Source of the DNA: an uncultured Acidimicrobiales bacterium | GTDB taxonomy: Bacteria > Actinomycetota > Acidimicrobiia > Acidimicrobiales > Bin134 | Direction: 5' to 3' | Assembly: GCA_951813325.1 (NCBI GenBank) | Contig: OX638350.1 | Location: 2,585,954-2,649,953, forward strand | Length of the DNA: 64,000 bases | Notes under the pieces: model-generated | What the model saw: only the letters and a program-made list of their open reading frames with translations | What the model was told of the DNA's origin: nothing | Database searches by the model: none | Part shown: piece by piece, positions 1 to 64,000 of the stretch | Layout: each line of letters begins with the position of its first letter | Position numbering within the stretch: position 1 is the first letter of the stretch | Position numbers and translations under genes: made by a program

Positions 1-567
1 CTGGGCCGCGAATTCCCAATTGACCAAATGGTCTAAGAACGCCTCCACATAGGCGGCTCGAGCGTTCTGGTAGTCGAGGTAGTAGGCGTGCTCCCACACA
101 TCCACCACCAGCAGGGCCCGCCGGCCGTGCCGCAGCGGCAGATCGGCGTTGGCTGTCTGCATGATGTCGAGGCCGTTGTCGTCGGCCACCAGCCAGGTCC
201 AGCCCGAGCCGAACAGCCCCACCGCGGCATCGGCAAACTTGCGGCGGAACTCATCGATTGAACCGAATGCCGCGGCGATGGCCTCCCGAAGCCCACCCGA
301 TGGAGAGCCGCCCCCGTCCGGGCTCATCGACCGCCAGTAAAAGGTGTGGTTCCAGATCTGGGCCGCGTTGTTGAAGATTGGGCCCTCGGCCCCTTGCGCC
401 GCCGCGTCCAACTCGGCACCCTCCCATTGGGTGCCGGCGGTCAAACGGTTGAGATTGGCCACGTACCCGGCGTGGTGGCGGTCGTAGTGGAAGCTCAGGG
501 TGTCCGCGCTCACGTAGGGCTCGAGCGCGCGTTGGCTGTAGGGAAGGGGGGGAAGCTCAAACGCCAT
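1..567 (-). CDS. sodB: Superoxide dismutase, Fe/Mn family (3' end cut by window edge)
   Basis: Dismutates superoxide to hydrogen peroxide and oxygen in the cytoplasm. The 189 codons present cover nearly the whole protein (family about 195-200 residues). Family signatures are visible: HYDRHHAGYV near the N-terminus, FNNAAQIWNHTFYW in the middle, and the metal-binding DVWEHAYYLDYQNARAAYV near the C-terminus. The Gln in NNAAQ is typical of iron-type rather than manganese-type enzymes, so Fe is inferred. The ATG at 565-567 begins MAFELPPLPY, the usual SOD start. About ten C-terminal residues lie outside the window. Confidence 0.93.
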   Translation of the reverse strand, partial: MAFELPPLPYSQRALEPYVSADTLSFHYDRHHAGYVANLNRLTAGTQWEGAELDAAAQGAEGPIFNNAAQIWNHTFYWRSMSPDGGGSPSGGLREAIAAAFGSIDEFRRKFADAAVGLFGSGWTWLVADDNGLDIMQTANADLPLRHGRRALLVVDVWEHAYYLDYQNARAAYVEAFLDHLVNWEFAAQ

Positions 568-707
568 AACCGGGTAACACGGTACCGGCAAAGAAATCGG
601 GATTGATAGCCGTAAACATCCGAAACGGGTTGTCGAACACGAAGGCCCGGAAGTCCCCGCCGAATCGGAGCACTTCTGTCTCCGTGTCACAGCAACGAGG
701 CGGCCCG

Positions 708-1928
708 CTAGGGGAGGCAGACGTCGGGCAGCGGGTGGCGGAACAGACGAGCCGCGTTCTCGTGGGTCAGCTTGCGGATCACATCGTCGCTCAGGTGCCC
801 CAGTTTCGACTCCAGGGTGTCCTGGCACTCGGGCCAGGTGGAGTCGGCATGGGGATAGTCGGTCTCCACCATGGTGTTGTCCAGATTGAGAGCGATCACC
901 GCGTCTATGGACGACGGGTCGTTGATGGTGCAGTAGTAGAAGTTCCGCAAAAGCACCTCGTGGGGGCCGATCTCGGTCCCGCCGGGCCATATGTCGCGGC
1001 CGTGACCCGAGATCTCTATCTGGTGCTTGAGCCGGTCGTACATGATGGGCAGCCAGCCGCACCCTCCCTCCGACATGGCGATCTTGATGTTGGGATATCG
1101 CACCGGAATGCCAGACCACACCCAATCGGCCGCCGCCATGTAGGCGTGCATCTGGAACATGGTGGCTCCCACTCCCAGCGGCGGGCCGCCGGGGTCTTTG
1201 GGCATGATGTGGCCTGACGATGCCACATGAAGGCAGATCACCGTGTCGGTCTCCTCGCATGCCTGCCACACCGGGTCCCACCAGTCGCTGTGGATGGAAG
1301 CCAATCCCAGGTTATGGGGAATCTCGGGCAGGGTGACGGCCACAAAGCCCCGCTCGGCGTTGCGCCGGATCTCAGCCGCAGCCAGATCGGCGTCTTTGAG
1401 CCACGTGATCCCCATGGGGATGATGCGCTCCGGGTATGAGCCCCACCACTCCTCGTACACCCAGTCGTTGAACGCCCTGGTGACCGCCAGGCCCAGTTCG
1501 GGATCAGAGCAGTCGGAGTAGACCCGACCGCAGAATCCGGTGATCTGGCTGGGGAAGCAGATCGACGCCCAGATGCCGCCAAGCTCCATGTCATGGATGC
1601 GGGCCTTGATATCCCAGGATCCTCGACGCATGTCGGAAAAGCGGGCTGGCTCTATGGTGAAGTCATTGCGGTCGGCCCGGCCTACCAGGGCGTTCAGACC
1701 AAGCTGGGCATAGATCTGCCCGTCGAATTCCCAGTGCTGGCCACCGTCGTCGCCTTCGACAACCCTCGGGGCCCGATCAGCGAAGCGGCTCGGCATCCGG
1801 CCTTCGAACAGCCAGGGAGGCTCCACAAGATGGTCGTCAACCGAAATGAGCGTATAACGAATGTGCTGAGGCTCGGGGTCGGGAAGCAGCCGATCACTGG
1901 GCCTCTCGTGAATGTCGACGATGGTCAT
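708..1928 (-). CDS. Amidohydrolase family 2 metal-dependent hydrolase
   Basis: A 406-residue TIM-barrel hydrolase of the COG2159 / amidohydrolase-2 type. The N-terminal strand carries SVDDHLVEP, matching the DxHxxEP metal motif. A His follows in VICLHVASSGH, and the C-terminal TDYPHADSTWP is the standard metal-binding Asp motif. Relatives act as decarboxylases or ring hydrolases of aromatic and other carboxylated substrates; the substrate here is unknown. The ATG at 1926-1928 gives a full-length protein. It stands alone, about 140 bases downstream of the SOD start on the same strand. Confidence 0.82.
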   Translation of the reverse strand: MTIVDIHERPSDRLLPDPEPQHIRYTLISVDDHLVEPPWLFEGRMPSRFADRAPRVVEGDDGGQHWEFDGQIYAQLGLNALVGRADRNDFTIEPARFSDMRRGSWDIKARIHDMELGGIWASICFPSQITGFCGRVYSDCSDPELGLAVTRAFNDWVYEEWWGSYPERIIPMGITWLKDADLAAAEIRRNAERGFVAVTLPEIPHNLGLASIHSDWWDPVWQACEETDTVICLHVASSGHIMPKDPGGPPLGVGATMFQMHAYMAAADWVWSGIPVRYPNIKIAMSEGGCGWLPIMYDRLKHQIEISGHGRDIWPGGTEIGPHEVLLRNFYYCTINDPSSIDAVIALNLDNTMVETDYPHADSTWPECQDTLESKLGHLSDDVIRKLTHENAARLFRHPLPDVCLP

Positions 1929-2007
1929 GGCCGAAGCCTAGTGACCATCGTGAATGCCCGGCCTTTTCAACCCCAGTTTTGTGGGCGGACAGCGGCGACT
2001 GGGCTCT

Positions 2008-2394
2008 TCAGTCCAGGCCGGCTGCCCGGAACGCCCGGCTGAGCAACGGGGGAATCTCTCCCACCGCTGACTCTTCCATATCCTCCTCGTCCGCTTCCTC
2101 CATGTCGGGGAGCCGGAGGGCGCCGGGATATCCCGACGATTTGGAACCAGCATCGTTGATCAGCACCAGCTCGGGCTCGAACTCGGCCTCCTCAGCCGGG
2201 GAACGCGAATCAGCCTGCGTCCATCCCAACGGCACAACCACCGCATCGGCATGGACCCGGCATAGCGGCACACCGGCGATGCCGGCCTCTCCACGGATGT
2301 CCACCAAGTGGGCCGACAGCTCCCGGGCATTGATCAACAGGAGCGCTGAAGCACGTTCGCCGCAGGTGGCACGCGCACAAAACTTTGCCGACAT
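2008..2394 (-). CDS. DUF3499-like actinobacterial protein
   Basis: Small 128-residue protein starting MSAKFCARATC. The paired cysteines at the N-terminus and the later PLCRVHADAVVVPLGW segment resemble the actinobacterial DUF3499 family, which has short Cys/His motifs suggestive of a zinc site. The C-terminal half is acidic and low in complexity, with EEADEEDMEES. The start at 2392-2394 is chosen because it puts the conserved Cys region at the N-terminus; a TTG at 2460 is possible but extends into unconserved sequence. Function unknown. Confidence 0.55.
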   Translation of the reverse strand: MSAKFCARATCGERASALLLINARELSAHLVDIRGEAGIAGVPLCRVHADAVVVPLGWTQADSRSPAEEAEFEPELVLINDAGSKSSGYPGALRLPDMEEADEEDMEESAVGEIPPLLSRAFRAAGLD

Positions 2395-2481
2395 AGAGGG
2401 GAAATTACCCCCGCCAACGCGAAGATTGGCGGATACCCCCGGTTGCAATGTCGTGCCCAATCATTGTAGATAGGTGAAGGA

Positions 2482-3486
2482 ATGAAATCTGAAGCAGTCG
2501 ATCGACGGGCAGTCGAGGTACTGGCCCGCCAACTGGAGCTGTGCCGGGCGACCCCGGGCCGACCAGCAACGGTGCTGATGGACGGTGCCTCCGACCCCGC
2601 TTTGGTGAACACTTGTATCCATGCGCTCGAACAGATCGGCGCCCTGTCGAAAGCGGTGTCGGTCGACGATCTGCCTGAGGGCGGCGCAGACGCCGAGCAC
2701 ATGCCGCCTGACATCGTCGTGGACCTTCTCAACGACTACTCGGATGCGGAGGAGTCTTTGGTTTCACCCAACGCCCGGGTGCTGTCGGTGGTCGCCCACA
2801 GCACCGGCGATCTACGAGGGGTGGTGCCTCACACCGGGCTGGGCCGCCGGGTGAAGCGGGGCTTGGACCTGCTGGAAGCCGGACAGGAACTGCACGTGGG
2901 CGACGACCATGGCACCGACTTGCGGATCGGGCTGAAAGGTGCCCGCCGGTGGATGCACGACGGGCTGGCGGCCATTCCGGGCAAGATTGCCGAGTGGCCC
3001 CGGGGAATGATCGGATCGGCGCCGGCCGCGGGAACCGCCAAGGGCACGATCGTGATGTCCCCCGGCGACATCTGGCTGCCAATGCGATGGTATGTCCGCT
3101 CGACGGTGGTCTTGACCTTCGATGGCGGCCGAATGGTGAGCATCGAGGGCCCGCAGAGCGAAACCGAGGCCGTCCGAGCTCACCTGGCATCGATGGGCAA
3201 CCCGGCGGCCTACCGCCTCGATGCCGTGGAGATCGGCATGCTGTGGATGGACAGCCCCCGACCACCGGCCCTATTCGAGCCGGGATTCGCCGCCTCCTTC
3301 GGGGTTGCCGACCGCTATGGCCATGTGGTGATCGCCACCGGCGACTACACCACCGTTGGCATAGCCTGTTGCTTGCGAAACGCCACCGTAGCGGTGGACG
3401 AGGTAGCCGCGGTCCGTCTGGGGCGGCCCCAAGGCGATCTCGCTCCCGACGTCTACGAGCAAGCCGCTCACCGCTACCCGCTGTAG
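2482..3486 (+). CDS. M29 aminopeptidase / NicX-like family protein
   Basis: A 334-residue protein of uncertain function. The C-terminal half resembles the M29 aminopeptidase / NicX (2,5-dihydroxypyridine dioxygenase) superfamily: GTAKGTIVMSPGDIWLP, then VVLTFDGGRMVSIEG, DAVEIGMLWM and a late YGHVVIATGDYTTVG stretch. Those metalloenzymes use scattered Glu, His and Asp ligands that I cannot place confidently here. The ATG at 2482 is preceded by AGGTGAAGGA. The gene is divergent from the DUF3499-like gene, and its stop overlaps a possible GTG start of the next gene, so the two are probably co-transcribed. Confidence 0.42.
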   Translation: MKSEAVDRRAVEVLARQLELCRATPGRPATVLMDGASDPALVNTCIHALEQIGALSKAVSVDDLPEGGADAEHMPPDIVVDLLNDYSDAEESLVSPNARVLSVVAHSTGDLRGVVPHTGLGRRVKRGLDLLEAGQELHVGDDHGTDLRIGLKGARRWMHDGLAAIPGKIAEWPRGMIGSAPAAGTAKGTIVMSPGDIWLPMRWYVRSTVVLTFDGGRMVSIEGPQSETEAVRAHLASMGNPAAYRLDAVEIGMLWMDSPRPPALFEPGFAASFGVADRYGHVVIATGDYTTVGIACCLRNATVAVDEVAAVRLGRPQGDLAPDVYEQAAHRYPL

Positions 3487-3497
3487 TGTCCAAGCGC

Positions 3498-4430
3498 ATG
3501 GAGATGCGCAGCATTGGAAGCTTGTCGGTTTCGGTGGTCGGGCTGGGGTGCAACAACTTCGGTATGACCATCGACGCAGACGCCACACAGACCGTGGTGG
3601 ATGCGGCCATCGACGCCGGTGTCAACTACTTCGACACCGCCGACCTGTACGGCCGGGGCAAGTCCGAGGAGTTCCTCGGTGCCGCGCTGGGCAGCCGGCG
3701 AGACCACGTGGTCATCGGCACCAAGTTCGGCCATCCCGGCGCCCTGCCTGAGGGGCAGAGGGGCGGCGATCCGGCCTGGATCCGACAAGCCGTGGAGGCC
3801 AGCCTCGCCCGGCTGAGCACCGACCGCATCGACCACTACCAACTGCACATGCCCGACCCCGACACCCCCCAAACAGAGACATTGGGCGCACTCCAAGAAC
3901 TGGTGGACGAGGGGAAGGTGCTGGAGATCGGCTGCTCCAACTTCAGCGCCGACCAAATCGACGAAGCGGCCGGCGCCGCCGCGCAGTCCGGTGCGGGCAA
4001 TTACTCCAGCGTGCAGAACCACTACTCGGTGTTGACCCGGAGCGTGGAGGAAGAAGGAGTGACCGACGCCTGCGAGCGCACCGCCATGACGGTGGTGCCC
4101 TACTTCCCCTTGGAGTCCGGGTTGCTCACCGGCAAGTACTCCGGGTTGACTCCCCCCGAGGGGACGCGCCTTTCGATGTGGAAAGGCGAGATGCGGGACA
4201 TGTTCTTGAGCGAGGACAACTTGGCCGCGGTAGACCGCCTCACCAGCTATGCCGCCGCCCAGGACCACAGCATTTTGGAACTGGCCATCGGGTGGCTGGT
4301 GTCCAACCCGGCGGTGGCCACCGTCATCTGCGGTGCCACCAAGCCCTCCCAAGTGGCCTCCAACGTGACTGCGGCCAGTTGGGCAATGTCCCCCGATCAG
4401 CGTTCAGAGATCGCGGCCCTGGCTTCCTAG
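3498..4430 (+). CDS. Aldo/keto reductase
   Basis: NADPH-dependent aldo/keto reductase of 310 residues. The catalytic tetrad is visible: Asp and Tyr in FDTADLYGRGKSEEFLG, Lys in IGTKFG and His in YQLHMPDP. The start is the ATG at 3498 (MEMRSIGSLSVSVVGLG). An in-frame GTG at 3486 overlaps the TAG of the preceding gene, so translation may be coupled and begin four codons earlier. The 3' end overlaps the convergent phosphohexomutase gene by 27 bases. Substrate unknown. Confidence 0.85.
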   Translation: MEMRSIGSLSVSVVGLGCNNFGMTIDADATQTVVDAAIDAGVNYFDTADLYGRGKSEEFLGAALGSRRDHVVIGTKFGHPGALPEGQRGGDPAWIRQAVEASLARLSTDRIDHYQLHMPDPDTPQTETLGALQELVDEGKVLEIGCSNFSADQIDEAAGAAAQSGAGNYSSVQNHYSVLTRSVEEEGVTDACERTAMTVVPYFPLESGLLTGKYSGLTPPEGTRLSMWKGEMRDMFLSEDNLAAVDRLTSYAAAQDHSILELAIGWLVSNPAVATVICGATKPSQVASNVTAASWAMSPDQRSEIAALAS

Positions 4431-6053
4431 TAACTCTCGTACCGCCTCGCTCAGCGTGATGAGCGGGTCGGGGATTTGGACGGCGCCGACGACTTCCAGG
4501 TAGCCCTTGATCAGGGGCTCGGTGCCGCTGGGGCGCAAAGACACCCGGCTGCCGTCCGCGAGGTCGAAACGGAGCACGTCGGCGGGATGCATACCGCCGG
4601 CGCCATCTTGGAAGTCGGTGACCTCAGCCACTGGCGCCTCGCCGAGGCGGTCGGGCAGGGCTTGGCGAAGTGCCGCCATGATCTCTGAACCGGAACGGCC
4701 GTCCAGCTCCACCGTTATCCGATCGGTGCGGTGGCGGCCGAACTCGTCCATCAGCTCTCCCAGCCGCTGTATGGGGGTTCGGCCGTCCTCCATAGCCAGC
4801 GCTCGGCACAAGGCCGTGAACTGCACAGCCGCGCTGATGCCGTCTTTGTCCCTGACCGCGTCGTTGCAGGCAAATCCCAAGGCCTCCTCGTAGCCGAACA
4901 CCAGCTTCCACTCCAGCCCGTCAACTCGGGGACCGAGAGTGTCGGCCGCCCGGGCGATCCACTTGAACCCGGTCAGCGTCTCCACGTGGGTGGCCCCCCG
5001 GGCTTCGGCGATTCGCCCCACCAGCCGGCCGGACACGATGCTGTTGGCCACCACCCGCTCGGTGCCGCCGGGGGTGGTCCGCAGCATCCAGTCGCACAGC
5101 AGGGCGCCGATCTCGTCGCCGGTCAAAATGCGCCATTCATTGCCGTAGGCCCACACTGCCGCGGCCAAACGGTCGGCGTCGGGATCGGTGGCCAGGGCCA
5201 GCGGGGTGTCGATCTGCTCGGCCCGGCGGATGACCTTGCCCAGGGTGTCGTGGTGCTCGGGATTGGGAGAGACCACGTTGCGAAACAGCGGATCGGGCTC
5301 AGCCTCGTCTTCCACCACATACGGGCGGCCGTTGTCGATGTGTTCGAGGGCCCGGCTCAGCAGGGGCAGACCGACACCTTGAAGCGGGGTGTAGGCCACC
5401 GGATGAAACGGCCCCTGAATGGACACATTGGACAAGATGGTTGCCAAATAGTGGTCCACAAATTCCGGCGCCTCCGGCCATTCAAAGGCCGATTCATTGA
5501 ATCGAAGGTCTCGAGGAGGCAAGGACTGAGCGGCCATGGCTGCTTCGATGGCCCGGTCGTGGGGCGGAATGATCTGGGCGCCGTCTGGCATGTACAACTT
5601 CAGGCCGTTGTCGCCAACAGGATTGTGGCTGGCGGTGACCATTACCCCGGCCCCGGCATAGAGGGCAATAGTAGTAAGCGATACCACCGGGGTGGGCGAA
5701 AAGGGGGGCAGCAGCATCGGTGTGCGGCCAGCCAAAGCCAGCACCCCAGCGATGTCGTAGGCGAACACATCGGAGTTCTGGCGAGCATCGAATCCGATCA
5801 CCACCGCCTCCCCCTCCGGGACCCAATCGGCCAGCGCAAGGGCGAACTGGCGGACCACCACCCGGTTCATGCGGTTGGGCCCCGCCCCCATTGGGCCCCG
5901 GATGCCGGCGGTGCCGAAGCGGAGGCGGTCGCCGAACCGGTCGTCGATCCCCTCCTGGTCGCCTGCGTCGATGAGCGACTCCAACTCGGCTCGGGTCGCC
6001 GGATCGGGATCGGCGGCCAGCCACTCCTGGGGCGTGGGGGCTTGAGGGCTCAC
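4404..6053 (-). CDS. pmmB: Phosphomannomutase/phosphoglucomutase family enzyme
   Basis: Alpha-D-phosphohexomutase of 549 residues that moves phosphate on sugar phosphates. All four domain signatures are present: the active-site serine loop VTASHNPVGDNG, the metal loop DPDADR, the sugar loop GYEEALG and the C-terminal phosphate loop RPSGTEPLIKGY. It starts at GTG 6051-6053, overlapping the stop of the purine nucleoside phosphorylase as GTGA. In mycobacteria pmmB is likewise next to deoD. That neighbourhood favours a phosphopentomutase-like role, using the ribose-1-phosphate released upstream; this is inference. Confidence 0.88.
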   Translation of the reverse strand: MSPQAPTPQEWLAADPDPATRAELESLIDAGDQEGIDDRFGDRLRFGTAGIRGPMGAGPNRMNRVVVRQFALALADWVPEGEAVVIGFDARQNSDVFAYDIAGVLALAGRTPMLLPPFSPTPVVSLTTIALYAGAGVMVTASHNPVGDNGLKLYMPDGAQIIPPHDRAIEAAMAAQSLPPRDLRFNESAFEWPEAPEFVDHYLATILSNVSIQGPFHPVAYTPLQGVGLPLLSRALEHIDNGRPYVVEDEAEPDPLFRNVVSPNPEHHDTLGKVIRRAEQIDTPLALATDPDADRLAAAVWAYGNEWRILTGDEIGALLCDWMLRTTPGGTERVVANSIVSGRLVGRIAEARGATHVETLTGFKWIARAADTLGPRVDGLEWKLVFGYEEALGFACNDAVRDKDGISAAVQFTALCRALAMEDGRTPIQRLGELMDEFGRHRTDRITVELDGRSGSEIMAALRQALPDRLGEAPVAEVTDFQDGAGGMHPADVLRFDLADGSRVSLRPSGTEPLIKGYLEVVGAVQIPDPLITLSEAVRELLGSQGRDL

Positions 6054-6859
6054 AGCACTCTGATGACGGTGCTCAGCACGTCGGTGACCCGGCTCAGGGC
6101 GGCTTGGCCGGCGTGGAGCACTTCTTGGTGGTCGAGCGCGCCGCCCATGCCGGCGGCCGCGTTGGTAACCAGCGACACGCCGGCCACTTCGACTCCCACA
6201 TGGCGGACGGCGATAGCCTCCAGCACTGTGGACATGCCCACCAGATCGGCCCCCATTCGAGCCAGCATAGAGATCTCCGCCGGGGTCTCGAAGTGAGGAC
6301 CTACCAGCCCGGCGTAGACCCCCTCGCCCACCGACGGGTCAACCTGTCGGACCGCGTCCCGGATGCGGGCCGAGTACAGGTCGGTCAAATCAGTGAACCG
6401 GATGGCATAGCCGTCGGGCGGGGCCGGACCCGACAGCGGCGACTGCCCGGTGAGATTGATGTGGTCGCTGATCAGAACGGGCTGGCCCACCTCCAATTCG
6501 GGATTCAACGAGCCGGCCGCGTTGGTCAGCACTACGGTGCCGCATCCGGCGGCCACTGCGGCCCGTACTCCATGGACCACGTCGGCTGGGGGGTGGCCCT
6601 CATAGAGGTGAACCCGGCCGGCCAATACCAGCACCCGACGGTCTCCCACGGTGACCGCTTGCAGAGTTCCCCCGTGCCCGGGGACCGACGGTGGGTGAAA
6701 TCCGGTGATGGCCTCGGCGGCCACCTCGCCTGTCACCGAGCCCAGTCCCTCGGCTACCTCAGCCCAGCCAGATCCCAGCACCACAGTGGCGTCGAAACCT
6801 CCGCCGAGCTGTTCGACCAGCTCGGCCCCGGCCTTTGAAGCCCGTTCGAATGGATTCAT
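6050..6859 (-). CDS. deoD: Purine nucleoside phosphorylase (trimeric type)
   Basis: Phosphorolysis of purine nucleosides to free base and ribose-1-phosphate, 269 residues. Motifs of the trimeric PNP/MTAP family are seen: VVLGSGW, GRVHLYEGH, LTNAAGSLN, GLVGPHFETPAEISML and VAGVSLVTNAAAG. The Asn in VTNAAAG is the residue usually linked to 6-oxopurine (inosine/guanosine) preference. The ATG at 6857-6859 overlaps the TGA of adenosine kinase, and its own stop overlaps the GTG of the mutase, so the three genes form a coupled salvage operon. Confidence 0.9.
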   Translation of the reverse strand: MNPFERASKAGAELVEQLGGGFDATVVLGSGWAEVAEGLGSVTGEVAAEAITGFHPPSVPGHGGTLQAVTVGDRRVLVLAGRVHLYEGHPPADVVHGVRAAVAAGCGTVVLTNAAGSLNPELEVGQPVLISDHINLTGQSPLSGPAPPDGYAIRFTDLTDLYSARIRDAVRQVDPSVGEGVYAGLVGPHFETPAEISMLARMGADLVGMSTVLEAIAVRHVGVEVAGVSLVTNAAAGMGGALDHQEVLHAGQAALSRVTDVLSTVIRVL

Positions 6860-7878
6860 ATCTCGATGGTAGGAGGATCCGGTGACGCTTCCCGCACGGG
6901 CCACGAAGCCAGATGGGCCAGCGACCCCGAAGGGCGGGCGCCGAACTGGCTGATGGTCTCGGTGGCGGCCAAAGAGCCCAGCCGTCCGCACTGGGCCAGC
7001 TCCATCCCGCGGGTCCAGCCGTAGAGGAAGCCCGAGGCGTACAGATCCCCTGCCCCGGTGGTGTCCACCACCTTGGCCGTCGGCGCGGCCGGCACGTCGA
7101 TGATCTCGGTGGGGGTGACCAGCACCGAACCGCGAGCTCCCCGGGTCAGCGCGGCCACCGCGCACCGCCCCTGCACGGCGGCCACCGCGGCGTCGAAGTC
7201 GTCACCCGTCTCATACAGCGTGCAGATCTCATGCTCGTTGCCGAACAGCAGGTCGATGGGGCCGTCCACCAAGTCGAGCCACTCCTGGTGGTGGCGCTCC
7301 ACGCAGAAGCTGTCCGACAGCGTGAACGAGATCGTTCCCCCGGCGGCCGAGCAGATCGAGATGGCCTTGCGGATGGCCTCTTTGGTGATGTCCACATCCC
7401 AGATGTAGCCCTCGCAGTAGAGCACCCGGGACGCGCCCACCAGGTCGGGGTCGATGTCGTCGGGGTGCAGTTCGGTGCTGGCCCCCAAGTAGGTGTTCAT
7501 GGTGCGGGCCGCATCGGGGGTCACGACGATGAGGCACCGGGCGGTGGGCGGTCCGTCGGTGGCCGGGGCCACCTCGAAGCGCACTCCCAGGGCTCGGATG
7601 TCGTGGGCGAACACCTCGCCGAGCTGGTCGTCGCGCACCTTGCCGATGTACCCCACCTGCCCGCCGAACGAGGCCACCCCGGCCACCGTGTTGGCCGCCG
7701 ACCCCCCCGACGTCTCGATGGCCGGCGCCATGGCGCCATACAGCTCCGCGGCTCGGTCGGCGTCGATCAGCGTCATGGCCCCCTTGACCAGGCCGTGGGC
7801 GTCGATGAACTCGTGATCCTCGGTGCTGATCACATCAACAATGGCGTTGCCGATCCCCACTACATCCATTTCGCCCAC
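6856..7878 (-). CDS. adoK: Adenosine kinase, PfkB family sugar kinase
   Basis: ATP-dependent kinase of 340 residues, most like bacterial adenosine kinases. It has the N-terminal GGSAANTVAG substrate motif and the PfkB signature DTTGAGDLYASGF with the catalytic Asp. Starting at GTG 7876-7878 puts a strong AAGGAGG five bases upstream; the alternative ATG at 7867-7869 would be too far away. It is the first gene of the adoK-PNP-mutase unit, so it would return adenosine to AMP while PNP handles the other nucleosides. A ribokinase-like specificity is less likely but possible. Confidence 0.82.
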   Translation of the reverse strand: MGEMDVVGIGNAIVDVISTEDHEFIDAHGLVKGAMTLIDADRAAELYGAMAPAIETSGGSAANTVAGVASFGGQVGYIGKVRDDQLGEVFAHDIRALGVRFEVAPATDGPPTARCLIVVTPDAARTMNTYLGASTELHPDDIDPDLVGASRVLYCEGYIWDVDITKEAIRKAISICSAAGGTISFTLSDSFCVERHHQEWLDLVDGPIDLLFGNEHEICTLYETGDDFDAAVAAVQGRCAVAALTRGARGSVLVTPTEIIDVPAAPTAKVVDTTGAGDLYASGFLYGWTRGMELAQCGRLGSLAATETISQFGARPSGSLAHLASWPVREASPDPPTIEI

Positions 7879-7895
7879 TCAGCCCTCCTTTGCCT

Positions 7896-8864
7896 TTAGC
7901 CGGAGAAAATGTAATCGAGGTCGGCCTCGGTCAAGACCGTGCGTTCCGCGGCCACATTCTCCGCCACTTCGTCATTTGTGGCGTTGGCCACGATGACCAG
8001 AGGGTTGAAGTCGGCGTGCAGAGCCCAGGCCAGCGCAACCTGGCTCAGGCTCAGGCCGAGCCGGCGGCCCACCTCGGCGGCCCGCTCCCGACGAGCCCAG
8101 TTGTCGTCGCTGAGATAGCAGCGGGCGGTGTCGGCCAAGTGGCCCTCGGTGGCACCTTCAAGCTCCTGCCGGGCGATTCGCTCGCTCAGAAATCCCCCGG
8201 CCAGCGGCGACCAGGCCACTACCGCCACCTCTCGCTCTCGATGCCACGCCCGATCGGCGGCCCGGTCGGGGCCGGTGAGGGTGACCACATCGTCCCAAGG
8301 CTCGTCGAGTTGGTCGACAAGGCTGTAATGGGCGCTGTTGGCCACCGGTCCCCTCAGGTCATGGGCGTCGGCATAGTCAACGGCCGACTCGATCCTGGAT
8401 CTCGACCAGTTCGACACCCCCCACGCCCCGATATGGCCCCGGTCGATGGCGACGTTGACCGCCTCAACAAGACTGCCGATCTCAACAGAAGGGTCGTCGC
8501 GGTGGTACAGCCACAGGTCGAGTTGGTCAACGCCGATCTGCTGTCGCGACCTATTGATGTCCTCGTCGATGGCCTCGGGATTCACCCGAGGGTCCCGATC
8601 GGGGAGTTCGGGATGGCAGCCCTTGGCCGAGATGACGATGCCCTCTCGGCCCCCCCGATGGCGGATCCATCGGCCCAGAATGGCGTCCACGCTGTCGTCA
8701 GGCGTGGCGTAATTGACCGCGGTGTCGAACGTATTGATCCCCGTGTCAACCGCGGCATCAAGCAGGGCAAAGCGGGACGCGTCGTCAAGAGCGAACAGGC
8801 TGATCGCCCCCTGGACCACCCGGCTGACCGGCGCTCCAACTCCGGGGAATTCGATGTACTGCAT
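7896..8864 (-). CDS. Aldo/keto reductase
   Basis: A 322-residue aldo/keto reductase. The tetrad is seen as Asp and Tyr in FDTAVNYATPDDS, Lys in VISAKGCHPE and His in LWLYHRDDPS. The ATG at 8862-8864 overlaps the stop of the upstream Gfo/Idh/MocA gene by one base (TGATG), so the two oxidoreductases are probably translated together and act on related sugar or polyol substrates. Specificity unknown. Confidence 0.85.
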   Translation of the reverse strand: MQYIEFPGVGAPVSRVVQGAISLFALDDASRFALLDAAVDTGINTFDTAVNYATPDDSVDAILGRWIRHRGGREGIVISAKGCHPELPDRDPRVNPEAIDEDINRSRQQIGVDQLDLWLYHRDDPSVEIGSLVEAVNVAIDRGHIGAWGVSNWSRSRIESAVDYADAHDLRGPVANSAHYSLVDQLDEPWDDVVTLTGPDRAADRAWHREREVAVVAWSPLAGGFLSERIARQELEGATEGHLADTARCYLSDDNWARRERAAEVGRRLGLSLSQVALAWALHADFNPLVIVANATNDEVAENVAAERTVLTEADLDYIFSG

Positions 8865-9862
8865 CAGACGCCGCCTTCTTCGAAGGGGTACACCACACCG
8901 AGGCGGCTCCGGATCTCATCGCACAGTCCGGCCATCTCCAGCGACAGGCTCAACGGCATGCGATTGCTCTCGGTCCGCCCGCGGCGAACGCAGTCCACCA
9001 CCTCTTCGATCTCGTATTCAAACCCGTTGGCCCGATGGGGCGTCGTCTCGATCTCCTCTTCGCCCCCGGCTCGCAGGATGGCCCGATCTGCGGCCCAAAA
9101 CACGGGGATCTCAATCGAGCCGGCCGTGCCAGCAATCACCGCACTGCTCTCGAGGTTGGCCACCGTCGCACAGCCGAGCTGGGCCAGCCCGCCACCCGGA
9201 TAAGACGCAGCAATGGACACGACCTCATCCACGTTTGTCTCCCCCACTCGGGCAAGAGCCCCGTATTCGACAGGATGGGACCCGTAGAGCCAATGGGCGA
9301 TGGTCAATGGGTAAACCCCCACGTCAAGCAAGCTTCCCCCTGCTTGTTTGGGGTCGAACAACCGGTGATCCGGCATCACCGGAGCGGCAAAGCCGAACGC
9401 GGCCGTCACCAGCCGCACATCGCCGATGCGGCCCTCGTCAATCCAGCGGCGCACCACCCCATAGATGGGCAGAAACCGCGTCCACATCGCCTCCATGGCG
9501 AACACGCCAGCAGCCTGGGCCGCTTCCACAATTCGGGTCGCGCCCGCCAGATTGGGAGCGATGGGCTTTTCCACCAGCACCGACAAGCCAGCATCAATGC
9601 AGGCTACGGCCGCCTCCTCATGGGACGGGTGCGGTGTGCAGATATACACCGCATCGAGCTGTTCGGCAGACAGCATCTCGCCCACCGACCCGTAGGAAGA
9701 CGCAATGCCGCGCGACTCAGCAAAGGCGCGGGCCCGGTCCGCGTTCCTCCCGGCCACCGCAGCTACGTGGGCGTCCTCCACAACGTCCATGGCGCCGAGA
9801 AACTGCCCGGTTATGTGGCCGTGTCCGACCATGCCGAATCGAATGTCGTCTGCGTCGCCCAC
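8864..9862 (-). CDS. Gfo/Idh/MocA family oxidoreductase
   Basis: NAD(P)-dependent oxidoreductase of 332 residues. The N-terminal Rossmann fold begins FGMVGHGHITGQF, and VEKPIAPN is the family's EKP motif carrying the catalytic Lys. The start is taken at GTG 9860-9862 (MGDADDIRFGMVGHG) because GGAGG sits five bases upstream; a longer in-frame reading to 9925 adds a tail unlike the family. It forms a two-gene unit with the following aldo/keto reductase. Relatives act on inositols and sugars. Confidence 0.83.
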   Translation of the reverse strand: MGDADDIRFGMVGHGHITGQFLGAMDVVEDAHVAAVAGRNADRARAFAESRGIASSYGSVGEMLSAEQLDAVYICTPHPSHEEAAVACIDAGLSVLVEKPIAPNLAGATRIVEAAQAAGVFAMEAMWTRFLPIYGVVRRWIDEGRIGDVRLVTAAFGFAAPVMPDHRLFDPKQAGGSLLDVGVYPLTIAHWLYGSHPVEYGALARVGETNVDEVVSIAASYPGGGLAQLGCATVANLESSAVIAGTAGSIEIPVFWAADRAILRAGGEEEIETTPHRANGFEYEIEEVVDCVRRGRTESNRMPLSLSLEMAGLCDEIRSRLGVVYPFEEGGV

Positions 9863-9943
9863 ACTTGCCTCCCTGGTCCCAGCGCGATGCGAGACTACCG
9901 GGCACGCCAATACAGCGACTACCACTGAGCTTGGGGTCGACCA

Positions 9944-10633
9944 CTAGAGGCGGGAGCAGCGGATTAGCAGTTCAGTCAACTCCTGGGGGCGGGAGGCGAA
10001 GGCGCTGTGACCGGCGTCGAGGGTGACGATCTCATCGGCTTGGACAGTGCGGGCCTGCTCGCGCTGGAAGGCAGGCGGGAGGGCCTCGTCTTTCTCCAAC
10101 AAGATGTAGGTGGAGGGGACGCCGGGAGGCCCAGTGGCCACCGTGATCTTCTCGGCCATTGGACCGGGAGGTTCGGGCCCCAGTCGGGACAGGAGCCAGG
10201 TTGATGTCTCGGCATCGAGGTCGTTGCAGAACATCGTCTCGAAATCCACTTCCCGGGAGATTGGCGACAACGGGTCGTTCATCCGATCCTCCACTGACTG
10301 CCCGACCGGAGGGTTGGCAGTGGACAGACACACCACTCGCCGCAGTCGGCCCACCAGGCGGTGAGCGGCCAGTGGAAGCGTGATCCCAGCCAAGGAGTGC
10401 CCCACCAACACCACATCTTGGAGATCGCGGCTCTCGATCTCCCGGACCACGTCATCGGCGTAGTCACCCAGGCAGATCTGATCCAGCGGCTTCTCCTCGA
10501 GCCGTCCCCCGTGCCCCACCAAGTCGATGGCAATCACCTGCTCAACCTGGGAGCTCCCTTCAAGAATCGGTATCAGCCGCTCCCAACACCACGCCCCATG
10601 AGCCGCCCCATGAACCAGCACAAAGTTCGCCAC
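9944..10633 (-). CDS. Alpha/beta hydrolase
   Basis: A 229-residue alpha/beta hydrolase. FVLVHGAAHGAWCW is the oxyanion-hole region, GHSLAG carries the nucleophile Ser (LVGHSLAGITLP), and TLDAGHSAF near the C-terminus carries the His. The size and the HG-AW-W pattern resemble the plant methylesterase / hydroxynitrile lyase branch, so a small-ester hydrolase role is plausible. It starts at ATG 10631-10633. Confidence 0.8.
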   Translation of the reverse strand: MANFVLVHGAAHGAWCWERLIPILEGSSQVEQVIAIDLVGHGGRLEEKPLDQICLGDYADDVVREIESRDLQDVVLVGHSLAGITLPLAAHRLVGRLRRVVCLSTANPPVGQSVEDRMNDPLSPISREVDFETMFCNDLDAETSTWLLSRLGPEPPGPMAEKITVATGPPGVPSTYILLEKDEALPPAFQREQARTVQADEIVTLDAGHSAFASRPQELTELLIRCSRL

Positions 10634-10808
10634 CCCCCGGTTCTAGCAGGCCCCCACCCAACAGATGGGGCGATGGCGGCTCTCGGTTCTACGTCAGCTC
10701 GGTACAACAGTGATCGGACAGCTGGGGCCGGGGGCGGCAGCTAGGGGGGCGTCCCTTCATGTGGTGGGGTTTGGGTTAGCCGTGGGGGTCCGCTACTAGG
10801 GGGCCAGC
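10634..10808. other. Intergenic region upstream of the pepN leader
   Basis: Between the divergent hydrolase and pepN genes lies an intergenic span of about 310 bases. This part is G-rich (runs such as GGGGCG, GGGGGCGG and AGGGGGGC) and shows no convincing gene. It should contain the two divergent promoters, but I could not pick convincing -35/-10 pairs. Confidence 0.4.
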
Positions 10809-10858
10809 GGTGTGATCCTCGGTGAGAAGACTCACCCACCCATCGAGGAGGACACACC
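10809..10858 (+). promoter_or_regulatory. Long hairpin that encloses a Shine-Dalgarno sequence
   Basis: Complementary segments in order: GGTGTG (10809-10814) with CACACC (10853-10858), TCCTCG (10816-10821) with CGAGGA (10844-10849), and GTGAG (10822-10826) with CTCAC (10831-10835) around an AAGA loop. The descending strand contains GAGGAGG, the ribosome binding site of the 24-codon ORF starting at 10860, so folding would hide it. This could be an RNA leader controlling the downstream genes or the end of a decayed insertion sequence. Confidence 0.5.
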
Positions 10859-10859
10859 G

Positions 10860-10934
10860 ATGACCCTGTCTGATAATGCCACAGCGCAGCTGTGGGAGAC
10901 TTTCCGCGACGAACCACGCCATCGGGTCATCTAG
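10860..10934 (+). CDS. 24-codon ORF (leader peptide or transposase remnant)
   Basis: Starts at ATG 10860, eight bases after GAGGAGG, and stops at TAG 10932-10934, nine bases before the pepN ATG. The peptide begins MTLSDNATAQLWETF. I do not recognise it. The strong ribosome site and its position just before pepN fit a short upstream ORF. The hairpin before it could alternatively be an insertion-sequence end with the first codons of a lost transposase. Confidence 0.35.
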   Translation: MTLSDNATAQLWETFRDEPRHRVI

Positions 10935-10943
10935 TCTCAGCCG

Positions 10944-13454
10944 ATGGCCAACGCCTCTTCGAATCCCTATCGGCTGCCCAGGACGGTGGTGCCGCGGCGG
11001 TATGAGCTGCGGTTGGCGCCTGATCTGGAGGGGTTCGCGTTTGCGGGAGCGGTGGCGGTGGACGTCGAGGTGCTGGAGCCGGTTGGCGAGATTGTGCTCA
11101 ATGCGGCTGAGCTGGAGATCAGCGGCGGGGACCTCAACGGGACTGGGCTGGCGGGAATCGTCTATGACACCGAGCACGAGCGGGCTGTGCTCACGCTGGC
11201 CGAGCCCGTTGCGCGAGGCCCGGCTCGGCTGAACCTCAGCTTCACCGGCACGCTCAACGACCAGCTGCGGGGGTTCTACCGGTCCGCGTTCACCGATGAC
11301 AGCGGCGATGAGCGGGTGATCGCCACCACCCAGTTCGAGTCCACCAACGCCCGGCGGGCGTTCCCGTGCTGGGACGAGCCCGATCTGAAGGCGGTGTTCG
11401 AGGTGACCCTGGTGGTGCCCGACGACCTGATGGCGGTGTCCTCTGGGGCCGAAGTGGACTCCCAACCCCTCGGCGATGGTCGGCGGACAGTGTCGTTCGC
11501 CCCCACCATGGAGATGCCCACCTATCTGCTGGCGTTCATTGTCGGCCCACTGGAGGCCACCGACCCGGTGGACGTGAACGGAACGCCGCTGCGCGTCGTG
11601 CATCCCGTCGGCAAGGGCCACCTCACCGAGTTCGCTCTCGACGCCGGGGCGTTTTGCCTCAGCTTCTTCGAGGACTACTTCGCCATCGGCTATCCCGGCG
11701 ACAAGCTCGACTTGGTGGCCGTCCCCGATTTCGCTTTCGGGGCCATGGAGAACATGGGGTGCGTCACGTTCCGGGAGATCCTGCTTCTCATCGACCCCGA
11801 CAGCTCCACCCAGCAGGAGCGGCAGACCGCGGTGGACGTCATCGCCCACGAACTGGCCCACATGTGGTTCGGGAACCTGGTGACCATGAAATGGTGGAAC
11901 GGCATCTGGCTGAAGGAGGCGTTCGCCACGTTCTGCGAGATGCTGGCGGTGGACGCCTACCGGCCCGACTGGAAGCGGTGGCTGGCGTTCGGGCTTTCTC
12001 GGGCCGCGGCCTTCGACGTGGACGCTCTGGCCGCCACCCGGCCCATCGAATACCCGGTGGTCTCCCCCGCCGATGCCGAGGGCATGTACGACCTGCTCAC
12101 CTACGAGAAGGGGGCCGCCGCGGTGCGGATGCTGGAGCAGTACCTGGGTGCCGAGGCCTTTCGCGACGGGGTGCGCCACTACCTCCAGCGCCACTCCTAC
12201 GCCAATACCGAGACCCACGACCTTTGGGATGCCCTCACCGAGTCCACCGGCGAACCCGCCCGAGACGTGATGGATTCGTGGATCTTCCAGGGCGGCCATC
12301 CGGTGGTAACCGCCGCGGCCGACGACGCCGGCGCGATCACCCTGAGCCAAGAGCGGTTCCGCTACGACGGGCAGCCCGATGATGCCCACTGGCAGGTGCC
12401 GGTGGTGGTCGCAGCGGGTACCGATGCCGGTGAGCGCACCCAACGGCTGTTGCTGGAAGGCCCGGCGGTGATGGACGACGGCGGCTCAGCGTGGGTGATG
12501 GTCAACCCCACGGCCGACGGCTTCTACCGGGTTGCCTACGAGGGCGATCTGTTGGACCGGCTGCTGGACGGCGGCCCCGAACTGGATCCGCTCCAGCGAT
12601 ACGTGCTGGTGGACGACCAGTGGGCGCTGACAGTGGGCGGACGGTTGGACGTGGCCGGATACCTGCGGTTCGCCGAGCGCGTCGCTGCCGCCGAAGACGA
12701 TCTGGCCGTGTGGCGGAGACTGGCCGGAACGCTAGTGACCCTCGACCACCTGATATCCGACGATGGGCGGGCCGGGCTTCAATCCCGAGTACGGAATCTG
12801 GTCGGACCGGCTTGGGGCCGGGTGGGGTGGGAGCCAACCCGCGGCGAGGACGATCGCACCGGCGAGCTGAGAGGTGTGTTGGTCCGCACCCTGGCCCTGG
12901 GCGGCAACGACGCCGAGGCCGTCGCCTGGTGCCGACAGCTAGTGGAGTCCAAGGGCGTGGACCCCGCCCTGGCTGCGGCCGCCATCGCCGTCGTGGCCGC
13001 CACCGGCGACGAGGCTGACTACACCGAGATCCGCCAGCGCTTCGAGAACGCCCCCACCCCACAGCTTGAGCTGCGATATCTGATGGCGCTCACCACCTTC
13101 AATGGCTCAGCGCTCATGGACCGCACCCTGGCCGCCGCCCTCGACGGCACGGTGCGCAGTCAGGATGCCGGGTTCGTGCTGCGGGGCTGCCTGGACAACC
13201 GCGACCTCGGTCCGCAGGCCTGGGCTTTCATCGCCGGCAACTGGGATGAGATCAACCAGCGGCTCCCCTCCGCCATCGTCCCCCGAATGCTGGGCGGCAT
13301 CTGCGCCCTGTCCACACCCGAGTTGGCCACCGAAGTGCAGGCCTTCCTAGAAGCCCACCCTGTCCCCCAAGGGCCCCTGATCGTCGCCCAACACCTCGAG
13401 CGACTCGAGGTCAACGTCCGACTGCGATCCCGAGTGGTGAGCGTCCTGGGCTAG
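10944..13454 (+). CDS. pepN: Aminopeptidase N, M1 family
   Basis: Cytosolic zinc aminopeptidase of 836 residues that removes N-terminal amino acids from peptides. The exopeptidase motif GAMENMG is followed by the zinc site HELAHMWFG and, after 18 residues, the Glu of WLKEAFA (HExxH-x18-E). The C-terminal half is the helical ERAP1-like domain. There is no signal peptide. It starts at ATG 10944. It is convergent with hpnH, and the stop codons of both genes share one CTAG at 13451-13454. A second, secreted M1 enzyme is encoded at 39884. Confidence 0.93.
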   Translation: MANASSNPYRLPRTVVPRRYELRLAPDLEGFAFAGAVAVDVEVLEPVGEIVLNAAELEISGGDLNGTGLAGIVYDTEHERAVLTLAEPVARGPARLNLSFTGTLNDQLRGFYRSAFTDDSGDERVIATTQFESTNARRAFPCWDEPDLKAVFEVTLVVPDDLMAVSSGAEVDSQPLGDGRRTVSFAPTMEMPTYLLAFIVGPLEATDPVDVNGTPLRVVHPVGKGHLTEFALDAGAFCLSFFEDYFAIGYPGDKLDLVAVPDFAFGAMENMGCVTFREILLLIDPDSSTQQERQTAVDVIAHELAHMWFGNLVTMKWWNGIWLKEAFATFCEMLAVDAYRPDWKRWLAFGLSRAAAFDVDALAATRPIEYPVVSPADAEGMYDLLTYEKGAAAVRMLEQYLGAEAFRDGVRHYLQRHSYANTETHDLWDALTESTGEPARDVMDSWIFQGGHPVVTAAADDAGAITLSQERFRYDGQPDDAHWQVPVVVAAGTDAGERTQRLLLEGPAVMDDGGSAWVMVNPTADGFYRVAYEGDLLDRLLDGGPELDPLQRYVLVDDQWALTVGGRLDVAGYLRFAERVAAAEDDLAVWRRLAGTLVTLDHLISDDGRAGLQSRVRNLVGPAWGRVGWEPTRGEDDRTGELRGVLVRTLALGGNDAEAVAWCRQLVESKGVDPALAAAAIAVVAATGDEADYTEIRQRFENAPTPQLELRYLMALTTFNGSALMDRTLAAALDGTVRSQDAGFVLRGCLDNRDLGPQAWAFIAGNWDEINQRLPSAIVPRMLGGICALSTPELATEVQAFLEAHPVPQGPLIVAQHLERLEVNVRLRSRVVSVLG

Positions 13455-14458
13455 TTGGTGCCGATCGCGGCCCGAATCGACTCTTTCAAGGAGCCCATGG
13501 TGGCGAATACCGCGGTGGGCTCGTAGCCGCAGTGGGCCATGCAGTTCTCGCACCGGGGATCCTTCCCCCGGCCATAGCTGTCCCAGTCGGTGGTGTCGAT
13601 CAGCTCCTGGTAGGTCTCGGTGTAGCCGTCGGACATCAGGTAGCAGGGCCGCTGCCAGCCGAACACCGAGTAGCTGGGGATCCCCCAGGCGGTGCACTCG
13701 TACTCCACCTTCCCCTCCAGGAAGTCCAAGAACAGCGGCGTGTGGTTCAGCCGCCACTTCTTGCGCTTGCCCTCCGAGAAGGCGTCATGGAAAAGGCGCT
13801 TGGTCTGCTCCACCGGCAAGAAGTGCTCTTGGTCGGGAGCCTTCTCATAGGCATAGCCGGGCGAGATCATCATGGAGTCGACTTCCAGGTCGTCGTTCAA
13901 GAAGTCGAGCACGCTGCGCACGTCGTCGGGGCTGTCGGTGCTGAAGAAGGTGCTGTTGGTGGTGACCCGGAACCCCTTTTCTTTGGCCTCGGCGACGGCA
14001 TCCACCACCTCGTCGAAGACTCCGTCACGGGCCACGGCGAGGTCGTGGCGCTCCTGAAGCCCGTCCACATGGACCACGAAGGAGAAGTAGGGCGACGGCT
14101 TGAACTTGTCCATCTTGCGCCGGAGCAGCACCGCGTTGGTGCACAGGTACACGAACCGCTTGCGCTTGATGAGCTCGGCCACCATCTCGCCGATCTGGGG
14201 GTGCAGCAGCGGCTCGCCCCCGGCGATGGACACCATCGGGGCGCCGCACTCCTCCATGGCTGCCACCGCCTCATCCACGCTGACCCGCTTGCGCAGAACC
14301 TCGGTGGGGTACTGGATCTTGCCGCAGCCGGGGCACTCCAGGTTGCAGGCGAACAGCGGCTCCAACTCCACGATCAGCGGGTACTTCTCGCGGCGGCGCA
14401 GCTTGTTCTTGAAGACGTAGGCGCCAACCCTCGCTGCTTGGCGAACCGGGATGGGCAT
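13451..14458 (-). CDS. hpnH: Adenosyl-hopene transferase HpnH (radical SAM)
   Basis: Radical SAM enzyme of 335 residues that adds the 5'-deoxyadenosyl group of SAM to diploptene, the first step towards extended C35 hopanoids. CNLECPGC gives the CxxxCxxC cluster motif, and SIAGGEPLLHPQ is the SAM-binding GGEP region. The C-terminal Cys residues in RCENCMAHCGYEPTA are typical of HpnH. It lies one base after hpnG and ends the hopanoid operon. Confidence 0.93.
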   Translation of the reverse strand: MPIPVRQAARVGAYVFKNKLRRREKYPLIVELEPLFACNLECPGCGKIQYPTEVLRKRVSVDEAVAAMEECGAPMVSIAGGEPLLHPQIGEMVAELIKRKRFVYLCTNAVLLRRKMDKFKPSPYFSFVVHVDGLQERHDLAVARDGVFDEVVDAVAEAKEKGFRVTTNSTFFSTDSPDDVRSVLDFLNDDLEVDSMMISPGYAYEKAPDQEHFLPVEQTKRLFHDAFSEGKRKKWRLNHTPLFLDFLEGKVEYECTAWGIPSYSVFGWQRPCYLMSDGYTETYQELIDTTDWDSYGRGKDPRCENCMAHCGYEPTAVFATMGSLKESIRAAIGTN

Positions 14459-14459
14459 A

Positions 14460-15017
14460 TCAGCAAACCTCCTTGGTTAGCACTGGCGTCAACCGGCGAA
14501 TGGTGCGCAGTGCTCGATAGATCCTCGCGGGGGCCACAGCGGTCCGAAGCTCGTGGGTGGGGGTGTCGGTCACCACCCGCACCACCGCCGCCCGACCGCA
14601 ATGATGCTCCAAAAGCCACGCCGACTCCATATCGACCGCCACCGCGCCCCGATCGGCCAGCTCCTGTCGGCGCGGGCCAACCGCCAGCTTGGGGACGCAG
14701 GCAACCGGACCGGTGTGTACGGTGAACCCTGCTTGTACCAAGCTCATGGCCAATGCCTCAGTTTGGTGCAGGCTGATCGGTGCCACATCGGTGGCCGACA
14801 CTTCAGTGGCTACCACCACATCACCCGGCTCGATCCCGTCTACCACTGCCCCGGCCATACCCACCACCGCCACTGGCCCGCGGTTAGGCTCGACTCGGCG
14901 GCTCGACTTGGGGCCCATACCGGTGCACACAACTGTCGCCCCGCTGCCATCCCGGCGGATGCCCCTTCGTGCTGCACGGGCCTCCATGGCCAACGGACAA
15001 AGCAGCATCAGGCTCAC
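14460..15017 (-). CDS. hpnG: Hopanoid-associated nucleosidase/phosphorylase HpnG
   Basis: 185-residue nucleoside phosphorylase-fold protein. In the hopanoid pathway HpnG removes adenine from adenosylhopane, made by HpnH, to give ribosylhopane. Family features include VVCTGMGP, VVGMAGAVVDGIEPGDVVVA and GAVAVDMESAWLL, where VDMES is the ribose-binding Glu motif. The start is GTG 15015-15017, overlapping the shc stop as GTGA; an ATG three codons on is an alternative. Its pairing with hpnH matches the order of use in the pathway. Confidence 0.88.
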   Translation of the reverse strand: MSLMLLCPLAMEARAARRGIRRDGSGATVVCTGMGPKSSRRVEPNRGPVAVVGMAGAVVDGIEPGDVVVATEVSATDVAPISLHQTEALAMSLVQAGFTVHTGPVACVPKLAVGPRRQELADRGAVAVDMESAWLLEHHCGRAAVVRVVTDTPTHELRTAVAPARIYRALRTIRRLTPVLTKEVC

Positions 15018-16900
15018 TCTGAACCGCTCGTCGCTTGCACCCAGCGGCCCAAGGCCATCACCGGGAAAACCAGGCGGTACAGGTGGTACCGGATGTAGAA
15101 ATCCCCGGAGAAGCCGGTCCCGGTGTACCAAGGCTCGTCCCAGTCGCCGTCAGCGCGCTGGTTGTCCACCAACCAGGCCACTCCTCGCCGAGCCGCATCC
15201 CCGCCAGCTCGACCGGCTGCGATCAACGCCAGCAGCGCCCACGCTGTCTGCGACGGGGTGGACTCCCCGCGACCCCGCCAGTTGTGGTCGACATAGGAGC
15301 GCATATCCTCGCCCCAGCCGCCATCGGAGTTCTGCACCGACTCCAGCCACCGCAAGGCCCGCACCACCCGGTCGTCGTCGGTCGGCACGCCTGCGCTGAT
15401 AAGTGCGGGGACTGCCGCGCCGGTGCCGTAGATGTGGTTGGCCCCCCATCGCCCGTACCAGGATCCGTCGGCCTCCTGTTCGGCGCTCAGCCACTCAACC
15501 CCGCGGTCCACTGCCCGACGCTCCACCGGCAGGCCCAGCCCGTCGGCGTCAAGCTCGCACAGCATCTCCACCACGTGAGCGGTCACATCGGACGACGGCG
15601 GGTCGATGACCTCTCCGAAGTCGCAGAAGGGCAGATCGGCCACCAGCGGGGAGCAGTTGTCGGCGTCGAAGGCCGCCCAGCCGCCGTCAGAGCACTGCAT
15701 GCCTTGGGTCCACACCACCGCTCGCTCCAGCGCCTTTTGCACCGACTTGGCGTCGGGGTGGTGGATGCGGCGCAAGGCCAGGGCCACCTCGGCGGTGTCG
15801 TCCAGGTCGGGGTAAAAGCTGTTCTCGAATTCGAACGCCCATCCGCCGGGTGCCAAATGGGGGCGCTGCTCGGCCCAGTCGCCGACGACACGGACCTCCT
15901 GATCCAGCAGCCAACGGGCCCCGGCTTCCATCTTCGGGTCGTCTGGCGCCACGCCGGCGTCGGCCAGCGCCACCAGTGCCAGACAGGAGTCCCACACCGG
16001 CGACTGGCAGCACTCCAGCCGCCGCATGTCGTCTTCGACGATGGTCCAAGCGTCGAACCCCTCCAGCCCTTTGGCCAAGATGGGATGCTTCAGGGAATAG
16101 CCCCGCACGTACAGGGCCAACAGCGAGTACACCCACGGAGGCTGGATGCCGCCCCAGCAGCCGTCGGCCTCCTGGCGGGCCACGATCCACTGCTCGGCCC
16201 GGCTCAGCGCCCACTGCCGCAGCCGCTGGTACGGCCTCTGCTCATAGTGATGAAGCGCCCGGTCTATACGCTGGAATCGCCGGGCCACAGTGCCGTTCGG
16301 GGCGAGCCGTCTCTCTGCGGGAGTGCCCCCTGTGCGGATCTCGTCCAGGCTGATGCCCATGGACCGCACTGGGCGGTAGGCACCCACCACGGTAAGCGCG
16401 ACCACAGTCTGACGGGCCCAGCAGGCGAAGTCGTAGATGTTCAGCGGCACCCTCTTGGGCAAAAGGATCACCTCGGGCGGCAGCGCGGGCAGGTCCTCCC
16501 ACCGCCACAGACCGAACAGCGCCATCCATATCCGGGTGAAAACCCGGCTTTGCTCCAGGCCTCCCTCGCCGCGTATGTACGCGGCCGCCTTGGCCATGTG
16601 GTCGGCGTTGACGGGGTCGCCGGCATAGCGCAGCGCCCAATAGGCCTCGACAGTGACCGACAAGTCGGCCGGCCCCTGATAGTAGGTCGACCAGGTGCCG
16701 TCGGCCCGCTGACTGTGGCGGATCCAGTTGGCGGTCTGGCGGGTGATCTCCGGGTCGGCGATGCCCAAGAACTCCCGCAGAAACAGATCCTCAGCCTCGA
16801 TGGAAACGTTGGTCTCCAATTCGTCCTTCCACCATCCCTCGGTGTCTTGGAGGCTCAGGAGCCGGTCACGAGCCCGGGACAGGCATTGCTCTGCACCCAT
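15014..16900 (-). CDS. shc: Squalene-hopene cyclase
   Basis: Membrane-associated class II triterpene cyclase of 628 residues that converts squalene to hopene and hopanol. The protonating Asp lies in PDLDDTAEVALAL (DxDDTA). Several QW repeats are visible, including QRADGTWSTYY, QEADGCWGG, CSDGGWAAFDADN, QEADGSWYGRWG, QNSDGGWGED and QRADGDWDEPW. The length is normal for bacterial SHC. The ATG at 16898-16900 overlaps the polyprenyl synthase stop by one base. Confidence 0.96.
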   Translation of the reverse strand: MGAEQCLSRARDRLLSLQDTEGWWKDELETNVSIEAEDLFLREFLGIADPEITRQTANWIRHSQRADGTWSTYYQGPADLSVTVEAYWALRYAGDPVNADHMAKAAAYIRGEGGLEQSRVFTRIWMALFGLWRWEDLPALPPEVILLPKRVPLNIYDFACWARQTVVALTVVGAYRPVRSMGISLDEIRTGGTPAERRLAPNGTVARRFQRIDRALHHYEQRPYQRLRQWALSRAEQWIVARQEADGCWGGIQPPWVYSLLALYVRGYSLKHPILAKGLEGFDAWTIVEDDMRRLECCQSPVWDSCLALVALADAGVAPDDPKMEAGARWLLDQEVRVVGDWAEQRPHLAPGGWAFEFENSFYPDLDDTAEVALALRRIHHPDAKSVQKALERAVVWTQGMQCSDGGWAAFDADNCSPLVADLPFCDFGEVIDPPSSDVTAHVVEMLCELDADGLGLPVERRAVDRGVEWLSAEQEADGSWYGRWGANHIYGTGAAVPALISAGVPTDDDRVVRALRWLESVQNSDGGWGEDMRSYVDHNWRGRGESTPSQTAWALLALIAAGRAGGDAARRGVAWLVDNQRADGDWDEPWYTGTGFSGDFYIRYHLYRLVFPVMALGRWVQATSGSE

Positions 16901-17898
16901 CAGAAATCCCTTCCAACGATGAATTCGGCCAGTGATCGCATCTCGCCCACCACCTCGGCCACAACCGACTCGTTGTCCGAGATGGAATCGAGGGCCGACA
17001 TCGCCAACCCGTAGTGGGTCCGGGCCAGCGCCTGAGTGCCTTCCCGGCCGCCTCCCACATCCACCAGAGCTCGGGCCGCGTCCACATCTCCGGCTTCCAA
17101 TTGGGGACGGGCATAGAGTTCAGCCAAGTCGTCGGCAACTGATGTGCCGCTGTTGAGGGCGATCACCACCGGCACCGACTTCTTGCGCTCCCGCAGATCA
17201 GCTCCCTTGGGTTTCCCGGTGCGCTCAGGGTCGCCCCATATGCCCAGCAGATCGTCCACCGCCTGAAACGCAACCCCCATATGGGCGCCGTATTCGGCCA
17301 AACCATGTATGACCTCGTCGTCGGCCCCAGCCAAGATGGCCCCCACCGAAGCGGCGTAAGACAAAAGTGCTCCTGTCTTGCCCTGTTCCATGGCAAGGCA
17401 GTCCTCCAGGGTGACGCTGGGCCTGTCCTCGAAGGCCATGTCCATGCTCTGGCCGGCGATCATTTCCGAAACCGCCTTGGCCAGATGCTTGGCCGCTTTG
17501 ACCCTGGGCGGTGTGGGGTCGGATATCAAAGCCTCGAAGGCCAGAGCGTGCAGGGCATCTCCCACCACGACGCCGACGCCGACGCCGAACTTGGCCCACA
17601 CTGTGGCCCGGTGCCGGCGCTCGGCATCATTGTCGATGATGTCATCGTGGATCAGTGAGAAGTCGTGGATCAGTTCGATGGCCGCTGCTCCGGGCACCCC
17701 GGTCTGCGGGGGAGCACCGACGGCTTCGGCCGACAATATTGCCAGCGCGGGACGGGTACCCTTGCCCCGGCCTTGGAAGTGGTATTGGGCGGGAACCCTA
17801 AGCTCGTCACACAGCCCGCCCAGAGCGGCGGCGATAACAGGGTCGACCAAATCTCTGGCTCGCTCAAGAATGGCCGGAGCCGGCGGTCCACCGCTCAT
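16900..17898 (-). CDS. Polyprenyl (probably farnesyl) diphosphate synthase
   Basis: Class I isoprenyl diphosphate synthase of 332 residues. The first Asp-rich motif is LIHDDIIDND and the second region is QAVDDLLGIWGD. Phe lies five residues before the first Asp (FSLIHDD), where aromatic side chains block long products in FPP-type enzymes. I therefore infer a short product, FPP or GGPP, feeding HpnC/D/E in the same operon. The start is ATG 17896-17898, preceded by AAAGGA and overlapping the hpnE stop as ATGA. Confidence 0.88.
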   Translation of the reverse strand: MSGGPPAPAILERARDLVDPVIAAALGGLCDELRVPAQYHFQGRGKGTRPALAILSAEAVGAPPQTGVPGAAAIELIHDFSLIHDDIIDNDAERRHRATVWAKFGVGVGVVVGDALHALAFEALISDPTPPRVKAAKHLAKAVSEMIAGQSMDMAFEDRPSVTLEDCLAMEQGKTGALLSYAASVGAILAGADDEVIHGLAEYGAHMGVAFQAVDDLLGIWGDPERTGKPKGADLRERKKSVPVVIALNSGTSVADDLAELYARPQLEAGDVDAARALVDVGGGREGTQALARTHYGLAMSALDSISDNESVVAEVVGEMRSLAEFIVGRDF

Positions 17899-19328
17899 GC
17901 GATCGTCCTTTCTGATTGATCTTGCAATTCGGGCGCTCTCGCGCCGGCACCGCGGCAGTGATCCAGCGCGAGGCGGGCCGCCTGTGTGCCGGAGCGGACG
18001 GCGCCCTCCATGGTCGCCGGCCACCCGGTATCGGTCCACGCTCCGGCCAAGAACAGACCGTCGATGGCGGTGGTCGGACCGGGACGAAGCCGCCGGGTGC
18101 CGGGACGGCCGGCGAAGGTTGCCCGGTGCTCTCGGGTAACCACGGCATCCAGCAATTCGGCTTCGGCGGAGAGCGGGAAAAGGTCGGCGAGCGCCGACCG
18201 ATAGCGCTCGATTATCTCAGCAGGACGGTCGCCGATCTCGTCGAAGGCCGCTGACTGCGACACGGCCACAACCTGCTCGTCCCCGTTGTTGGCACCACTG
18301 GGCTTTCCCCCGGCCCAGTGGGCGGCCTCGGTGCGGTCGAACACGAACTGCACCGGCGAGTCAAGAGCTGCGGTGAACGGCACGTCCATGATCTGGCGGT
18401 CGAACACGAAATGCACGTTGAGGATGGGTGAAATTCCCAGGTCGGCCAGCTCGGACTGCCGGGCCACGGTGTCAGGCGGCACCAGATCGCCCACGACATC
18501 GTGAGGCACGGCGAGGATCACCGCGCCGGCATCCATCCGCTGTCCGCCGGCGGCCAGCGAAGGGCCGTGGCCCACGGCTTCCACTTGGGCTTGGAGCCGG
18601 ATGCTGCCGCCCTGGGCGGTGATCACCGCGGCGGCGGCATCGCCGTGGAGGGCCGACAGCGGAACCCGAGCCCAGCCCAGATCGGCGGAATCGGCATCGT
18701 CCAAGAGCCCGGTGCGGAACACCCTTGCCGCCAGGCTCAAAGAGGCGTCGTCGGCCCTCAGGTTCACGGTGGGCAAGCAGATCAAGTCCCAAAGACCGGC
18801 AATGGCCTGATCGGTCTCGCCCCGGAATCGAAGCCACCCCCCGAAGCTCGTCTCGTCGGTGTCCGAGTCGTCGGGATCAAGGCGGCGCAGGGCCAGCGCG
18901 GTGCGAACCGCCCGCAGGCGATCGGCCAGCGAGAGCGGGCTGTAGCGCAGAAGCGACCGGGCCAGATGCAGGGGGGCCGGCGCGCCGGTGCGAGAGAGGC
19001 GCGCCGGGCGGCGGCCGGGACGCATCACCGGTACCGACAGCCGGGGCTGCTCGGCTACATGGTGGGCCACGCCCAAGCGATCCAGAAAGGCCCGGTACTC
19101 GGCGCAGCACCGCATGAACACGTGCTGGCCGTTGTCGTACCAGCGTCCGTTGCGCTGGAACGACCAGGTGGCCCCGCCCAACCGGGGGGCCCGCTCATAC
19201 AGCGTCACCTGCGCTCCGCCGTCGGCCGCGGCTACCGCCGCGGCCAAACCGGCCAAACCTCCTCCGACCACTGTGATCTTCGGCATCGCACCGGCATCGG
19301 TCGTCTTGTCGGATACCGCAGAGATCAT
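17895..19328 (-). CDS. hpnE: Hydroxysqualene dehydroxylase HpnE
   Basis: FAD-dependent amine oxidase-fold protein of 477 residues that reduces hydroxysqualene to squalene. The N-terminal dinucleotide motif is VVGGGLAGLAAAVAAADGG, followed by LGGATWSF and DNGQHVF typical of HpnE. The C-terminal FAD motif is GLFLAGAWTDTGWPATMEGAVRSG. The ATG at 19326-19328 overlaps the hpnD stop as ATGA. Confidence 0.92.
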   Translation of the reverse strand: MISAVSDKTTDAGAMPKITVVGGGLAGLAAAVAAADGGAQVTLYERAPRLGGATWSFQRNGRWYDNGQHVFMRCCAEYRAFLDRLGVAHHVAEQPRLSVPVMRPGRRPARLSRTGAPAPLHLARSLLRYSPLSLADRLRAVRTALALRRLDPDDSDTDETSFGGWLRFRGETDQAIAGLWDLICLPTVNLRADDASLSLAARVFRTGLLDDADSADLGWARVPLSALHGDAAAAVITAQGGSIRLQAQVEAVGHGPSLAAGGQRMDAGAVILAVPHDVVGDLVPPDTVARQSELADLGISPILNVHFVFDRQIMDVPFTAALDSPVQFVFDRTEAAHWAGGKPSGANNGDEQVVAVSQSAAFDEIGDRPAEIIERYRSALADLFPLSAEAELLDAVVTREHRATFAGRPGTRRLRPGPTTAIDGLFLAGAWTDTGWPATMEGAVRSGTQAARLALDHCRGAGARAPELQDQSERTIA

Positions 19329-20179
19329 GGGGCAACTCCAACCAGGCTGCGGATGGCCACCCAGGCCTTTTCCCTGGTGGAAAGCGACAATCGACCCTCG
19401 AGCACAGCTGTGGGCGCAGCCACGATACGGGCCAGCAGCCGGTGGTAGATCCCGGCCATCGCCCCGGTACAGGCCCTGCTGCGGTGATCCAGCATCTTGA
19501 GCAGATTCAGCCCCTCGGCAAAGCGCCGCTCAGCCCGCTCCGCCTCGAACAACACCAGAGCGCCCACCGCATCGATCGGCCCGGTCAGGTCGGGAGAGCA
19601 GCCAAACTGCTCGATGTCGGCGGCGGGCAGGTAGACCCGGCCCATGCCCCGGTCCTCCACGATGTCGCGCAGGATGTTGGTGAGCTGAAGGCCAACGCCC
19701 AGCACATCGGCCAGCTCGCCGGCCTCTTCGGCATCGCCGGTGGTACCGAACACTCCCAAAGACAGGCGGCCCACCGATCCGGCCACCAGCCGGCAATACT
19801 GCTCGGTGTCTTCGATGGTGGCGTACACCTTCCCCACCGCGTCCTGCTCGCATCCGTCGACGATCTCGTTCAGCGCGGCCACCGGGATGGGGAATCGGTC
19901 GATGGCGTGGCGCAGCCCTACCAGCACCGGATCTTCAGAATCGCTCAGGCCGCCGTCGGCCAGGGTGTCGATGTCGGCCCGCAACTCGGCCAGTCGGACA
20001 AGCTTCTCGTCTCGCGGAAGCGGGCCGTCGCCCACGTCGTCGATGCGCCGGGCCATGGCATACAACGCGGACATGGCCAGGCGCTTCGGCTTGGGCAGCA
20101 GCCGGATGCCGTAGGAGAAGTTGCGGGCCTCGCTCCGGGTGATCTCCTCGCACCGCTGGTAGGCGTCGACTGCCCTCAT
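19325..20179 (-). CDS. hpnD: Presqualene diphosphate synthase HpnD
   Basis: Squalene/phytoene synthase family protein of 284 residues that condenses two FPP to presqualene diphosphate. It carries both Asp-rich motifs: ARRIDDVGDG and LTNILRDIVEDRGMGRVYLP. Start ATG 20177-20179 (MRAVDAYQRCEEITR) is five bases after GGAGG and overlaps the hpnC stop as ATGA. Confidence 0.92.
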   Translation of the reverse strand: MRAVDAYQRCEEITRSEARNFSYGIRLLPKPKRLAMSALYAMARRIDDVGDGPLPRDEKLVRLAELRADIDTLADGGLSDSEDPVLVGLRHAIDRFPIPVAALNEIVDGCEQDAVGKVYATIEDTEQYCRLVAGSVGRLSLGVFGTTGDAEEAGELADVLGVGLQLTNILRDIVEDRGMGRVYLPAADIEQFGCSPDLTGPIDAVGALVLFEAERAERRFAEGLNLLKMLDHRSRACTGAMAGIYHRLLARIVAAPTAVLEGRLSLSTREKAWVAIRSLVGVAP

Positions 20180-21078
20180 CCTCTCCTCCATCGGGCCGCG
20201 GCGTTCCGCGCGGCTCGAACCGCTTTGGCCTCGGTCACCTGGCGAGGGGCGACCAGCCGAACCGCATGAGCCGCGGTTCGGACCTTTGTGGGGGTCCGCA
20301 GCTTTCTCAGCACGTCGTAGCCGGCCCCGGCAATGGCATCCAACGCGGCAAATCCCCCGGCGGCGTAGCCGGCCACCATCACCTTGGCCCACCCGTTGAG
20401 CGAGGCCACCAGCGGGTCGCCCCGGCTCAGCAGCCCGCGGGCGGTGTCGCACTGGTGGGCCACCAGCCTGCGGAGCTGCCCAGACGCCCGGTGCGCCCCA
20501 AGATCTTCCTCCGCCACGCCGAAGCGGGTCATCTCGTCGGCGGGGAGATATATGCGGTCCTTCTCGGTGTAGTCCTCGCCAATGTCCTGAAGGTGCTCGA
20601 CTAGTTGCAGGCCAGTGCATACCGCATCGCTGAGGGCGATGCGCTCGGGGGTGGCGGCATCGAACACCGCCAGCACCAGACGTCCCACTGGGTTGGCCGA
20701 GAGCGCGCAGTACTCGGCCAATTCGGCCTGTGTCCGATAGCGGTGCTTGCGCTGATCGAGCCGGTTGGCCCCGATGAGCGCCAGAAACGGCTCATCGTCG
20801 AGATCCAGCTCGGCGAGGATGGACGTGAGCTGGATCATCACCGGGTGGGTGGCATGACCGGTGCGGGCTCGGCCGAGCTCGGTCTCAATCCAGTCCAACG
20901 CGGCCAAGCGGTCGCCGCCATATTCGTCTCCGATATCGTCCACCAGTCGGGCGAACCCGTAGACGGCCAGCAGATGGGCGCGGGGACGCGCCGGTAGAGC
21001 CCTCATCGCAACCGGGAAGTTCTCGCTTCGGCTCTGGGCCATGATCGAATTCAAATCGAACCCGATGTCGGTCTGCAC
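20176..21078 (-). CDS. hpnC: Hydroxysqualene synthase HpnC
   Basis: Squalene/phytoene synthase family protein of 300 residues that converts presqualene diphosphate to hydroxysqualene. Asp-rich motifs are FARLVDDIGDEYGG and EHLQDIGEDYTEKDRIYLP; SENFPVAMRALP near the N-terminus is typical of HpnC. The start is set at GTG 21076-21078 (MQTDIGFDLNSIM). A longer reading to 21222 would run through the promoter and operators, so it is rejected. First gene of the hopanoid operon. Confidence 0.9.
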   Translation of the reverse strand: MQTDIGFDLNSIMAQSRSENFPVAMRALPARPRAHLLAVYGFARLVDDIGDEYGGDRLAALDWIETELGRARTGHATHPVMIQLTSILAELDLDDEPFLALIGANRLDQRKHRYRTQAELAEYCALSANPVGRLVLAVFDAATPERIALSDAVCTGLQLVEHLQDIGEDYTEKDRIYLPADEMTRFGVAEEDLGAHRASGQLRRLVAHQCDTARGLLSRGDPLVASLNGWAKVMVAGYAAGGFAALDAIAGAGYDVLRKLRTPTKVRTAAHAVRLVAPRQVTEAKAVRAARNAAARWRRG

Positions 21079-21155
21079 AACGCCCCCCGCTGTGGCTCGA
21101 TTGCCAGGGCTAACCCACTGGTCAGCGGGCTGGTCGCGGCATTCTAAACTTTGCT

Positions 21156-21170
21156 GTGACCAGTGGTCAC
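21156..21170. promoter_or_regulatory. Palindromic operator 1 upstream of hpnC
   Basis: Perfect inverted repeat with 7-base arms, GTGACCA-G-TGGTCAC. Its centre is about 33 bp, or three helical turns, from the second copy at 21189-21204. It overlaps the -35 region of a possible secondary promoter whose -10 would be TAGAAT (minus strand, 21141-21146). It is a likely binding site for the MerR-TetR hybrid regulator encoded just upstream. Confidence 0.65.
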
Positions 21171-21188
21171 TTTTTTGCGAACAATAAA

Positions 21189-21204
21189 GTGACCATTGGG
21201 TCAT
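21189..21204. promoter_or_regulatory. Palindromic operator 2 upstream of hpnC
   Basis: GTGACCATTGGGTCAT, an imperfect copy of operator 1 that shares the GTGACC half-site. It lies right after the -10 hexamer of the main predicted promoter and would cover the transcription start, a position suited to repression. Confidence 0.6.
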
Positions 21205-21207
21205 CTT

Positions 21208-21236
21208 TTTGTACGCGCTCAATCCGGGGCTGTCAA
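21208..21236 (-). promoter_or_regulatory. Near-consensus promoter of the hopanoid operon
   Basis: Read on the minus strand: TTGACA (21231-21236), a 17-base spacer, then TACAAA (21208-21213). The -35 lies inside the last codons of the regulator gene. The predicted start site falls in operator 2. The exact -35 and optimal spacing make this one of the clearest promoter matches in the window. Confidence 0.6.
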
Positions 21237-22013
21237 GGCATTGACGGCATCGGGATCGTCGAAGTTGGGACGATCGGCGAAACGACCCATGAGACCCTCG
21301 GCAAAAATGTGGGCGATGGCGTCCATGATAAGGGCGCCGGCGAGTCGGTGGCCCCGGGGATCGTCGGACAAGGCCTCGCCGAGACGCTCGGCTAGTCGCC
21401 AGAACACCCGTTGGGCGGCCGCGGCGTGCTCCACTTGGCCCTGCACCGAGCGTTTGGCCACTTCAAGCATGATGGGCAGGCCGGGAAGCAGGGTCTGGGC
21501 CAGACGACGGGTGAGCTCCTCCCGGCTCAGGCCGATTTGGCCGTCGATCGCGGCCGCGAAGTTCTCGGCCGTGCTGTCCACCACCGCTTCCACCGCCTGA
21601 AAGAACAGGTCTTGCTTTGAGCGGAAATAGCGATAGAAGGTTCCCTTGGCCACACCAGCTTGAGCGCAGATATCGGCCACGCTCACCTCTGTGTAGCCCC
21701 TCAAGGCGAACTCCTGGATAGCCACGTCCCGCAACTGCTCGCTGCTGTCGGTCAAGTTGGCCACGTCGGCGTGGTCGGGATTCTCGGCGTCCATGATCTG
21801 GGCAATGTGGCGCAGCGGCAGGCGGTGTCGCTCTCGCAGATCCCTTATCCGCTCCACCGCTTCGGCGTGGCGCTGGCTGTACAGAAAACGGTTGGCCGCG
21901 GCTCGGCGGGGCGCGGGCAAAAGACCCATCCGCCGGTAGTGGTGGATGGAGGCAGCCGGCACACCGGTGCGGGCGATCAGCTCGCTGATGGGGAACTCGC
22001 CGGGAGCGCCCAT
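21219..22013 (-). CDS. MerR-TetR hybrid transcriptional regulator
   Basis: 264-residue regulator with two DNA-binding modules. Residues 1-75 are MerR-like: ISELIARTGVPAASIHHYRRMGLLPAPRR, then LRHIAQIMD. Residues about 88-140 are a TetR helix-turn-helix: GYTEVSVADICAQAGVAKGTFYRYFRSKQDLF. The C-terminal part should bind a ligand and dimerise. It ends at the hopanoid promoter and its operators, so it probably controls the hpn operon and perhaps itself. Ligand unknown. Start ATG 22011-22013. Confidence 0.85.
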   Translation of the reverse strand: MGAPGEFPISELIARTGVPAASIHHYRRMGLLPAPRRAAANRFLYSQRHAEAVERIRDLRERHRLPLRHIAQIMDAENPDHADVANLTDSSEQLRDVAIQEFALRGYTEVSVADICAQAGVAKGTFYRYFRSKQDLFFQAVEAVVDSTAENFAAAIDGQIGLSREELTRRLAQTLLPGLPIMLEVAKRSVQGQVEHAAAAQRVFWRLAERLGEALSDDPRGHRLAGALIMDAIAHIFAEGLMGRFADRPNFDDPDAVNALTAPD

Positions 22014-22088
22014 GCCTCCACTCTTATTCGCTGGGCTGCTCTACGCCAGCGCGCCGAGGAAATCGCGTCCGCGAATCCAAGAAAGCCC

Positions 22089-23291
22089 CTATTCTTCCTC
22101 GGCAATTTTGATCGCCTCGTCGAAGCTTGTGCCCTGCTCGATGAGGTTGCGGTACTTCATCACGTGGCGGGGCCGGTTGAAGCCGAGCACACCGACCAGG
22201 CGGCCGGCCCGGCCGTAGAGGGCGGCGAACCGCCGGTCCTCGGTCGATCCGGTGATGATGCGCACCTCGTCGTCGGGCCGGGCCCGGCCGGCAAGTTGAA
22301 TCTTGCGGTCGTACTGGTCGCTCCAGAACCACGGCACCGGGCTGTAGGGCTGGGCCTCGTCGTCGGAGACCAGCAAGCGGCGCACCGCGTGCTGGCCCTG
22401 CTCGATGGCGTTGTCCCAGTGCTCGACCCGCATGGTCTCGCCGAACAGGCGGTTGGGCCACCGGGCCACGTCACCGGCAGCGGCGATGCCGGGGGCGGCC
22501 AAGCAGGTCTCGTCGCACACCACGCCGCTGTCCAACTCCAATCCCGAGCCTTCCAGCCACTCGGTGTTGGGGATAACCCCGATGCCCACCACCACCACGT
22601 CGGCATCCACCGTCGTTCCGTCGCTCAAGTTCACCCGCTCCACCCGGCCGTGGCCGTCGAATCCGTCGACGCCCACTCCGAGCCGCAGATCCACCCCGTT
22701 GTCCCGGTGGACGTCAGCACACACCGTGCCGACCTCTGTTCCCAGGACGCGGCCCAAAGGCACCGGCAGGGCCTCGACAACCGTCACTTCCAAACCCCAG
22801 CCTCGGGCAGTGGCCGCCACCTCGGCACCAATAAACCCGGCGCCCACCACCGCCACCCGCTGGGGGGAAGCCTCCAGCTCGGCGCGTATGGCCAGGCAGT
22901 CGTCCAAGCCCCGCAAGGTGTAGATGCCGTCGAGTCCGCCGCTGGGCAACTCCCGGCAGCGGGCCCCGGTGGCGATGAGGACGCCGTCGGCAGTGACCGC
23001 GGATCCGTCGTCAAGGGTGACGGTGCGGCGGGCGACGTCAAGCCCTACCGCCCGACGGCCCAACCGCCAGTCGGCGTCCAAATCCTGGAGTGCATCGTCG
23101 TCGGACAGCGCGATGCGGCCTGGCTCCCAGTCTCCGGCGAGAAGCTGCTTGGACAGGGGAGGCCGGTCGTAGGGCTGGTGGGGCTCATCACCGACGATGG
23201 TGATGGTCCCGTCGAATCCGTCTCGCCGCAGCGTCTCCGCTGCCCGGGTCCCGGCCAGCGACGCTCCGACGATTGCTAGAGAACGCAGCAG
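22089..23291 (-). CDS. FAD-dependent ferredoxin reductase (probable CTG start)
   Basis: Passes electrons from NAD(P)H to a small ferredoxin. The 400-residue reading has an N-terminal FAD motif IVGASLAGTRAAETLRRDG, PYDRPPLSKQLL, the NAD motif VVGAGFIGAEVAATARGWG and the second FAD motif PGIAAAGDVARWPN. The FAD-binding N-terminus is in frame but has no ATG, GTG or TTG before the fold begins. The best start is CTG 23289-23291, seven bases after GAGGAG in the end of the ferredoxin gene. A TTG at 23079-23081 would remove the FAD fold. Confidence 0.83.
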   Translation of the reverse strand: MLRSLAIVGASLAGTRAAETLRRDGFDGTITIVGDEPHQPYDRPPLSKQLLAGDWEPGRIALSDDDALQDLDADWRLGRRAVGLDVARRTVTLDDGSAVTADGVLIATGARCRELPSGGLDGIYTLRGLDDCLAIRAELEASPQRVAVVGAGFIGAEVAATARGWGLEVTVVEALPVPLGRVLGTEVGTVCADVHRDNGVDLRLGVGVDGFDGHGRVERVNLSDGTTVDADVVVVGIGVIPNTEWLEGSGLELDSGVVCDETCLAAPGIAAAGDVARWPNRLFGETMRVEHWDNAIEQGQHAVRRLLVSDDEAQPYSPVPWFWSDQYDRKIQLAGRARPDDEVRIITGSTEDRRFAALYGRAGRLVGVLGFNRPRHVMKYRNLIEQGTSFDEAIKIAEEE

Positions 23292-23295
23292 GCGG

Positions 23296-23496
23296 CTACT
23301 CCTCGGCGACGGCGATGGCCTGCTTGGGGCAGCGCTGGACTGCCTCGTTCACTCGCTCCCGGGCGTCATCTCCCGGGGTCTCGTCCAGCAGGTACAAGAA
23401 GTCGTCGTCGCGCACCTCGAAAATGTCAGGAGCGACCTGCATGCAAATGGCGTTGCTCTCGCACAGGTCGTAGTCCACGACCACCTGGTAACCCAT
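23296..23496 (-). CDS. Small [3Fe-4S]/[4Fe-4S] ferredoxin
   Basis: 66-residue ferredoxin of the cytochrome P450 / Rieske partner type. The cluster region is LCESNAICMQVAPDIF, with CxxNxxC in place of the full four-Cys set, plus CPKQA near the C-terminus. That spacing suggests a [3Fe-4S] cluster. Start ATG 23494-23496 (MGYQVVVDYDLCE) follows GGGAGG. It is four bases upstream of its reductase. No P450 gene lies in the window, so the terminal oxygenase must be elsewhere. Confidence 0.88.
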   Translation of the reverse strand: MGYQVVVDYDLCESNAICMQVAPDIFEVRDDDFLYLLDETPGDDARERVNEAVQRCPKQAIAVAEE

Positions 23497-23587
23497 CGGA
23501 TCCTCCCATCTCCCAAAAAGACACCCCGACCCTACCCAACCAGCCCCCACCCCGTCACCATCGAGCTAGTGAACAAGGCGGGAATGC

Positions 23588-23875
23588 TCAGGGGAGGATG
23601 TCGTGACCGCCCACTTGCAGCCAAACCACATGCCGCTTGCCAGAGATCTGCTCCGACCCCCAGGCGAATGTGGCTCGCCCATTGGGCGCCCAAGACATTT
23701 CGTAGACATCGGATGCGCCCACCACCTTCTTGGCCCGTAGACCAGGGCGGAACCAGTCGAGATAGCCTTCTTCAATCTCCCGAAGGTCGGCAACGAAGGC
23801 CCTCAAGCTGCTCCTGAGCTGGGCAGCTTGAGCTTGGTCAAGATTTCTCAGCCCGCGCCGGAACGCCGGCTTCAT
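23588..23875 (-). CDS. Probable RelE-type toxin
   Basis: 95-residue basic protein. The C-terminal half (GLRAKKVVGASDVYEMSW, then GRATFAWG and HVVWLQVGGHDIL) matches the pattern of RelE-superfamily ribonucleases: a strand with E, an aromatic F/W strand and a final GxHDI. A GTG at 23888-23890 could add five residues. It follows a small acidic ORF at 23911-24117 by about 35 bases, as in antitoxin-toxin pairs. Assignment is by pattern only. Confidence 0.5.
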   Translation of the reverse strand: MKPAFRRGLRNLDQAQAAQLRSSLRAFVADLREIEEGYLDWFRPGLRAKKVVGASDVYEMSWAPNGRATFAWGSEQISGKRHVVWLQVGGHDILP

Positions 23876-23910
23876 CGCGTATGCGGGCACCGCAAATGGA
23901 GCGTGTGATG

Positions 23911-24117
23911 CTAGTCAGGGGCTGCGTCGTTCAGATGCGCGTCGACAGCAGCCAGAAAGTCTTCGGAGCTGGCATGAAATGTGCTATCAGAGAGGTCGGC
24001 GGCAGGCCCCTTACCGGTGTCGGTGTCAATATCAGCCACCGTGAGCGCATCGGGCTGCGATTCTCTGCGCTGCTTTCGGCTCGAAGGCAACCAATGACGC
24101 AAGCTTGTAAGAGCCAT
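23911..24117 (-). CDS. Candidate antitoxin of the RelE-like toxin
   Basis: 68-residue protein, MALTSLRHWLPSSRKQ at the start and an acidic tail with SSEDFLAAVDAHLND. The basic N-terminus and acidic C-terminus fit an antitoxin, but no known DNA-binding fold is recognised. ATG 24115-24117 is preceded by GGAGGA at good spacing. Its role is inferred from the adjacent toxin-like gene. Confidence 0.42.
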   Translation of the reverse strand: MALTSLRHWLPSSRKQRRESQPDALTVADIDTDTGKGPAADLSDSTFHASSEDFLAAVDAHLNDAAPD

Positions 24118-24241
24118 CAGCAGTCCTCCGAGGTGAACACCGGATCCCACTTTACCCAGTCAGTGACCGAATGCGACTGGCTGTCTGCTCCCCGCCCGCA
24201 ATCACTGAACCCAACACAAGGGGGTTCACCCTCGAAAACGG

Positions 24242-24577
24242 CTACAGGCAGTGGTGTTGGGTGTAGGTACGGATTTCTTGGCGGGCTTGGGCGACGGCTT
24301 CTTCGAGGTCGAAGGCTCGGCGGAACAATTCGCGGAGGTCTTCGATCTCGTCGATCTCCCGGGAGGCGTTGGCCACGGTGGTGGCCGCGTCATGGATGTC
24401 AGGCGGGGCGGCAACCTCAAGGGCGTCCAACTGGGCCAAGCCCTCCTCGCCTTCCGCCGGCCGCATCCCCACCCCATCTTCAGCCAGCTCGCAGAACGCC
24501 ACGATGTCACCCTTTTCCTCGCCGCCGCATGCAACTGCCCCCAACAACAGCACCAGCAAAAGCGACAAGCCCCGCAT
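24242..24577 (-). CDS. Small secreted lipoprotein
   Basis: 111 residues beginning MRGLSLLLVLLLGAVACGG. This is a lipoprotein signal peptide with a hydrophobic core and lipidation Cys at residue 17, so the mature protein is tethered outside the membrane. The remainder is acidic and mostly helical (EIDEIEDLRELFRRAFDLEEAV), with a second Cys in VAFCELAED and one at the C-terminus. No family recognised. An upstream in-frame ATG at 24619 is less likely because it would displace the signal peptide. Confidence 0.6.
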   Translation of the reverse strand: MRGLSLLLVLLLGAVACGGEEKGDIVAFCELAEDGVGMRPAEGEEGLAQLDALEVAAPPDIHDAATTVANASREIDEIEDLRELFRRAFDLEEAVAQARQEIRTYTQHHCL

Positions 24578-24615
24578 ACACCAATGACAGTAACCACCGA
24601 GGGCGGTGCGTGGAT

Positions 24616-25779
24616 TCATTCAGGCTTGTCGGCGCCCACGATCCACATGGCGTAGTACTGGGCGCCGCCGCCGTAGGCGTGGCCGAAGGCCTTGCGGGCG
24701 CCGTCCACTTGGTGGGCGCCGGCCATGCCCCGAATCTGGAGGGCGGCCTCGGCGAATCGGATCATCCCCGACGCCCCGATCGGATTGGACGACAGCACCC
24801 CGCCTGAGCAGTTCACCGGCAAGTCGCCGCCGTCGAGATGGGTGGCGCCTTGCTCCACCAGCTTCCAGCCGTCGCCGATCTCGCAGAACCCCAGGCTCTC
24901 CAGCCACATGGGCTCATACCACGAGAACGGCACGTACATCTCCACCACGTCGATCTCGGCCCGCCGGTCGGTGATCCCCGCCTGGGCGAACACGTCGTCG
25001 GCGCAGTCCCGACTGGCCCGGGGGTTGACTTCGTCGCGCCCGGGGAAGTTGTTGGCCTCGCTGCGCAAGGCGGTGCCGTGGACCCAGGCCACCGGCTTGG
25101 TCGAGACATCTCCGGCGGCCTCATCGCCCAGCACCAGCGCGCAGGCGCCGTCCGAAGACGGGCAGGTCTCAGAAAACCGAATCGGCTCCCACAGCATGGG
25201 TGACTCCACCACCTGGTCGAAGGTCAGTTCCTTCTGCTGAAGGTGGGCATAGGGGTTGCGCAGCGCATGCTGGCGGTCTTTGAACGCCACCATGCAGCCG
25301 ATCAGCTCGGGGGCATCAGTGCGGGCCATGTACTGGCGGATGATGGGCGAGAAGTAGCCGCCAGCGCCGGCGTTGATCGACACCGAAAACGGCTGGGGCA
25401 GCGACAATGCCCAAGTGGCGTTGGACTCCGACTGCTTCTCGAACCCCAAGGTGAGCACCCGGCGGTGGACACCGGCCTGCACCAGCGAGGCGGCCACCAC
25501 CGCGGTAGACCCGCCCACCGATCCCGCAGTGTGGACCCGCAGCAGCGGCTTGCCCACCGCCCCGAGCGCCTCGGCCAAGAACAGCTCGGGCTGCATGACC
25601 CCTTCAAAGAAGTCGGGGGCCTTGCCCACTACCACCGCGTCGATGTCGTCCCAGCCCAGCTCGGCGTCCTCCAAGGCCCGGTAGGCGGCCTCCCGCACCA
25701 GGCCGGGCAGGGAAACGTCGCCCCGGGTGGTCTGGTACTTGGTCTGGCCGACCCCCAAGACCGCGGTGCGCTCGGCCAT
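24616..25779 (-). CDS. Thiolase-fold lipid-transfer protein, Ltp2-like (subunit A)
   Basis: 387-residue SCP-x/Ltp-type thiolase-fold protein. The usual nucleophile Cys is absent: the loop reads HTAGSVGGSTAVV. The general-base His motif GHPxGAtG is replaced by SSNPIGASG, and the C-terminal Cys loop by GHAYGGGAQYY. Relatives such as Ltp2 work with a DUF35 protein as retro-aldol lyases on acyl-CoA side chains, which fits the DUF35 genes in this operon. The ATG at 25777-25779 overlaps the stop of the next thiolase-fold gene by one base (TAATG). Confidence 0.83.
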   Translation of the reverse strand: MAERTAVLGVGQTKYQTTRGDVSLPGLVREAAYRALEDAELGWDDIDAVVVGKAPDFFEGVMQPELFLAEALGAVGKPLLRVHTAGSVGGSTAVVAASLVQAGVHRRVLTLGFEKQSESNATWALSLPQPFSVSINAGAGGYFSPIIRQYMARTDAPELIGCMVAFKDRQHALRNPYAHLQQKELTFDQVVESPMLWEPIRFSETCPSSDGACALVLGDEAAGDVSTKPVAWVHGTALRSEANNFPGRDEVNPRASRDCADDVFAQAGITDRRAEIDVVEMYVPFSWYEPMWLESLGFCEIGDGWKLVEQGATHLDGGDLPVNCSGGVLSSNPIGASGMIRFAEAALQIRGMAGAHQVDGARKAFGHAYGGGAQYYAMWIVGADKPE

Positions 25780-26834
25780 TACTCCCCCTCCATCACGCAT
25801 ACCAGGTTCTGCTGGAGGTACAGGCCCGAGGCGGCGTGGCTCAGCACCCGATCAGCTCGGCCGTCGTGGATCTGCTGAGCGGCGTCGGCAATGCGCATGA
25901 GACCGGCGGCCATCATGGTGTGGCCGGCGAGCGCCCCGCCGCTGGCGTTGACCGGAGTATGGGGCCCCAGACCCAGCTCGACCTCCAAGATGTGCTCTTG
26001 GGTGGAGAACGGAGCGGCCAGCTCGGCGGCGTCCAGGCGGTCGTCGCCCGCTCCGGCCTGAGCTGCGGCTTTGCGGGCGCTGGGTGCCCGGGTGAGGTCG
26101 CGCACACCCGGCTGGTGGGGGTCGATGCGGTGGTCGATGCCCTTGATCCACGCGGGTCGCTCGCACAGCTCCCGAGCCCGATCTCCGGCGGCCAGTACCA
26201 CGGCCGCGCCCCCGTCGGCTGAGGCGGCGCAGTCGCTGGGCCGCAGCGGATCGGCGATGGGCGCCTCGGCCAGCACGCTGTCAATGGTGGCTCCAGCGGA
26301 TGATCGCACGGCCAGCGGGTTGTCGGCCGCGCCGTTCAGGCTGCGAACGGCGATCTCGGCCAGCCGCTGCTCGCTCACGGTGCCCGACTCCAACATGAGC
26401 CGAGCCTGGAGGGCGGCTAAGGAGAAGGCATCGGGCCACAGCGGTCCCAAGTAGTAGGGATCGAGCTGGGTGGACAGCACGTCTCGCAGCGACCCGGGCG
26501 ACGACTTGCCGTAGCTGTACACCAGCGCAATGTCGACCCCGCCGATCTGGAGCTTCACCCACGCCTCGTACAAGGCCCACGCACCGTCCATCTCCACATG
26601 GCTCTCGCTTATGGGCGGGACCGCGCCCACTGCATCCAGGGTGTGGACGAACGAGAACGCCTGCCCGGCCAAAAAATCGCTGCTCCCCGAGCAGGTGAAG
26701 CCGATGTCGTCCTGGGTCAGGCCCACGGCGCCGCGAGCCCGGTTGATGAGCGGCACCATCAGCTCCACCTCGGTGGTGTCGGTGAGCGCCTTCTGCTGGT
26801 GCTGGGCCACCGACACGACGGCGATATCGCGCAT
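25779..26834 (-). CDS. Thiolase-fold lipid-transfer protein (subunit B)
   Basis: 351 residues, the shorter partner type. SHVEMDGAWALYEAW stands where the nucleophile loop should be, without Cys. NASGGALAGHTMMAAG is the C-terminal core, and the protein ends LQQNLVCVMEGE. It probably pairs with subunit A. The ATG at 26832-26834 overlaps the DUF35 stop (TGATG). The same A/B pair with similar ends occurs at 49270-51541, indicating a duplicated cluster. Confidence 0.78.
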   Translation of the reverse strand: MRDIAVVSVAQHQQKALTDTTEVELMVPLINRARGAVGLTQDDIGFTCSGSSDFLAGQAFSFVHTLDAVGAVPPISESHVEMDGAWALYEAWVKLQIGGVDIALVYSYGKSSPGSLRDVLSTQLDPYYLGPLWPDAFSLAALQARLMLESGTVSEQRLAEIAVRSLNGAADNPLAVRSSAGATIDSVLAEAPIADPLRPSDCAASADGGAAVVLAAGDRARELCERPAWIKGIDHRIDPHQPGVRDLTRAPSARKAAAQAGAGDDRLDAAELAAPFSTQEHILEVELGLGPHTPVNASGGALAGHTMMAAGLMRIADAAQQIHDGRADRVLSHAASGLYLQQNLVCVMEGE

Positions 26835-27427
26835 CAACCCTGCTCCTTGGCCGCCTGCTTGGCGTGCCAGGCATTGGTACCGGCGGCGGTGACCGGGATA
26901 TCGGGCTCTCCGGTGGGCGCCCAGTACAAGATGTTCTCCGCAGTGCGGCCCAGCTGTTCGTCAGGCTTCCACACCGCCCGCACCCGCATCCCCATGCGCA
27001 CTTCAGAGGTGGCAATCCCGGCCACCAGGCCGAGGAAGCCGATGTCGGCGCCGTCGAGGTGGATCCAGGCGCTCACGTAGGGGATCTCCAGGTCGTCTCG
27101 GCCGGGAATGGGCAGGCGGGTCACGCAGAATCCCCCCACGTGGCCGGTGTCGGGCAACTCCACATATTCGGGGGTGGCGGCGCCATGGCGGGGATCCACC
27201 CCCCGAGGAGGCACGAGCACCGCGCCGTCCACCGGCGAGCGCTGGCCGAGGATCTTGCGGTCGGCGAAGGCGTTCAGATACCCGGCCGAGGCTTCGCCGG
27301 GAACAAAGTCGTATTCCAGGCGAATGGGAGTGCGCACCGACCGCACCGGCTCCACGTCGGCCAGCTTCTCGGGCATGCGCACTTCGCCCGACAGCGCCGC
27401 GGGAGGAACGCTCGGATCGGCGCTCAC
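26834..27427 (-). CDS. DUF35 OB-fold acyl-CoA-associated protein
   Basis: 197-residue DUF35-type protein, MSADPSVPPAALSGEVRMPE at the start. The OB-fold region includes YVSAWIHLDGADIGFLGLVAG and a final GMRVRAVWKP. The zinc-ribbon cysteines usual before the OB fold are missing; the matching segment is ILGQRSPVDGAVLVPPRG. Members act as partners of thiolase-fold enzymes. It starts at GTG 27425-27427, overlapping the preceding DUF35 gene as GTGA. Confidence 0.75.
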   Translation of the reverse strand: MSADPSVPPAALSGEVRMPEKLADVEPVRSVRTPIRLEYDFVPGEASAGYLNAFADRKILGQRSPVDGAVLVPPRGVDPRHGAATPEYVELPDTGHVGGFCVTRLPIPGRDDLEIPYVSAWIHLDGADIGFLGLVAGIATSEVRMGMRVRAVWKPDEQLGRTAENILYWAPTGEPDIPVTAAGTNAWHAKQAAKEQG

Positions 27428-27879
27428 TGCCCTGTCCCCGGAGATTCTTGGGGCGAAAACCCCTCCAAGTCGGCGATGTGGCCCCCACGCTCTGACCGCC
27501 ATTGGGCCACCACCCGCATCCCGCTGAACAACTCGCCAGGATGGTCCACCAGCAGCCCGTGGATCATGGGGGTGTCGGCGCCGTCCAGCCGGATCAAGCC
27601 CAGTCCGTGGGGCTGGTCCCATGGGGACTGGGAACGGGGCGGGTCAACCCAGGTCCAGCTCTCCAGCTCGCCTTGCGGGCCCACCTCAACCAACTCGGTC
27701 AGCGGTTCGGAGGTCTCCGGGTCGTACTCGGTGGGCGGGCACAGCACCGTCCCATCCGGGCGGCGGATGCCGAGGATGATTCCCTCCCGCAGCCCGGTCA
27801 AAAAGGCGCCGATCACCGGACCGGTGGTCCGGGTGAACGGGTACTCCAGCACCAAGTCGGCCCGAAGCCGCTCCGCCAT
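27424..27879 (-). CDS. DUF35 OB-fold protein, second subunit
   Basis: 151 residues. LEYPFTRTTGPVIGAFLTGLREG is the N-terminal helix region, VLCPPTEYDP is the remnant of the zinc ribbon (one Cys), and GLIRLDGADTPMIHGLL with GMRVVAQW is the OB fold. It is collinear with the N-terminal half of the fused protein at 51535-52530, while its neighbour matches the C-terminal half. Start ATG 27877-27879. Confidence 0.75.
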   Translation of the reverse strand: MAERLRADLVLEYPFTRTTGPVIGAFLTGLREGIILGIRRPDGTVLCPPTEYDPETSEPLTELVEVGPQGELESWTWVDPPRSQSPWDQPHGLGLIRLDGADTPMIHGLLVDHPGELFSGMRVVAQWRSERGGHIADLEGFSPQESPGTGQ

Positions 27880-27883
27880 CGGC

Positions 27884-28246
27884 TTATCCGGCTCCGTCGA
27901 TGGAAATGGTGCCGGCGTCGGTGTCGATGACCACCTCGGTCCCGTCGGGCGGCTCGTCGACGCTGAACTCCACCCCCATCAGGCAGGGGATCTGGAAATC
28001 CCGGCTGATGATGGCCAAATGGCTCTCGATGTCGCCCGACCGGCACAGGATCCCGGCCAGGTCGGCCTCGATGGGGGCCAAGAACGTGGCTCCGGCGTCC
28101 TTCACCAGCGCCACCGTCTCAGAGGCGATGTCATCGCCGGCGTCGAGCATCGCGATCACGTCGTCGGGGGTCTCGAAGCGCATCAGCGCTCCCTGGCCGT
28201 TGACTCCGGAGAATACCGGGCTTCCCCGGCCCACAACACCGCCCAT
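27884..28246 (-). CDS. Stand-alone PEP-utilising enzyme swivelling domain
   Basis: 120-residue protein corresponding to only the phosphohistidine swivel domain of PEP synthase / PPDK-type enzymes. The signature is seen in ILCRSGDIESHLAIISRDFQIPCLMGV, where the His of ESHLAI is the phospho-acceptor position, followed by VVIDTDAGTISI. No ATP-grasp or PEP-binding partner gene is visible nearby. The ATG at 28244-28246 overlaps the stop of a 12-codon mini-ORF as TGATG. It lies four bases before the DUF35 gene, within the thiolase operon. Confidence 0.75.
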   Translation of the reverse strand: MGGVVGRGSPVFSGVNGQGALMRFETPDDVIAMLDAGDDIASETVALVKDAGATFLAPIEADLAGILCRSGDIESHLAIISRDFQIPCLMGVEFSVDEPPDGTEVVIDTDAGTISIDGAG

Positions 28247-28281
28247 CAGAACTCGACTCCCACGAGCAGCGTCTCCTCCAT
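28246..28281 (-). CDS. Mini-ORF linking alcohol dehydrogenase and swivel-domain gene
   Basis: ATG 28279-28281 overlaps the dehydrogenase stop (TGATG). The 11-residue ORF MEETLLVGVEF ends at a TGA that itself overlaps the next ATG. The 14-base string TCGAGTTCTGATGG occurs at both ends, 35 bases apart, so the junction looks duplicated. GAGGAG within it could serve as the ribosome site for neither start ideally. Its expression as a peptide is unproven. Confidence 0.4.
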   Translation of the reverse strand: MEETLLVGVEF

Positions 28282-29363
28282 CAGAACTCGATGACTTGGC
28301 GCACAACCTCGCCGTTTCGCACCGCCTCGAGGGCCGGGTTGATCTCGTCGATGGTGATGCGCCGGGTGATCATGCTCTCCAGGTCGAGCTTGCCGTTCTT
28401 CCACAGCCGCAGCAACCGGTGGAAGTCGGTGCGCACGTCGGTGCCGCCGTAGTAGGAGCCCACCAGGGTCTTCTCGTTGTAGAACAGCTCGAAGGCGCTG
28501 AACGACACCATCTCCTCCATGCGGCCCACGCCCACGATGCAGCAGGTGCCGCCCCGCCGGGTCATGTCATAGGCGGTGCGCATCAGCGCGGGAACGCCGA
28601 CGCACTCCAGGGTGTAGTCGAATCCCTCGCCCCCGGTGACCTCGTTCTTGGCCCCCTCCAGGTCTTCGGGCAGCACCGCGTGGGTGGCCCCGAAGGAGAT
28701 GACCTCGTCCAGCTTGGCCGGGTTCTTGTCCACGACCACGATCTCGGCTGCCCCGGCAATCCTGGCCCCCTGGATGGCGGCCACGCCCACGCCGCCGGCG
28801 CCGATAACCATCACCGACGAGCCGGGAGTGATCTTGGCAGTGTTGAGGGAGGCGCCAACGCCGGTCATCACGCCACAGCCGATGAGAGCGGCCACGTCCA
28901 AGGGGATGTCGGGATCGATCTTCACCACGCCCTGGCGGGGCATGAGCATCTTCTCCGCGAAGGTGCCCGCCCCGGCCATGCCGCCGATCTCCTGGCCTCC
29001 CTGGGTGAACTTCGTTCGGGCCATGGAGCCGAAGGTGATGTTGGAGCACAGATTGGGCTGATTGCGGCCGGTGCAATAGACACAGGCCCCGCACGGCGGC
29101 GACCACACCACGATCACATGGTCGCCGGGAGCCAAGCCATCCACATTGGCGCCCACTTCCTCGATGATCCCCGCACCCTCGTGGCCGAGCACCGCCGGAG
29201 GCGCCTGGGGAATGGTCCCGTTCATGGCCGACACATCGGAGTGGCACACCCCGGTGTGGGTGATGTCGATAGCCACATCATCAGGGCCCAAGTCCAACAT
29301 CTCGACGTCGTCGCACACGTCCAGGTTGACATCGCCCACTTCTCGCATAATCGCCGCAAGCAT
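28281..29363 (-). CDS. Zinc-dependent alcohol dehydrogenase (MDR family)
   Basis: 360-residue medium-chain dehydrogenase. Catalytic zinc ligands are in THTGVCHSDV and GHEGAGIIEEVG. The structural zinc site is CGACVYCTGRNQPNLC, and the NAD motif is VIGAGGVGVAAIQGA. The class resembles glutathione/mycothiol- or NDMA-dependent dehydrogenases, so an alcohol or aldehyde step in lipid or sterol breakdown is plausible. The start is ATG 29361-29363; the next Met five codons on is an alternative. First gene of the unit leading into the thiolase/DUF35 cluster. Confidence 0.85.
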   Translation of the reverse strand: MLAAIMREVGDVNLDVCDDVEMLDLGPDDVAIDITHTGVCHSDVSAMNGTIPQAPPAVLGHEGAGIIEEVGANVDGLAPGDHVIVVWSPPCGACVYCTGRNQPNLCSNITFGSMARTKFTQGGQEIGGMAGAGTFAEKMLMPRQGVVKIDPDIPLDVAALIGCGVMTGVGASLNTAKITPGSSVMVIGAGGVGVAAIQGARIAGAAEIVVVDKNPAKLDEVISFGATHAVLPEDLEGAKNEVTGGEGFDYTLECVGVPALMRTAYDMTRRGGTCCIVGVGRMEEMVSFSAFELFYNEKTLVGSYYGGTDVRTDFHRLLRLWKNGKLDLESMITRRITIDEINPALEAVRNGEVVRQVIEF

Positions 29364-29435
29364 CCAAGGATCGTAGGCCGTGCCTGTGCTCCACGACACA
29401 CCTAACGGCCAGGCGGATGGCTAGCCTCGTCAGCC

Positions 29436-30593
29436 ATGCCGCAGACCATGCCGCTGGACGTCGATGAGCTGAACCTCCAGGTCGAATTCTGGGACATCCT
29501 GGTCTCGGAGAACTCCAAGAAGCGCACCGGCCTCACGTCGGGGCTGATCCCGGTGCGGGAGTACACCGGCTACTCGGGCATGGAGGCCTGGCTGCGGTGG
29601 CCCGACATCCTGGCCCGCTGCGACGAGGTGATGGAGGCGTCCGAGCTGGGGGCCAAGATGCGGGGCCCGGGCACGCAGACCACCAACGCCCACCCGTTCG
29701 CGCTGGCCTGCATCCCCTTCGGCGGCTGGCGGGCGCTGGAGGAGCTCTCGGCCATGGGCCTCACCACCCAAGTGGACGACACCGAAGACCGGGTGAGATT
29801 CCTCATCGACTACTGGATGCGGTGGGTGGAGCCGTGGCGGGGCGACGGGTTCCGCTCCTGCTGGGACGCGGCCGACACGCTGCGGACCTGCGACCCCGAC
29901 ATCATCGACACCCTGTATCAGGCCGCGTGGCCGGTGGAGGGGGCCGGCGAGAATCGGACGGCCCGGCGATTCACAGCCGGGCTCCAGCAGTATCTGTTCC
30001 TGCTGTATCTGGACACCCGGATGGGCACCGGCGACACCGGTCCGTATCCATTGCCCAACGGCCGCCACATGATCGTGCGGGAGTTCTCATCGCTGGCCCA
30101 GAGCTGGATCCCGTGGAGCCACGTGGCCGCCGATATGCCCTACCAGAACCTGCTGGTGGGGCTGGTGTTCCGGCCCGGGGTCCACAACCGGGTGAGCGAC
30201 CTGTCCACCACGTTCTCGGTGCCGGCCGACAACCTGGCCTGGCTGGAGGCCATGTCGGTGTTCGACCCCCAGCCCGGCGGCCAGCTCGTGCCGGTGGACC
30301 CAGAGGAGATGCCCGACATCCTGGCGGCCGTCAAGAAGGCCCAGGCCGGCGCCTACCGGCTGATGAACACCTGGAGCTTCGAGGACAAGGTCCGCAACGG
30401 CACCTATGTGTACTTCCGGGGCCTGATGTGGCCGTTCACCAACATGCTGGGCATCGACGACGAATTCGACTGGTCGATTCCCCACCCCCACACCGCCGAG
30501 ACGGTGTGGCCCATATTCGCCGGCGGCCTGCCCGAGCAAGAAGGCGCCGAGGAGATCCCCTTCCCGATGTTCCCCCGAATAGAAGGGGCCTGA
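29436..30593 (+). CDS. Conserved hypothetical protein
   Basis: 385-residue protein of unknown function, beginning MPQTMPLDVDELNLQVEFWD. It is rich in Trp and aromatic residues (YWMRWVEPWRGDGF; SWIPWSHVAADMPYQN), has no signal peptide or transmembrane segment and no motif I recognise. It is divergent from the alcohol dehydrogenase and is followed after four bases by a mini-ORF and then a luciferase-like monooxygenase, probably in one transcript. Confidence 0.6.
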   Translation: MPQTMPLDVDELNLQVEFWDILVSENSKKRTGLTSGLIPVREYTGYSGMEAWLRWPDILARCDEVMEASELGAKMRGPGTQTTNAHPFALACIPFGGWRALEELSAMGLTTQVDDTEDRVRFLIDYWMRWVEPWRGDGFRSCWDAADTLRTCDPDIIDTLYQAAWPVEGAGENRTARRFTAGLQQYLFLLYLDTRMGTGDTGPYPLPNGRHMIVREFSSLAQSWIPWSHVAADMPYQNLLVGLVFRPGVHNRVSDLSTTFSVPADNLAWLEAMSVFDPQPGGQLVPVDPEEMPDILAAVKKAQAGAYRLMNTWSFEDKVRNGTYVYFRGLMWPFTNMLGIDDEFDWSIPHPHTAETVWPIFAGGLPEQEGAEEIPFPMFPRIEGA

Positions 30594-30597
30594 ACCC

Positions 30598-30642
30598 ATG
30601 AAGTTCGACATGGCAGACAAACCCGTGAGGAGCAGCCAGTGA
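30598..30642 (+). CDS. Mini-ORF made by duplication of the next gene's start
   Basis: ATG 30598 to TGA 30642, 14 residues starting MKFDMADKPV. The first 16 bases after the initial A (TGAAGTTCGACATGGC) recur exactly 41 bases later as the start of the luciferase-like gene. The TGA overlaps the GTG start of that gene (GTGA). GAGGAG inside the mini-ORF serves as the ribosome site of the downstream gene. Confidence 0.5.
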   Translation: MKFDMADKPVRSSQ

Positions 30643-31649
30643 AGTTCGACATGGCGCTCTCGGGCGAGCTGGAGGGAATCCGGGCCCAGGCCGTGGCCTA
30701 CGAGGCCATGGGGGTCGACGGGGTGTTCACCTTCGAGGGCCAGCGCGACGTGTTCTTCCCCCTGGTGGCCGCCGCCGAGCACACCGGCCTTGATCTCTAC
30801 ACCAACGTGGCCATCGCCCTGCCCCGAAGCCCGATGCACCTGGCCTACCAGTCGTTCGACCTGCACCGCCTGTCGGGCGGGAAGTTCGCTCTGGGCCTGG
30901 GATCGCAGATCAAGCCCCACATCACCAAGCGCTACAGCGCGGTGTGGGACCGACCGGTGGCCCAGATGCGGGAGCTGATGGCCGCCACCAAGGCCATCTT
31001 CGCCTGCTGGCAGGACGGCGAGCGGCTCGACTTCCGGGGCGACTACTACACCTTCACCCTGACCACCCCGATCTTCGAGCCCGGACCGCTGGAGTGGGGG
31101 GCGCCGCCCATCTGGGCCGGGGCGCTGGGGCCCAAGATGACCCAGATGACAGCCGAGACCGCCGATGGCCTCCTGATCCACCCGTTCTGCTCCGAGCACT
31201 TCCTGCGGACCAAAGCCAAGCCCGCGGTGGAGGCGGGCCTGGCCGCCGCCGGGCGCACCGGAGACGACTTCACCGTCGGCGTGGGGGTGATCGTCGGCCT
31301 CTACGGCGACGATGCCGACGATGCCGAGGTGCTGGCCGTGGAGCAGCGCTGCCGATCCAACCTGGGCTTCTACGGCTCCACCCCGGCCTACCGGGTGGTG
31401 CTCGACGCTCACGGCTGGGGCGAGCTCCAAGACGAGCTGAACCTGCTGACCAAGCAGGGGCGCTGGGCCGAGATCGGCGATGTCTGGGATGCCGACATGG
31501 TCCACACCCTCAGCGTCCAGGGCACCCCGACCGAGGCCGCCTCCGAGATCCGCAACCGCTTCGGCGGCCTGGCCGACCGCATCTACCTCTCCCTCCACGG
31601 CGCCCCCCAACCCCTGGTTGCCGAGCTGTTCGCCGCCCTCAGGGGCTGA
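30639..31649 (+). CDS. LLM-class F420-dependent oxidoreductase
   Basis: 336-residue luciferase-like monooxygenase-fold protein, starting MKFDMALSGELEGIRAQAVAYEAMG. Other family features are GLDLYTNVAIALPRSPMHLAYQS, HRLSGGKFALGLGSQIKPH and PPIWAGALGPKMTQMTAETADG. Such proteins use F420H2 or FMN to oxidise or reduce lipids and other substrates. The start is GTG 30639-30641, six bases after GAGGAG. Its last 11 bases overlap the convergent methyltransferase gene. Confidence 0.87.
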   Translation: MKFDMALSGELEGIRAQAVAYEAMGVDGVFTFEGQRDVFFPLVAAAEHTGLDLYTNVAIALPRSPMHLAYQSFDLHRLSGGKFALGLGSQIKPHITKRYSAVWDRPVAQMRELMAATKAIFACWQDGERLDFRGDYYTFTLTTPIFEPGPLEWGAPPIWAGALGPKMTQMTAETADGLLIHPFCSEHFLRTKAKPAVEAGLAAAGRTGDDFTVGVGVIVGLYGDDADDAEVLAVEQRCRSNLGFYGSTPAYRVVLDAHGWGELQDELNLLTKQGRWAEIGDVWDADMVHTLSVQGTPTEAASEIRNRFGGLADRIYLSLHGAPQPLVAELFAALRG

Positions 31650-32613
31650 TCAGTGATGTCGCGTCGGCAATGCAAGATGTTCTTGATACCGAGTCTGGGG
31701 AAGTCTCGTAGTCTGTCAGCAGCGGAATAGCTGACTGAGCTATTTGCAGATACTCCGGGTCGGACTCCACGCCGATACTCTTATAGCCGATGTGCTCGGC
31801 GGCTGCGATGGTCGAGCCCGATCCGGCAAACGGATCGAGCACGATCCCCTCTCCCAGCGGCAGGATCGCCCTGACTACTTGGCGCAGAAATGCCTGTGGT
31901 TTGAGGCTTGGGTGCGGAGCAAGACGACGTTCGTCGGGCCGTGTGGGAGAAGAGGCAATCACATCGGCAAACGGGCGCTCTGAAGAGACACGTCTCAATC
32001 CCCCTGTCCCCCACTTCCGAAGGTTGTCCTGTACCCGTCCGTCTAAAGGTTTGCGAAACAAGAGCCATGGCTCCCATTTGGACCTTGGCATGACCGTGAC
32101 GTCCGAAAACTCCTCATGAGCGTTCTTTGGCCGGTCTCCACCTCGCATTGTCATTACCAGCCTGACGACCTCTCCCCGCCGCTCGAGACCTGAACGACAC
32201 ACCGAAAGGGCCACACGGTGTGAGAGCAGGGGATTTGAGGCAACCAGTACGTGCGCCCCAGGTATCAACACGGGAAAGAGAGCATCAGCCCACGCCGCAA
32301 AGAATCGGTCCAAAGCATCAAGATCCGCTACCGTGAGCGTGGTGAACCTCGGCACTGGTGATCTCTGATGGCCGTCGAATGCCGGTGGAATGCGCCAAAC
32401 GCCACCCCGTCCTCGACGGAGTTTTCGCTGTTGATCTGGCCGATACTCCAACAGACCGTAGGGAGGGTCGGTGACAACGCCGTGAATCGAATTGGCGGGC
32501 TGGTCAGCCAACCAGCCCAAGCAGTCGCCATAGAACACAGACGCCCGCCCCACCTGGAAGGCAGGGGTCCATACCGGACTGAAGGCAGCTTCAGCCGAGC
32601 TGGTAGACGCCAC
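31639..32613 (-). CDS. DNA methyltransferase, beta class (probably N6-adenine)
   Basis: 324-residue DNA methyltransferase. Motif IV VVTDPPYGLLEY precedes the SAM-binding motif I, LDPFAGSGSTIAAAEHIG, giving the permuted beta order; DPPY favours N6-adenine over N4-cytosine methylation. The start is GTG 32611-32613 with AGGAG upstream; a longer reading to 32718 would overlap the HTH gene by 128 bases. Base composition is lower in GC than the neighbours, suggesting transfer. No restriction enzyme gene is adjacent, so it appears to be an orphan. Confidence 0.85.
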   Translation of the reverse strand: MASTSSAEAAFSPVWTPAFQVGRASVFYGDCLGWLADQPANSIHGVVTDPPYGLLEYRPDQQRKLRRGRGGVWRIPPAFDGHQRSPVPRFTTLTVADLDALDRFFAAWADALFPVLIPGAHVLVASNPLLSHRVALSVCRSGLERRGEVVRLVMTMRGGDRPKNAHEEFSDVTVMPRSKWEPWLLFRKPLDGRVQDNLRKWGTGGLRRVSSERPFADVIASSPTRPDERRLAPHPSLKPQAFLRQVVRAILPLGEGIVLDPFAGSGSTIAAAEHIGYKSIGVESDPEYLQIAQSAIPLLTDYETSPDSVSRTSCIADATSLISP

Positions 32614-32830
32614 GTTGGATTCTCCTGAACTGCTTGGCAGGCCCTGTGTTGAGGTTGAGGTAGCTACGAACGGATGACTCTGCGACCGTAGTTCCAAGTC
32701 GAGCTTCAACTGCGGCATGGATTTCTTTCACGCTCATCGGACCTCCAGCACTGGTTAGGGCATCACTGACGGCGTCACGCACCTGACCAGGCCTAAGACG
32801 GTTCCGTTTTGAGGGGGAAGCTACGACCAC
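32591..32830 (-). CDS. Winged-helix (HARE-HTH-like) protein
   Basis: 79-residue basic protein with a winged helix-turn-helix: LTSAGGPMSVKEIHAAVEARLG, SVRSYLNLN, and the wing FRRIQRGVYQLG. This resembles the HARE-HTH domains fused to many restriction-modification and nuclease proteins. Its last 23 bases overlap the methyltransferase start in another frame, so the two may be parts of what is a single fused protein elsewhere. Start GTG 32828-32830, weakly supported. Confidence 0.65.
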   Translation of the reverse strand: MVVASPSKRNRLRPGQVRDAVSDALTSAGGPMSVKEIHAAVEARLGTTVAESSVRSYLNLNTGPAKQFRRIQRGVYQLG

Positions 32831-32842
32831 AGAACAACCGTA

Positions 32843-32856
32843 GACGTCTAGACGTC
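32843..32856. promoter_or_regulatory. 14-bp perfect palindrome upstream of the methyltransferase unit
   Basis: GACGTCTAGACGTC is identical on both strands and lies 12 bases before the HTH gene start. A TTGACG on the minus strand overlaps its outer arm. The symmetry suggests an operator, possibly bound by the adjacent winged-helix protein, or a site recognised by the methyltransferase. Confidence 0.5.
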
Positions 32857-32938
32857 AAAAGTGGTGGATCACCGGGCCTCACACCAGCTTACGGATAGGA
32901 GTGACAATGGAAATTGAAGCGTCGGTGGGCGGGCCGAA

Positions 32939-33238
32939 TCAGCCCGGGGGTTGAATGTGGGCCTCTACTCGATTGGCGGGCTCGTCGATCCAGCCTTTGG
33001 AGTCGGCGTAGGCCAGCATGCCGTCGAACTGGGCCTGCCACTGGGCGTCGGCGGCACCGGCGGCCAGCTCCCGCACGAAGGCGATGTCGATCCACAGGTG
33101 GTTGTCCCGCTGCGACGCTGAGGCCCGCCCTGCGAAGGCGGCCACCGCAGCGGCCACGTCGCCGTCGACTGCCACATGGAACTCCCGGAAGTTGCCGGCA
33201 TCTTCGAGAGTGATGGTGTCGGCAATGGCGATGAACAT
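32939..33238 (-). CDS. Conserved hypothetical protein
   Basis: 99-residue protein beginning MFIAIADTITLEDAGNFREF. It alternates short strands and Ala-rich helices (DGDVAAAVAAFAGRASAS) and ends with a W-containing segment. No signal peptide. The composition fits a small alpha/beta cytosolic protein, but I do not recognise a family. It follows the MFS exporter on the same strand by about 16 bases. Confidence 0.5.
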   Translation of the reverse strand: MFIAIADTITLEDAGNFREFHVAVDGDVAAAVAAFAGRASASQRDNHLWIDIAFVRELAAGAADAQWQAQFDGMLAYADSKGWIDEPANRVEAHIQPPG

Positions 33239-33254
33239 GGCCCCAGCTTGGCCC

Positions 33255-34634
33255 TCAGAGGTGTCGGGTGTCGATGCGGGCGCTGAACGGCAGCGATAGC
33301 AAGGCGGTGACCACCACCATGCCCATGAGCAGGTCGATGGCCTCCGATGCCGAGGCTGCGGTGGTGGCGAAGGTGAGCCCGAGGGCCACGCCGATGGTGG
33401 TGGACACCCGCTGGGCGGTGAAGTTGATGCCGGTGGCCAGGGAGTGCTGGTGGGGCGGCACGTCGTGGACCGCGGCGGCGATCAGCGATGGGAACACCAT
33501 GCCGGTGGCCACCCCGATCACAGCCATGCCGATGACGAACGCCGCCACGTTGGGCTCGTCTCCCAGCACAATCCAAAGCACGAGAGTGGCCCCGACGTAG
33601 ATCGCGGTGCCGGGGAGGATGAACATGCGATGGCCGGTGCGGTGGGCGATCCGGCCGATGAGCACGCCGACCAGCCCGGCGAACAATGCCAGCGGCGCAA
33701 TGGCGCATCCGCCCTGGATCGGAGTCCACCCCCAGGAGCGGATGACGATCACGGTGAAGCCGAAGAACATCCCGAACCACGACGACGCGAATATCAGCAT
33801 GGCCAGATTGCTCCGGCGGACGTTGGGGATGCGGAACATCCGCAGCTCCACCAGTGGATTGGGATGGCTCCACGACCGCTGCACGAACACCCCGAACACG
33901 GCCAGACCTCCAACGATGCTGCCCCCCACCTTCCAGTCGAACCAACCCCACGGGTCGCTCTGCACGATGCCCAGGGTGACCAGCGAAGTGGCTACCGCCA
34001 CCATCACTCCGCCCACGGGGTCGGGCAGAGCCCGCGTGTCGGAGCTGCGCGACTCGCCGTAGACCGAGGGAACCACCACCAAAACGAACAGACAAAACGG
34101 GACATTCAGCCAGAACATCCACTCCCACCCCTGCCACTCGATGACCAGCCCGCCCACCGGAGGGCCGATGGCCGAGGAAGTCCCGCCCGCCACCGCCCAG
34201 ATGCCCACAGCCAGCGGCAGACGGTTGGCGGGCATGGTGGCCAACAGCAGCGCCACCGCGGCGGTGTTGATGATGGAGGAGGCCACCGCCAACACCGCCC
34301 GAGCCCCAATTAGTACTCCCACTGAAGGGGCCAGCCCGCCCACCACCGAGCCCGTCAGGAATACAAGCGTGCCGATCAGCAGCATCCGGCGTCGTCCCAG
34401 CCGGTCGGCCAGCGCACCGGCGGGCACCAGGGTGGCCGCTCCAACGATGGTGAAGATATTGGTGACCCACGACAACGTCGGGTCGGAGACGCCGGGGAAG
34501 GCATCGCCGAGGGCCGGGTAGCCCACCGTCATGATCGACAGGCCGATACCGGTCAACGAGGCGGCGGTGACCAACGCGGTCAGCCCTATCGCCGGATGGC
34601 GGGTGATCGGTTGGGGCGCCGCCTGTGAAGTCAT
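33255..34634 (-). CDS. MFS drug exporter, EmrB/QacA (DHA2) type
   Basis: 459-residue integral membrane protein with many hydrophobic segments, likely 12-14. The MFS motif A is seen in GALADRLGRRRMLL. Other features are ARAVLAVASSIINTAAVALLLAT and AVAGGTSSAIGPPVGGL, the latter matching motif C of drug-proton antiporters. It would export drugs or lipophilic compounds using the proton gradient. Start ATG 34632-34634. It is divergent from the enoyl-CoA hydratase gene with about 70 bases between. Confidence 0.85.
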   Translation of the reverse strand: MTSQAAPQPITRHPAIGLTALVTAASLTGIGLSIMTVGYPALGDAFPGVSDPTLSWVTNIFTIVGAATLVPAGALADRLGRRRMLLIGTLVFLTGSVVGGLAPSVGVLIGARAVLAVASSIINTAAVALLLATMPANRLPLAVGIWAVAGGTSSAIGPPVGGLVIEWQGWEWMFWLNVPFCLFVLVVVPSVYGESRSSDTRALPDPVGGVMVAVATSLVTLGIVQSDPWGWFDWKVGGSIVGGLAVFGVFVQRSWSHPNPLVELRMFRIPNVRRSNLAMLIFASSWFGMFFGFTVIVIRSWGWTPIQGGCAIAPLALFAGLVGVLIGRIAHRTGHRMFILPGTAIYVGATLVLWIVLGDEPNVAAFVIGMAVIGVATGMVFPSLIAAAVHDVPPHQHSLATGINFTAQRVSTTIGVALGLTFATTAASASEAIDLLMGMVVVTALLSLPFSARIDTRHL

Positions 34635-34703
34635 CTAGTTTTCACCCAGGGGTGGGCGGAGTTCACCGGCACGACCGGCCACACTAAATGAGGGATCACA
34701 ACC

Positions 34704-35552
34704 ATGAGCAGCGAGAGCGCAGAAGACACCGTCACCGAGGTTCTCAGCGGCGACATCCTGGTGGCCCAAAATGGCGGCGTGCTCACCCTCACCCTGAACC
34801 GGCCTGGCGCCCACAACGCCATCACCCCCGACCAGCGGAACTTCCTGGCCGACGAGTTTGCCCGGGCCAGCGAGGACTTGGCGGTTCGAGCCGTGATCTT
34901 CACCGCGGTGGGCAAGGGGTTCTGCACCGGGGCCGACCTGAGGGTGGCCCGGCCCGATCCGGTGCGGCCTCCGGGCGCCCCCACCCGGGCCATCTTGGAC
35001 GGCGCTCGAGGCATCAAGACCGGGGCCCAGAAGCTGATCGGGGCCATCTTGGACTGCGAGAAGCCGGTGATCGCCGCGGTCAACGGCACCGCCGCGGGCA
35101 TGGGCGTGCACATGGCGGTGGCCTGCGATCTGGTGATCGCGGCTGAGGGAGTCCGGTTCATCGAGGTGTTCGTGCGCCGGGGACTGGTGCCCGATGCCGG
35201 CGGCGTGTATCTGCTGCCCCGCCTCATCGGCCCTCAAAAGGCCAAAGAGCTGATGTTCTTCGGCGACGACGTGAGCGCGGCCGATGCCGCCTCCATGGGG
35301 CTGGTGAACCGGGTGGTGCCCCCCGACGAGCTGATGCCCACTGCCCGAGCCTGGGCTGAGAGACTGGCCTCCCAGCCCACCAAGAGCCTGACCATGAGCA
35401 AACTGCTGGTGAACCGCAGCTTCGAGACCAGCCGCCAGACCATGTTCGAGATGGAGGCCTGGGCCCAAGACCTGCTGATGGCCGGCGAGGACGCTATGGA
35501 GGGGGTCGATGCCTTCAAGGAGCGGCGCGACCCCGACTGGCAGGGCTGGTAG
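34704..35552 (+). CDS. Enoyl-CoA hydratase/isomerase
   Basis: Crotonase-fold protein of 282 residues for beta-oxidation. Signatures are GKGFCTGADLRVARP (first oxyanion-hole strand), AAVNGTAAGMGVHMAVACDLVIAAEGVRF and FVRRGLVPDAGGVYLLPRLIG, with LMFFGDDVSAADAASMGLVNRVV. The first catalytic Glu position reads MGVHMAVA, so a hydratase needs checking; the second lies in IEVFVRRGLVPDAG. Start ATG 34704. The gene ends directly before the 168-bp inverted-repeat element. Confidence 0.88.
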   Translation: MSSESAEDTVTEVLSGDILVAQNGGVLTLTLNRPGAHNAITPDQRNFLADEFARASEDLAVRAVIFTAVGKGFCTGADLRVARPDPVRPPGAPTRAILDGARGIKTGAQKLIGAILDCEKPVIAAVNGTAAGMGVHMAVACDLVIAAEGVRFIEVFVRRGLVPDAGGVYLLPRLIGPQKAKELMFFGDDVSAADAASMGLVNRVVPPDELMPTARAWAERLASQPTKSLTMSKLLVNRSFETSRQTMFEMEAWAQDLLMAGEDAMEGVDAFKERRDPDWQGW

Positions 35553-35720
35553 CTAGTGGTGTGTCGTGGGTTTAGCGCCGTGGATTGCGACGGCAGCGGC
35601 GTTCCTCGCAAGGCGCACCGACGCAGCCATACTTCCAGCGTACGGCAAGGAGGGGCAACGCCGCGAGGGGCGTCGATGCCTAGCAGGACACGCGCGAATA
35701 AACCCACGACACACCACTAG
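35553..35720. mobile_element. 168-bp MITE-like element with 22-bp terminal inverted repeats
   Basis: Left end 35553-35574 begins CTAGTGGTGTGTCGTGGG and ends GTTTA; right end 35699-35720 is its exact reverse complement (22 of 22). Both ends terminate in CTAG. The 124-base core is GC-rich, has no ORF, and holds further imperfect inverted segments around CCTCGC/GCGAGG. This fits a non-autonomous element mobilised by an IS630-type transposase, a family that targets CTAG/TA. It sits between convergent genes; its right CTAG supplies the TAG stop of the acyl-CoA dehydrogenase. Confidence 0.7.
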
Positions 35721-36853
35721 CCCCCTCCGGCCAGACTTCGGCCGATGGCCGCCAGCTGGCGGCTGCCGCCGCCGAAGGTGTTCTCCAGCTGCTTGACCCA
35801 CAGGAAGTAGCGGTGCACGGGGTAGTCGATGTCGGCTCCCATGCCCCCGTGCAGGTGTTGGGTGGCATGCACCACTCGCTGGCCGGCCTCGGCCGACCAC
35901 CATTTGGCCACTGCGGCGGCGTCGGCGATCTCGGCGGCCGGGCGGCCCTCGTCGATGAGCCAGGCGGCCTGGAGCAAGGTGACCCTCATGCAGTCGGTGT
36001 CGATGTAGCAGTCTGCTGCCCTCATGGCCACCCCCTGGTTGGTGGACAGGGGACGGCCGAACTGCTCCCGCTGGGACGTGTAGGCCGCGGCCATGGCGGT
36101 GGCCTCCTCGCAGCACCCCAGCGCTGCCGCGGCCACCGCCACCTGGGCCCGGGCCAGCGTCCACTCCACAATCGACCGGCCGTCGGCCCCGCCCAACACC
36201 GCCTCGTCTGCGACCACCGCAGACCGCAGCGTGAGCTCGCCGTGGAACTCTCGGTTGGTGGTCTCGCTCAGCAGCACCTCTACCCCCTCGGCATCGAGTT
36301 CCACCACGAAGACCGCCAGGCTGCCGTCATCGCCGTCGACTCGGGCGGGCACCACTGCTGCGTCGGCCACCCCGGCGGCAGGCACCGCGGGCTTGCACCC
36401 GTTCAGCACCCAGCTGCCGTCGTCGCGGCGAGCAGCAGTCACCGACGGGGATAGCGCGTTGTCGGCCCCCCACTCGGAGAATGCGCCGGTGAGCACCGCC
36501 CGTCCGGAAACCACCGGCTCTAGCCAGCGGTCTTGCAGTTGCGGGGCGCCGAACTCGGCGATGGGCATGGCCCCCAGCACCAGCGTGGGCCACAGCGGCA
36601 CCGGCGCCACTCGTCGGCCCTGCTCCCGCAGCACCAGGACGGTCTCGACCATGCCGAGGCCGAGCCCACCGTGCTCCTCGCCGATATTGACTCCCAGCAG
36701 ATCGGAGGCGGCCAGCGCGGCCCACAGCTCCCGGTCGAACCGATCAGCGGTGCGCTCCACCTCGCCCACCCGATCAGCCCCCGCAGAGCCGGAGAGTACC
36801 TGTTCGGCCAGCGCGGCCACTGCTTGCTGCGACTCGCTTAACTCGAAGTTCAT
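35717..36853 (-). CDS. Acyl-CoA dehydrogenase
   Basis: 378-residue flavoprotein of the acyl-CoA dehydrogenase fold, MNFELSESQQAVAALAEQ at the start. The C-terminal region REQFGRPLSTNQGVAMRAADCYID and HATQHLHGGMGADIDYPVHRYF is conserved. Its middle domain is divergent (GAFSEWGADN), as in the smaller subunit of heterotetrameric ACADs such as ChsE/FadE pairs, so it probably pairs with the upstream gene. Start ATG 36851-36853. Its TAG lies in the end of the inverted-repeat element. Confidence 0.87.
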   Translation of the reverse strand: MNFELSESQQAVAALAEQVLSGSAGADRVGEVERTADRFDRELWAALAASDLLGVNIGEEHGGLGLGMVETVLVLREQGRRVAPVPLWPTLVLGAMPIAEFGAPQLQDRWLEPVVSGRAVLTGAFSEWGADNALSPSVTAARRDDGSWVLNGCKPAVPAAGVADAAVVPARVDGDDGSLAVFVVELDAEGVEVLLSETTNREFHGELTLRSAVVADEAVLGGADGRSIVEWTLARAQVAVAAAALGCCEEATAMAAAYTSQREQFGRPLSTNQGVAMRAADCYIDTDCMRVTLLQAAWLIDEGRPAAEIADAAAVAKWWSAEAGQRVVHATQHLHGGMGADIDYPVHRYFLWVKQLENTFGGGSRQLAAIGRSLAGGG

Positions 36854-36941
36854 CGAGAGCAACCCCCCTGAGAGTCGCTGAAACCGAAGATCATCGAGAG
36901 CAACTCCCCTGCGACTCGCTGAAATCGAAGATCATCGCCGG
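36845..36941 (-). repeat. 41-bp tandem repeat of the dehydrogenase start region
   Basis: Two full 41-base units (starting 36845 and 36886) and a partial third (36927). On the minus strand each carries an ATG followed by codons like those opening the dehydrogenase: MIFDFSESQ, MIFGFSDSQ, then the true MNFELSESQ. This gives two 15-codon mini-ORFs, 36891-36935 and 36850-36894. Each TGA overlaps the next ATG as ATGA, and the first ATG overlaps the stop of the upstream dehydrogenase. Translation could pass in a chain from one gene to the other. Confidence 0.8.
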
Positions 36942-38119
36942 CTGCCCCTGGTCATTTTGAGCCCGGTCCAAGCCACTATCTCCCGCTGGACCTCGTTGAC
37001 CCCGCCGCCGAACGTGTTGATCTGGGCGGTGCGGGCCGCGGCCTCCACCCGGCCCGCCAACAAAGCGCCCGGGCTCCCCTCCCGGAAGTGGGCGCCCGCT
37101 CCCAGCACTCCCAGCAGCAGGTGGTAGACATCGCTCACCGCCTCGGTGCCGTACACCTTCGCCGCCGACGCCCGGGCCGGGGGCAGCGAGTCGGCGGCCA
37201 CCGCCGCGGCCATCTGCCAGTTGAGCAGCTTCATGGCCTCCAGCTTGGCGTGGCACCGGGCCAGGTCCATCTGCACCCACCCCTGGTCCAGCACCGTGGC
37301 GTCGCTCCCGCCGCCAGCCGGGGTTTCGCAAGCCCAGGCAACCACCTCCTCGTAGAGCTGGAACGACAGCGCCCCCACCGCGGCCAGCCCCACCCGCTCG
37401 TGGTTGAGCTGGCTGGTGATGAGCTTCCACCCCTCGTTCTCGGCCCCCACCAGGTTGGCGGCCGGCACCCGCACCTCGTCGTAGTAGGTGGCGGTAGTGG
37501 TGGCGTTTCCCACGGTCACGATGGGGGTGAAGGAGAAGCCGGGGGTGTCGGTGGGCACGATGATGATGGAGATGCCCTTGTGCTTGGGAGCATCGGGGTT
37601 GGTGCGGCACGCCAGCCAGATGTAGTCCACCTCGTCGGCGCTGGAGGTCCACATCTTCTGGCCGTCGACCACCCACTCGTCGCCGTCCCGCACTGCCCGG
37701 GTGGTAAGCGACGCCAAGTCGGTGCCCGCCCCGGCCTCGCTGTAGCCGATGGCAAACAAGGCGTCGCCGGTCAAAATGCCGGGCAAATAGGCCGCTTTGT
37801 GCTCCTCGGAGCCGTGGGCCATCAGCGTGGGCCCCACGGTGTTGAGGGTGACGAAAGGCATGGGGCACCCGGACCGCTGGGCCTCGTCGAAGAAGATGAA
37901 CTGGTCGATGGCCGACCGCCCCTGGCCGCCGTAGGCCTTGGGCCACCCGATGCCCAGCATCCCGTCTCGTCCCAGGCGGCGGAAGATCTCCCGCCGGACC
38001 GGGCTGGTCTCATGGGCGCCCTGGAGTGCTTCGCGGACCTCATCGGTCATCAGGTCGGCGAAGTACGCCCTCAGCTCAGTGCTGAGCGCGCGCTGTTCGT
38101 CTGTGTAATCGAGATGCAC
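36932..38119 (-). CDS. Acyl-CoA dehydrogenase
   Basis: 395-residue acyl-CoA dehydrogenase. Family signatures: AIGYSEAGAGTDLASLTTRAV (flavin/substrate region), VVDGQKMWTSSADEVDYIWLA, and the C-terminal INTFGGGVNEVQREIVAW. It is the larger, typical subunit, followed by a second ACAD through coupled mini-ORFs. The pair is likely to form a mixed complex acting on bulky or branched acyl-CoAs (inference). Start ATG 38117-38119. Confidence 0.92.
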   Translation of the reverse strand: MHLDYTDEQRALSTELRAYFADLMTDEVREALQGAHETSPVRREIFRRLGRDGMLGIGWPKAYGGQGRSAIDQFIFFDEAQRSGCPMPFVTLNTVGPTLMAHGSEEHKAAYLPGILTGDALFAIGYSEAGAGTDLASLTTRAVRDGDEWVVDGQKMWTSSADEVDYIWLACRTNPDAPKHKGISIIIVPTDTPGFSFTPIVTVGNATTTATYYDEVRVPAANLVGAENEGWKLITSQLNHERVGLAAVGALSFQLYEEVVAWACETPAGGGSDATVLDQGWVQMDLARCHAKLEAMKLLNWQMAAAVAADSLPPARASAAKVYGTEAVSDVYHLLLGVLGAGAHFREGSPGALLAGRVEAAARTAQINTFGGGVNEVQREIVAWTGLKMTRGSRR

Positions 38120-38186
38120 CGAGCCGAGACGCTAGCAACGTCGGCGGTGCCGTACCGCCCTGCGCAGCGTCTGATCTGGCGGGAGG

Positions 38187-38630
<444 letters not shown>

Positions 38631-38641
38631 TCACTACATTG

Positions 38642-38655
38642 ATACAATATTGCGA
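38642..38655 (+). promoter_or_regulatory. -10 element suggesting a leaderless regulator transcript
   Basis: TACAAT at 38643-38648 lies six bases before the ATG of the GntR gene, so transcription would begin at or near the ATG. An inverted pair TGTAT (38623-38627) and ATACA (38642-38646) spans it and may be an autoregulatory site. The -35 is not clear. Confidence 0.45.
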
Positions 38656-39050
38656 TGCGGATCTGGATAGACGAAAGCGCCCGGATCCCTCCCTATGAAC
38701 AGCTGCGGGCCCAACTCCGGCTGATGGTCTCGTCGGGCCGGCTCAAGCCCCGGGAACGGCTTCCGCCTATCCGCTCGCTCGCCGCGGAGCTGAGCTTGGC
38801 CCCGGGAACGGTGGCCCGGGCCTATCGGGAACTGGAGTGGGCCGGCATCTTGGAGGGCCGTGGCCGGGCGGGCACGTTCGTGGTCGACGAGCCTCCAGTG
38901 GCATTCTCGGTGGTGGAGCGCCAGCTGGCCGACGCCGCCGCGGCATTCGCAGAGGCGGCCGACCGCCTCGGGGTCGACCAGCAGGCAGCCATGATGGCGG
39001 TGGAAACCGCTTTCGCGGGGCGCGCCGACCCTAACCTCAGCACTGAATAG
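38655..39050 (+). CDS. GntR-family regulator, YtrA type
   Basis: 131-residue regulator. The N-terminal winged helix is seen in IPPYEQLRAQLRLMVSSGRLKPRERLPPIRSLAAELSLAPGTVARAYRELE, given here only as landmark segments IRSLAAELSLAPGTVARAY and GRAGTFVV (wing). The C-terminal part is a short helical tail, as in the YtrA subfamily, which often represses ABC-transporter operons. It is divergent from the PII gene. Start ATG 38655, probably leaderless. Confidence 0.85.
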   Translation: MRIWIDESARIPPYEQLRAQLRLMVSSGRLKPRERLPPIRSLAAELSLAPGTVARAYRELEWAGILEGRGRAGTFVVDEPPVAFSVVERQLADAAAAFAEAADRLGVDQQAAMMAVETAFAGRADPNLSTE

Positions 39051-39072
39051 CCCCCCTCAAGCGGCCAGAGAA

Positions 39073-39855
39073 TCAGCCCAAGACCACCGAGGGGTCGGGC
39101 ACCAAGTCGCGGGCCAGCCACTGGAACATGCGCCAACCCATGTCCACCGAGCAGAGCGAGGCATCCACCTCCTTGGCGGCCTCCTCGCTGATGGGCTTGG
39201 CGTCGGGTGCCTTCACATGCACCTCGGCCACCCGTTCGGCGGCCACAAACCAGCCGACGGCCTCGCCGGGCGAGCGCCCGCCGGTGAGCAGGCCGTGATT
39301 GCGGAGGATGCACACCCGGCTGTTGCCCATGGCCCGGGCAATGGCCTCACCGCCGGCGACGTCGTTCACCTCGAGGTTCTCGCCGCCATAGAGCGACTGG
39401 TCGAACACCAAGGCGCACGACTCCTGGCTGATGGCCCGAAACGGCTCGACGTTGGCCGACCACGAAGTGCCGTAGGGGGTGTGGGTGTGGGCCGCCGACG
39501 CCAGATCGGGGCGGGCGTTCAGGATCGGCCAGTGGATGTGGTAAGCCGCGAAGTTCACCCCATTGTCGAGGGGGCCGTCCACGCCCTGGCCATCGGGGCC
39601 CACCAGGATGAGGTTGTCGACGGTGGCATCGCCGAAGCGGATGCCGTAGCCCAACACCCAGAAGTGGTCGGTGAGGATCGGGTCGCGGGCGGTGATATGG
39701 CCGTCGCCGATCTGCCCCCAGCGCATGGCGGCGAAGATGCGGTAGCCGATAGCCGCCTCCCATTTGCGCAGCAGCCGCAGCTCCTCCAGGTCGGTGATCT
39801 CGGGGGGAGCGGCGTCGTAGGTGACGCCGGGATAGCGATCGAGCCGTAACGCCAT
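39073..39855 (-). CDS. Class II aldolase/adducin family protein
   Basis: 260-residue class II aldolase-fold protein. Metal-site histidines occur in AAHTHTPYGTSWS and LRNHGLLTGGRSPGEAVGWF; HITARDP and HFWVLGYGIRFGD are the early family motifs. Members cleave or epimerise phosphorylated sugars or decarboxylate related acids; the substrate here is unknown. Start ATG 39853-39855. It is divergent from the M1 lipoprotein gene with only 28 bases between. Confidence 0.85.
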   Translation of the reverse strand: MALRLDRYPGVTYDAAPPEITDLEELRLLRKWEAAIGYRIFAAMRWGQIGDGHITARDPILTDHFWVLGYGIRFGDATVDNLILVGPDGQGVDGPLDNGVNFAAYHIHWPILNARPDLASAAHTHTPYGTSWSANVEPFRAISQESCALVFDQSLYGGENLEVNDVAGGEAIARAMGNSRVCILRNHGLLTGGRSPGEAVGWFVAAERVAEVHVKAPDAKPISEEAAKEVDASLCSVDMGWRMFQWLARDLVPDPSVVLG

Positions 39856-39883
39856 CGCGTGATGATATCCGTAGGCTGATCGG

Positions 39884-41581
39884 ATGACCGCCAGAAAACT
39901 ATTTATCTGCTCGGCTTCTCTGCTTGCGCTGGCCGCCGGATGCAGCGACAGCCCGGCCATCAACCAAGAGCAGTCGGCAGTCGCTCCTGAGGCCACTGCA
40001 ACGAGCCTGCCCGACGGCGCTGCCGAAGCCGATGGCACCACCGTCCCGACCCCTGCTGCAACCGCTGCTGCCACCCCAACCCCCGCGCCGACTCCACCGC
40101 TCACCCCTGCCCCAACCCCCGCGCCGACTCCACCGCTCACCCCTGCCCCAACCCCCGCGCCCGACCCACCGCTCACCCCTGCCCCAACCCCCGCGCCCGA
40201 CCCACCGCTCACCCCTGCCCCAACCCCCGCGCCCGCGCTGACAACCGCGCCCGACCCGGTTGATCCCTCGGCCGGAGTGGGCGACAGCTTCTACCCGCTG
40301 CTGGGCAACGGCGGCTACGACGTTCTCCACTACGACATCGACCTCGACGTGGCACCCAGCACCAACACCATTGACGCGGTCACCACCCTGACCGCGGTCG
40401 CGACCGATGACCTGGCCATATTCAACATCGACTTCTCTGGACTGGCAGTGGGAGCGGTGTCGGTCAATGAGGTCGAGGCCCAGTTCTCCCGCGATGGCCC
40501 GGAGATGACGATTCGGCCAGCCGCTGCGATCTCATCCGGCGCGCCGTTCACGGTCGCGGTCTCCTATTCGGGAACACCCCAGACCATCGACGATCCTGGT
40601 CTGTCGTTCACCCCGTTGGGATGGCACTGGGTCGACGGTGTGATCTACACAGCCAGCCAGCCCTCGGGGGCGATGACGTGGTTTCCCAACAACAACCACC
40701 CCACCGACAAGGCCACGTTCACGTTCCGTATCACGGTCCCCGACGGTGTGACCGCGGCGGCCACCGGCCTACTCGCTGAGGAGGCCTCCGAAGGCGGCAT
40801 GACCACGACCACCTGGCAGATGGAAGACCCCATGGCCACCTACCTGGCCGCGGTGTACATCGGCGACTTCGAGCGCCACGAGCAGCGATTGGACGACGGC
40901 TTGTTGATCCGCGACTACGTTCCCCGCGACGCTGATCCCTCGATGCTCGACGATCTGGCGGTTGCCCCCCAGGCCATCCACTTCTTCGAGGAGATTTTGG
41001 GGCCGTACCCATTCGACGCCTACGGAACAATCGTGATGCCGTTCCCCATCGGTTTCGCCTTGGAGAATCAAACGCTGTCGCTTCACGGCCCCAGCACCAT
41101 CTACCCCTATGTCATCGCCCACGAGGTGGTTCACCAGTGGATGGGCGACTCGGCGACCGTCGACGATTGGAGCCAGATCTGGCTCCACGAGGGCTTCGCC
41201 CACTACTTGGGGCTCATGTTCCTCGCCGATTTCAACGGTGCGGACATCGAGACCATCATGGCCGACGAGCACAGCGATCTTGTCCTGGGCGGAAGCTCGC
41301 CTCCGGGAGACATCGACATCCACGAGATGTTCGACTTCAACACCGTGTACCGCCGGGGGGCGCTGACGCTCCACGCTCTGCACGCACTGGTCGGCGACGT
41401 TCTGTTCTTCGACATCCTGCGCACCCACTACGACCAAACCGCCGGGGGCACCACCAACACCGATCTCTTCCTCGGAATTGTCGACGACCTCGCCGGAGCC
41501 GATGCCGTCTCACTGGTCGAATCCTGGCTCTTCGACCTCGAAATGCCCGAGCTGTCGGCCGCTGAAGCGACCAGCAGCTAG
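39884..41581 (+). CDS. Secreted M1-family metallopeptidase lipoprotein with Pro/Thr repeat linker
   Basis: 565-residue lipoprotein. The signal peptide LFICSASLLALAAGC has a lipidation Cys at residue 20. Residues about 55-125 are a Pro/Thr/Ala-rich linker with four 12-residue repeats PPLTPAPTPAPT/D. The catalytic domain follows, with HEVVHQWMGD and, after 18 residues, HEGFAHY (HExxH-x18-E). The usual GAMEN motif reads GFALENQT. It likely digests peptides at the cell surface. It starts at ATG 39884, divergent from the aldolase. Confidence 0.87.
   Translation: MTARKLFICSASLLALAAGCSDSPAINQEQSAVAPEATATSLPDGAAEADGTTVPTPAATAAATPTPAPTPPLTPAPTPAPTPPLTPAPTPAPDPPLTPAPTPAPDPPLTPAPTPAPALTTAPDPVDPSAGVGDSFYPLLGNGGYDVLHYDIDLDVAPSTNTIDAVTTLTAVATDDLAIFNIDFSGLAVGAVSVNEVEAQFSRDGPEMTIRPAAAISSGAPFTVAVSYSGTPQTIDDPGLSFTPLGWHWVDGVIYTASQPSGAMTWFPNNNHPTDKATFTFRITVPDGVTAAATGLLAEEASEGGMTTTTWQMEDPMATYLAAVYIGDFERHEQRLDDGLLIRDYVPRDADPSMLDDLAVAPQAIHFFEEILGPYPFDAYGTIVMPFPIGFALENQTLSLHGPSTIYPYVIAHEVVHQWMGDSATVDDWSQIWLHEGFAHYLGLMFLADFNGADIETIMADEHSDLVLGGSSPPGDIDIHEMFDFNTVYRRGALTLHALHALVGDVLFFDILRTHYDQTAGGTTNTDLFLGIVDDLAGADAVSLVESWLFDLEMPELSAAEATSS
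40094..40237 (+). repeat. Four 36-bp in-frame tandem repeats
   Basis: Units start at 40094, 40130, 40166 and 40202, each beginning CCACCGCTCACCCCTGCCCC. They differ by one or two bases (GACT versus GACC ends). They encode the PPLTPAPTPAP linker of the M1 lipoprotein, so repeat number changes would alter the distance between membrane anchor and catalytic domain. Confidence 0.9.
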
Positions 41582-41590
41582 AACAGGGGC

Positions 41591-42247
41591 ATGGCCCATC
41601 TGAACTTGAGCGCTGATGAGGTGCTCACCACTACCCGTGCGGTGCGTCGGCGGCTGGATACCTCCAGGCCGGTGGCGCCGGAGCTGATCACCGAGTGCCT
41701 GGAGATCGCCGTGCAGGCCCCTACCGGGTCGAACCGGCAGAACTGGCGGTTCATGGTGGTCACCGAGCCCGACCTGATCGCCGCGCTGGCCGGCCTGTAC
41801 CGCCGAGCCGGCGAAGTGGCCGGCGACTACCTGGGGGTGCTCCCCCGGCTTGAGCCGCCCGACCACGCCCGGCTGGAAGCCGCCAACGAGAAGATGTACG
41901 CCTCGGCCGGCCACCTGTCCGAGCACCTCCACGAGGTGCCGGGCATGCTGATCCCGTGTCTGGTGGGACGGGTTTGGGATCACCCTCCGGTAACGGTGGC
42001 CTCCCATGTGGGGTCGGTGATCCAAGCGGCGTGGTCGTTCATGCTGGCCGCCCGGGAGCGGGGCATCGGCACAGTGTGGACCACCATCCACCTCTGCTAC
42101 GAGCAAGAGGCGGCCGATCTGCTGGGCATCCCCTACGACGAGGTGATGCAGCTGGCGCTCATCCCCTTCGCCCACACCATCGGCGCCGACTTCCGCCCCG
42201 CCCGCCGGGAGCCCCTCGAGCTGGTCACCCGCTGGAACCGCTGGTAG
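41591..42247 (+). CDS. Nitroreductase-family flavoprotein
   Basis: 218-residue FMN-dependent nitroreductase fold. TTRAVRRRLDTSRPVAPEL and ECLEIAVQAPTGSNRQNWRFMVV are the N-terminal FMN/phosphate region, and RERGIGTVWTTIHL with LGIPYDEVMQLALIPFAHT the C-terminal region. Substrate unknown. Start ATG 41591, ten bases after the preceding stop, so it may be co-transcribed with it. It is followed by an F420/FMN-type PPOX gene, a common pairing in actinobacteria. Confidence 0.85.
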   Translation: MAHLNLSADEVLTTTRAVRRRLDTSRPVAPELITECLEIAVQAPTGSNRQNWRFMVVTEPDLIAALAGLYRRAGEVAGDYLGVLPRLEPPDHARLEAANEKMYASAGHLSEHLHEVPGMLIPCLVGRVWDHPPVTVASHVGSVIQAAWSFMLAARERGIGTVWTTIHLCYEQEAADLLGIPYDEVMQLALIPFAHTIGADFRPARREPLELVTRWNRW

Positions 42248-42278
42248 GACCGGCCGAGCAACCCCATAGGATGCCTCT

Positions 42279-42686
42279 ATGGACCCTGCGAAGGCCTTGG
42301 ACTACATCCGGGAGAACGCCAACGCGGTGCTGGCCACCATGCGCAAGGACGGCACCCCCCAGATGTCGCCGGTTACCCTGGCGGTGGTGGACGACACCGT
42401 GGTGATGAGCACCCGGGAGACGGCCTACAAGACCAAGAACCTTCGGCGCGACCCCCGCAGCTGGCTGTGCGTGTTCCCCCGGAACTGGTTCGGCGACTGG
42501 GTGCAGATCGAGTGCCGAGCCGAGATCGTCTCCGGGCCGTCGGCGCTGGAGCCGCTGGTGGAGTACTACCGCACCCTGCGGGGCGAGCACCCCGACTGGA
42601 ACGAGTACCGCCAAGCCATGGCCGCCGACCAGCGCTGCCTGGTGCGCTTCCACATCCAACGCGCCGGCCCCGACCGCTCGGGGTAG
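42279..42686 (+). CDS. PPOX-class F420-dependent oxidoreductase
   Basis: 135-residue split beta-barrel protein. ANAVLATMRKDGTPQMSPVTLAVVDDTVVMST is the region that binds F420 or FMN (landmarks ATMRKDGTP and MSPV), followed by KTKNLRRDPRSWLCVFP. Small proteins of this type use F420H2 for redox or bind F420. Start ATG 42279. Confidence 0.82.
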   Translation: MDPAKALDYIRENANAVLATMRKDGTPQMSPVTLAVVDDTVVMSTRETAYKTKNLRRDPRSWLCVFPRNWFGDWVQIECRAEIVSGPSALEPLVEYYRTLRGEHPDWNEYRQAMAADQRCLVRFHIQRAGPDRSG

Positions 42687-42728
42687 CGGCCACGCCTGTG
42701 CCTCCATCAGGTTCATAATGAGGACGAG

Positions 42729-43454
42729 ATGTGCGGAAGATACAGCCTGACTGACAGCTCGACAGAGCTTGCCCAGCGGTTCGAATTCGAGTTCGAAAGC
42801 GGTAGAGAAGCCGTCCAGCAGAGATTCAACATCGCTCCCACCCAGCAGGTTTTGACCGTCGTCAGCGGCGAAGTCCGCCGGGCTAGCTTTATGCGCTGGG
42901 GCCTGATCCCACCATGGGCCAAGGACGCGTCCATCGGCAGCCGCATGATCAACGCACGGGCGGAGACGGTGGCCGAAAAGCCAGCGTTCCGCGATGCGCT
43001 GATGCGTCGCCGCTGCCTCGTCCTCGCCGACGGCTTCTACGAGTGGCAGAAGACGGGCGGCGCCAAGCGCCCCATGCGAATCGTCATGCGAACCGGCGAA
43101 CCCTTTGCCTTTGCCGGAATCTGGTCGGTGTGGAAAGACCCGGCAGGCAGCCGCATTGAGTCGTGCGCCATTGTCACTACCACCGCCAATGATCTTCTCC
43201 GCCCGATCCACCACCGGATGCCGGCCATCCTGCCCGAAGAGTTGGAAGCCCTATGGCTGGACGCCCCCTATGACCGCTACTTCCCGCTGACGGAGCTTCT
43301 GGCCCCCCACCCCGCCGACGCCATGAAGGCCTACGAGGTCTCGACCGCCGTCAACTCCGCGTCCAACGACAGCCCCGAGGTTGCTGAACCAATGGGGATC
43401 CACGTCGATTTCGCGTCCGAGCAAGAATTGCCGTTTGGCTCTAAAGCAACCTGA
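42729..43454 (+). CDS. SRAP-family abasic-site processing protein (HMCES/YedK-like)
   Basis: 241-residue SOS-response-associated peptidase family protein that crosslinks to abasic sites in single-stranded DNA. The catalytic Cys2 is present (MCGRYSLT). INARAETVAEKPAFRDA, RRRCLVLADGFYEWQK (catalytic Glu) and IHHRMPAILP (His) match the family. Start ATG 42729. It stands at the left border of the toxin-antitoxin island. Confidence 0.93.
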   Translation: MCGRYSLTDSSTELAQRFEFEFESGREAVQQRFNIAPTQQVLTVVSGEVRRASFMRWGLIPPWAKDASIGSRMINARAETVAEKPAFRDALMRRRCLVLADGFYEWQKTGGAKRPMRIVMRTGEPFAFAGIWSVWKDPAGSRIESCAIVTTTANDLLRPIHHRMPAILPEELEALWLDAPYDRYFPLTELLAPHPADAMKAYEVSTAVNSASNDSPEVAEPMGIHVDFASEQELPFGSKAT

Positions 43455-43534
43455 ATCGGGACCGCGGCCCGCTTTCTTGTCCCGGAAATGGGGATGATGC
43501 ATTGGCCGACTGTTGAAAAGCAGTTGGCCGGACC

Positions 43535-43750
43535 AAACACAGGGGGTCACGCCACTCGAAGAGAGGTTCCCTTCGCGTGCTGTTCGCTTTCGACCCGCGG
43601 CGACATGCGATCTTGTTACTTGGCGGGAACAAGTCCGGCCAGTGGGACGAGTGGTACCGATGGGCAGTCCCCTAGGCCGACGACCTGTACGACGCATACC
43701 TCAAAGAACTAAGTGAGGAAGGACTCTTGGACGAGCCACACTCCGACTAG
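43535..43750 (+). pseudogene. Decayed HigB/Gp49-type toxin gene
   Basis: One frame reads KHRGSRHSKRG then SLRVLFAFDPRRHAILLLGG, NKSGQWDEWYRWAVP, a TAG at 43673-43675, and ADDLYDAYLKELSEEGLLDE, ending at TAG 43748-43750. This is the core and C-terminus of the Gp49-like HigB toxin family. The N-terminal third is missing or frameshifted and the stop interrupts it. An intact HigA-type antitoxin follows by 33 bases, the normal toxin-antitoxin order of this family. Confidence 0.78.
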
Positions 43751-43783
43751 CCACCGCAACCGCTACTCAAAGGAACCACCCCC

Positions 43784-44119
43784 ATGCCATCTACCAAAAG
43801 CTATCGCCAACTGCACAAGCAGGTCATCGCCCGAACCGGTGCCATCGAGCGACTCGCCGAACTCCGCAAGGAGACCTTGGCCGAGATTGAACTCCAAGAA
43901 ATCCGAGGAGTCCTCAAGCTGTCGCAGACTGATCTGGCCGAGGCCATGGGAATCTCGCAATCTGCCGTTTCCCAGTTTGAGCGCAGCGACGACATCTTGA
44001 TCTCCACCCTCGACAACTACGTACAGGGACTTGGCGCCACACTGCGGATTTCCGCCGTTTTTGAAGGCGACGAGGAAGAAACTGTCATCCCAATCCAGAT
44101 CGGACCCAAGACACGCTAA
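43784..44119 (+). CDS. higA: HigA-like antitoxin (XRE family)
   Basis: 111-residue helix-turn-helix protein. IRGVLKLSQTDLAEAMGISQSAVSQFERS is the Cro/C1-type DNA-binding domain (landmark LSQTDLAEAMGISQSAVSQF). The C-terminal LDNYVQGLGATLRISAVF strand is typical of antitoxins paired with Gp49-like HigB toxins. It starts at ATG 43784 after AAAGGA. Its toxin partner is broken, so it may now act as an orphan repressor. Confidence 0.83.
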   Translation: MPSTKSYRQLHKQVIARTGAIERLAELRKETLAEIELQEIRGVLKLSQTDLAEAMGISQSAVSQFERSDDILISTLDNYVQGLGATLRISAVFEGDEEETVIPIQIGPKTR

Positions 44120-44154
44120 GCAGACACCATCGGCCTGGCGCGTAGTGGCAGCCG

Positions 44155-44164
44155 GGTATATACC
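44155..44164. promoter_or_regulatory. Palindrome upstream of vapB
   Basis: GGTATATACC, a perfect 10-bp palindrome 29 bases before the vapB start. A related GGATATACTC follows at 44178-44187. Paired sites of this kind are typical of VapBC autoregulation; binding is inferred. Confidence 0.4.
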
Positions 44165-44193
44165 GGATGCACGGAGTGGATATACTCGTGTCC

Positions 44194-44400
44194 ATGACGA
44201 AACGCCTGATCGATATCGACGACGCGCTGCTTGAACGGGCCCGTGAGGTCACCGGAGCCACAACCATGAAGGAAACGGTGAACTCGGCCTTGCTGCATAC
44301 CGTCAAAGCCGATCTGAGGCTGCGGCACGCCCAGAGGCTCGCCAATCTTGACGGCACTGACCTCGCCGACGATGACATCATGGCCGCCGCGTGGCGCTGA
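44194..44400 (+). CDS. vapB: VapB-type antitoxin
   Basis: 68-residue antitoxin. MTKRLIDIDDALLERAREV and TMKETVNSALLHTV form a ribbon-helix-helix DNA-binding fold of the VapB / type II antitoxin group. The C-terminal DLADDDIMAAAWR segment should block the toxin. The start ATG 44194 is preferred over an earlier in-frame ATG at 44167. Its last 10 bases overlap the vapC start. Confidence 0.85.
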   Translation: MTKRLIDIDDALLERAREVTGATTMKETVNSALLHTVKADLRLRHAQRLANLDGTDLADDDIMAAAWR

Positions 44401-44807
44401 CCCCCCACTACCTCGCAGACAAGAGCGCGCTCACGCGCATGAACACCCCCGAAATCGCCCAGCGGCTCGGCCCGCTGCTGATCGACGGATACGTGGCGAC
44501 TTGCCCGATCATCGACCTCGAAGTGCTCTACAGCGCCCGCTCCTTTGCCGACTACGAGCAGATACTTGACGAAAGGCGCGCCCTGCCCTCATATCCGATC
44601 ACCGAAACGGTCACCGACCGAGCAATCGAAGTCCAGCACGGACTTGCCCGGCGGGGCCAGCACCGGGTTCCCCTCCCGGACCTGCTGATCGCCGCGATTG
44701 CCGAGGTCAACCACTTGACCGTCATCCACTACGACTCCGGCTTCGACCGGATCGCCGCGTACACCGGCCAGCCGGTGGAATGGGTCGCCCCCCGAGGCTC
44801 GCTCTGA
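44391..44807 (+). CDS. vapC: VapC-type PIN-domain ribonuclease toxin
   Basis: 138-residue PIN-domain toxin that cleaves RNA. Acidic metal ligands are visible: Asp in YLADKSALTR, Glu in IIDLEVLYSAR, Asp in VPLPDLLIAAIAE and Asp in HYDSGFDRIA. The start is GTG 44391, overlapping vapB, which ties its translation to the antitoxin. Confidence 0.88.
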   Translation: MALTPHYLADKSALTRMNTPEIAQRLGPLLIDGYVATCPIIDLEVLYSARSFADYEQILDERRALPSYPITETVTDRAIEVQHGLARRGQHRVPLPDLLIAAIAEVNHLTVIHYDSGFDRIAAYTGQPVEWVAPRGSL

Positions 44808-44851
44808 TAATCACCACCATGTCTCCACAAGAAGGGGGAAGCTCAGCACTA

Positions 44852-45850
44852 TCAAGGACATGGAGGAATTCCGGTTTGCGGGAAGTCGGGGGTGGCGTGA
44901 TGGCGGAGGTAGTCGATGGGCTCCGCAAAGCGGTTGAGGGTGGTGGCGTCGTCGGTAGGGATGGGGATGGGGCGCAGGGGCGATTTGGCGGTGGTGGCAA
45001 GAGCGTGCTCGAGGAGATTGGCGGCGGCGCGTATGTGGGCGGCGGCGTTCTCGGGGGTGATCATCTGCTGGAATGAATCCGATTGCCCCAGATAGGGGGC
45101 GAACCTCCAGTTGGTGTGGGTGCCGTCGGGCTCGGCGGTGCCGAGCGCCTCTAGCACGCTATCGACAAAAGGGCCGGACGGGGTGGGTTGGAGCTTGCCA
45201 GCCATGGCGTCGATGTCGTGATGGCTGTCGAGATGTCGGCGAAGGTGGAGCCGGCCCAGCGCGGTCAGGCTCTTCTCAATGCTCATGTGGGCGGATTCGA
45301 GCGCAGATTCATAGGTGTACCCGCGGTCGGCAGGTAACCATTTACCCGCAGTTGCTTCGCTAGGGATGGACTCGAGGATTCGAACGAGTTCCAGGTTCTT
45401 GCGGTGGGCCTCTTCAAGGTCTATGAGGGCGAGGCCCCAGTCGTCTCGCAGCACAGCGATCTCCTCGGCACGTGGGGCCGAAGGTGGACAGGGGCGCTGC
45501 ATGAGGGTGATGCCGTGGGCGTTCGCTTCTCCGAAAACGGAGGACCGGGCATGCTCCAAGCTCCACTCCCATTCGCCGATAGTGGCGAGGACCACCTCGC
45601 ATTTGATCCCGCAGGCGGCTTCAGCCGCTTGGCGCAGGGCGGACTTGGTCGCCCGGCGATCCTCGGCTGACGGCCGAGATGTACCGGTGACGACGATGAT
45701 GTCGATATCGGAGCCGGGCTGCTGGGTGCTCTTTGCCACCGACCCGAAGACCACGATTCGGACAATGTGCGGATCGGCCGCGGCTATCGCCTCAGCGCCG
45801 CGGGCGGCATCATCGAGCGTCGGTGCTTTGTCGACAACCAGAGTCGCCAT
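44852..45850 (-). CDS. MNT-HEPN fusion protein (nucleotidyltransferase plus HEPN)
   Basis: 332-residue protein joining two halves usually encoded separately. Residues about 25-110 are a minimal nucleotidyltransferase: VRIVVFGSVAKSTQQPGSDIDIIVV carries the GS and DxD catalytic motif. Residues about 160-290 are helical and HEPN-like, with HMSIEKSLTALGRLHLRRHLDSHHDID containing an RxxxxH-type motif. In MNT/HEPN modules the transferase neutralises the HEPN ribonuclease by modifying it. One polypeptide suggests a self-controlled toxin, or a drug-modifying enzyme with the same architecture. Start ATG 45848-45850. Confidence 0.72.
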   Translation of the reverse strand: MATLVVDKAPTLDDAARGAEAIAAADPHIVRIVVFGSVAKSTQQPGSDIDIIVVTGTSRPSAEDRRATKSALRQAAEAACGIKCEVVLATIGEWEWSLEHARSSVFGEANAHGITLMQRPCPPSAPRAEEIAVLRDDWGLALIDLEEAHRKNLELVRILESIPSEATAGKWLPADRGYTYESALESAHMSIEKSLTALGRLHLRRHLDSHHDIDAMAGKLQPTPSGPFVDSVLEALGTAEPDGTHTNWRFAPYLGQSDSFQQMITPENAAAHIRAAANLLEHALATTAKSPLRPIPIPTDDATTLNRFAEPIDYLRHHATPDFPQTGIPPCP

Positions 45851-45875
45851 GGGACGAGGATACCGGGGAGAGTGG

Positions 45876-47018
45876 CTACGCCGGTACCGCCGCTTCCTCC
45901 TTGGCCCGGAAATGCGGAATCACGTGGTGGCCGAATTGGCGGATGGTCTCGAGCATGACCTCTTGGGGGATGGTGCCCATCTGGATTATGCACATGATCT
46001 CGTCGCAGCCGATGGCCTCAAGCTCGCTCACGTAGCGGATGGCGTCGGTGTAGTTGCCGTAGGCGTGCTCGATGTTGAACGTGCTGGTGGCGTTGGGGCT
46101 GAGCGGGATGTTCATCTCGCTGATCTTGGCGTGGACGTTGCCCACCGCCTCGTCGATGGCCGCGGCGGTGTCCTCGTCGGCTGATCCGGCCCTCGGCGGG
46201 GGCGTGCCCAGGTTCCAGTGCATGATGGCCTCGGCGAAGAACCGCTGGCCCCGAGCCCCGATGCGAAAGGCCTCTTCCCGGTCGTCGAGGATCGTGGTGG
46301 GACACAGCGCCGAGAACCAGTTGTTGGGATGGTCGCTCACAAACCGCTCGCCGGTGCGGGTGGCGATCGCCTCGTCGTAGGTCTCCTTCATCAGCCGGAT
46401 CTCATCGGCGCCGGCGAACCCCAGCACCAGGGCGCCGATGCCCAGCTCGGCGGCCAGCCGCACGGTGTCCACTTTGGTGCAGGCCAGATACAGCGGCGGA
46501 TGGGGATCTTGCACCGGGCGGGGCAGAATCGGGTGCGGCGAGATGTCGAGCAGGCCCTCCCACTCGAACTCCTCGTCGCGCCAGCAGCTGGAGATGATCC
46601 GCAGCGACTCCTCCACCTGGGCGTAGGTGTCCTCGGGCTTGACCCCGAACGCCGACATCTCCTGGAGGGTGGCCCCCCGGCCCGCGCCCACGTCCAACCG
46701 CCCGCCCGACAGCACGTCCAGCATGGCGATGCGCTCGGCGGCCCGCAGCGGGTGGTTGTAGCCGAACGGCATGCACACCACCCCGTGGCCGATGCGGATG
46801 CGAGACGTCCGGGCCGCCACCCAGGTCAAGAAGATCTCCGGGGCGCTCATGTGGGCGTACCACTTCAAGCAGTGGTGCTCCACCGCCCACACCCGGTCGA
46901 AGCCCACCGCCTCGGCCAAGACCGCCTGGTCCACGCAGTCGCGGATGACCTGCTGCTCGGTCTCGCGGGACGTGTCGGCCATCTGGGCTTCGAAGATCAT
47001 GGAAAATTTCACGGCCAT
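45876..47018 (-). CDS. LLM-class F420-dependent oxidoreductase
   Basis: 380-residue luciferase-like monooxygenase. MAVKFSMIFEAQMADTSRE is the N-terminus; FDRVWAVEHHCLKWYAHMSAPEIFL, GVVCMPFGYNHPLRAAERIAMLDVLSGGRLDVGAGRG (landmarks GYNHPLRAAERIAMLD and GGRLDVGAGRG) and PPLYLACTK are family features. Close in type to flavin-dependent alkanal monooxygenases. The start is ATG 47016-47018; an adjacent ATG at 47019-47021 is equally possible. It is divergent from an acyl-CoA dehydrogenase gene. Confidence 0.87.
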   Translation of the reverse strand: MAVKFSMIFEAQMADTSRETEQQVIRDCVDQAVLAEAVGFDRVWAVEHHCLKWYAHMSAPEIFLTWVAARTSRIRIGHGVVCMPFGYNHPLRAAERIAMLDVLSGGRLDVGAGRGATLQEMSAFGVKPEDTYAQVEESLRIISSCWRDEEFEWEGLLDISPHPILPRPVQDPHPPLYLACTKVDTVRLAAELGIGALVLGFAGADEIRLMKETYDEAIATRTGERFVSDHPNNWFSALCPTTILDDREEAFRIGARGQRFFAEAIMHWNLGTPPPRAGSADEDTAAAIDEAVGNVHAKISEMNIPLSPNATSTFNIEHAYGNYTDAIRYVSELEAIGCDEIMCIIQMGTIPQEVMLETIRQFGHHVIPHFRAKEEAAVPA

Positions 47019-47126
47019 CATTGAAGCATCCACCATCCTCCAAACCCGAATGGAGGCGAATACGCCCTCGGTTGTGCCCCGTCCGGTGGGGCCTGCCGGG
47101 AGCCCTCTAGCTACCATCGACGCGGC

Positions 47127-48350
47127 ATGGATTTCGACGAGACCCCCCAGGAAGCGGCCTTTCGAGCCGAGTGCATTGAGTGGCTGGACGCCAACCTGCC
47201 CCCCGATGGCGGCGGACCCCGCGACCAGACGGCCGTGACCATCACCGACCCCGATGTCGAGACGGCCTATGTGAACCGGTGCAAGTCCTGGCAGCGCACC
47301 AAATATGACGGTGGCTGGGGATCCATCACCTGGCCCATCGAGTACGGCGGCAAGGGTCTAGGCGGCATCCAGGAGGGCATCTTCAAGGAGGAGGAGGCCA
47401 AGCGGGTGTCGGCCACCGGGGTGTTCGCGGTGGGCATCGGCATGACGGGCCCCACCATCATCGCCCACGGCACCGACACCCAAAAAGAGCGGTACCTCCC
47501 CGCCATGCTCAAGGGCGACGAGGTGTGGTGCCAGCTGTTCTCCGAGCCGGTAGCCGGCTCCGATCTCGGCGGGCTGCGGACCACCGCGGTGCGCGACGGC
47601 GATGAGTGGGTGGTGAACGGCCAGAAGGTGTGGACCTCGGGCGCCCAATACAGCGACTGGGCCATCTTGTTGACGCGCACCGACCCCGACCAGCCCAAGC
47701 ACCGGGGCATCACCTATTTCCTGGTGGACATGAACACACCGGGCATCGAGGTGCGCCCGCTGGTGCAGATCACCGGCGCGGCCCACTTCAACGAGGTGTT
47801 CTTGTCGGATGTGCGGGTCCCCCACGAGAACATCCTCGGCGGGGTCAACACCGGCTGGGGGCCGATCATGACCACGCTGGCCAACGAGCGGGCCCTGATC
47901 GGCGGCTCCAACGCCCGGACCCGATTCAAGGAGTTGGCCAAGCTGGCCCAGCAGACCGGCGCCGACCGCGACCCGGTCCTGCGCCAAAAGCTGGCCAAGG
48001 CCTACACCCGCATGGAAATCATGAAGTATCAGGGGTACCGGGTTCGGACCGCGGCCAGCCGGGGGGAGCTGCCCGGACCGGAGAGCTCAACCATGAAGCT
48101 GGCCATCTCACTGCACTTCGGGGAGATGGGCGACTTGGTGATGGCCATGAACGGTGCGGCCGGAATGCTCCACGGGGACAGCGCCCGAGACGGAGGCCGC
48201 TGGCAATACGAGTTCTTGAGCCAGTGGGCGTCGCGTATCGGCGGCGGCACCGACAACATCCAGCGCAACACCATCGGCGAGAAGGTGCTGGGCCTGCCCC
48301 CCGACATCCGGGTGGACAAGGGCGTGCCCTTCCGGGATATCCCCGGCTAA
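47127..48350 (+). CDS. Acyl-CoA dehydrogenase
   Basis: 407-residue acyl-CoA dehydrogenase. QLFSEPVAGSDLGGLRTTAV and VVNGQKVWTSGAQYSDWAILL are the flavin/substrate regions; SRIGGGTDNIQRNTIGEKVLGLP is the C-terminal signature. It starts at ATG 47127 and is convergent with the SDR gene, eight bases apart. It would introduce a double bond into an acyl-CoA for breakdown. Confidence 0.92.
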   Translation: MDFDETPQEAAFRAECIEWLDANLPPDGGGPRDQTAVTITDPDVETAYVNRCKSWQRTKYDGGWGSITWPIEYGGKGLGGIQEGIFKEEEAKRVSATGVFAVGIGMTGPTIIAHGTDTQKERYLPAMLKGDEVWCQLFSEPVAGSDLGGLRTTAVRDGDEWVVNGQKVWTSGAQYSDWAILLTRTDPDQPKHRGITYFLVDMNTPGIEVRPLVQITGAAHFNEVFLSDVRVPHENILGGVNTGWGPIMTTLANERALIGGSNARTRFKELAKLAQQTGADRDPVLRQKLAKAYTRMEIMKYQGYRVRTAASRGELPGPESSTMKLAISLHFGEMGDLVMAMNGAAGMLHGDSARDGGRWQYEFLSQWASRIGGGTDNIQRNTIGEKVLGLPPDIRVDKGVPFRDIPG

Positions 48351-48358
48351 CCCAAGAC

Positions 48359-49258
48359 TCAGCTCGCGCCGTAGACCGGGGCCGGATCAGGCGAGGCCTC
48401 AATGGACGCGTGGACCGCGTCGCCGACCTCAGCAGCGGCGAACTTGCGCCCCACATCCACTACATGGCCGTGCTGCCAGCCGTCGCACACGTTGAGCGCC
48501 CCGCCGGCGATCTCGAACACCCGCCCGGTCACGTCGCAGGCGTCAGAGCCCAGCCACACCACCAGCGGTGAGGCGTTGGCCGGGTCTTTGTCGTCCCATC
48601 CCTCGGGGGCGTCTTCGGTGTACATGATCCCCGCGGTCATGCGGGTTCGGGCATCGGGGGCGATGGCATTCACCAACACCCCGTAGCGTCCCCACTCGGC
48701 GGCCTGCTGGATGGCCAGCGCGGCCACCCCGGCCTTGGCCGCGGCGTAGTTGCCCTGGCCGATGGACCCGAGAAGACCGGCTCCAGAGCTGGTGTTGATG
48801 AGCCGGCCCCGCACGTCCTCACCGGCTTTGGACCGGTCCCGCCAGTGGGCCGCCGCGTGGCGGGCAGGGGCGAAGTGGCCCTTGAGGTGGACCCGCATGA
48901 TGGCGTCCCACTCCGGCTCGCTCATGTTGGCCAGCATCCGGTCGCGCAAGAAGCCGGCGTTGCACACCAGCGTGTCAAGGCGCCCCCACGTCTGCATCGC
49001 CTGGGCGATCATGGCCTCGGCCTGGTCCCAGTCGGCCACATCGGCGGCATTTGCCTCGGCTTCGCCCCCCATGGCCCGGATCTCGGCCACCACCTCCTGG
49101 GCGGGCTCCGAAGCCCCGCCCGAGCCGTCGCGCTCCACTCCCAGGTCGTTGACCAGCACTCTGGCCCCCTCGGCGGCGAACTCCAGGGCGTGGGCCCGGC
49201 CCAATCCCCGAGCCGCGCCGGTGATCGCCACCACTCGGCCCTCGGCGATTCCACCCAT
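48359..49258 (-). CDS. Short-chain dehydrogenase (17beta-HSD4-like)
   Basis: 299-residue SDR. The NAD motif TGAARGLGRAHALEFAAEGARVLVNDLG with a long loop (GVERDGSGGASEPAQ) resembles peroxisomal multifunctional enzyme type 2 / 17beta-HSD4 hydroxyacyl-CoA dehydrogenases. The catalytic Ser lies in NTSSGAG and the YxxxK in GNYAAAKAG. It would oxidise a 3-hydroxyacyl-CoA. It is the last gene of the second thiolase/DUF35 operon. Start ATG 49256-49258. Confidence 0.88.
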   Translation of the reverse strand: MGGIAEGRVVAITGAARGLGRAHALEFAAEGARVLVNDLGVERDGSGGASEPAQEVVAEIRAMGGEAEANAADVADWDQAEAMIAQAMQTWGRLDTLVCNAGFLRDRMLANMSEPEWDAIMRVHLKGHFAPARHAAAHWRDRSKAGEDVRGRLINTSSGAGLLGSIGQGNYAAAKAGVAALAIQQAAEWGRYGVLVNAIAPDARTRMTAGIMYTEDAPEGWDDKDPANASPLVVWLGSDACDVTGRVFEIAGGALNVCDGWQHGHVVDVGRKFAAAEVGDAVHASIEASPDPAPVYGAS

Positions 49259-49269
49259 CTGGCTTGCTC

Positions 49270-50427
49270 CTATAGCTCGGGGTTCAGCTCGGACGACACC
49301 ATCCACATGGCGTAGTACTGGGCGGCGCCGCCATAGGCGTGGCCGATGGCGATCCTGGCCCCCGGCACCTGGTACTCCCCGGCGGTGCCCCGCACCTGGC
49401 TGGCCGCCTCCAGGCATCGGATCATGCCCGACGCCCCGATGGGGTTGGACGACAGCACGCCGCCCGACATGTTAACCGGGAACGACCCGCCCAACTCGGT
49501 GTCGCCGTCATCGGTCATCTTCCATCCCTCGCCCTCGGGGGCGATGAGATGGCCCTCAAGCCACATGGGCTCGTACCACGAGAACGGCACGTACAGCTCG
49601 GCGCAGTCGATCTGCTCGCGAGGGTTGGTGATGCCCGCCTTGCGGTAGAGGACCTCCGAGCACTCCACCCCGGCTCGGGGCCGCACCGTGTCCCGTCCGG
49701 GGAACTGGCCGAACTCAGTGCGCTTGGCATGGGAGATGACCCACGCCGGCGGCCGGCCCGACTTCCTAGCCACATCGTCGTTGCCCAGCACCATGGCCGC
49801 GGCCCCGTCCGACGAGGGGCACGACTCCAAGAAGTGGAGCGGATCCCACAACATGGGCGACTCCCGCACCTTTTCAATGGAGATGTCAGGCAAGTGCAGG
49901 TGGGCGTACTCGTTCTTGAGCGCGTTGAGGCGGTCCTTCACCGCCACCATCCAGCCGATGTGCTCGGGGGCCTTCGACCGGGCGATGTAGTTGCGGATCC
50001 ACGGGGCGAAGGTGCCCCCGGCGCCCTGGCCACCGCTCTTGCCGCCCGACAGCGCCCAAGTGGCGTTGCCCTCCGACTGCTTCTCATAGGCGACGGTCAA
50101 GACGGTGTCGTACATGCCCGACTCCACCAGGTTGACCGCGGAGATGGCGGTGGAAGCCCCCACCGACCCGGCGGTGTGGACTCGGTGGATGGGCTTGCCC
50201 ACCGCGCCCAAAGCGTCCGCCAGGCTCAAAAGCGGCATCATGACACCTTCGAGGGCATCGGGCGCTTTGCCGATGACGATGGCGTCGATGTCCTCGAAGG
50301 TGGCCCCGGCGTCTTCCAAGGCCCGCAGCACGGCCTCGCGCACCAGACCATCCAAGGTCAGCTCATCGCGCCGCCGCTTGTACTTGGTCTGGCCGATGCC
50401 CAGTACAGCACATGGTCGAGGGGCCAT
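49270..50427 (-). CDS. Thiolase-fold lipid-transfer protein, Ltp2-like (subunit A, second copy)
   Basis: 385 residues, clearly paralogous to the protein at 24616: shared HTAGSVG, YEKQSEGNATWALS, SSNPIGASGMIR and GHAYGGAAQYYAMW. The nucleophilic Cys and the thiolase His are missing here too, supporting a lyase rather than a thiolase. It has an extra Gly-rich loop GGKSGGQGAGG. Start ATG 50425-50427. It lies 46 bases after subunit B. Confidence 0.83.
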   Translation of the reverse strand: MAPRPCAVLGIGQTKYKRRRDELTLDGLVREAVLRALEDAGATFEDIDAIVIGKAPDALEGVMMPLLSLADALGAVGKPIHRVHTAGSVGASTAISAVNLVESGMYDTVLTVAYEKQSEGNATWALSGGKSGGQGAGGTFAPWIRNYIARSKAPEHIGWMVAVKDRLNALKNEYAHLHLPDISIEKVRESPMLWDPLHFLESCPSSDGAAAMVLGNDDVARKSGRPPAWVISHAKRTEFGQFPGRDTVRPRAGVECSEVLYRKAGITNPREQIDCAELYVPFSWYEPMWLEGHLIAPEGEGWKMTDDGDTELGGSFPVNMSGGVLSSNPIGASGMIRCLEAASQVRGTAGEYQVPGARIAIGHAYGGAAQYYAMWMVSSELNPEL

Positions 50428-50473
50428 CAGATCGTCCTGTCCGTGCTGTGACCCTGCGTCTTCCTCGAGAGCA

Positions 50474-51541
50474 TCAGCTGTCTCCTTCCAATACGCAGAG
50501 CAGATTCTGTTGCAGCGCCGGGCCGCTGGAGGCATGGGCCACGCCCCGGCGTCCCCGGCCGTTGCGGATGCTCCGGGCCAGCTCGATGACCCGGGTGAGC
50601 CCCACCGCCATGAACGGGCTGCCGGTGAGCGGCCCGCCCGAGAGGTTCACATCGGTGTCGCCGTTAAGGCTCAGGGAGTCGCGCAAGACGATCTCCTCGG
50701 GACTGTAGGTGACGGTCAGCTCGGCGACGTCCACCGGCCCGTCATGGAGGCCCACCCGCTCAGCGGCGATGCGCACCGAGGGCGAGTCGGTCAAATCCCG
50801 CAGCGTGGGGTGGTGCGACTCGATGCGGTGGTCGATACCCCGGATCCACACGGGGTTGTCGCAAAGCTCGCGGGCCTTGTCGGCTCGGGCGATGACCATG
50901 GCCGCGGCCCCGTCGCTGGTCGGCGGGCAGTCGAGGCGGCGCAGCGGCTGCTGCACGTAGGGCTCGGCCAACAGCTCGTCCACCGACAGGTCGCCGCTGA
51001 GCTGGGCATAGGGGTTGTTCTTGGCGTTGGCATGGCTGCGGACCACCACCTCGGCGAAGTCCCGCTCGGTGGCTTTGCCCGCGGCGATGAGAGCCTGGGC
51101 TTGGAACCCAGCCTGCGTCCGGGGGTCCAACCCCAGGGGGGCGTGGACGTAGGGGTCGGTCTGGAGTGAGAACGCCTCCCGGTAGCTGCCCGGCGAGCAC
51201 TTGCCCGAGCCGGAGACCAGCACCGTGTCGATATCGCCCGACTGAAGCCGCACGAAGCCCTCGAACAGAGCCCAAGCGCCGTCCATCTCCACGTGGCTCT
51301 CGTATACCGGCGGCCACGCCCCCACCGCGTCGATGTTCATGACGAAGGCGAACGGCATCCCCGACAGGTAGTCGCAGCTCCCCGCGATGGTGAAGTCGAT
51401 GTCGTGGCGGTCCATCCCCACCTGCTCGATCACCGAGTTCACGCACGGCATGATCATGGCCTGCTCGCTGTCGTTGAAGCGGGCGTGGGATGGGGTCTGC
51501 TCAAACGCGACGATGGCCACGTCTTCGGCCAGGCTTACCAT
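50474..51541 (-). CDS. Thiolase-fold lipid-transfer protein (subunit B, second copy)
   Basis: 355 residues, paralogue of the protein at 25779: both have SHVEMDGAWAL, GIDHRI and an ending LQQNLLCVLEG. The thiolase nucleophile Cys is absent. Start ATG 51539-51541; it overlaps the end of the DUF35 fusion gene by seven bases, so the two are translationally coupled. Confidence 0.8.
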   Translation of the reverse strand: MVSLAEDVAIVAFEQTPSHARFNDSEQAMIMPCVNSVIEQVGMDRHDIDFTIAGSCDYLSGMPFAFVMNIDAVGAWPPVYESHVEMDGAWALFEGFVRLQSGDIDTVLVSGSGKCSPGSYREAFSLQTDPYVHAPLGLDPRTQAGFQAQALIAAGKATERDFAEVVVRSHANAKNNPYAQLSGDLSVDELLAEPYVQQPLRRLDCPPTSDGAAAMVIARADKARELCDNPVWIRGIDHRIESHHPTLRDLTDSPSVRIAAERVGLHDGPVDVAELTVTYSPEEIVLRDSLSLNGDTDVNLSGGPLTGSPFMAVGLTRVIELARSIRNGRGRRGVAHASSGPALQQNLLCVLEGDS

Positions 51542-52530
51542 GAGTGGTCCTTGAGGTCGTCGGCGAGCACATCGGGTTCGCCGGTGGGCTCGAACCGGGC
51601 GTACACCGTCTCGGGAATGTTGCCGAAGCGGTTGTCGATGTCGGCCACCGACCGGTCCTCGGGGTCGCGCCAGACGCAGCGCATCCTCATCCCCACCCGC
51701 ATCTCGTCCACCGTCATGTCGCGGATGTCGATGCCGATCACCGGCTGGTCGGTCCCGTCGAACAGGATGGAGCACCGCACGTAGGGCTCGGTCTCGGTCT
51801 GGCCGTAGTACTGCACCGGGTTCAGCTCGGTGAACGCCACCACGGTGCCGACGTCGGACACCTCCACCTCGTCGGCTTCGCTCATCAGCACCCGGGACAT
51901 GTTGTCGTAGCCCCGGCCGGGCACGTACACCTTGCCGGTGACCGGGCTTCGCTGGCCGATGATCTTGCCGTCCAGCAGCCCCTGGGCGAACCGGGCCCGA
52001 TGGGGGTACAGCGGCTCGCTGATGCGCAGGCCGATGAGGTGCTCGGTGATGGCCACCGGCTCCTCGCCCGGCTCGATCGCCTGCTCGGCGGCATCGGCCT
52101 CGGGCACGAAGCACACATCGGCAATGGAGCCGTGGCGCTCTGGGCGGAATTGGGCCCGCACCCTCATGGCGGTGCCCATGGCCTCGGGGTCGCCCCCGGT
52201 GTCCACCGCGTGCACCAGGGCGGTGTCGGCCCCGTCCAGCTTGATGAACGCGAAGCCGAAGGGGCGGTCGAAGGGGTGCTTGGCCGAGGGCTCGGCCACC
52301 CACGTCCAGTTCACCACCTCCCCGCCGGGGCCCACCTCCACCAGGTCGGGATCCAGGGTGGCGAAGGTGTCCGGATCGAACTCCATGGGCGGGCACAGCA
52401 CCCGGTCGCCGCACCGCTGGCCGAGGATGCGGCCGTCGCGCAGGCCGGTCAGAAACGGGCCGATGACCGGCCCGGTGGTGCGGGTGTAGGGATACTCGAG
52501 GGTGTAGTCGACATCATGCAGCTGGGGCAC
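51535..52530 (-). CDS. Tandem DUF35-DUF35 fusion protein
   Basis: 331 residues made of two OB-fold modules. The first (about 1-150) contains YTLEYPYTRTTGPVIGPFLTGLRDG and QRCGDRVLCPPMEFDP, with only two Cys left of the zinc ribbon. The second (about 165-331) contains IIGQRSPVTGKVYVPGRGYDN and GMRMRCVWRDPEDR. The paralogous cluster at 26834-27879 encodes the two halves as separate genes in the same order. Start GTG 52528-52530. Confidence 0.78.
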   Translation of the reverse strand: MPQLHDVDYTLEYPYTRTTGPVIGPFLTGLRDGRILGQRCGDRVLCPPMEFDPDTFATLDPDLVEVGPGGEVVNWTWVAEPSAKHPFDRPFGFAFIKLDGADTALVHAVDTGGDPEAMGTAMRVRAQFRPERHGSIADVCFVPEADAAEQAIEPGEEPVAITEHLIGLRISEPLYPHRARFAQGLLDGKIIGQRSPVTGKVYVPGRGYDNMSRVLMSEADEVEVSDVGTVVAFTELNPVQYYGQTETEPYVRCSILFDGTDQPVIGIDIRDMTVDEMRVGMRMRCVWRDPEDRSVADIDNRFGNIPETVYARFEPTGEPDVLADDLKDHSW

Positions 52531-52668
52531 GGCGGCAAGTTCACCACACGCCCAGCGCCGGCCCCAAAGCAAACCGGCTGTCCGCCCCACAGGCGCCCCA
52601 AACCAGACCGGCATTAGCCCCGCAGTGGTCAAAGCAGGCTCAGCCGGCCTTTGGCGAGCTCAACCAGT

Positions 52669-55113
52669 TCAGGTGCCGGCCTGGCTGGATTTGCGCCAGT
52701 GGTGGTAGGCGGCCCAAGTCACCAGCATGGGGGGCAATACCACCACCGCGGCGATCAGCGAGTATGAAACCGTGATCGCAGTGAGCAGACCGAACTGGCC
52801 CATCGGCGGGATGGGACTGAAGACCAGTACCGCAAAGCCCAAGGCGGTAGTCAGCGCTGAGCCGATGAGCGCCCCGCCGGTAGTGCGCATCGTGCTGTTG
52901 ATGGCCTGGCGGATTGACTTCCCGCGGTGCTCGCGCTCCTCGATGAACCGGTGGGTGATGTGGATGGTGTAGTCCACCCCGATGCCGATGGACAGGGCGG
53001 TGATGAGGGCGGTGATCACGTTGTAGCTGAAGCCGAGCAGCGTCATGGTGCCCAACACCCAAACCAGTACCAGCAGGATGGGAAGCACCGCGAGGATGGC
53101 CAGCATGGGGCGGAACTCGGTGAACCAGAAGAACAGCACCAGCACCACCAGCGCAGCCACGATGGTCAACGCGATGGAGGTCGCCTGGCTGTCGGTGAGG
53201 CTGTCGGTTACCTCCAACGATGTGATCTCGCTGGCAATCGGGGTTATGTCCTCGTCGTCGCCCAGCCACAGGCCGTCCACATCGGCAAAGAGATCGCGGG
53301 TTCGATCGGAGTCGCCGGTAAAGGCGTTGAACTGGAGGATCGTGCGGTCGTGCTCGCCGTCAGGATCTAGGTCCACCACCGAGTCGAAGGCGGCCGGATC
53401 GTATTCCCGCATCAGGGCCAGGGCCCGGTCGATGGCCGCGTTGTCCACAATCAGCGGGTTGATCCTGCTCGACTCGATCTCCCTGATGATCTGCGCGGTC
53501 ACGTCGGAAGGCAACGAGTTGTAGTACGTCCCCAGCGACAGGGTGATCCCGCTGCTGACCGCCTCCGGTTTCTGCAAGGGGTCTTCGACGGCGAAGCCGA
53601 AATCCAACAGGTTGCGGATTGTGCGGTCGTCGGCCAGATCGGATTCCACCAGCACGGTAACGGGCTCGGTGTTCCCACCCAAGTGATCGGAGAGGAAGTC
53701 AACGTCTTCTTTGCTCTCGGTGCCGCCGGGCAAGAAGTCCGATGTGTTGAACGACGTGCTCAAACCAGTGGTCATCACCCCGAAGAACAACGTCACTGCC
53801 CCGGCCAGCACCAAGATAGCCGCCGGATTCTTCACCGTGGCCTTGGCGATGGCCTCCACCACACGTCCCGCGCCGGGAATGGCCTGGTCAATGCGTCGAA
53901 TCGACGGCCTTTTGCCCTTGGCCTGGGCTCGGCGGTCTATCAGCACGCGTGCAGCGGGAACCCCGGTGAGAAACACCACCAGCCCGCAGGCCACTCCCAC
54001 GCCGGCCACCACGCCGAAGTCGGCCAGCCCTGAGATGTCGCCGAACAGGTTGGTGAAAAAGCTGATGATGGTGGTTGCCCCGGCCAAACCCAGTGGCAGC
54101 ATGACGCTCGAAACCGACTTCGAGATCCCCTCGGACACTTCAGCGCCCTCCGCCCTCACCTCGCGGTAGCGGGACGTGCCCTGAATGCCGTAGTCCACGC
54201 ACAGGCCAATGAGCATGACCGGCACCATTTGGGCCAGCACGCTGGGCGCTCCAATGAGGCCCAACCCGTCGGGGCCCAGCAAGCCCTGGAACCCCAGCGC
54301 CCACACGACAGTGAGGATCAGCCCGCCCAAAGTCAAGAGCACGTCGCCGACCTGGCGGTAGAACAGCACGAGCAAAACGGCGATGACTGCGAAGGCCAGC
54401 AGCATCAGGATTGCCAGCGAGGAAGCCGAGGAGTCGTCGGACTCCTTGCCGATCTTGCCCGACGACAAGGTTCGGGCCGAATCGAGTTCGGCCAAATCCA
54501 CGGCTTGCACCCCATCATCGGCCGCCAGCTGGGCTTCGGCCAGACCCTCTAGGTCGCCGCCGGCGTTCACCGTCACCACGCCGATTCCGCCCACCACCGC
54601 ACCGTCCTCGTTGCGGGCCACCATCTCGTCGAGCAGCGGAACCAGCTCGACGTTGGCCTCGTCGGCCAGGGCCGCATCAATGTCGGCCTGCGACACCGCG
54701 GCCAGGTCGACCGCCCTGGGGTCGCCCCCAGCACCGGCGATCATGGCCGACAGGACGTGCCCCGGCGACGTGGGGGGCCGCCCGGCGAACAGATACCGGG
54801 AAAGGTCTGGATGGCCCGCCGCTGCCCGGGTAGCGGCTATGGCGTCAGCCGCCCCGCCGGGACTCATCACATCGCCCCGCAGCACCACTTGCACCGCCTC
54901 CAGCTCGGACGATTCGGGGAAGCTCGCAGCCAATTTGTCCATGGCCGCGACCAGCTCGCTGCCATCGGGCAAAAACGCCTCCTGGTCATCGGCTATGTCG
55001 GCGGTCAGCGTGTAGCCGTAGGCCGCGACCACGGTGAGGGCCAGCAGCAAGGCCAAAGCCGTCCATGGCCGGTGGCCCACAAATCTGCCATATTTTCGAA
55101 ACAATGTGTTCAA
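52669..55113 (-). CDS. MMPL/RND-family lipid exporter
   Basis: 814-residue membrane protein with the RND/MMPL layout: an N-terminal transmembrane helix (WTALALLLALTVVAAYGYTL), a large outer loop, a block of helices (LAILMLLAFAVIAVLLVLF), then a repeat with a second loop and block (SIALTIVAALVVLVLFFWF). LCVDYGIQGTSRYREVR and GIGVDYTIHITHRFIEE are the paired Asp-Tyr relay motifs. It likely exports or moves lipids using the proton gradient. The start is TTG 55111-55113, overlapping the epoxide hydrolase stop as TTGA. Confidence 0.85.
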   Translation of the reverse strand: MNTLFRKYGRFVGHRPWTALALLLALTVVAAYGYTLTADIADDQEAFLPDGSELVAAMDKLAASFPESSELEAVQVVLRGDVMSPGGAADAIAATRAAAGHPDLSRYLFAGRPPTSPGHVLSAMIAGAGGDPRAVDLAAVSQADIDAALADEANVELVPLLDEMVARNEDGAVVGGIGVVTVNAGGDLEGLAEAQLAADDGVQAVDLAELDSARTLSSGKIGKESDDSSASSLAILMLLAFAVIAVLLVLFYRQVGDVLLTLGGLILTVVWALGFQGLLGPDGLGLIGAPSVLAQMVPVMLIGLCVDYGIQGTSRYREVRAEGAEVSEGISKSVSSVMLPLGLAGATTIISFFTNLFGDISGLADFGVVAGVGVACGLVVFLTGVPAARVLIDRRAQAKGKRPSIRRIDQAIPGAGRVVEAIAKATVKNPAAILVLAGAVTLFFGVMTTGLSTSFNTSDFLPGGTESKEDVDFLSDHLGGNTEPVTVLVESDLADDRTIRNLLDFGFAVEDPLQKPEAVSSGITLSLGTYYNSLPSDVTAQIIREIESSRINPLIVDNAAIDRALALMREYDPAAFDSVVDLDPDGEHDRTILQFNAFTGDSDRTRDLFADVDGLWLGDDEDITPIASEITSLEVTDSLTDSQATSIALTIVAALVVLVLFFWFTEFRPMLAILAVLPILLVLVWVLGTMTLLGFSYNVITALITALSIGIGVDYTIHITHRFIEEREHRGKSIRQAINSTMRTTGGALIGSALTTALGFAVLVFSPIPPMGQFGLLTAITVSYSLIAAVVVLPPMLVTWAAYHHWRKSSQAGT

Positions 55114-56243
55114 AACTGGTCCCTGTCGGCAAACGTGGCAATCACGTCGGCGATGTACAGGTCGGGGGCCTCCAGGGAGGCGAAGTGGCCGCCGCGGGGC
55201 ATCTCGGTCCAGCGGACGATGTTGTACCAGTACTCCACCCACGGCCGGGCCGGGCGGATGCCGTCGCCGGGGAAGCGGGCGTAGGCGGTGGGCGCCTCCA
55301 CCCGTCGGTCGGGGGCCGAGGAGCCGCGACCGCCCACCCGGGTCTCGTAGTAGAGCCGGTTGGCCGAGGCGATGGTGCCGGTCACCCAGTAGACCATCAC
55401 GTTGGTGAGCAGCTCGTCTTTGGTGAAGCTGGCTTCGATGTCGTTGGCGGGGCCGATGTCGCTCCACACCAGGAACTTCTCGATGATCCACGCGGCCAGC
55501 CCGGCCGGGGAATCGTTCAGCCCCACCGACAGCGATTGCGGGCGGGTGGCCTGCTGCTCCCGGTAACCCCGCTCCACCCGGTTGCTGGCCCGGCCCTCGG
55601 CCCGGTCGGCCCGCTCCTCATCGGTGAGATCGCGCACCGCTCCCGGCGGGGGCTCAGGGGCAATCACCAGGTTCAAGTGGATGCCGGCCAGCCGCTCGGG
55701 CGCCTGAAGGGCCATCTGGGTGGTGACCATCGCCCCCCAATCCCCGCCCTGGGCGCCGAACCGCTCATAGCCCAAGCAGCTCATCAGCTCCAACGAGGCC
55801 GCGGCCATGCGCCGGGGCGTCCAGCCCGCCTCCGAGGTGGGGCCGGAGAAGCCGTAGCCGGGCAACGACGGGCACACCACGTGGAACCGCTCCCGCAGCG
55901 GCTCGATCACCTTGGCGAACTCGGTGATCGAGCCCGGCCACCCGTGGTGGATCACCAGGGCCATGGCGTCGGGATTGCGGCTGCGGGCGTGGACGAAGTG
56001 GATCTGCTGATTGTCGATGGTGGTGGTGTACTGGGGAAATCTGTTGAGCTGGGCCTCAACAGCCCGCCAGTCGTAGTCGTGGCGCCAATAGCGGCATAGC
56101 TCTTTGAGGTAGTCCAGGTCGGTGCCCTCGTCCCACCCGGCCCCGGGCAGCGGATCGAACCACCGGGTGGCGTCCAAGCGGCGGTGCAGGTCGTCGAGCA
56201 CCTCATCGGGCACTTCGATGGCAAACGGCTCAACTGCGCTCAT
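55110..56243 (-). CDS. Epoxide hydrolase (EHN-type)
   Basis: 377-residue alpha/beta hydrolase with the N-terminal EHN domain (FAIEVPDEVLDDLHRRLDATRW and DLDYLKELCRYWR). LVIHHGWPGSITEF is the HGWPG oxyanion motif, GAQGGDWGAM has the nucleophile Asp, and MPRGGHFASLEAPDL has the catalytic His. It opens epoxides to diols. Start ATG 56241-56243. Confidence 0.9.
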   Translation of the reverse strand: MSAVEPFAIEVPDEVLDDLHRRLDATRWFDPLPGAGWDEGTDLDYLKELCRYWRHDYDWRAVEAQLNRFPQYTTTIDNQQIHFVHARSRNPDAMALVIHHGWPGSITEFAKVIEPLRERFHVVCPSLPGYGFSGPTSEAGWTPRRMAAASLELMSCLGYERFGAQGGDWGAMVTTQMALQAPERLAGIHLNLVIAPEPPPGAVRDLTDEERADRAEGRASNRVERGYREQQATRPQSLSVGLNDSPAGLAAWIIEKFLVWSDIGPANDIEASFTKDELLTNVMVYWVTGTIASANRLYYETRVGGRGSSAPDRRVEAPTAYARFPGDGIRPARPWVEYWYNIVRWTEMPRGGHFASLEAPDLYIADVIATFADRDQF

Positions 56244-56259
56244 GTTTGGCTCCTTGAAG

Positions 56260-57114
56260 TCATCCGGTGCGGTCGTGGAGGGGGCCGGGGGGCAGGCGGC
56301 CGTCGACGTCGGTGAACCCATAGGTATCGGCCAAGTCCCGGGCCGAGACCGCTTGGCCGGTGCAGCGGGACCGGTTGGGATCGACGGCCAAGACAGTCAC
56401 CGCCCGGCCGGTGAACCGGGGCGACTCGGCCACCGACACATTCAGGCTGGGGGGCAGTTCTACTCCCGCCTCAACAGCAACGTCGATGCGCTCGGTGCGC
56501 ACGAAGCCGGGCCACACCGACACCATCGACACCCCGGTGCCCTGGAGCTCCCGGGCGCAGTCGGCGGTCATGCGGTCGAGGGCGCACTTGCCCACCCCAT
56601 AGGCCACATGCCAGGCGTACTCGGTGGCCCCCGAGGAGCTGATGTTGGCGATCAGTCCGTCGCCTTGGCCGATCATCGCCGGAGCGGCCAGCACCGAGGC
56701 CACATAGGCTGAGCGGGTCCCCACGTCGATGATGTCGTCCCAGTTGGAGATGGGCACCTCCCAGAAGGGCAGACCGGAGGTCATCTCGTCGGGGATGGCG
56801 AAGGCGTTGTTCACCACCACGTCCAATCGGCCGTGATCGGCGGCAATCCGATCGAACACCCCCCGCACCGCATCGTCGTCACGGTGGTCGCAGGCCACCG
56901 CAGTCGCAGTGCCGCCCTCAGAGGTGATCTCCTGCGCGGTGGCCCCCACTGTGCCGGGCAGCGGGTGCTGGCCGGGGCCGGTGGTTCGTCCCGTGATGTA
57001 GACCGCGGCCCCGGCGGCGGCCAGCTCAAGGGCACAGCCTTTGCCGATGCCCCGGCTGGCCCCGGTGACGAGGGCCACCCTTCCGGCCAAGGGCAATCCG
57101 TCGAACAGGCTCAT
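56260..57114 (-). CDS. Short-chain dehydrogenase/reductase
   Basis: 284-residue SDR starting MSLFDGLPLAGRVALVTGASRGIGKG. The cofactor motif TGASRGIG, the NNA motif (VVNNAFAIP) and the catalytic Ser/Tyr/Lys in ISSSGATEYAWHVAYGVGKCAL are present. The overall pattern resembles DHRS1-type reductases. The ATG at 57112-57114 overlaps the cyclase-family stop as ATGA. Confidence 0.88.
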   Translation of the reverse strand: MSLFDGLPLAGRVALVTGASRGIGKGCALELAAAGAAVYITGRTTGPGQHPLPGTVGATAQEITSEGGTATAVACDHRDDDAVRGVFDRIAADHGRLDVVVNNAFAIPDEMTSGLPFWEVPISNWDDIIDVGTRSAYVASVLAAPAMIGQGDGLIANISSSGATEYAWHVAYGVGKCALDRMTADCARELQGTGVSMVSVWPGFVRTERIDVAVEAGVELPPSLNVSVAESPRFTGRAVTVLAVDPNRSRCTGQAVSARDLADTYGFTDVDGRLPPGPLHDRTG

Positions 57115-58133
57115 GAAGCTTCCTCCGGTGGGTTGGCGATGGCCATGGGCGGCGATGAACACGATGTGGATCCCTTGGCCCGAAACGGTGAATGGCAGAA
57201 CACGAATCTGTCCACCCCTGCGGCCGCGACCTCCTCGCAGCTCAGCGACTCGCCCAAGCGGATGCCCTCTTTTGCCAGCATGAGCTGGTGGCCCACCGAC
57301 ATCCATCCCCCGGTGGCCGCAAAGTCGTGAACCCCCCACATCCAACTGTCGGTGGACACCAGCGCCGGGCGGTGGGAGGCCAGCCACTTGTTCTCCGCGA
57401 TCCACGGACCAGGCGAACCGGCAAGGAACCGCTCGGGGTCTTCCCGGGTAAGGCTGATCCATCCGGTGCGCAGACAGAGGGCGTCGCCCGGCTCGGGAAC
57501 GGGCAGGCCCTGGCGCTCGCAGGCCCCCTCGATCTGCTCGACGGTGATGCGGTGGCGGTCCATGAGCCGGGGCAACCCGGCCTGGTTCGCCTCCACGTCG
57601 CCGGAGGTGGCGGCCACCTGGGTGGCCACGTCGATCATCAGGCCCCGGGTGAGCAGCGGCGCCCCCCAGGAGGGAACGTCCATTGCGGTCACCCCCTCGG
57701 TGCGGGCCAAGTCAGCGCCCTGGTGGCCGTTGTAGAAGGTGCCGTCCACCGCGGCATGGGTGAAGCCGTTGATCTTGGTGCTCATGTTGAAGGTGTACGA
57801 CACCCGCTCCTCGGAGTAGCTCATCTTTGACGGCCCCATCCCCTCAGTGCCGCCGATGATCTCCCCCTCGAACCCCTCGCCGGGGTCGTATCCGGCAATT
57901 ACCAGCTTCTGAGCAAACTCCCGGCTGCTGTAGGCGGGATAGCCCGGCCAAATGCCGTCACCCATCGAATAGGTGCGGATCGGCCTGGCCAGGTCCAGCA
58001 TCCCCAAGGCGCCGGCCCGCTTCTGCTCGGTGACCTCGTTGTACGTTCCCAGCACGTCGTCGGGCCCATATCGACTGGGGGCCCATGCCCCGGCAGCCGC
58101 CGCCTCTACGTCGAACTTCGAATCGTCGAACAT
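57111..58133 (-). CDS. Cyclase-family (kynurenine formamidase-like) hydrolase
   Basis: 340 residues. It resembles the putative cyclase / kynurenine formamidase family of metal hydrolases. The metal site is spread over NGFTHAAVDGTFYNGHQ, where the family has HxGTHxDxxxH; here the first pair is TH and the Asp is in VDGTF. ALCLRTGWISLTRE and VSTDSWMWGVHDF are later motifs. Substrate unknown. ATG 58131-58133 is used; a GTG lies immediately upstream. Confidence 0.75.
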   Translation of the reverse strand: MFDDSKFDVEAAAAGAWAPSRYGPDDVLGTYNEVTEQKRAGALGMLDLARPIRTYSMGDGIWPGYPAYSSREFAQKLVIAGYDPGEGFEGEIIGGTEGMGPSKMSYSEERVSYTFNMSTKINGFTHAAVDGTFYNGHQGADLARTEGVTAMDVPSWGAPLLTRGLMIDVATQVAATSGDVEANQAGLPRLMDRHRITVEQIEGACERQGLPVPEPGDALCLRTGWISLTREDPERFLAGSPGPWIAENKWLASHRPALVSTDSWMWGVHDFAATGGWMSVGHQLMLAKEGIRLGESLSCEEVAAAGVDRFVFCHSPFRAKGSTSCSSPPMAIANPPEEAS

Positions 58134-58178
58134 CACCGCCGCAGCGTAGTAGCCCGGAACGGATCCGCTCAGAAACGC

Positions 58179-59000
58179 TCAGACGGGGGCGGCGACGGTG
58201 AGGCGGGCCATTTCTCGGCGGCGGGGGTAGTGGTCGGCCACGGCGAAGTGCTGGGTGCAGCGCTCGTCCCACACGACTACATCGCCCTCGGTCCACTCGT
58301 AGCGGATGGTGTAGTTGGGCTGGGTGGCGTGCTCGTAGAGATAGTCGAGCACGGCATCGCTCTCGGCCCGGTCGAACCCCGCCAGATGGCTGGTGAAGTT
58401 CTGGTTGACGTTGAGATGGCGACGGCCGGTATCAGGGTGGACGGCGATCACCGGGCGCTCGGATCCGGGGAATTGCTCTCGGGTGCGGTCCACGAGCTCG
58501 GCCCCGGCTTTGGAGATGAACGACTGGCCCGGCCCCATGTCGTGCCAAGCGGTCAGACCTTCCAACCGCTCCCGCAACGCCTCTGACAGCCCGTCGTACG
58601 CGGCGTACATGCTGGCAAAGATGGTGTCGCCGCCCCGGGCCGGCATCTCAATGGCCCGCAGGCTGCCCACAATCGGGGCATCGGGGTCCCAGGTGACGTC
58701 GGTGTGCCATTTGTCCTGATAGGGAGGACGGTCTTCGTCGTCGACGATGCGCTCCACCTTGGCCTCCACGACACCGGCGGTCCGGCCGATGGGGTGGATG
58801 TAGGGCCGACCCCACGACGACAGCAAATCCATCTGATGGTGGTCCTCGATGTCCTGCCCGGGAAACACCAGCACCAAGTGCTCCAGCAGCAGCTCATAGA
58901 GCTCTTTCCGCTCGCCGTCGCCCAGCGGCCCCCGCAAGTCGATGTCACGCACCCGGGCGCCGAGCACCCCGCCGATCGGCTCCACTCTCCAAGCAGTCAT
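58179..59000 (-). CDS. TauD/TfdA-family Fe(II)/2-oxoglutarate dioxygenase
   Basis: 273-residue dioxygenase. The iron ligands are in KWHTDVTWDPDAP (HxD) and in CTQHFAVADHYP (distal His), and the downstream RRREMARLTV supplies the 2-oxoglutarate Arg. PIGGVLGARVRDIDLRGPL is the typical N-terminus. Relatives hydroxylate taurine, 2,4-D, alkyl sulfates or carnitine precursors. Start ATG 58998-59000. It lies ten bases after the GPP34 gene on the same strand. Confidence 0.9.
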   Translation of the reverse strand: MTAWRVEPIGGVLGARVRDIDLRGPLGDGERKELYELLLEHLVLVFPGQDIEDHHQMDLLSSWGRPYIHPIGRTAGVVEAKVERIVDDEDRPPYQDKWHTDVTWDPDAPIVGSLRAIEMPARGGDTIFASMYAAYDGLSEALRERLEGLTAWHDMGPGQSFISKAGAELVDRTREQFPGSERPVIAVHPDTGRRHLNVNQNFTSHLAGFDRAESDAVLDYLYEHATQPNYTIRYEWTEGDVVVWDERCTQHFAVADHYPRRREMARLTVAAPV

Positions 59001-59010
59001 GCGCGGTTCC

Positions 59011-59673
59011 TTAGAAGAATCCGCGTCCCTGGACGGCGGCGTTGGCCAGCCACATCTCGAAGTCCTGGATCGACTGGGTCATGGCCTGGCCGATGAGATC
59101 CAGCTTGCGCACCTGCTCGATGCGGGCAGTGGCCTGCTCCAGCTCCCGCTTCGAGAGCAGCTCCCCGAAGATGCCGCAGGCGTGGGCCAGACAGATGATC
59201 ACCACGTCGCGAGGGCTGGGGATCTCGTTGCTGAACAGCACTCCCATGATCCGCAGCTTCACCTCCCGCTCGGCGTGCCCGTCGATCATCGGGTAGCGGC
59301 GAGAGCGGAACACCCACAAAAAGCGATCGTCCTCCTGCTCGAGGATGCCCCGGTCCACCAGGCGATCCAGCGCCTTCTCCCGGATGTCCGGCGCCTGTCG
59401 GGAGATCTGCTCCACCCAGTGCCGGGCATCGTGCTGCTGCCCCTCGCCCTCGACAATCATGGCCAGCGTCGGATCCAACAGGCTGTCGCCCACCGGCGTG
59501 GCGTCGACCAGGATCAGATGCTCCAAGTCGGTGTCAATCCGGTTCTCCATGGCCAACTCCATCAGCACCGACCCGGCGATGGCCCGGTCCATGGAGGACT
59601 GGGGGATGCTGGTGAACTTCCCGTCGTCGTCGCGCAGAAGCAACAAGAGGATTTCCTCGACAAATCTCAACAT
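59011..59673 (-). CDS. GPP34 (GOLPH3)-family protein
   Basis: 220-residue all-helical protein of the GPP34 family, related to eukaryotic GOLPH3/Vps74, which binds phosphoinositides at the Golgi. Features are a hydrophobic first helix FVEEILLLLLRDDDGKF, then SVLMELAMENRIDTDLEHLILVD and VVIICLAHACGIFGELLS. Bacterial members are common in actinobacteria with unknown roles in membranes. Start ATG 59671-59673 (MLRFVEEIL); a duplicate of this start lies 62 bases upstream. Confidence 0.82.
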   Translation of the reverse strand: MLRFVEEILLLLLRDDDGKFTSIPQSSMDRAIAGSVLMELAMENRIDTDLEHLILVDATPVGDSLLDPTLAMIVEGEGQQHDARHWVEQISRQAPDIREKALDRLVDRGILEQEDDRFLWVFRSRRYPMIDGHAEREVKLRIMGVLFSNEIPSPRDVVIICLAHACGIFGELLSKRELEQATARIEQVRKLDLIGQAMTQSIQDFEMWLANAAVQGRGFF

Positions 59674-59735
59674 GGGAATCCCCTTTCGGCCTCTGCGCGG
59701 CGACTGCACATAGTTCCCTCGACGAATCTCAACAT
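59667..59735 (-). CDS. Mini-ORF made by duplication of the GPP34 start
   Basis: ATG 59733-59735 opens MLRFVEGTMC and ends at a TGA (59667-59669) just inside the GPP34 start. Its first codons, ATGTTGAGATT-GTCGAGG with one mismatch, match the GPP34 start 62 bases downstream. The ATG lies four bases after the stop of the upstream luciferase-like gene. Confidence 0.5.
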   Translation of the reverse strand: MLRFVEGTMCSRRAEAERGFPC

Positions 59736-59739
59736 GGTG

Positions 59740-60654
59740 CTAACGATAGGCGATGATCTCGTCGCCGTATTGATGCAGTGCCTCGACAACCTGCGAACGG
59801 GTGTCGCCGGCGATGGGGGCGGCCATGGCAGTGACGCCGATGGATGCCTGCACAGCGATGTTCTCCCGATGGCGCTCGGCGTTCCAACCAGTGGTGCCCA
59901 CTGCTCCGACTTCGAGATCCATGTACTTGATGTCGATGGACTCGGTGCGACCCACCGCCTCGGCGTGGTTGTGCACGTAGGCGACCATCTCGGCCAACTC
60001 GTCCAGGGTTTCCAGGTGGGCTGAGCGACGGCGGGAGGCCAGTGCAGCCGGGTTGGGCATGGGCATCCACCCTTGGGCTTTCTCGGCCACGCGGCGTCGG
60101 GAGAGCTTGGAGTTGCCTCCGATCCACACCGGCACCGGCGATTGCACCGGCGCGGGAAGGCCGGTGCTGTCGGCGATGGTGAAGTTCAGCCCCTGGTAGT
60201 TAACCGTCTCTCCGGTCCAGATCAACCGCATGACCTCAAGGCACTCGTCAAACAGGGCATTGCGCTGCTCGAAATCCACGCCCACCGCCTCGAACTCCGA
60301 CAGGAGATAGCCCACTCCGGCGCCGAGTATGACCCGGCCACCGCTGAGCCGGTCCAGCGTGGCCACCGTCTTGGCCAAGATGGCCGGGTTGCGGTAGGGC
60401 AGCGGAGTCAGGTTGGTGAGCAGCCGCAGCCGGGTGGTGGCGCCAGCGGCCACCGCCAGTGCCACAAAGGGATCTAGGGCATCATGGCCGCCGCTGGCCA
60501 GCCAGGGGTCGCTGGGCAGCGGGTGCTCGGTGAGCGAGCAGGAGTCGAAACCGGCCGCCTCGGCCGCCCGAGCGAACTCGGAAACGGCCGAGGCGGTGAG
60601 GAATTCGGGGTTCTGCGGATGGGCCATCAGGGGAAAGCCGAAACTGAACTTCAC
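59740..60654 (-). CDS. LLM-class F420-dependent oxidoreductase
   Basis: 304-residue luciferase-like monooxygenase of the F420 type: MKFSFGFPLMAHPQNPEFL, GFDSCSLTEHPLPSDPW, LRLLTNLTPLPYRNPAILAKTVATLDRLSGGRVILGAGVGYL (landmarks LTPLPYRNPAILAKT and GGRVILGAGVGYL), and PVPVWIGGNSKLSRRRVAEKAQGW. Start ATG 60652-60654. Followed by the mini-ORF and GPP34. Confidence 0.88.
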   Translation of the reverse strand: MKFSFGFPLMAHPQNPEFLTASAVSEFARAAEAAGFDSCSLTEHPLPSDPWLASGGHDALDPFVALAVAAGATTRLRLLTNLTPLPYRNPAILAKTVATLDRLSGGRVILGAGVGYLLSEFEAVGVDFEQRNALFDECLEVMRLIWTGETVNYQGLNFTIADSTGLPAPVQSPVPVWIGGNSKLSRRRVAEKAQGWMPMPNPAALASRRRSAHLETLDELAEMVAYVHNHAEAVGRTESIDIKYMDLEVGAVGTTGWNAERHRENIAVQASIGVTAMAAPIAGDTRSQVVEALHQYGDEIIAYR

Positions 60655-60687
60655 TCCCCCAGTCTTCTCGATGGCCCGGTCAGTTGA

Positions 60688-61803
60688 TCAATTGCCGCCC
60701 TCTTTGACCTCGACGGTGCGGCGGGCGAAGTCGTTGCCGTACACGTCATGGCCCGCGGCTTCAAGGTTGGCGATGGCCTCTGCCGCGATATCGGTGCGGA
60801 ACGCACCGGCGTCGGGCGCCTCAGCCAGGATGCCCTGAGTCGTGGCCACATCGATGGTCTGGTCATACAGCGCCTGATCCATGACCCCGACCCCTCCTGG
60901 CGATGGCCAGATGAGGGCGTTGATCTCGTTCATCATCCACGCCTGGTGCGCCGGCCCGCCGAAGGGCGGAGAGGCAGCCACCACGATGTCGACGCATTCC
61001 TGGAAGTTGTCGCGGCAATGGATCCAACCACGCAGCGACGCCTCCACAAAGCGCACCGCTATGTCGCGGTACTCCGCATCGGTCTCGAGCTTGTCGGCAT
61101 CGGCCCAGATGGCGTCCTGCAACATGGCTGTGCCCACGTCGTTCCAATCGATGACCGAGAAGTCCTCGGGCTGGAACAGTTCACCGGTATCGGGATTGAT
61201 GGTCTCTAGCACCTGGGCGTACTCGTTGTAGATCATCGCCTGGGCGGCGTCGATGTCCCCGAGGATGAGCGCGGTCATGTTGAAGTCCTGTTGGACCAGG
61301 GTCACATCTGACTGCGGGTCGAGGCCCACGCTGTTGAGGCCGGCGAAGAGCTCGAACTCGTTGCCGAAGCCCCAGTTGCCCACCAGCTTGCCTTCGAGGT
61401 CGGCAGGGCCGGCGATGCCGGCGTCCACGAACGACACCTGCAAGGTGCCGCTGCGCTGGAATACCTGGGCGATGTTGGTGATGTTCAGACCCTCCTCACG
61501 GGGCACGAGCCCGCGCGGAACCCAGGAGATGGCGAAGTCCGCCCCCCCGGAATCGAGAACAGTGGCCGGCACGATGTCGACAGCGCCGTCGATGATGGTG
61601 ACGTTTAGGCCGACGTCTTCATAGAACCCGAGGTCGCGGGCGGCAAAATAGCCGGCGAACTGCGACTGCGGGACCCATTGAAGCTGAAGCGACACATCCT
61701 GGATTTCTTGGAACTCGTCATCATCGTCGTTGCCGCAGCTCGCGGCAACGAGGCCGAAGACAAGCAAGACCGCAAGCAGGCGCCAAATTCTTCGTATGTT
61801 CAT
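60688..61803 (-). CDS. ABC transporter substrate-binding lipoprotein, NMT1/THI5 type
   Basis: 371 residues. The signal peptide LLAVLLVFGLVAASCGN has a lipidation Cys. LQLQWVPQSQFAGYFAARDLGFYEDVGLNVTI (landmark QWVPQSQFAGYFAARDLGFY) is the conserved start of the NMT1/THI5 family, which binds pyrimidines, riboflavin, sulfonates or nitrate. The acidic DDDDEF after the Cys is a usual spacer. Start ATG 61801-61803 after AAGGA. It follows the permease gene in the importer operon. Confidence 0.87.
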   Translation of the reverse strand: MNIRRIWRLLAVLLVFGLVAASCGNDDDDEFQEIQDVSLQLQWVPQSQFAGYFAARDLGFYEDVGLNVTIIDGAVDIVPATVLDSGGADFAISWVPRGLVPREEGLNITNIAQVFQRSGTLQVSFVDAGIAGPADLEGKLVGNWGFGNEFELFAGLNSVGLDPQSDVTLVQQDFNMTALILGDIDAAQAMIYNEYAQVLETINPDTGELFQPEDFSVIDWNDVGTAMLQDAIWADADKLETDAEYRDIAVRFVEASLRGWIHCRDNFQECVDIVVAASPPFGGPAHQAWMMNEINALIWPSPGGVGVMDQALYDQTIDVATTQGILAEAPDAGAFRTDIAAEAIANLEAAGHDVYGNDFARRTVEVKEGGN

Positions 61804-61814
61804 GTCTTTTCCTT

Positions 61815-62594
61815 TCATGTTTCTTCCCGATGGGAACGAATCAATGAGTGCCAGGGCATGACCACGCGCTCGAGCACTGTGACGGCTATGTACAACACGA
61901 CCCCTATGGTGGTGCCGGCCAGCACCGCGGCCCACGCATCGTCGTAACGGGTGAGGCCCGCCGATTGCGTGATCAACGGGCCCAGGGCGTCTTGTCGTCC
62001 GCCGAAATACTCGGCGACGATCGCCGCGATGACGGCCAGCGATGTCGACAGCTTCAGCGCAGTGAAAAAGAACGGCATGGCGTTGGGGATCCGAACTTCG
62101 CGGGAGATGCGCGACCGGCTGGCCGCATAGGACTCCATAAGCTCGACCTGGCTCCGGTCCACCAGAGTGAGACCCCTGGTGGTGTTGATGAAAATGGGGA
62201 AGAAAACGAGCGCCACGACTATGGCCTGGTTGGAGCGTGCTGATGTGAGTCCGAACCAGTTGTTGAAGATCGGGGCCAAGGCGATGATGGGAATGGCGTT
62301 GATGGCCACGGCCAGTGGCGTGATGGTCTCGTTCGCAGTCCGGAATCGAGTCACCAACAGCGCAGCCAGAACGCCGAGGACGATGCCCGCCAAGAGCCCG
62401 GAAACCACTACATAGCCGGTGATGCGGGCACCCTGGAATACGTCGTCCCAGTTGTCGATCAGCGCTCCTGCGATCTCGCTCGGCGCGGGCAGCACAAACC
62501 CCTGGGGGTTGAAGAGAGCGAGCACGCCCTCCCACAATCCGAAGAGGACAACCCCGGTCATGATGGGTGCGGAAAACCCCTTCAGAGTGCTCAT
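61815..62594 (-). CDS. ABC transporter permease
   Basis: 259-residue inner-membrane permease of the SsuC/TauC/ThiX type. The EAA loop that contacts the ATPase is in ELMESYAASRSRISREVRIPNAMPFFFTALKLS (landmark ESYAASRSRISREVRIP). About six hydrophobic helices. Start ATG 62592-62594, overlapping the ATPase stop as ATGA. One of two permeases, probably forming a heterodimer with the one at 63355. Confidence 0.88.
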   Translation of the reverse strand: MSTLKGFSAPIMTGVVLFGLWEGVLALFNPQGFVLPAPSEIAGALIDNWDDVFQGARITGYVVVSGLLAGIVLGVLAALLVTRFRTANETITPLAVAINAIPIIALAPIFNNWFGLTSARSNQAIVVALVFFPIFINTTRGLTLVDRSQVELMESYAASRSRISREVRIPNAMPFFFTALKLSTSLAVIAAIVAEYFGGRQDALGPLITQSAGLTRYDDAWAAVLAGTTIGVVLYIAVTVLERVVMPWHSLIRSHREET

Positions 62595-63358
62595 TCCTCC
62601 ACCTTCCTCAGGGCAACCCGCACCTCGGTCACCTTGGTGTGGAATGCGGGGTCATCGCGCACCAAAGCTTGGCGTTCGCCGAGGTCAACTTCGATGACTG
62701 AGGCGATTTTCCCCGGACGGGGCGACATCACCACCACGCGGGTAGACAGATAAACCGCCTCGGGAATCGAGTGGGTGACGAAGACCACCGTGGTCTCGGT
62801 CTCCTTCCAAATCCGCAGCAGCTCATCTTGCATGTGCTCGCGGGTCATCTCATCAAGCGCCCCGAACGGCTCGTCCATGAGGAGCAGCGCCGGACTGAAC
62901 GACAGGGCCCGGGCAATGGCCACTCGCTGCTGCATGCCGCCTGACAATTCGGACGGATGATGGGTGGCGAACTCGCCGAGCTTCACCAGCTCCAGCATCT
63001 CTTTGGCTCTGCGCCGCCGATCGCCCTTGGTCCAACCCATCAGCTCGAGCGGGAGTTCGATGTTCTTGGACACCGTGCGCCAATCGAAGAGTCCGGCCGT
63101 CTGGAAGGCCATCCCGTAGTCCCGGTCGAGGCGGGCCTGCTCCGCCGGCTTGGCGTTCACCTCCACCAACCCCGTGGTCGGCGCGATGAGGGCGGCGATC
63201 AACCGCAGCAAGGTGCTCTTTCCGCACCCTGAAGGGCCGATGAGCGTCACGAATTCTCCAGGTTCTACGACCAAATCGATCTCGGCCAAGGCCTCCACCT
63301 GGTTGCCCTTGCCCGGATTGAACACCTTGGTTGCCCCCCGGATATCGATCACATTCAT
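62591..63358 (-). CDS. ABC transporter ATP-binding protein
   Basis: 255-residue ATPase. Walker A is GPSGCGKSTLLR, the signature is ELSGGMQQRVAIARAL, Walker B is ALLLMDEPFGALDEMTR and the switch His is VFVTHSIPEAVYLS. It is of the nitrate/sulfonate/pyrimidine importer type. The ATG at 63356-63358 overlaps the second permease stop as ATGA. Confidence 0.95.
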   Translation of the reverse strand: MNVIDIRGATKVFNPGKGNQVEALAEIDLVVEPGEFVTLIGPSGCGKSTLLRLIAALIAPTTGLVEVNAKPAEQARLDRDYGMAFQTAGLFDWRTVSKNIELPLELMGWTKGDRRRRAKEMLELVKLGEFATHHPSELSGGMQQRVAIARALSFSPALLLMDEPFGALDEMTREHMQDELLRIWKETETTVVFVTHSIPEAVYLSTRVVVMSPRPGKIASVIEVDLGERQALVRDDPAFHTKVTEVRVALRKVEE

Positions 63359-64000
63359 GCGGTCGCTCCCTTGTCTTGACGACCAACGACGAGCCGCTCC
63401 AGCCCCGTCACCACCAGGTACACGAATATCCCCAAGGCGGCTGCACCCAGCACGCTGGCGAACAGGCGATCAGGACCCGTCGTGTAGTTGAATGCCTCGC
63501 GCCAGATCCTCCGTCCGAGTCCGCCTACGACCCCCGAAGAGATCTCCCCCACGATGGCGCCCACAATGCTGGCCGTCGCTGCGATCTTGAGCGCAGCAAA
63601 CAGATACGGCAGCGATGCCGGGAGGCGCAGTCGCCACAACGTCTGAGACCAGTTGGCGGCATACGACTCCATCAGTTCTTGGTTCTCGGGCCGCGGCGAT
63701 TGCAGCCCCCGCAGACCGTTGACCGCCACGGGGAAGAAGGTGAGGTAGGTGGCGATGATGGAGACCGACATCCAGTCCTGCCACTCCCAAGGAAAGACGT
63801 CGAAGTTCTTGCGCCCCCAGATCACGATGATGGGGGCGATGGCGATGAGCGGAATGGTCTGGCTGGCGATCACGAACGGGAGAAGACCCTGTTCAAGCCG
63901 CCGCCATTGTGCCAAGGCCAGCGCGATGGCCATGCCGATCACCAGGCCCACCATGAACCCAGCGAAGGCCTCCCGCAGCGTGAACAACGCCTCATCAAGC
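63355..64000 (-). CDS. ABC transporter permease (5' end cut by window edge)
   Basis: C-terminal 214 residues of a second SsuC/ThiX-type permease; the reading frame continues past the right edge. The EAA loop is visible as ELMESYAANWSQTLWRLRLPASLPYLFAALKIA (landmark ESYAANWSQTLWRLRLP). It is related to the permease at 61815. In transcription order this gene comes first, before the ATPase, the other permease and the binding protein. Confidence 0.88.
   Translation of the reverse strand, partial: LDEALFTLREAFAGFMVGLVIGMAIALALAQWRRLEQGLLPFVIASQTIPLIAIAPIIVIWGRKNFDVFPWEWQDWMSVSIIATYLTFFPVAVNGLRGLQSPRPENQELMESYAANWSQTLWRLRLPASLPYLFAALKIAATASIVGAIVGEISSGVVGGLGRRIWREAFNYTTGPDRLFASVLGAAALGIFVYLVVTGLERLVVGRQDKGATA

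Follow-up and report, generated by a model that had tools for sequence, protein, structure and literature searches.

A MerR-TetR hybrid protein as the probable dedicated regulator of the hopanoid operon in Acidimicrobiales

The hybrid regulator and the hpn operon

The window, that is, the whole stretch of 64,000 nucleotides analysed here (contig OX638350.1 of an uncultured Acidimicrobiales bacterium), contains a series of genes arranged head-to-tail on the minus strand in the order regulator, hpnC, hpnD, hpnE, polyprenyl synthase, shc, hpnG and hpnH. These genes, their upstream neighbour and the candidate control elements are as follows:

22089..23279, minus strand: NAD(P)/FAD ferredoxin-reductase-like gene (Pfam), directly upstream of the regulator, a genus-specific neighbour
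21219..22013, minus strand: MerR-TetR hybrid regulator, 264 aa (Pfam, AlphaFold2 model, Foldseek)
21231..21236, minus strand: predicted -35 hexamer TTGACA (from the sequence), overlapping the end of the regulator gene region
21208..21213, minus strand: predicted -10 hexamer TACAAA, after a 17-nt spacer (from the sequence)
21180..21213, strandless: possible extended operator with outer mirrored arms (AACAA...TTGTA), suggested by arm-similarity statistics
21189..21204, strandless: putative operator 1, a TGACC-N4-GGTCA palindrome (GTGACC-ATTG-GGTCAT), over the predicted transcript start
21156..21170, strandless: second palindrome GTGACC-AGT-GGTCAC with a 3-nt spacer, confined to the species of the window
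21108..21135, minus strand: predicted 5'-leader hairpin of the hpnC transcript, 12 pairs (alignment-based)
20176..21078, minus strand: hpnC, squalene synthase HpnC (NCBIfam TIGR03464, above cut-off)
19325..20167 (start approximate), minus strand: hpnD, squalene/phytoene synthase family (Pfam SQS_PSY; the orthologue is kept near the loci of relatives)
17895..19328, minus strand: hpnE-like FAD amine oxidoreductase (Pfam Amino_oxidase)
16900..18039, minus strand: polyprenyl diphosphate synthase (Pfam polyprenyl_synt)
15014..16900, minus strand: shc, squalene-hopene cyclase (Pfam SQHop_cyclase N and C)
14460..15131, minus strand: hpnG-like hopanoid-associated phosphorylase (NCBIfam TIGR03468, 55 bits, below the cut-off of 187)
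13451..14458, minus strand: hpnH, adenosyl-hopene transferase (NCBIfam TIGR03470, above cut-off)

The reductase-like gene and the regulator gene are co-directed and separated by a 75-bp gap, so that they are probably co-transcribed. For hpnC, we propose the GTG at 21078 as the start, judging from the GCGGGGG followed by GTG that is conserved in the alignment. A longer hpnC frame, from a TTG at 21222 across the palindromes, was rejected as coding because the same stretch is promoter and operator in relatives.

Between the palindromes and hpnC, the alignment of 15 congeners supports a hairpin in the leader of the transcript: 91.7% of the alignment cells are paired, compared to at most 53% when the pairing is slid, and the stem, of up to 12-16 bp with a GACC loop, shows G:U pairs and some compensatory changes. 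An Rfam scan of positions 20900-22200 detected no known RNA family. The hairpin is a possible second layer of control of hpnC.

The regulator carries two DNA-binding modules, one of the MerR type and the other of the TetR type, as originally predicted from the sequence, and both score far above the curated Pfam cut-offs and are confidently folded in the structural model. The MerR_1 domain spans residues 8-76 (52.5 bits against a cut-off of 21.6) and TetR_N spans residues 95-139 (69 bits against 24), so that by these profiles the protein has both the N-terminal winged helix of the MerR family and the helix-turn-helix (HTH) of the TetR family. An AlphaFold2 model, built with 37 orthologues as input, has a mean pLDDT of 88.3, with confident MerR and TetR parts, and falls to 61-78 in the residue blocks covering 71-90, the low-confidence stretch between the two parts. 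The MerR winged helix is modelled with helices 9-16, 20-28, 47-63 and 67-77 and wing strands 36-39/42-45; at the other end, helices ~133-245, predicted with high pLDDT, form a C-terminal ligand/dimer domain of the TetR fold.

In a Foldseek search, the best matches were FasR, EthR and SaFadR (probability 1.00), and the solved structures closest in fold belong to TetR regulators, of which many have lipid-like ligands (FasR, EthR/EthR2, SaFadR, Bacillus subtilis FadR). None of the structure matches listed combined MerR and TetR in one chain. The model contains neither the long dimerisation helix nor the separate effector domain of MerR proteins; instead, helix 67-77 runs directly into the TetR helix 79-105. 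The MerR domain, nevertheless, is unlikely to be a relic because, like the TetR domain, it retains invariant residues; its recognition segment, GVPxSTIHHYRRLGLLP, is strongly conserved among the orthologues.

Conservation of the promoter and operator in the genus

Read along the minus strand, the DNA separating the regulator from hpnC contains TTGACA-17-TACAAA, immediately followed by ATGACC-CAAT-GGTCAC. The predicted transcript start, ~21200-21202 (6-8 nt past the -10), falls within this first palindrome, in agreement with the original prediction of a consensus promoter and of a palindrome covering the start of the hpn transcript, and the layout is conserved. The family to which the window belongs consists of one genus with 22 genomes, related to metagenome-assembled genomes (MAGs) named Candidatus Poriferisocius and to the marine group Sva0996. 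The regulator is present in 19 of the 22 (85-92% identity where full length), and the promoter and the first palindrome are kept in 18 of these 19, with one core mismatch in one congener (L125/L008). Another promoter reported by the scanner, GTGACC-18-TAGAAT, was rejected, as it shows no conservation.

The single exception (L135 (~4280)/L021, G001, the Candidatus Poriferisocius aerobius MAG) has the regulator and lacks the promoter and operator, and is also the only regulator-bearing congener in which the -35 TTGACA is not invariant. Here the regulator stop adjoins hpnC, whose first codons are missing, in an incomplete metagenome assembly; the loss is either a real deletion or an assembly error.

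We searched the 22 genomes for further sites with sequence patterns. RTGACC-N4-GGTCAY occurs 0-3 times per genome, close to the level of the reversed-pattern control, and all ten non-hpn sites examined lie within long open frames, at places that do not align with each other; the operator is the sole non-coding match of its pattern in the genus. A pattern with two mismatches was discarded as swamped by chance (174 matches against 224 for the reversed control). A regulon beyond hpn was rejected because the other sites are coding and none is shared, and the regulator thus appears to have one conserved target.

The second palindrome, which reads GTGACC-ACT-GGTCAC on the minus strand and lies downstream of operator 1, is a different matter. 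The two palindromes predicted as a matched pair, 33 bp apart on the same face of the DNA, both exist, with a centre-to-centre distance of 33.5 bp; this is ~3.2 turns, so that they are roughly, and no more than roughly, on one face. They are not a matched pair, however: the spacers are 4 and 3 nt long, and the second palindrome is absent from every congener compared, being restricted to the species of the window. A pattern search of the 3.59-Mb genome finds TGACC-N3-GGTCA only 3 times, so that the occurrence of the second palindrome at this position is improbable by chance; it is, perhaps, a recent auxiliary site.

Linkage of the regulator, operator and operon across families

The association of the regulator with hopanoid synthesis extends far beyond the genus. 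A profile search of a 248-genome sample of the order detected the hybrid in 40 of the 49 genomes that encode squalene-hopene cyclase and in none of the 199 others (Fisher p = 8e-38, uncorrected for kinship). Among 20 distant loci fetched from other families, with regulators of 35-48% identity, hpnC is located downstream of the hybrid in all 19 that could be tested; the twentieth (L106) stops at a contig end. A scan with one genome per species yielded 78 hybrid loci, 67 of which have hpnC downstream on the same strand; in the other 11, dxs is followed by the contig end (4), the contig ends within 340 bases (6) or the arrangement is ambiguous (1; L179). The predicted link to the hopanoid operon survives this comparison: in 71 of the 72 loci whose contigs extend far enough to tell, the orthologue stands ahead of the hpn operon or of a dxs gene at its head, and most of these loci share the promoter and operator layout. 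The same linkage is found in a family outside the order (f132).

The search for the palindrome upstream of hpnC in related genomes, originally suggested as a check, covered 67 loci. A core with at least 9 of the 10 bases is present in 55 of them, compared to 1.7 expected from first-order shuffles, and in ~10 GTDB families the promoter and palindrome are again located ahead of the hpn genes or, where dxs comes first in the operon, ahead of dxs. Many of these 67 loci repeat the arrangement TTGAC(A/G)-17-TA(C/T)A.. followed immediately by the core; the -35 is TTGACA or TTGACG in many other families, and the -10 of relatives varies between TACAAA, TATAAC and TATATC. Most of the 12 loci scoring below 9 belong to one clade that has a variant core, GTGGACC...GGTCAC, at the same place; in three loci (L144, L198, L199) we found no convincing site. 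In two loci (L143, L145), the regulator and hpnC are separated by a YjbQ-family gene (TIGR00149 for L145), and a site of the type TGACT-GGGT-AGTCA is located between this gene and the regulator. Within the 250 bases before the regulator start, 1 of 80 loci has a core scoring 9 or more, so that control of the regulator by itself is unsupported.

The position of the site follows the operon. In several loci of the Acidimicrobiaceae, the operon is headed by dxs (TIGR00204), the gene for 1-deoxyxylulose-5-phosphate synthase, the entry enzyme of the MEP pathway of isoprenoid synthesis. Downstream of the regulator, dxs was observed in L150, L166, L168, L171, L182, L184, L186, L187, L191, L194 and L195, and it precedes hpnC in those whose contig continues; the supply of isoprenoids thus seems to be regulated jointly with hopanoid synthesis in these lineages. 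In six dxs-headed loci (L150, L166, L168, L171, L191, L195), the site falls between the regulator and dxs, immediately after the regulator. Conversely, where other DNA separates the regulator from hpnC (L151, L153, L173, L178), the site is near hpnC and not behind the regulator.

The latter loci bear on an alternative reading in which the palindrome, lying where the regulator gene ends, works as an RNA hairpin or a terminator; the scanner does report terminator-like stems here. When the hpn promoter is separated from the regulator, the site goes with the promoter; moreover, the T-tailed stems are mostly on the plus strand, opposite to both genes, and the minus-strand match is a short stem with an interrupted T tail located exactly at the start of the conserved promoter. 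We therefore regard a terminator as extremely improbable.

Regulator and operator are also lost together. Eight of the nine squalene-hopene-cyclase genomes that lack the hybrid also lack the site before hpnC, including two reduced members of the genus of the window (G006, G017); with the regulator lost, hpnC of G017 directly adjoins the reductase gene. The ninth genome (G109) has kept the promoter and site, with no hybrid detected in an incomplete metagenome assembly. It is conceivable that the palindrome serves another regulator, with the adjacent hybrid uninvolved: TGACC-N4-GGTCA is a generic TetR-like site, and G109 has it without a detected hybrid. Such a bystander role is, however, very improbable, considering that site and hybrid appear and vanish jointly in most genomes, that no second credible copy of the site is seen in the genus, and that the hybrid is linked to the hpn operon over ~10 families.

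Proposed mode of action of the regulator

The explanation that we consider very likely is that the hybrid is a dedicated, cis-encoded regulator of the hopanoid operon, a TetR-type dimer that occupies TGACC-N4-GGTCA, blocks the transcription of hpnC and is released by a hydrophobic metabolite. The regulator would dimerise through the C-terminal helices of its TetR part, and the dimer would bind the palindrome over the transcription start of the TTGACA-17-TACAAA promoter; once bound, it would most likely block transcription of hpnC and of the genes behind it, until a hydrophobic metabolite entering the TetR pocket releases it. The MerR winged helix probably makes further contacts with the DNA flanking this palindrome. 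We infer the binding of the hybrid to the palindrome; repression is the effect expected because the operator sits over the transcript start of the promoter, that is, from position, and the fold points to a lipid-like ligand. Several observations fit the repressor model less well, namely, the 12 loci below 9/10, the site in G109, the regulator without promoter or operator in G001/L135, and family f56, where the palindrome seems to sit between the putative -35 and -10 and where the regulator could activate.

MerR proteins are classic activators, and f56 in particular could fit a MerR-like mechanism in which the regulator acts on RNA polymerase at the promoter. For most loci, however, the site is over the start and not in the spacer, and the spacer is mostly of the optimal 17 nt (in the window, in the congeners and in many other genomes) rather than the 19-20 nt typical of MerR-activated promoters. 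In the model, furthermore, the MerR module ends at helix 67-77 and continues into the first TetR helix, with no evident MerR-type dimerisation coil. Activation of this kind is, accordingly, unlikely.

A refinement of the repressor model, tentative at this point, is a composite operator of ~34 bp, in which, for each dimer, the inner palindrome would be contacted by the pair of TetR HTHs and the outer arms by the pair of MerR winged helices. The arms are mirrored beyond what composition predicts (the within-locus similarity, summed over 19 lineages, is 97, compared to a mean of 73.4 and a maximum of 87 among 400 shuffles), and arms within a locus are more similar than arms swapped between lineages (p = 0.014). 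Positions 4-12 of the downstream arm hold 0.37 bit, against 0.20 at positions 16-40, although no promoter element is needed there. In the protein, the strong conservation of the MerR recognition segment is consistent with such a role, and the clade with arms like CTATACG has P-V-P-T/S before IHHY where the others have P-A-S/A-T/S. These features suggest, as a working hypothesis, that the DNA on either side of the TetR site is contacted by the MerR domains. The evidence does not go further because the left arm overlaps the -10 element and because the switch in arms and residues occurred in one clade, a single event that cannot show covariation; besides, the arm spacing differs by 1-2 nt or more among families, and several clusters have no arm excess of their own.

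Relationship to other regulators

MerR-TetR fusions occur elsewhere in the phylum (L233-L238; families f106, f112, f126, f131), with several copies per genome, and many of them have the INYYVREGLLPPPLKTAPNMAYYD motif. They share with the hpn regulator the same two domains in the same order but have only ~30% identity to it. In a tree of 45 sequences, all 39 hpn-linked hybrids are on one side of a branch (support 100/99) and the six other hybrids are on the opposite side; none of these six has hpn genes nearby. Given these separate hybrids, the fusion type is not new; it is the orthologous, hopanoid-linked group that is distinctive.

With FasR, EthR/EthR2, SaFadR and B. subtilis FadR, the regulator has in common the TetR HTH, the helical C-terminal ligand/dimer domain, a short palindromic operator at the promoter and control of lipid genes, which is here predicted; it differs in the extra N-terminal MerR winged helix and the hopanoid operon as target, and the identity is ~20%. 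CadR, TipA and CarH share the N-terminal winged-helix HTH with its wing, but the hpn regulator has no evident MerR dimerisation coil or sensor domain, probably dimerises by its TetR part and is associated with a promoter spacer of 17 nt.

Dedicated regulation of hopanoid genes is indeed little described, as the original prediction held. The open literature, outside of which most subscription journals lie, yielded no dedicated regulator of the core hopanoid operon and no described MerR-TetR hybrid; what it contains is the control of hpnP by EcfG in Rhodopseudomonas palustris (Kulkarni et al. 2013, as cited in PMC4337730) and, in Streptomyces, hopanoid transcription that depends on growth stage, with possible internal termination (PMC8914203; PMC5358736). 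EcfG is likewise a case of transcriptional control of a hopanoid gene, but it is a sigma factor of the global stress response, and its target is the C-2 methylase gene hpnP, whereas the regulator described here is proposed to be dedicated to the core operon.

Implications for hopanoid synthesis

Comparison with relatives bears out the initial proposal of a hybrid regulator of the hopanoid operon: the hybrid itself, its promoter with an operator at the transcript start, and its association with the operon all stand, with the amendment that only one of the two palindromes is conserved. Hopanoids are major, sterol-like membrane lipids of bacteria and the source of hopane biomarkers, and the regulator is, very probably, the on/off switch of the hopanoid operon's own. 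With the regulator, operator and promoter now named, conserved over the order and present in cultured acidophiles, the signal that prompts hopanoid production becomes directly testable; culturable relatives with the orthologous system include Aciditerrimonas ferrireducens (strain MV1, L167) and Acidiferrimicrobium (sp. IK, L152). The double-fold architecture raises the question of how two different types of HTH in the same protein work together on a single site; that a single polypeptide places two unrelated DNA-binding folds on one composite operator, with the TetR HTHs on the inner TGACC palindrome and the MerR domains on the outer arms over the -10, and so acts as the dedicated hopanoid sensor-switch of the whole order, is a doubtful possibility. 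What emerges is a local regulator of the TetR type that carries a MerR reading head in addition and is linked to the synthesis of hopanoids across an entire order of bacteria.
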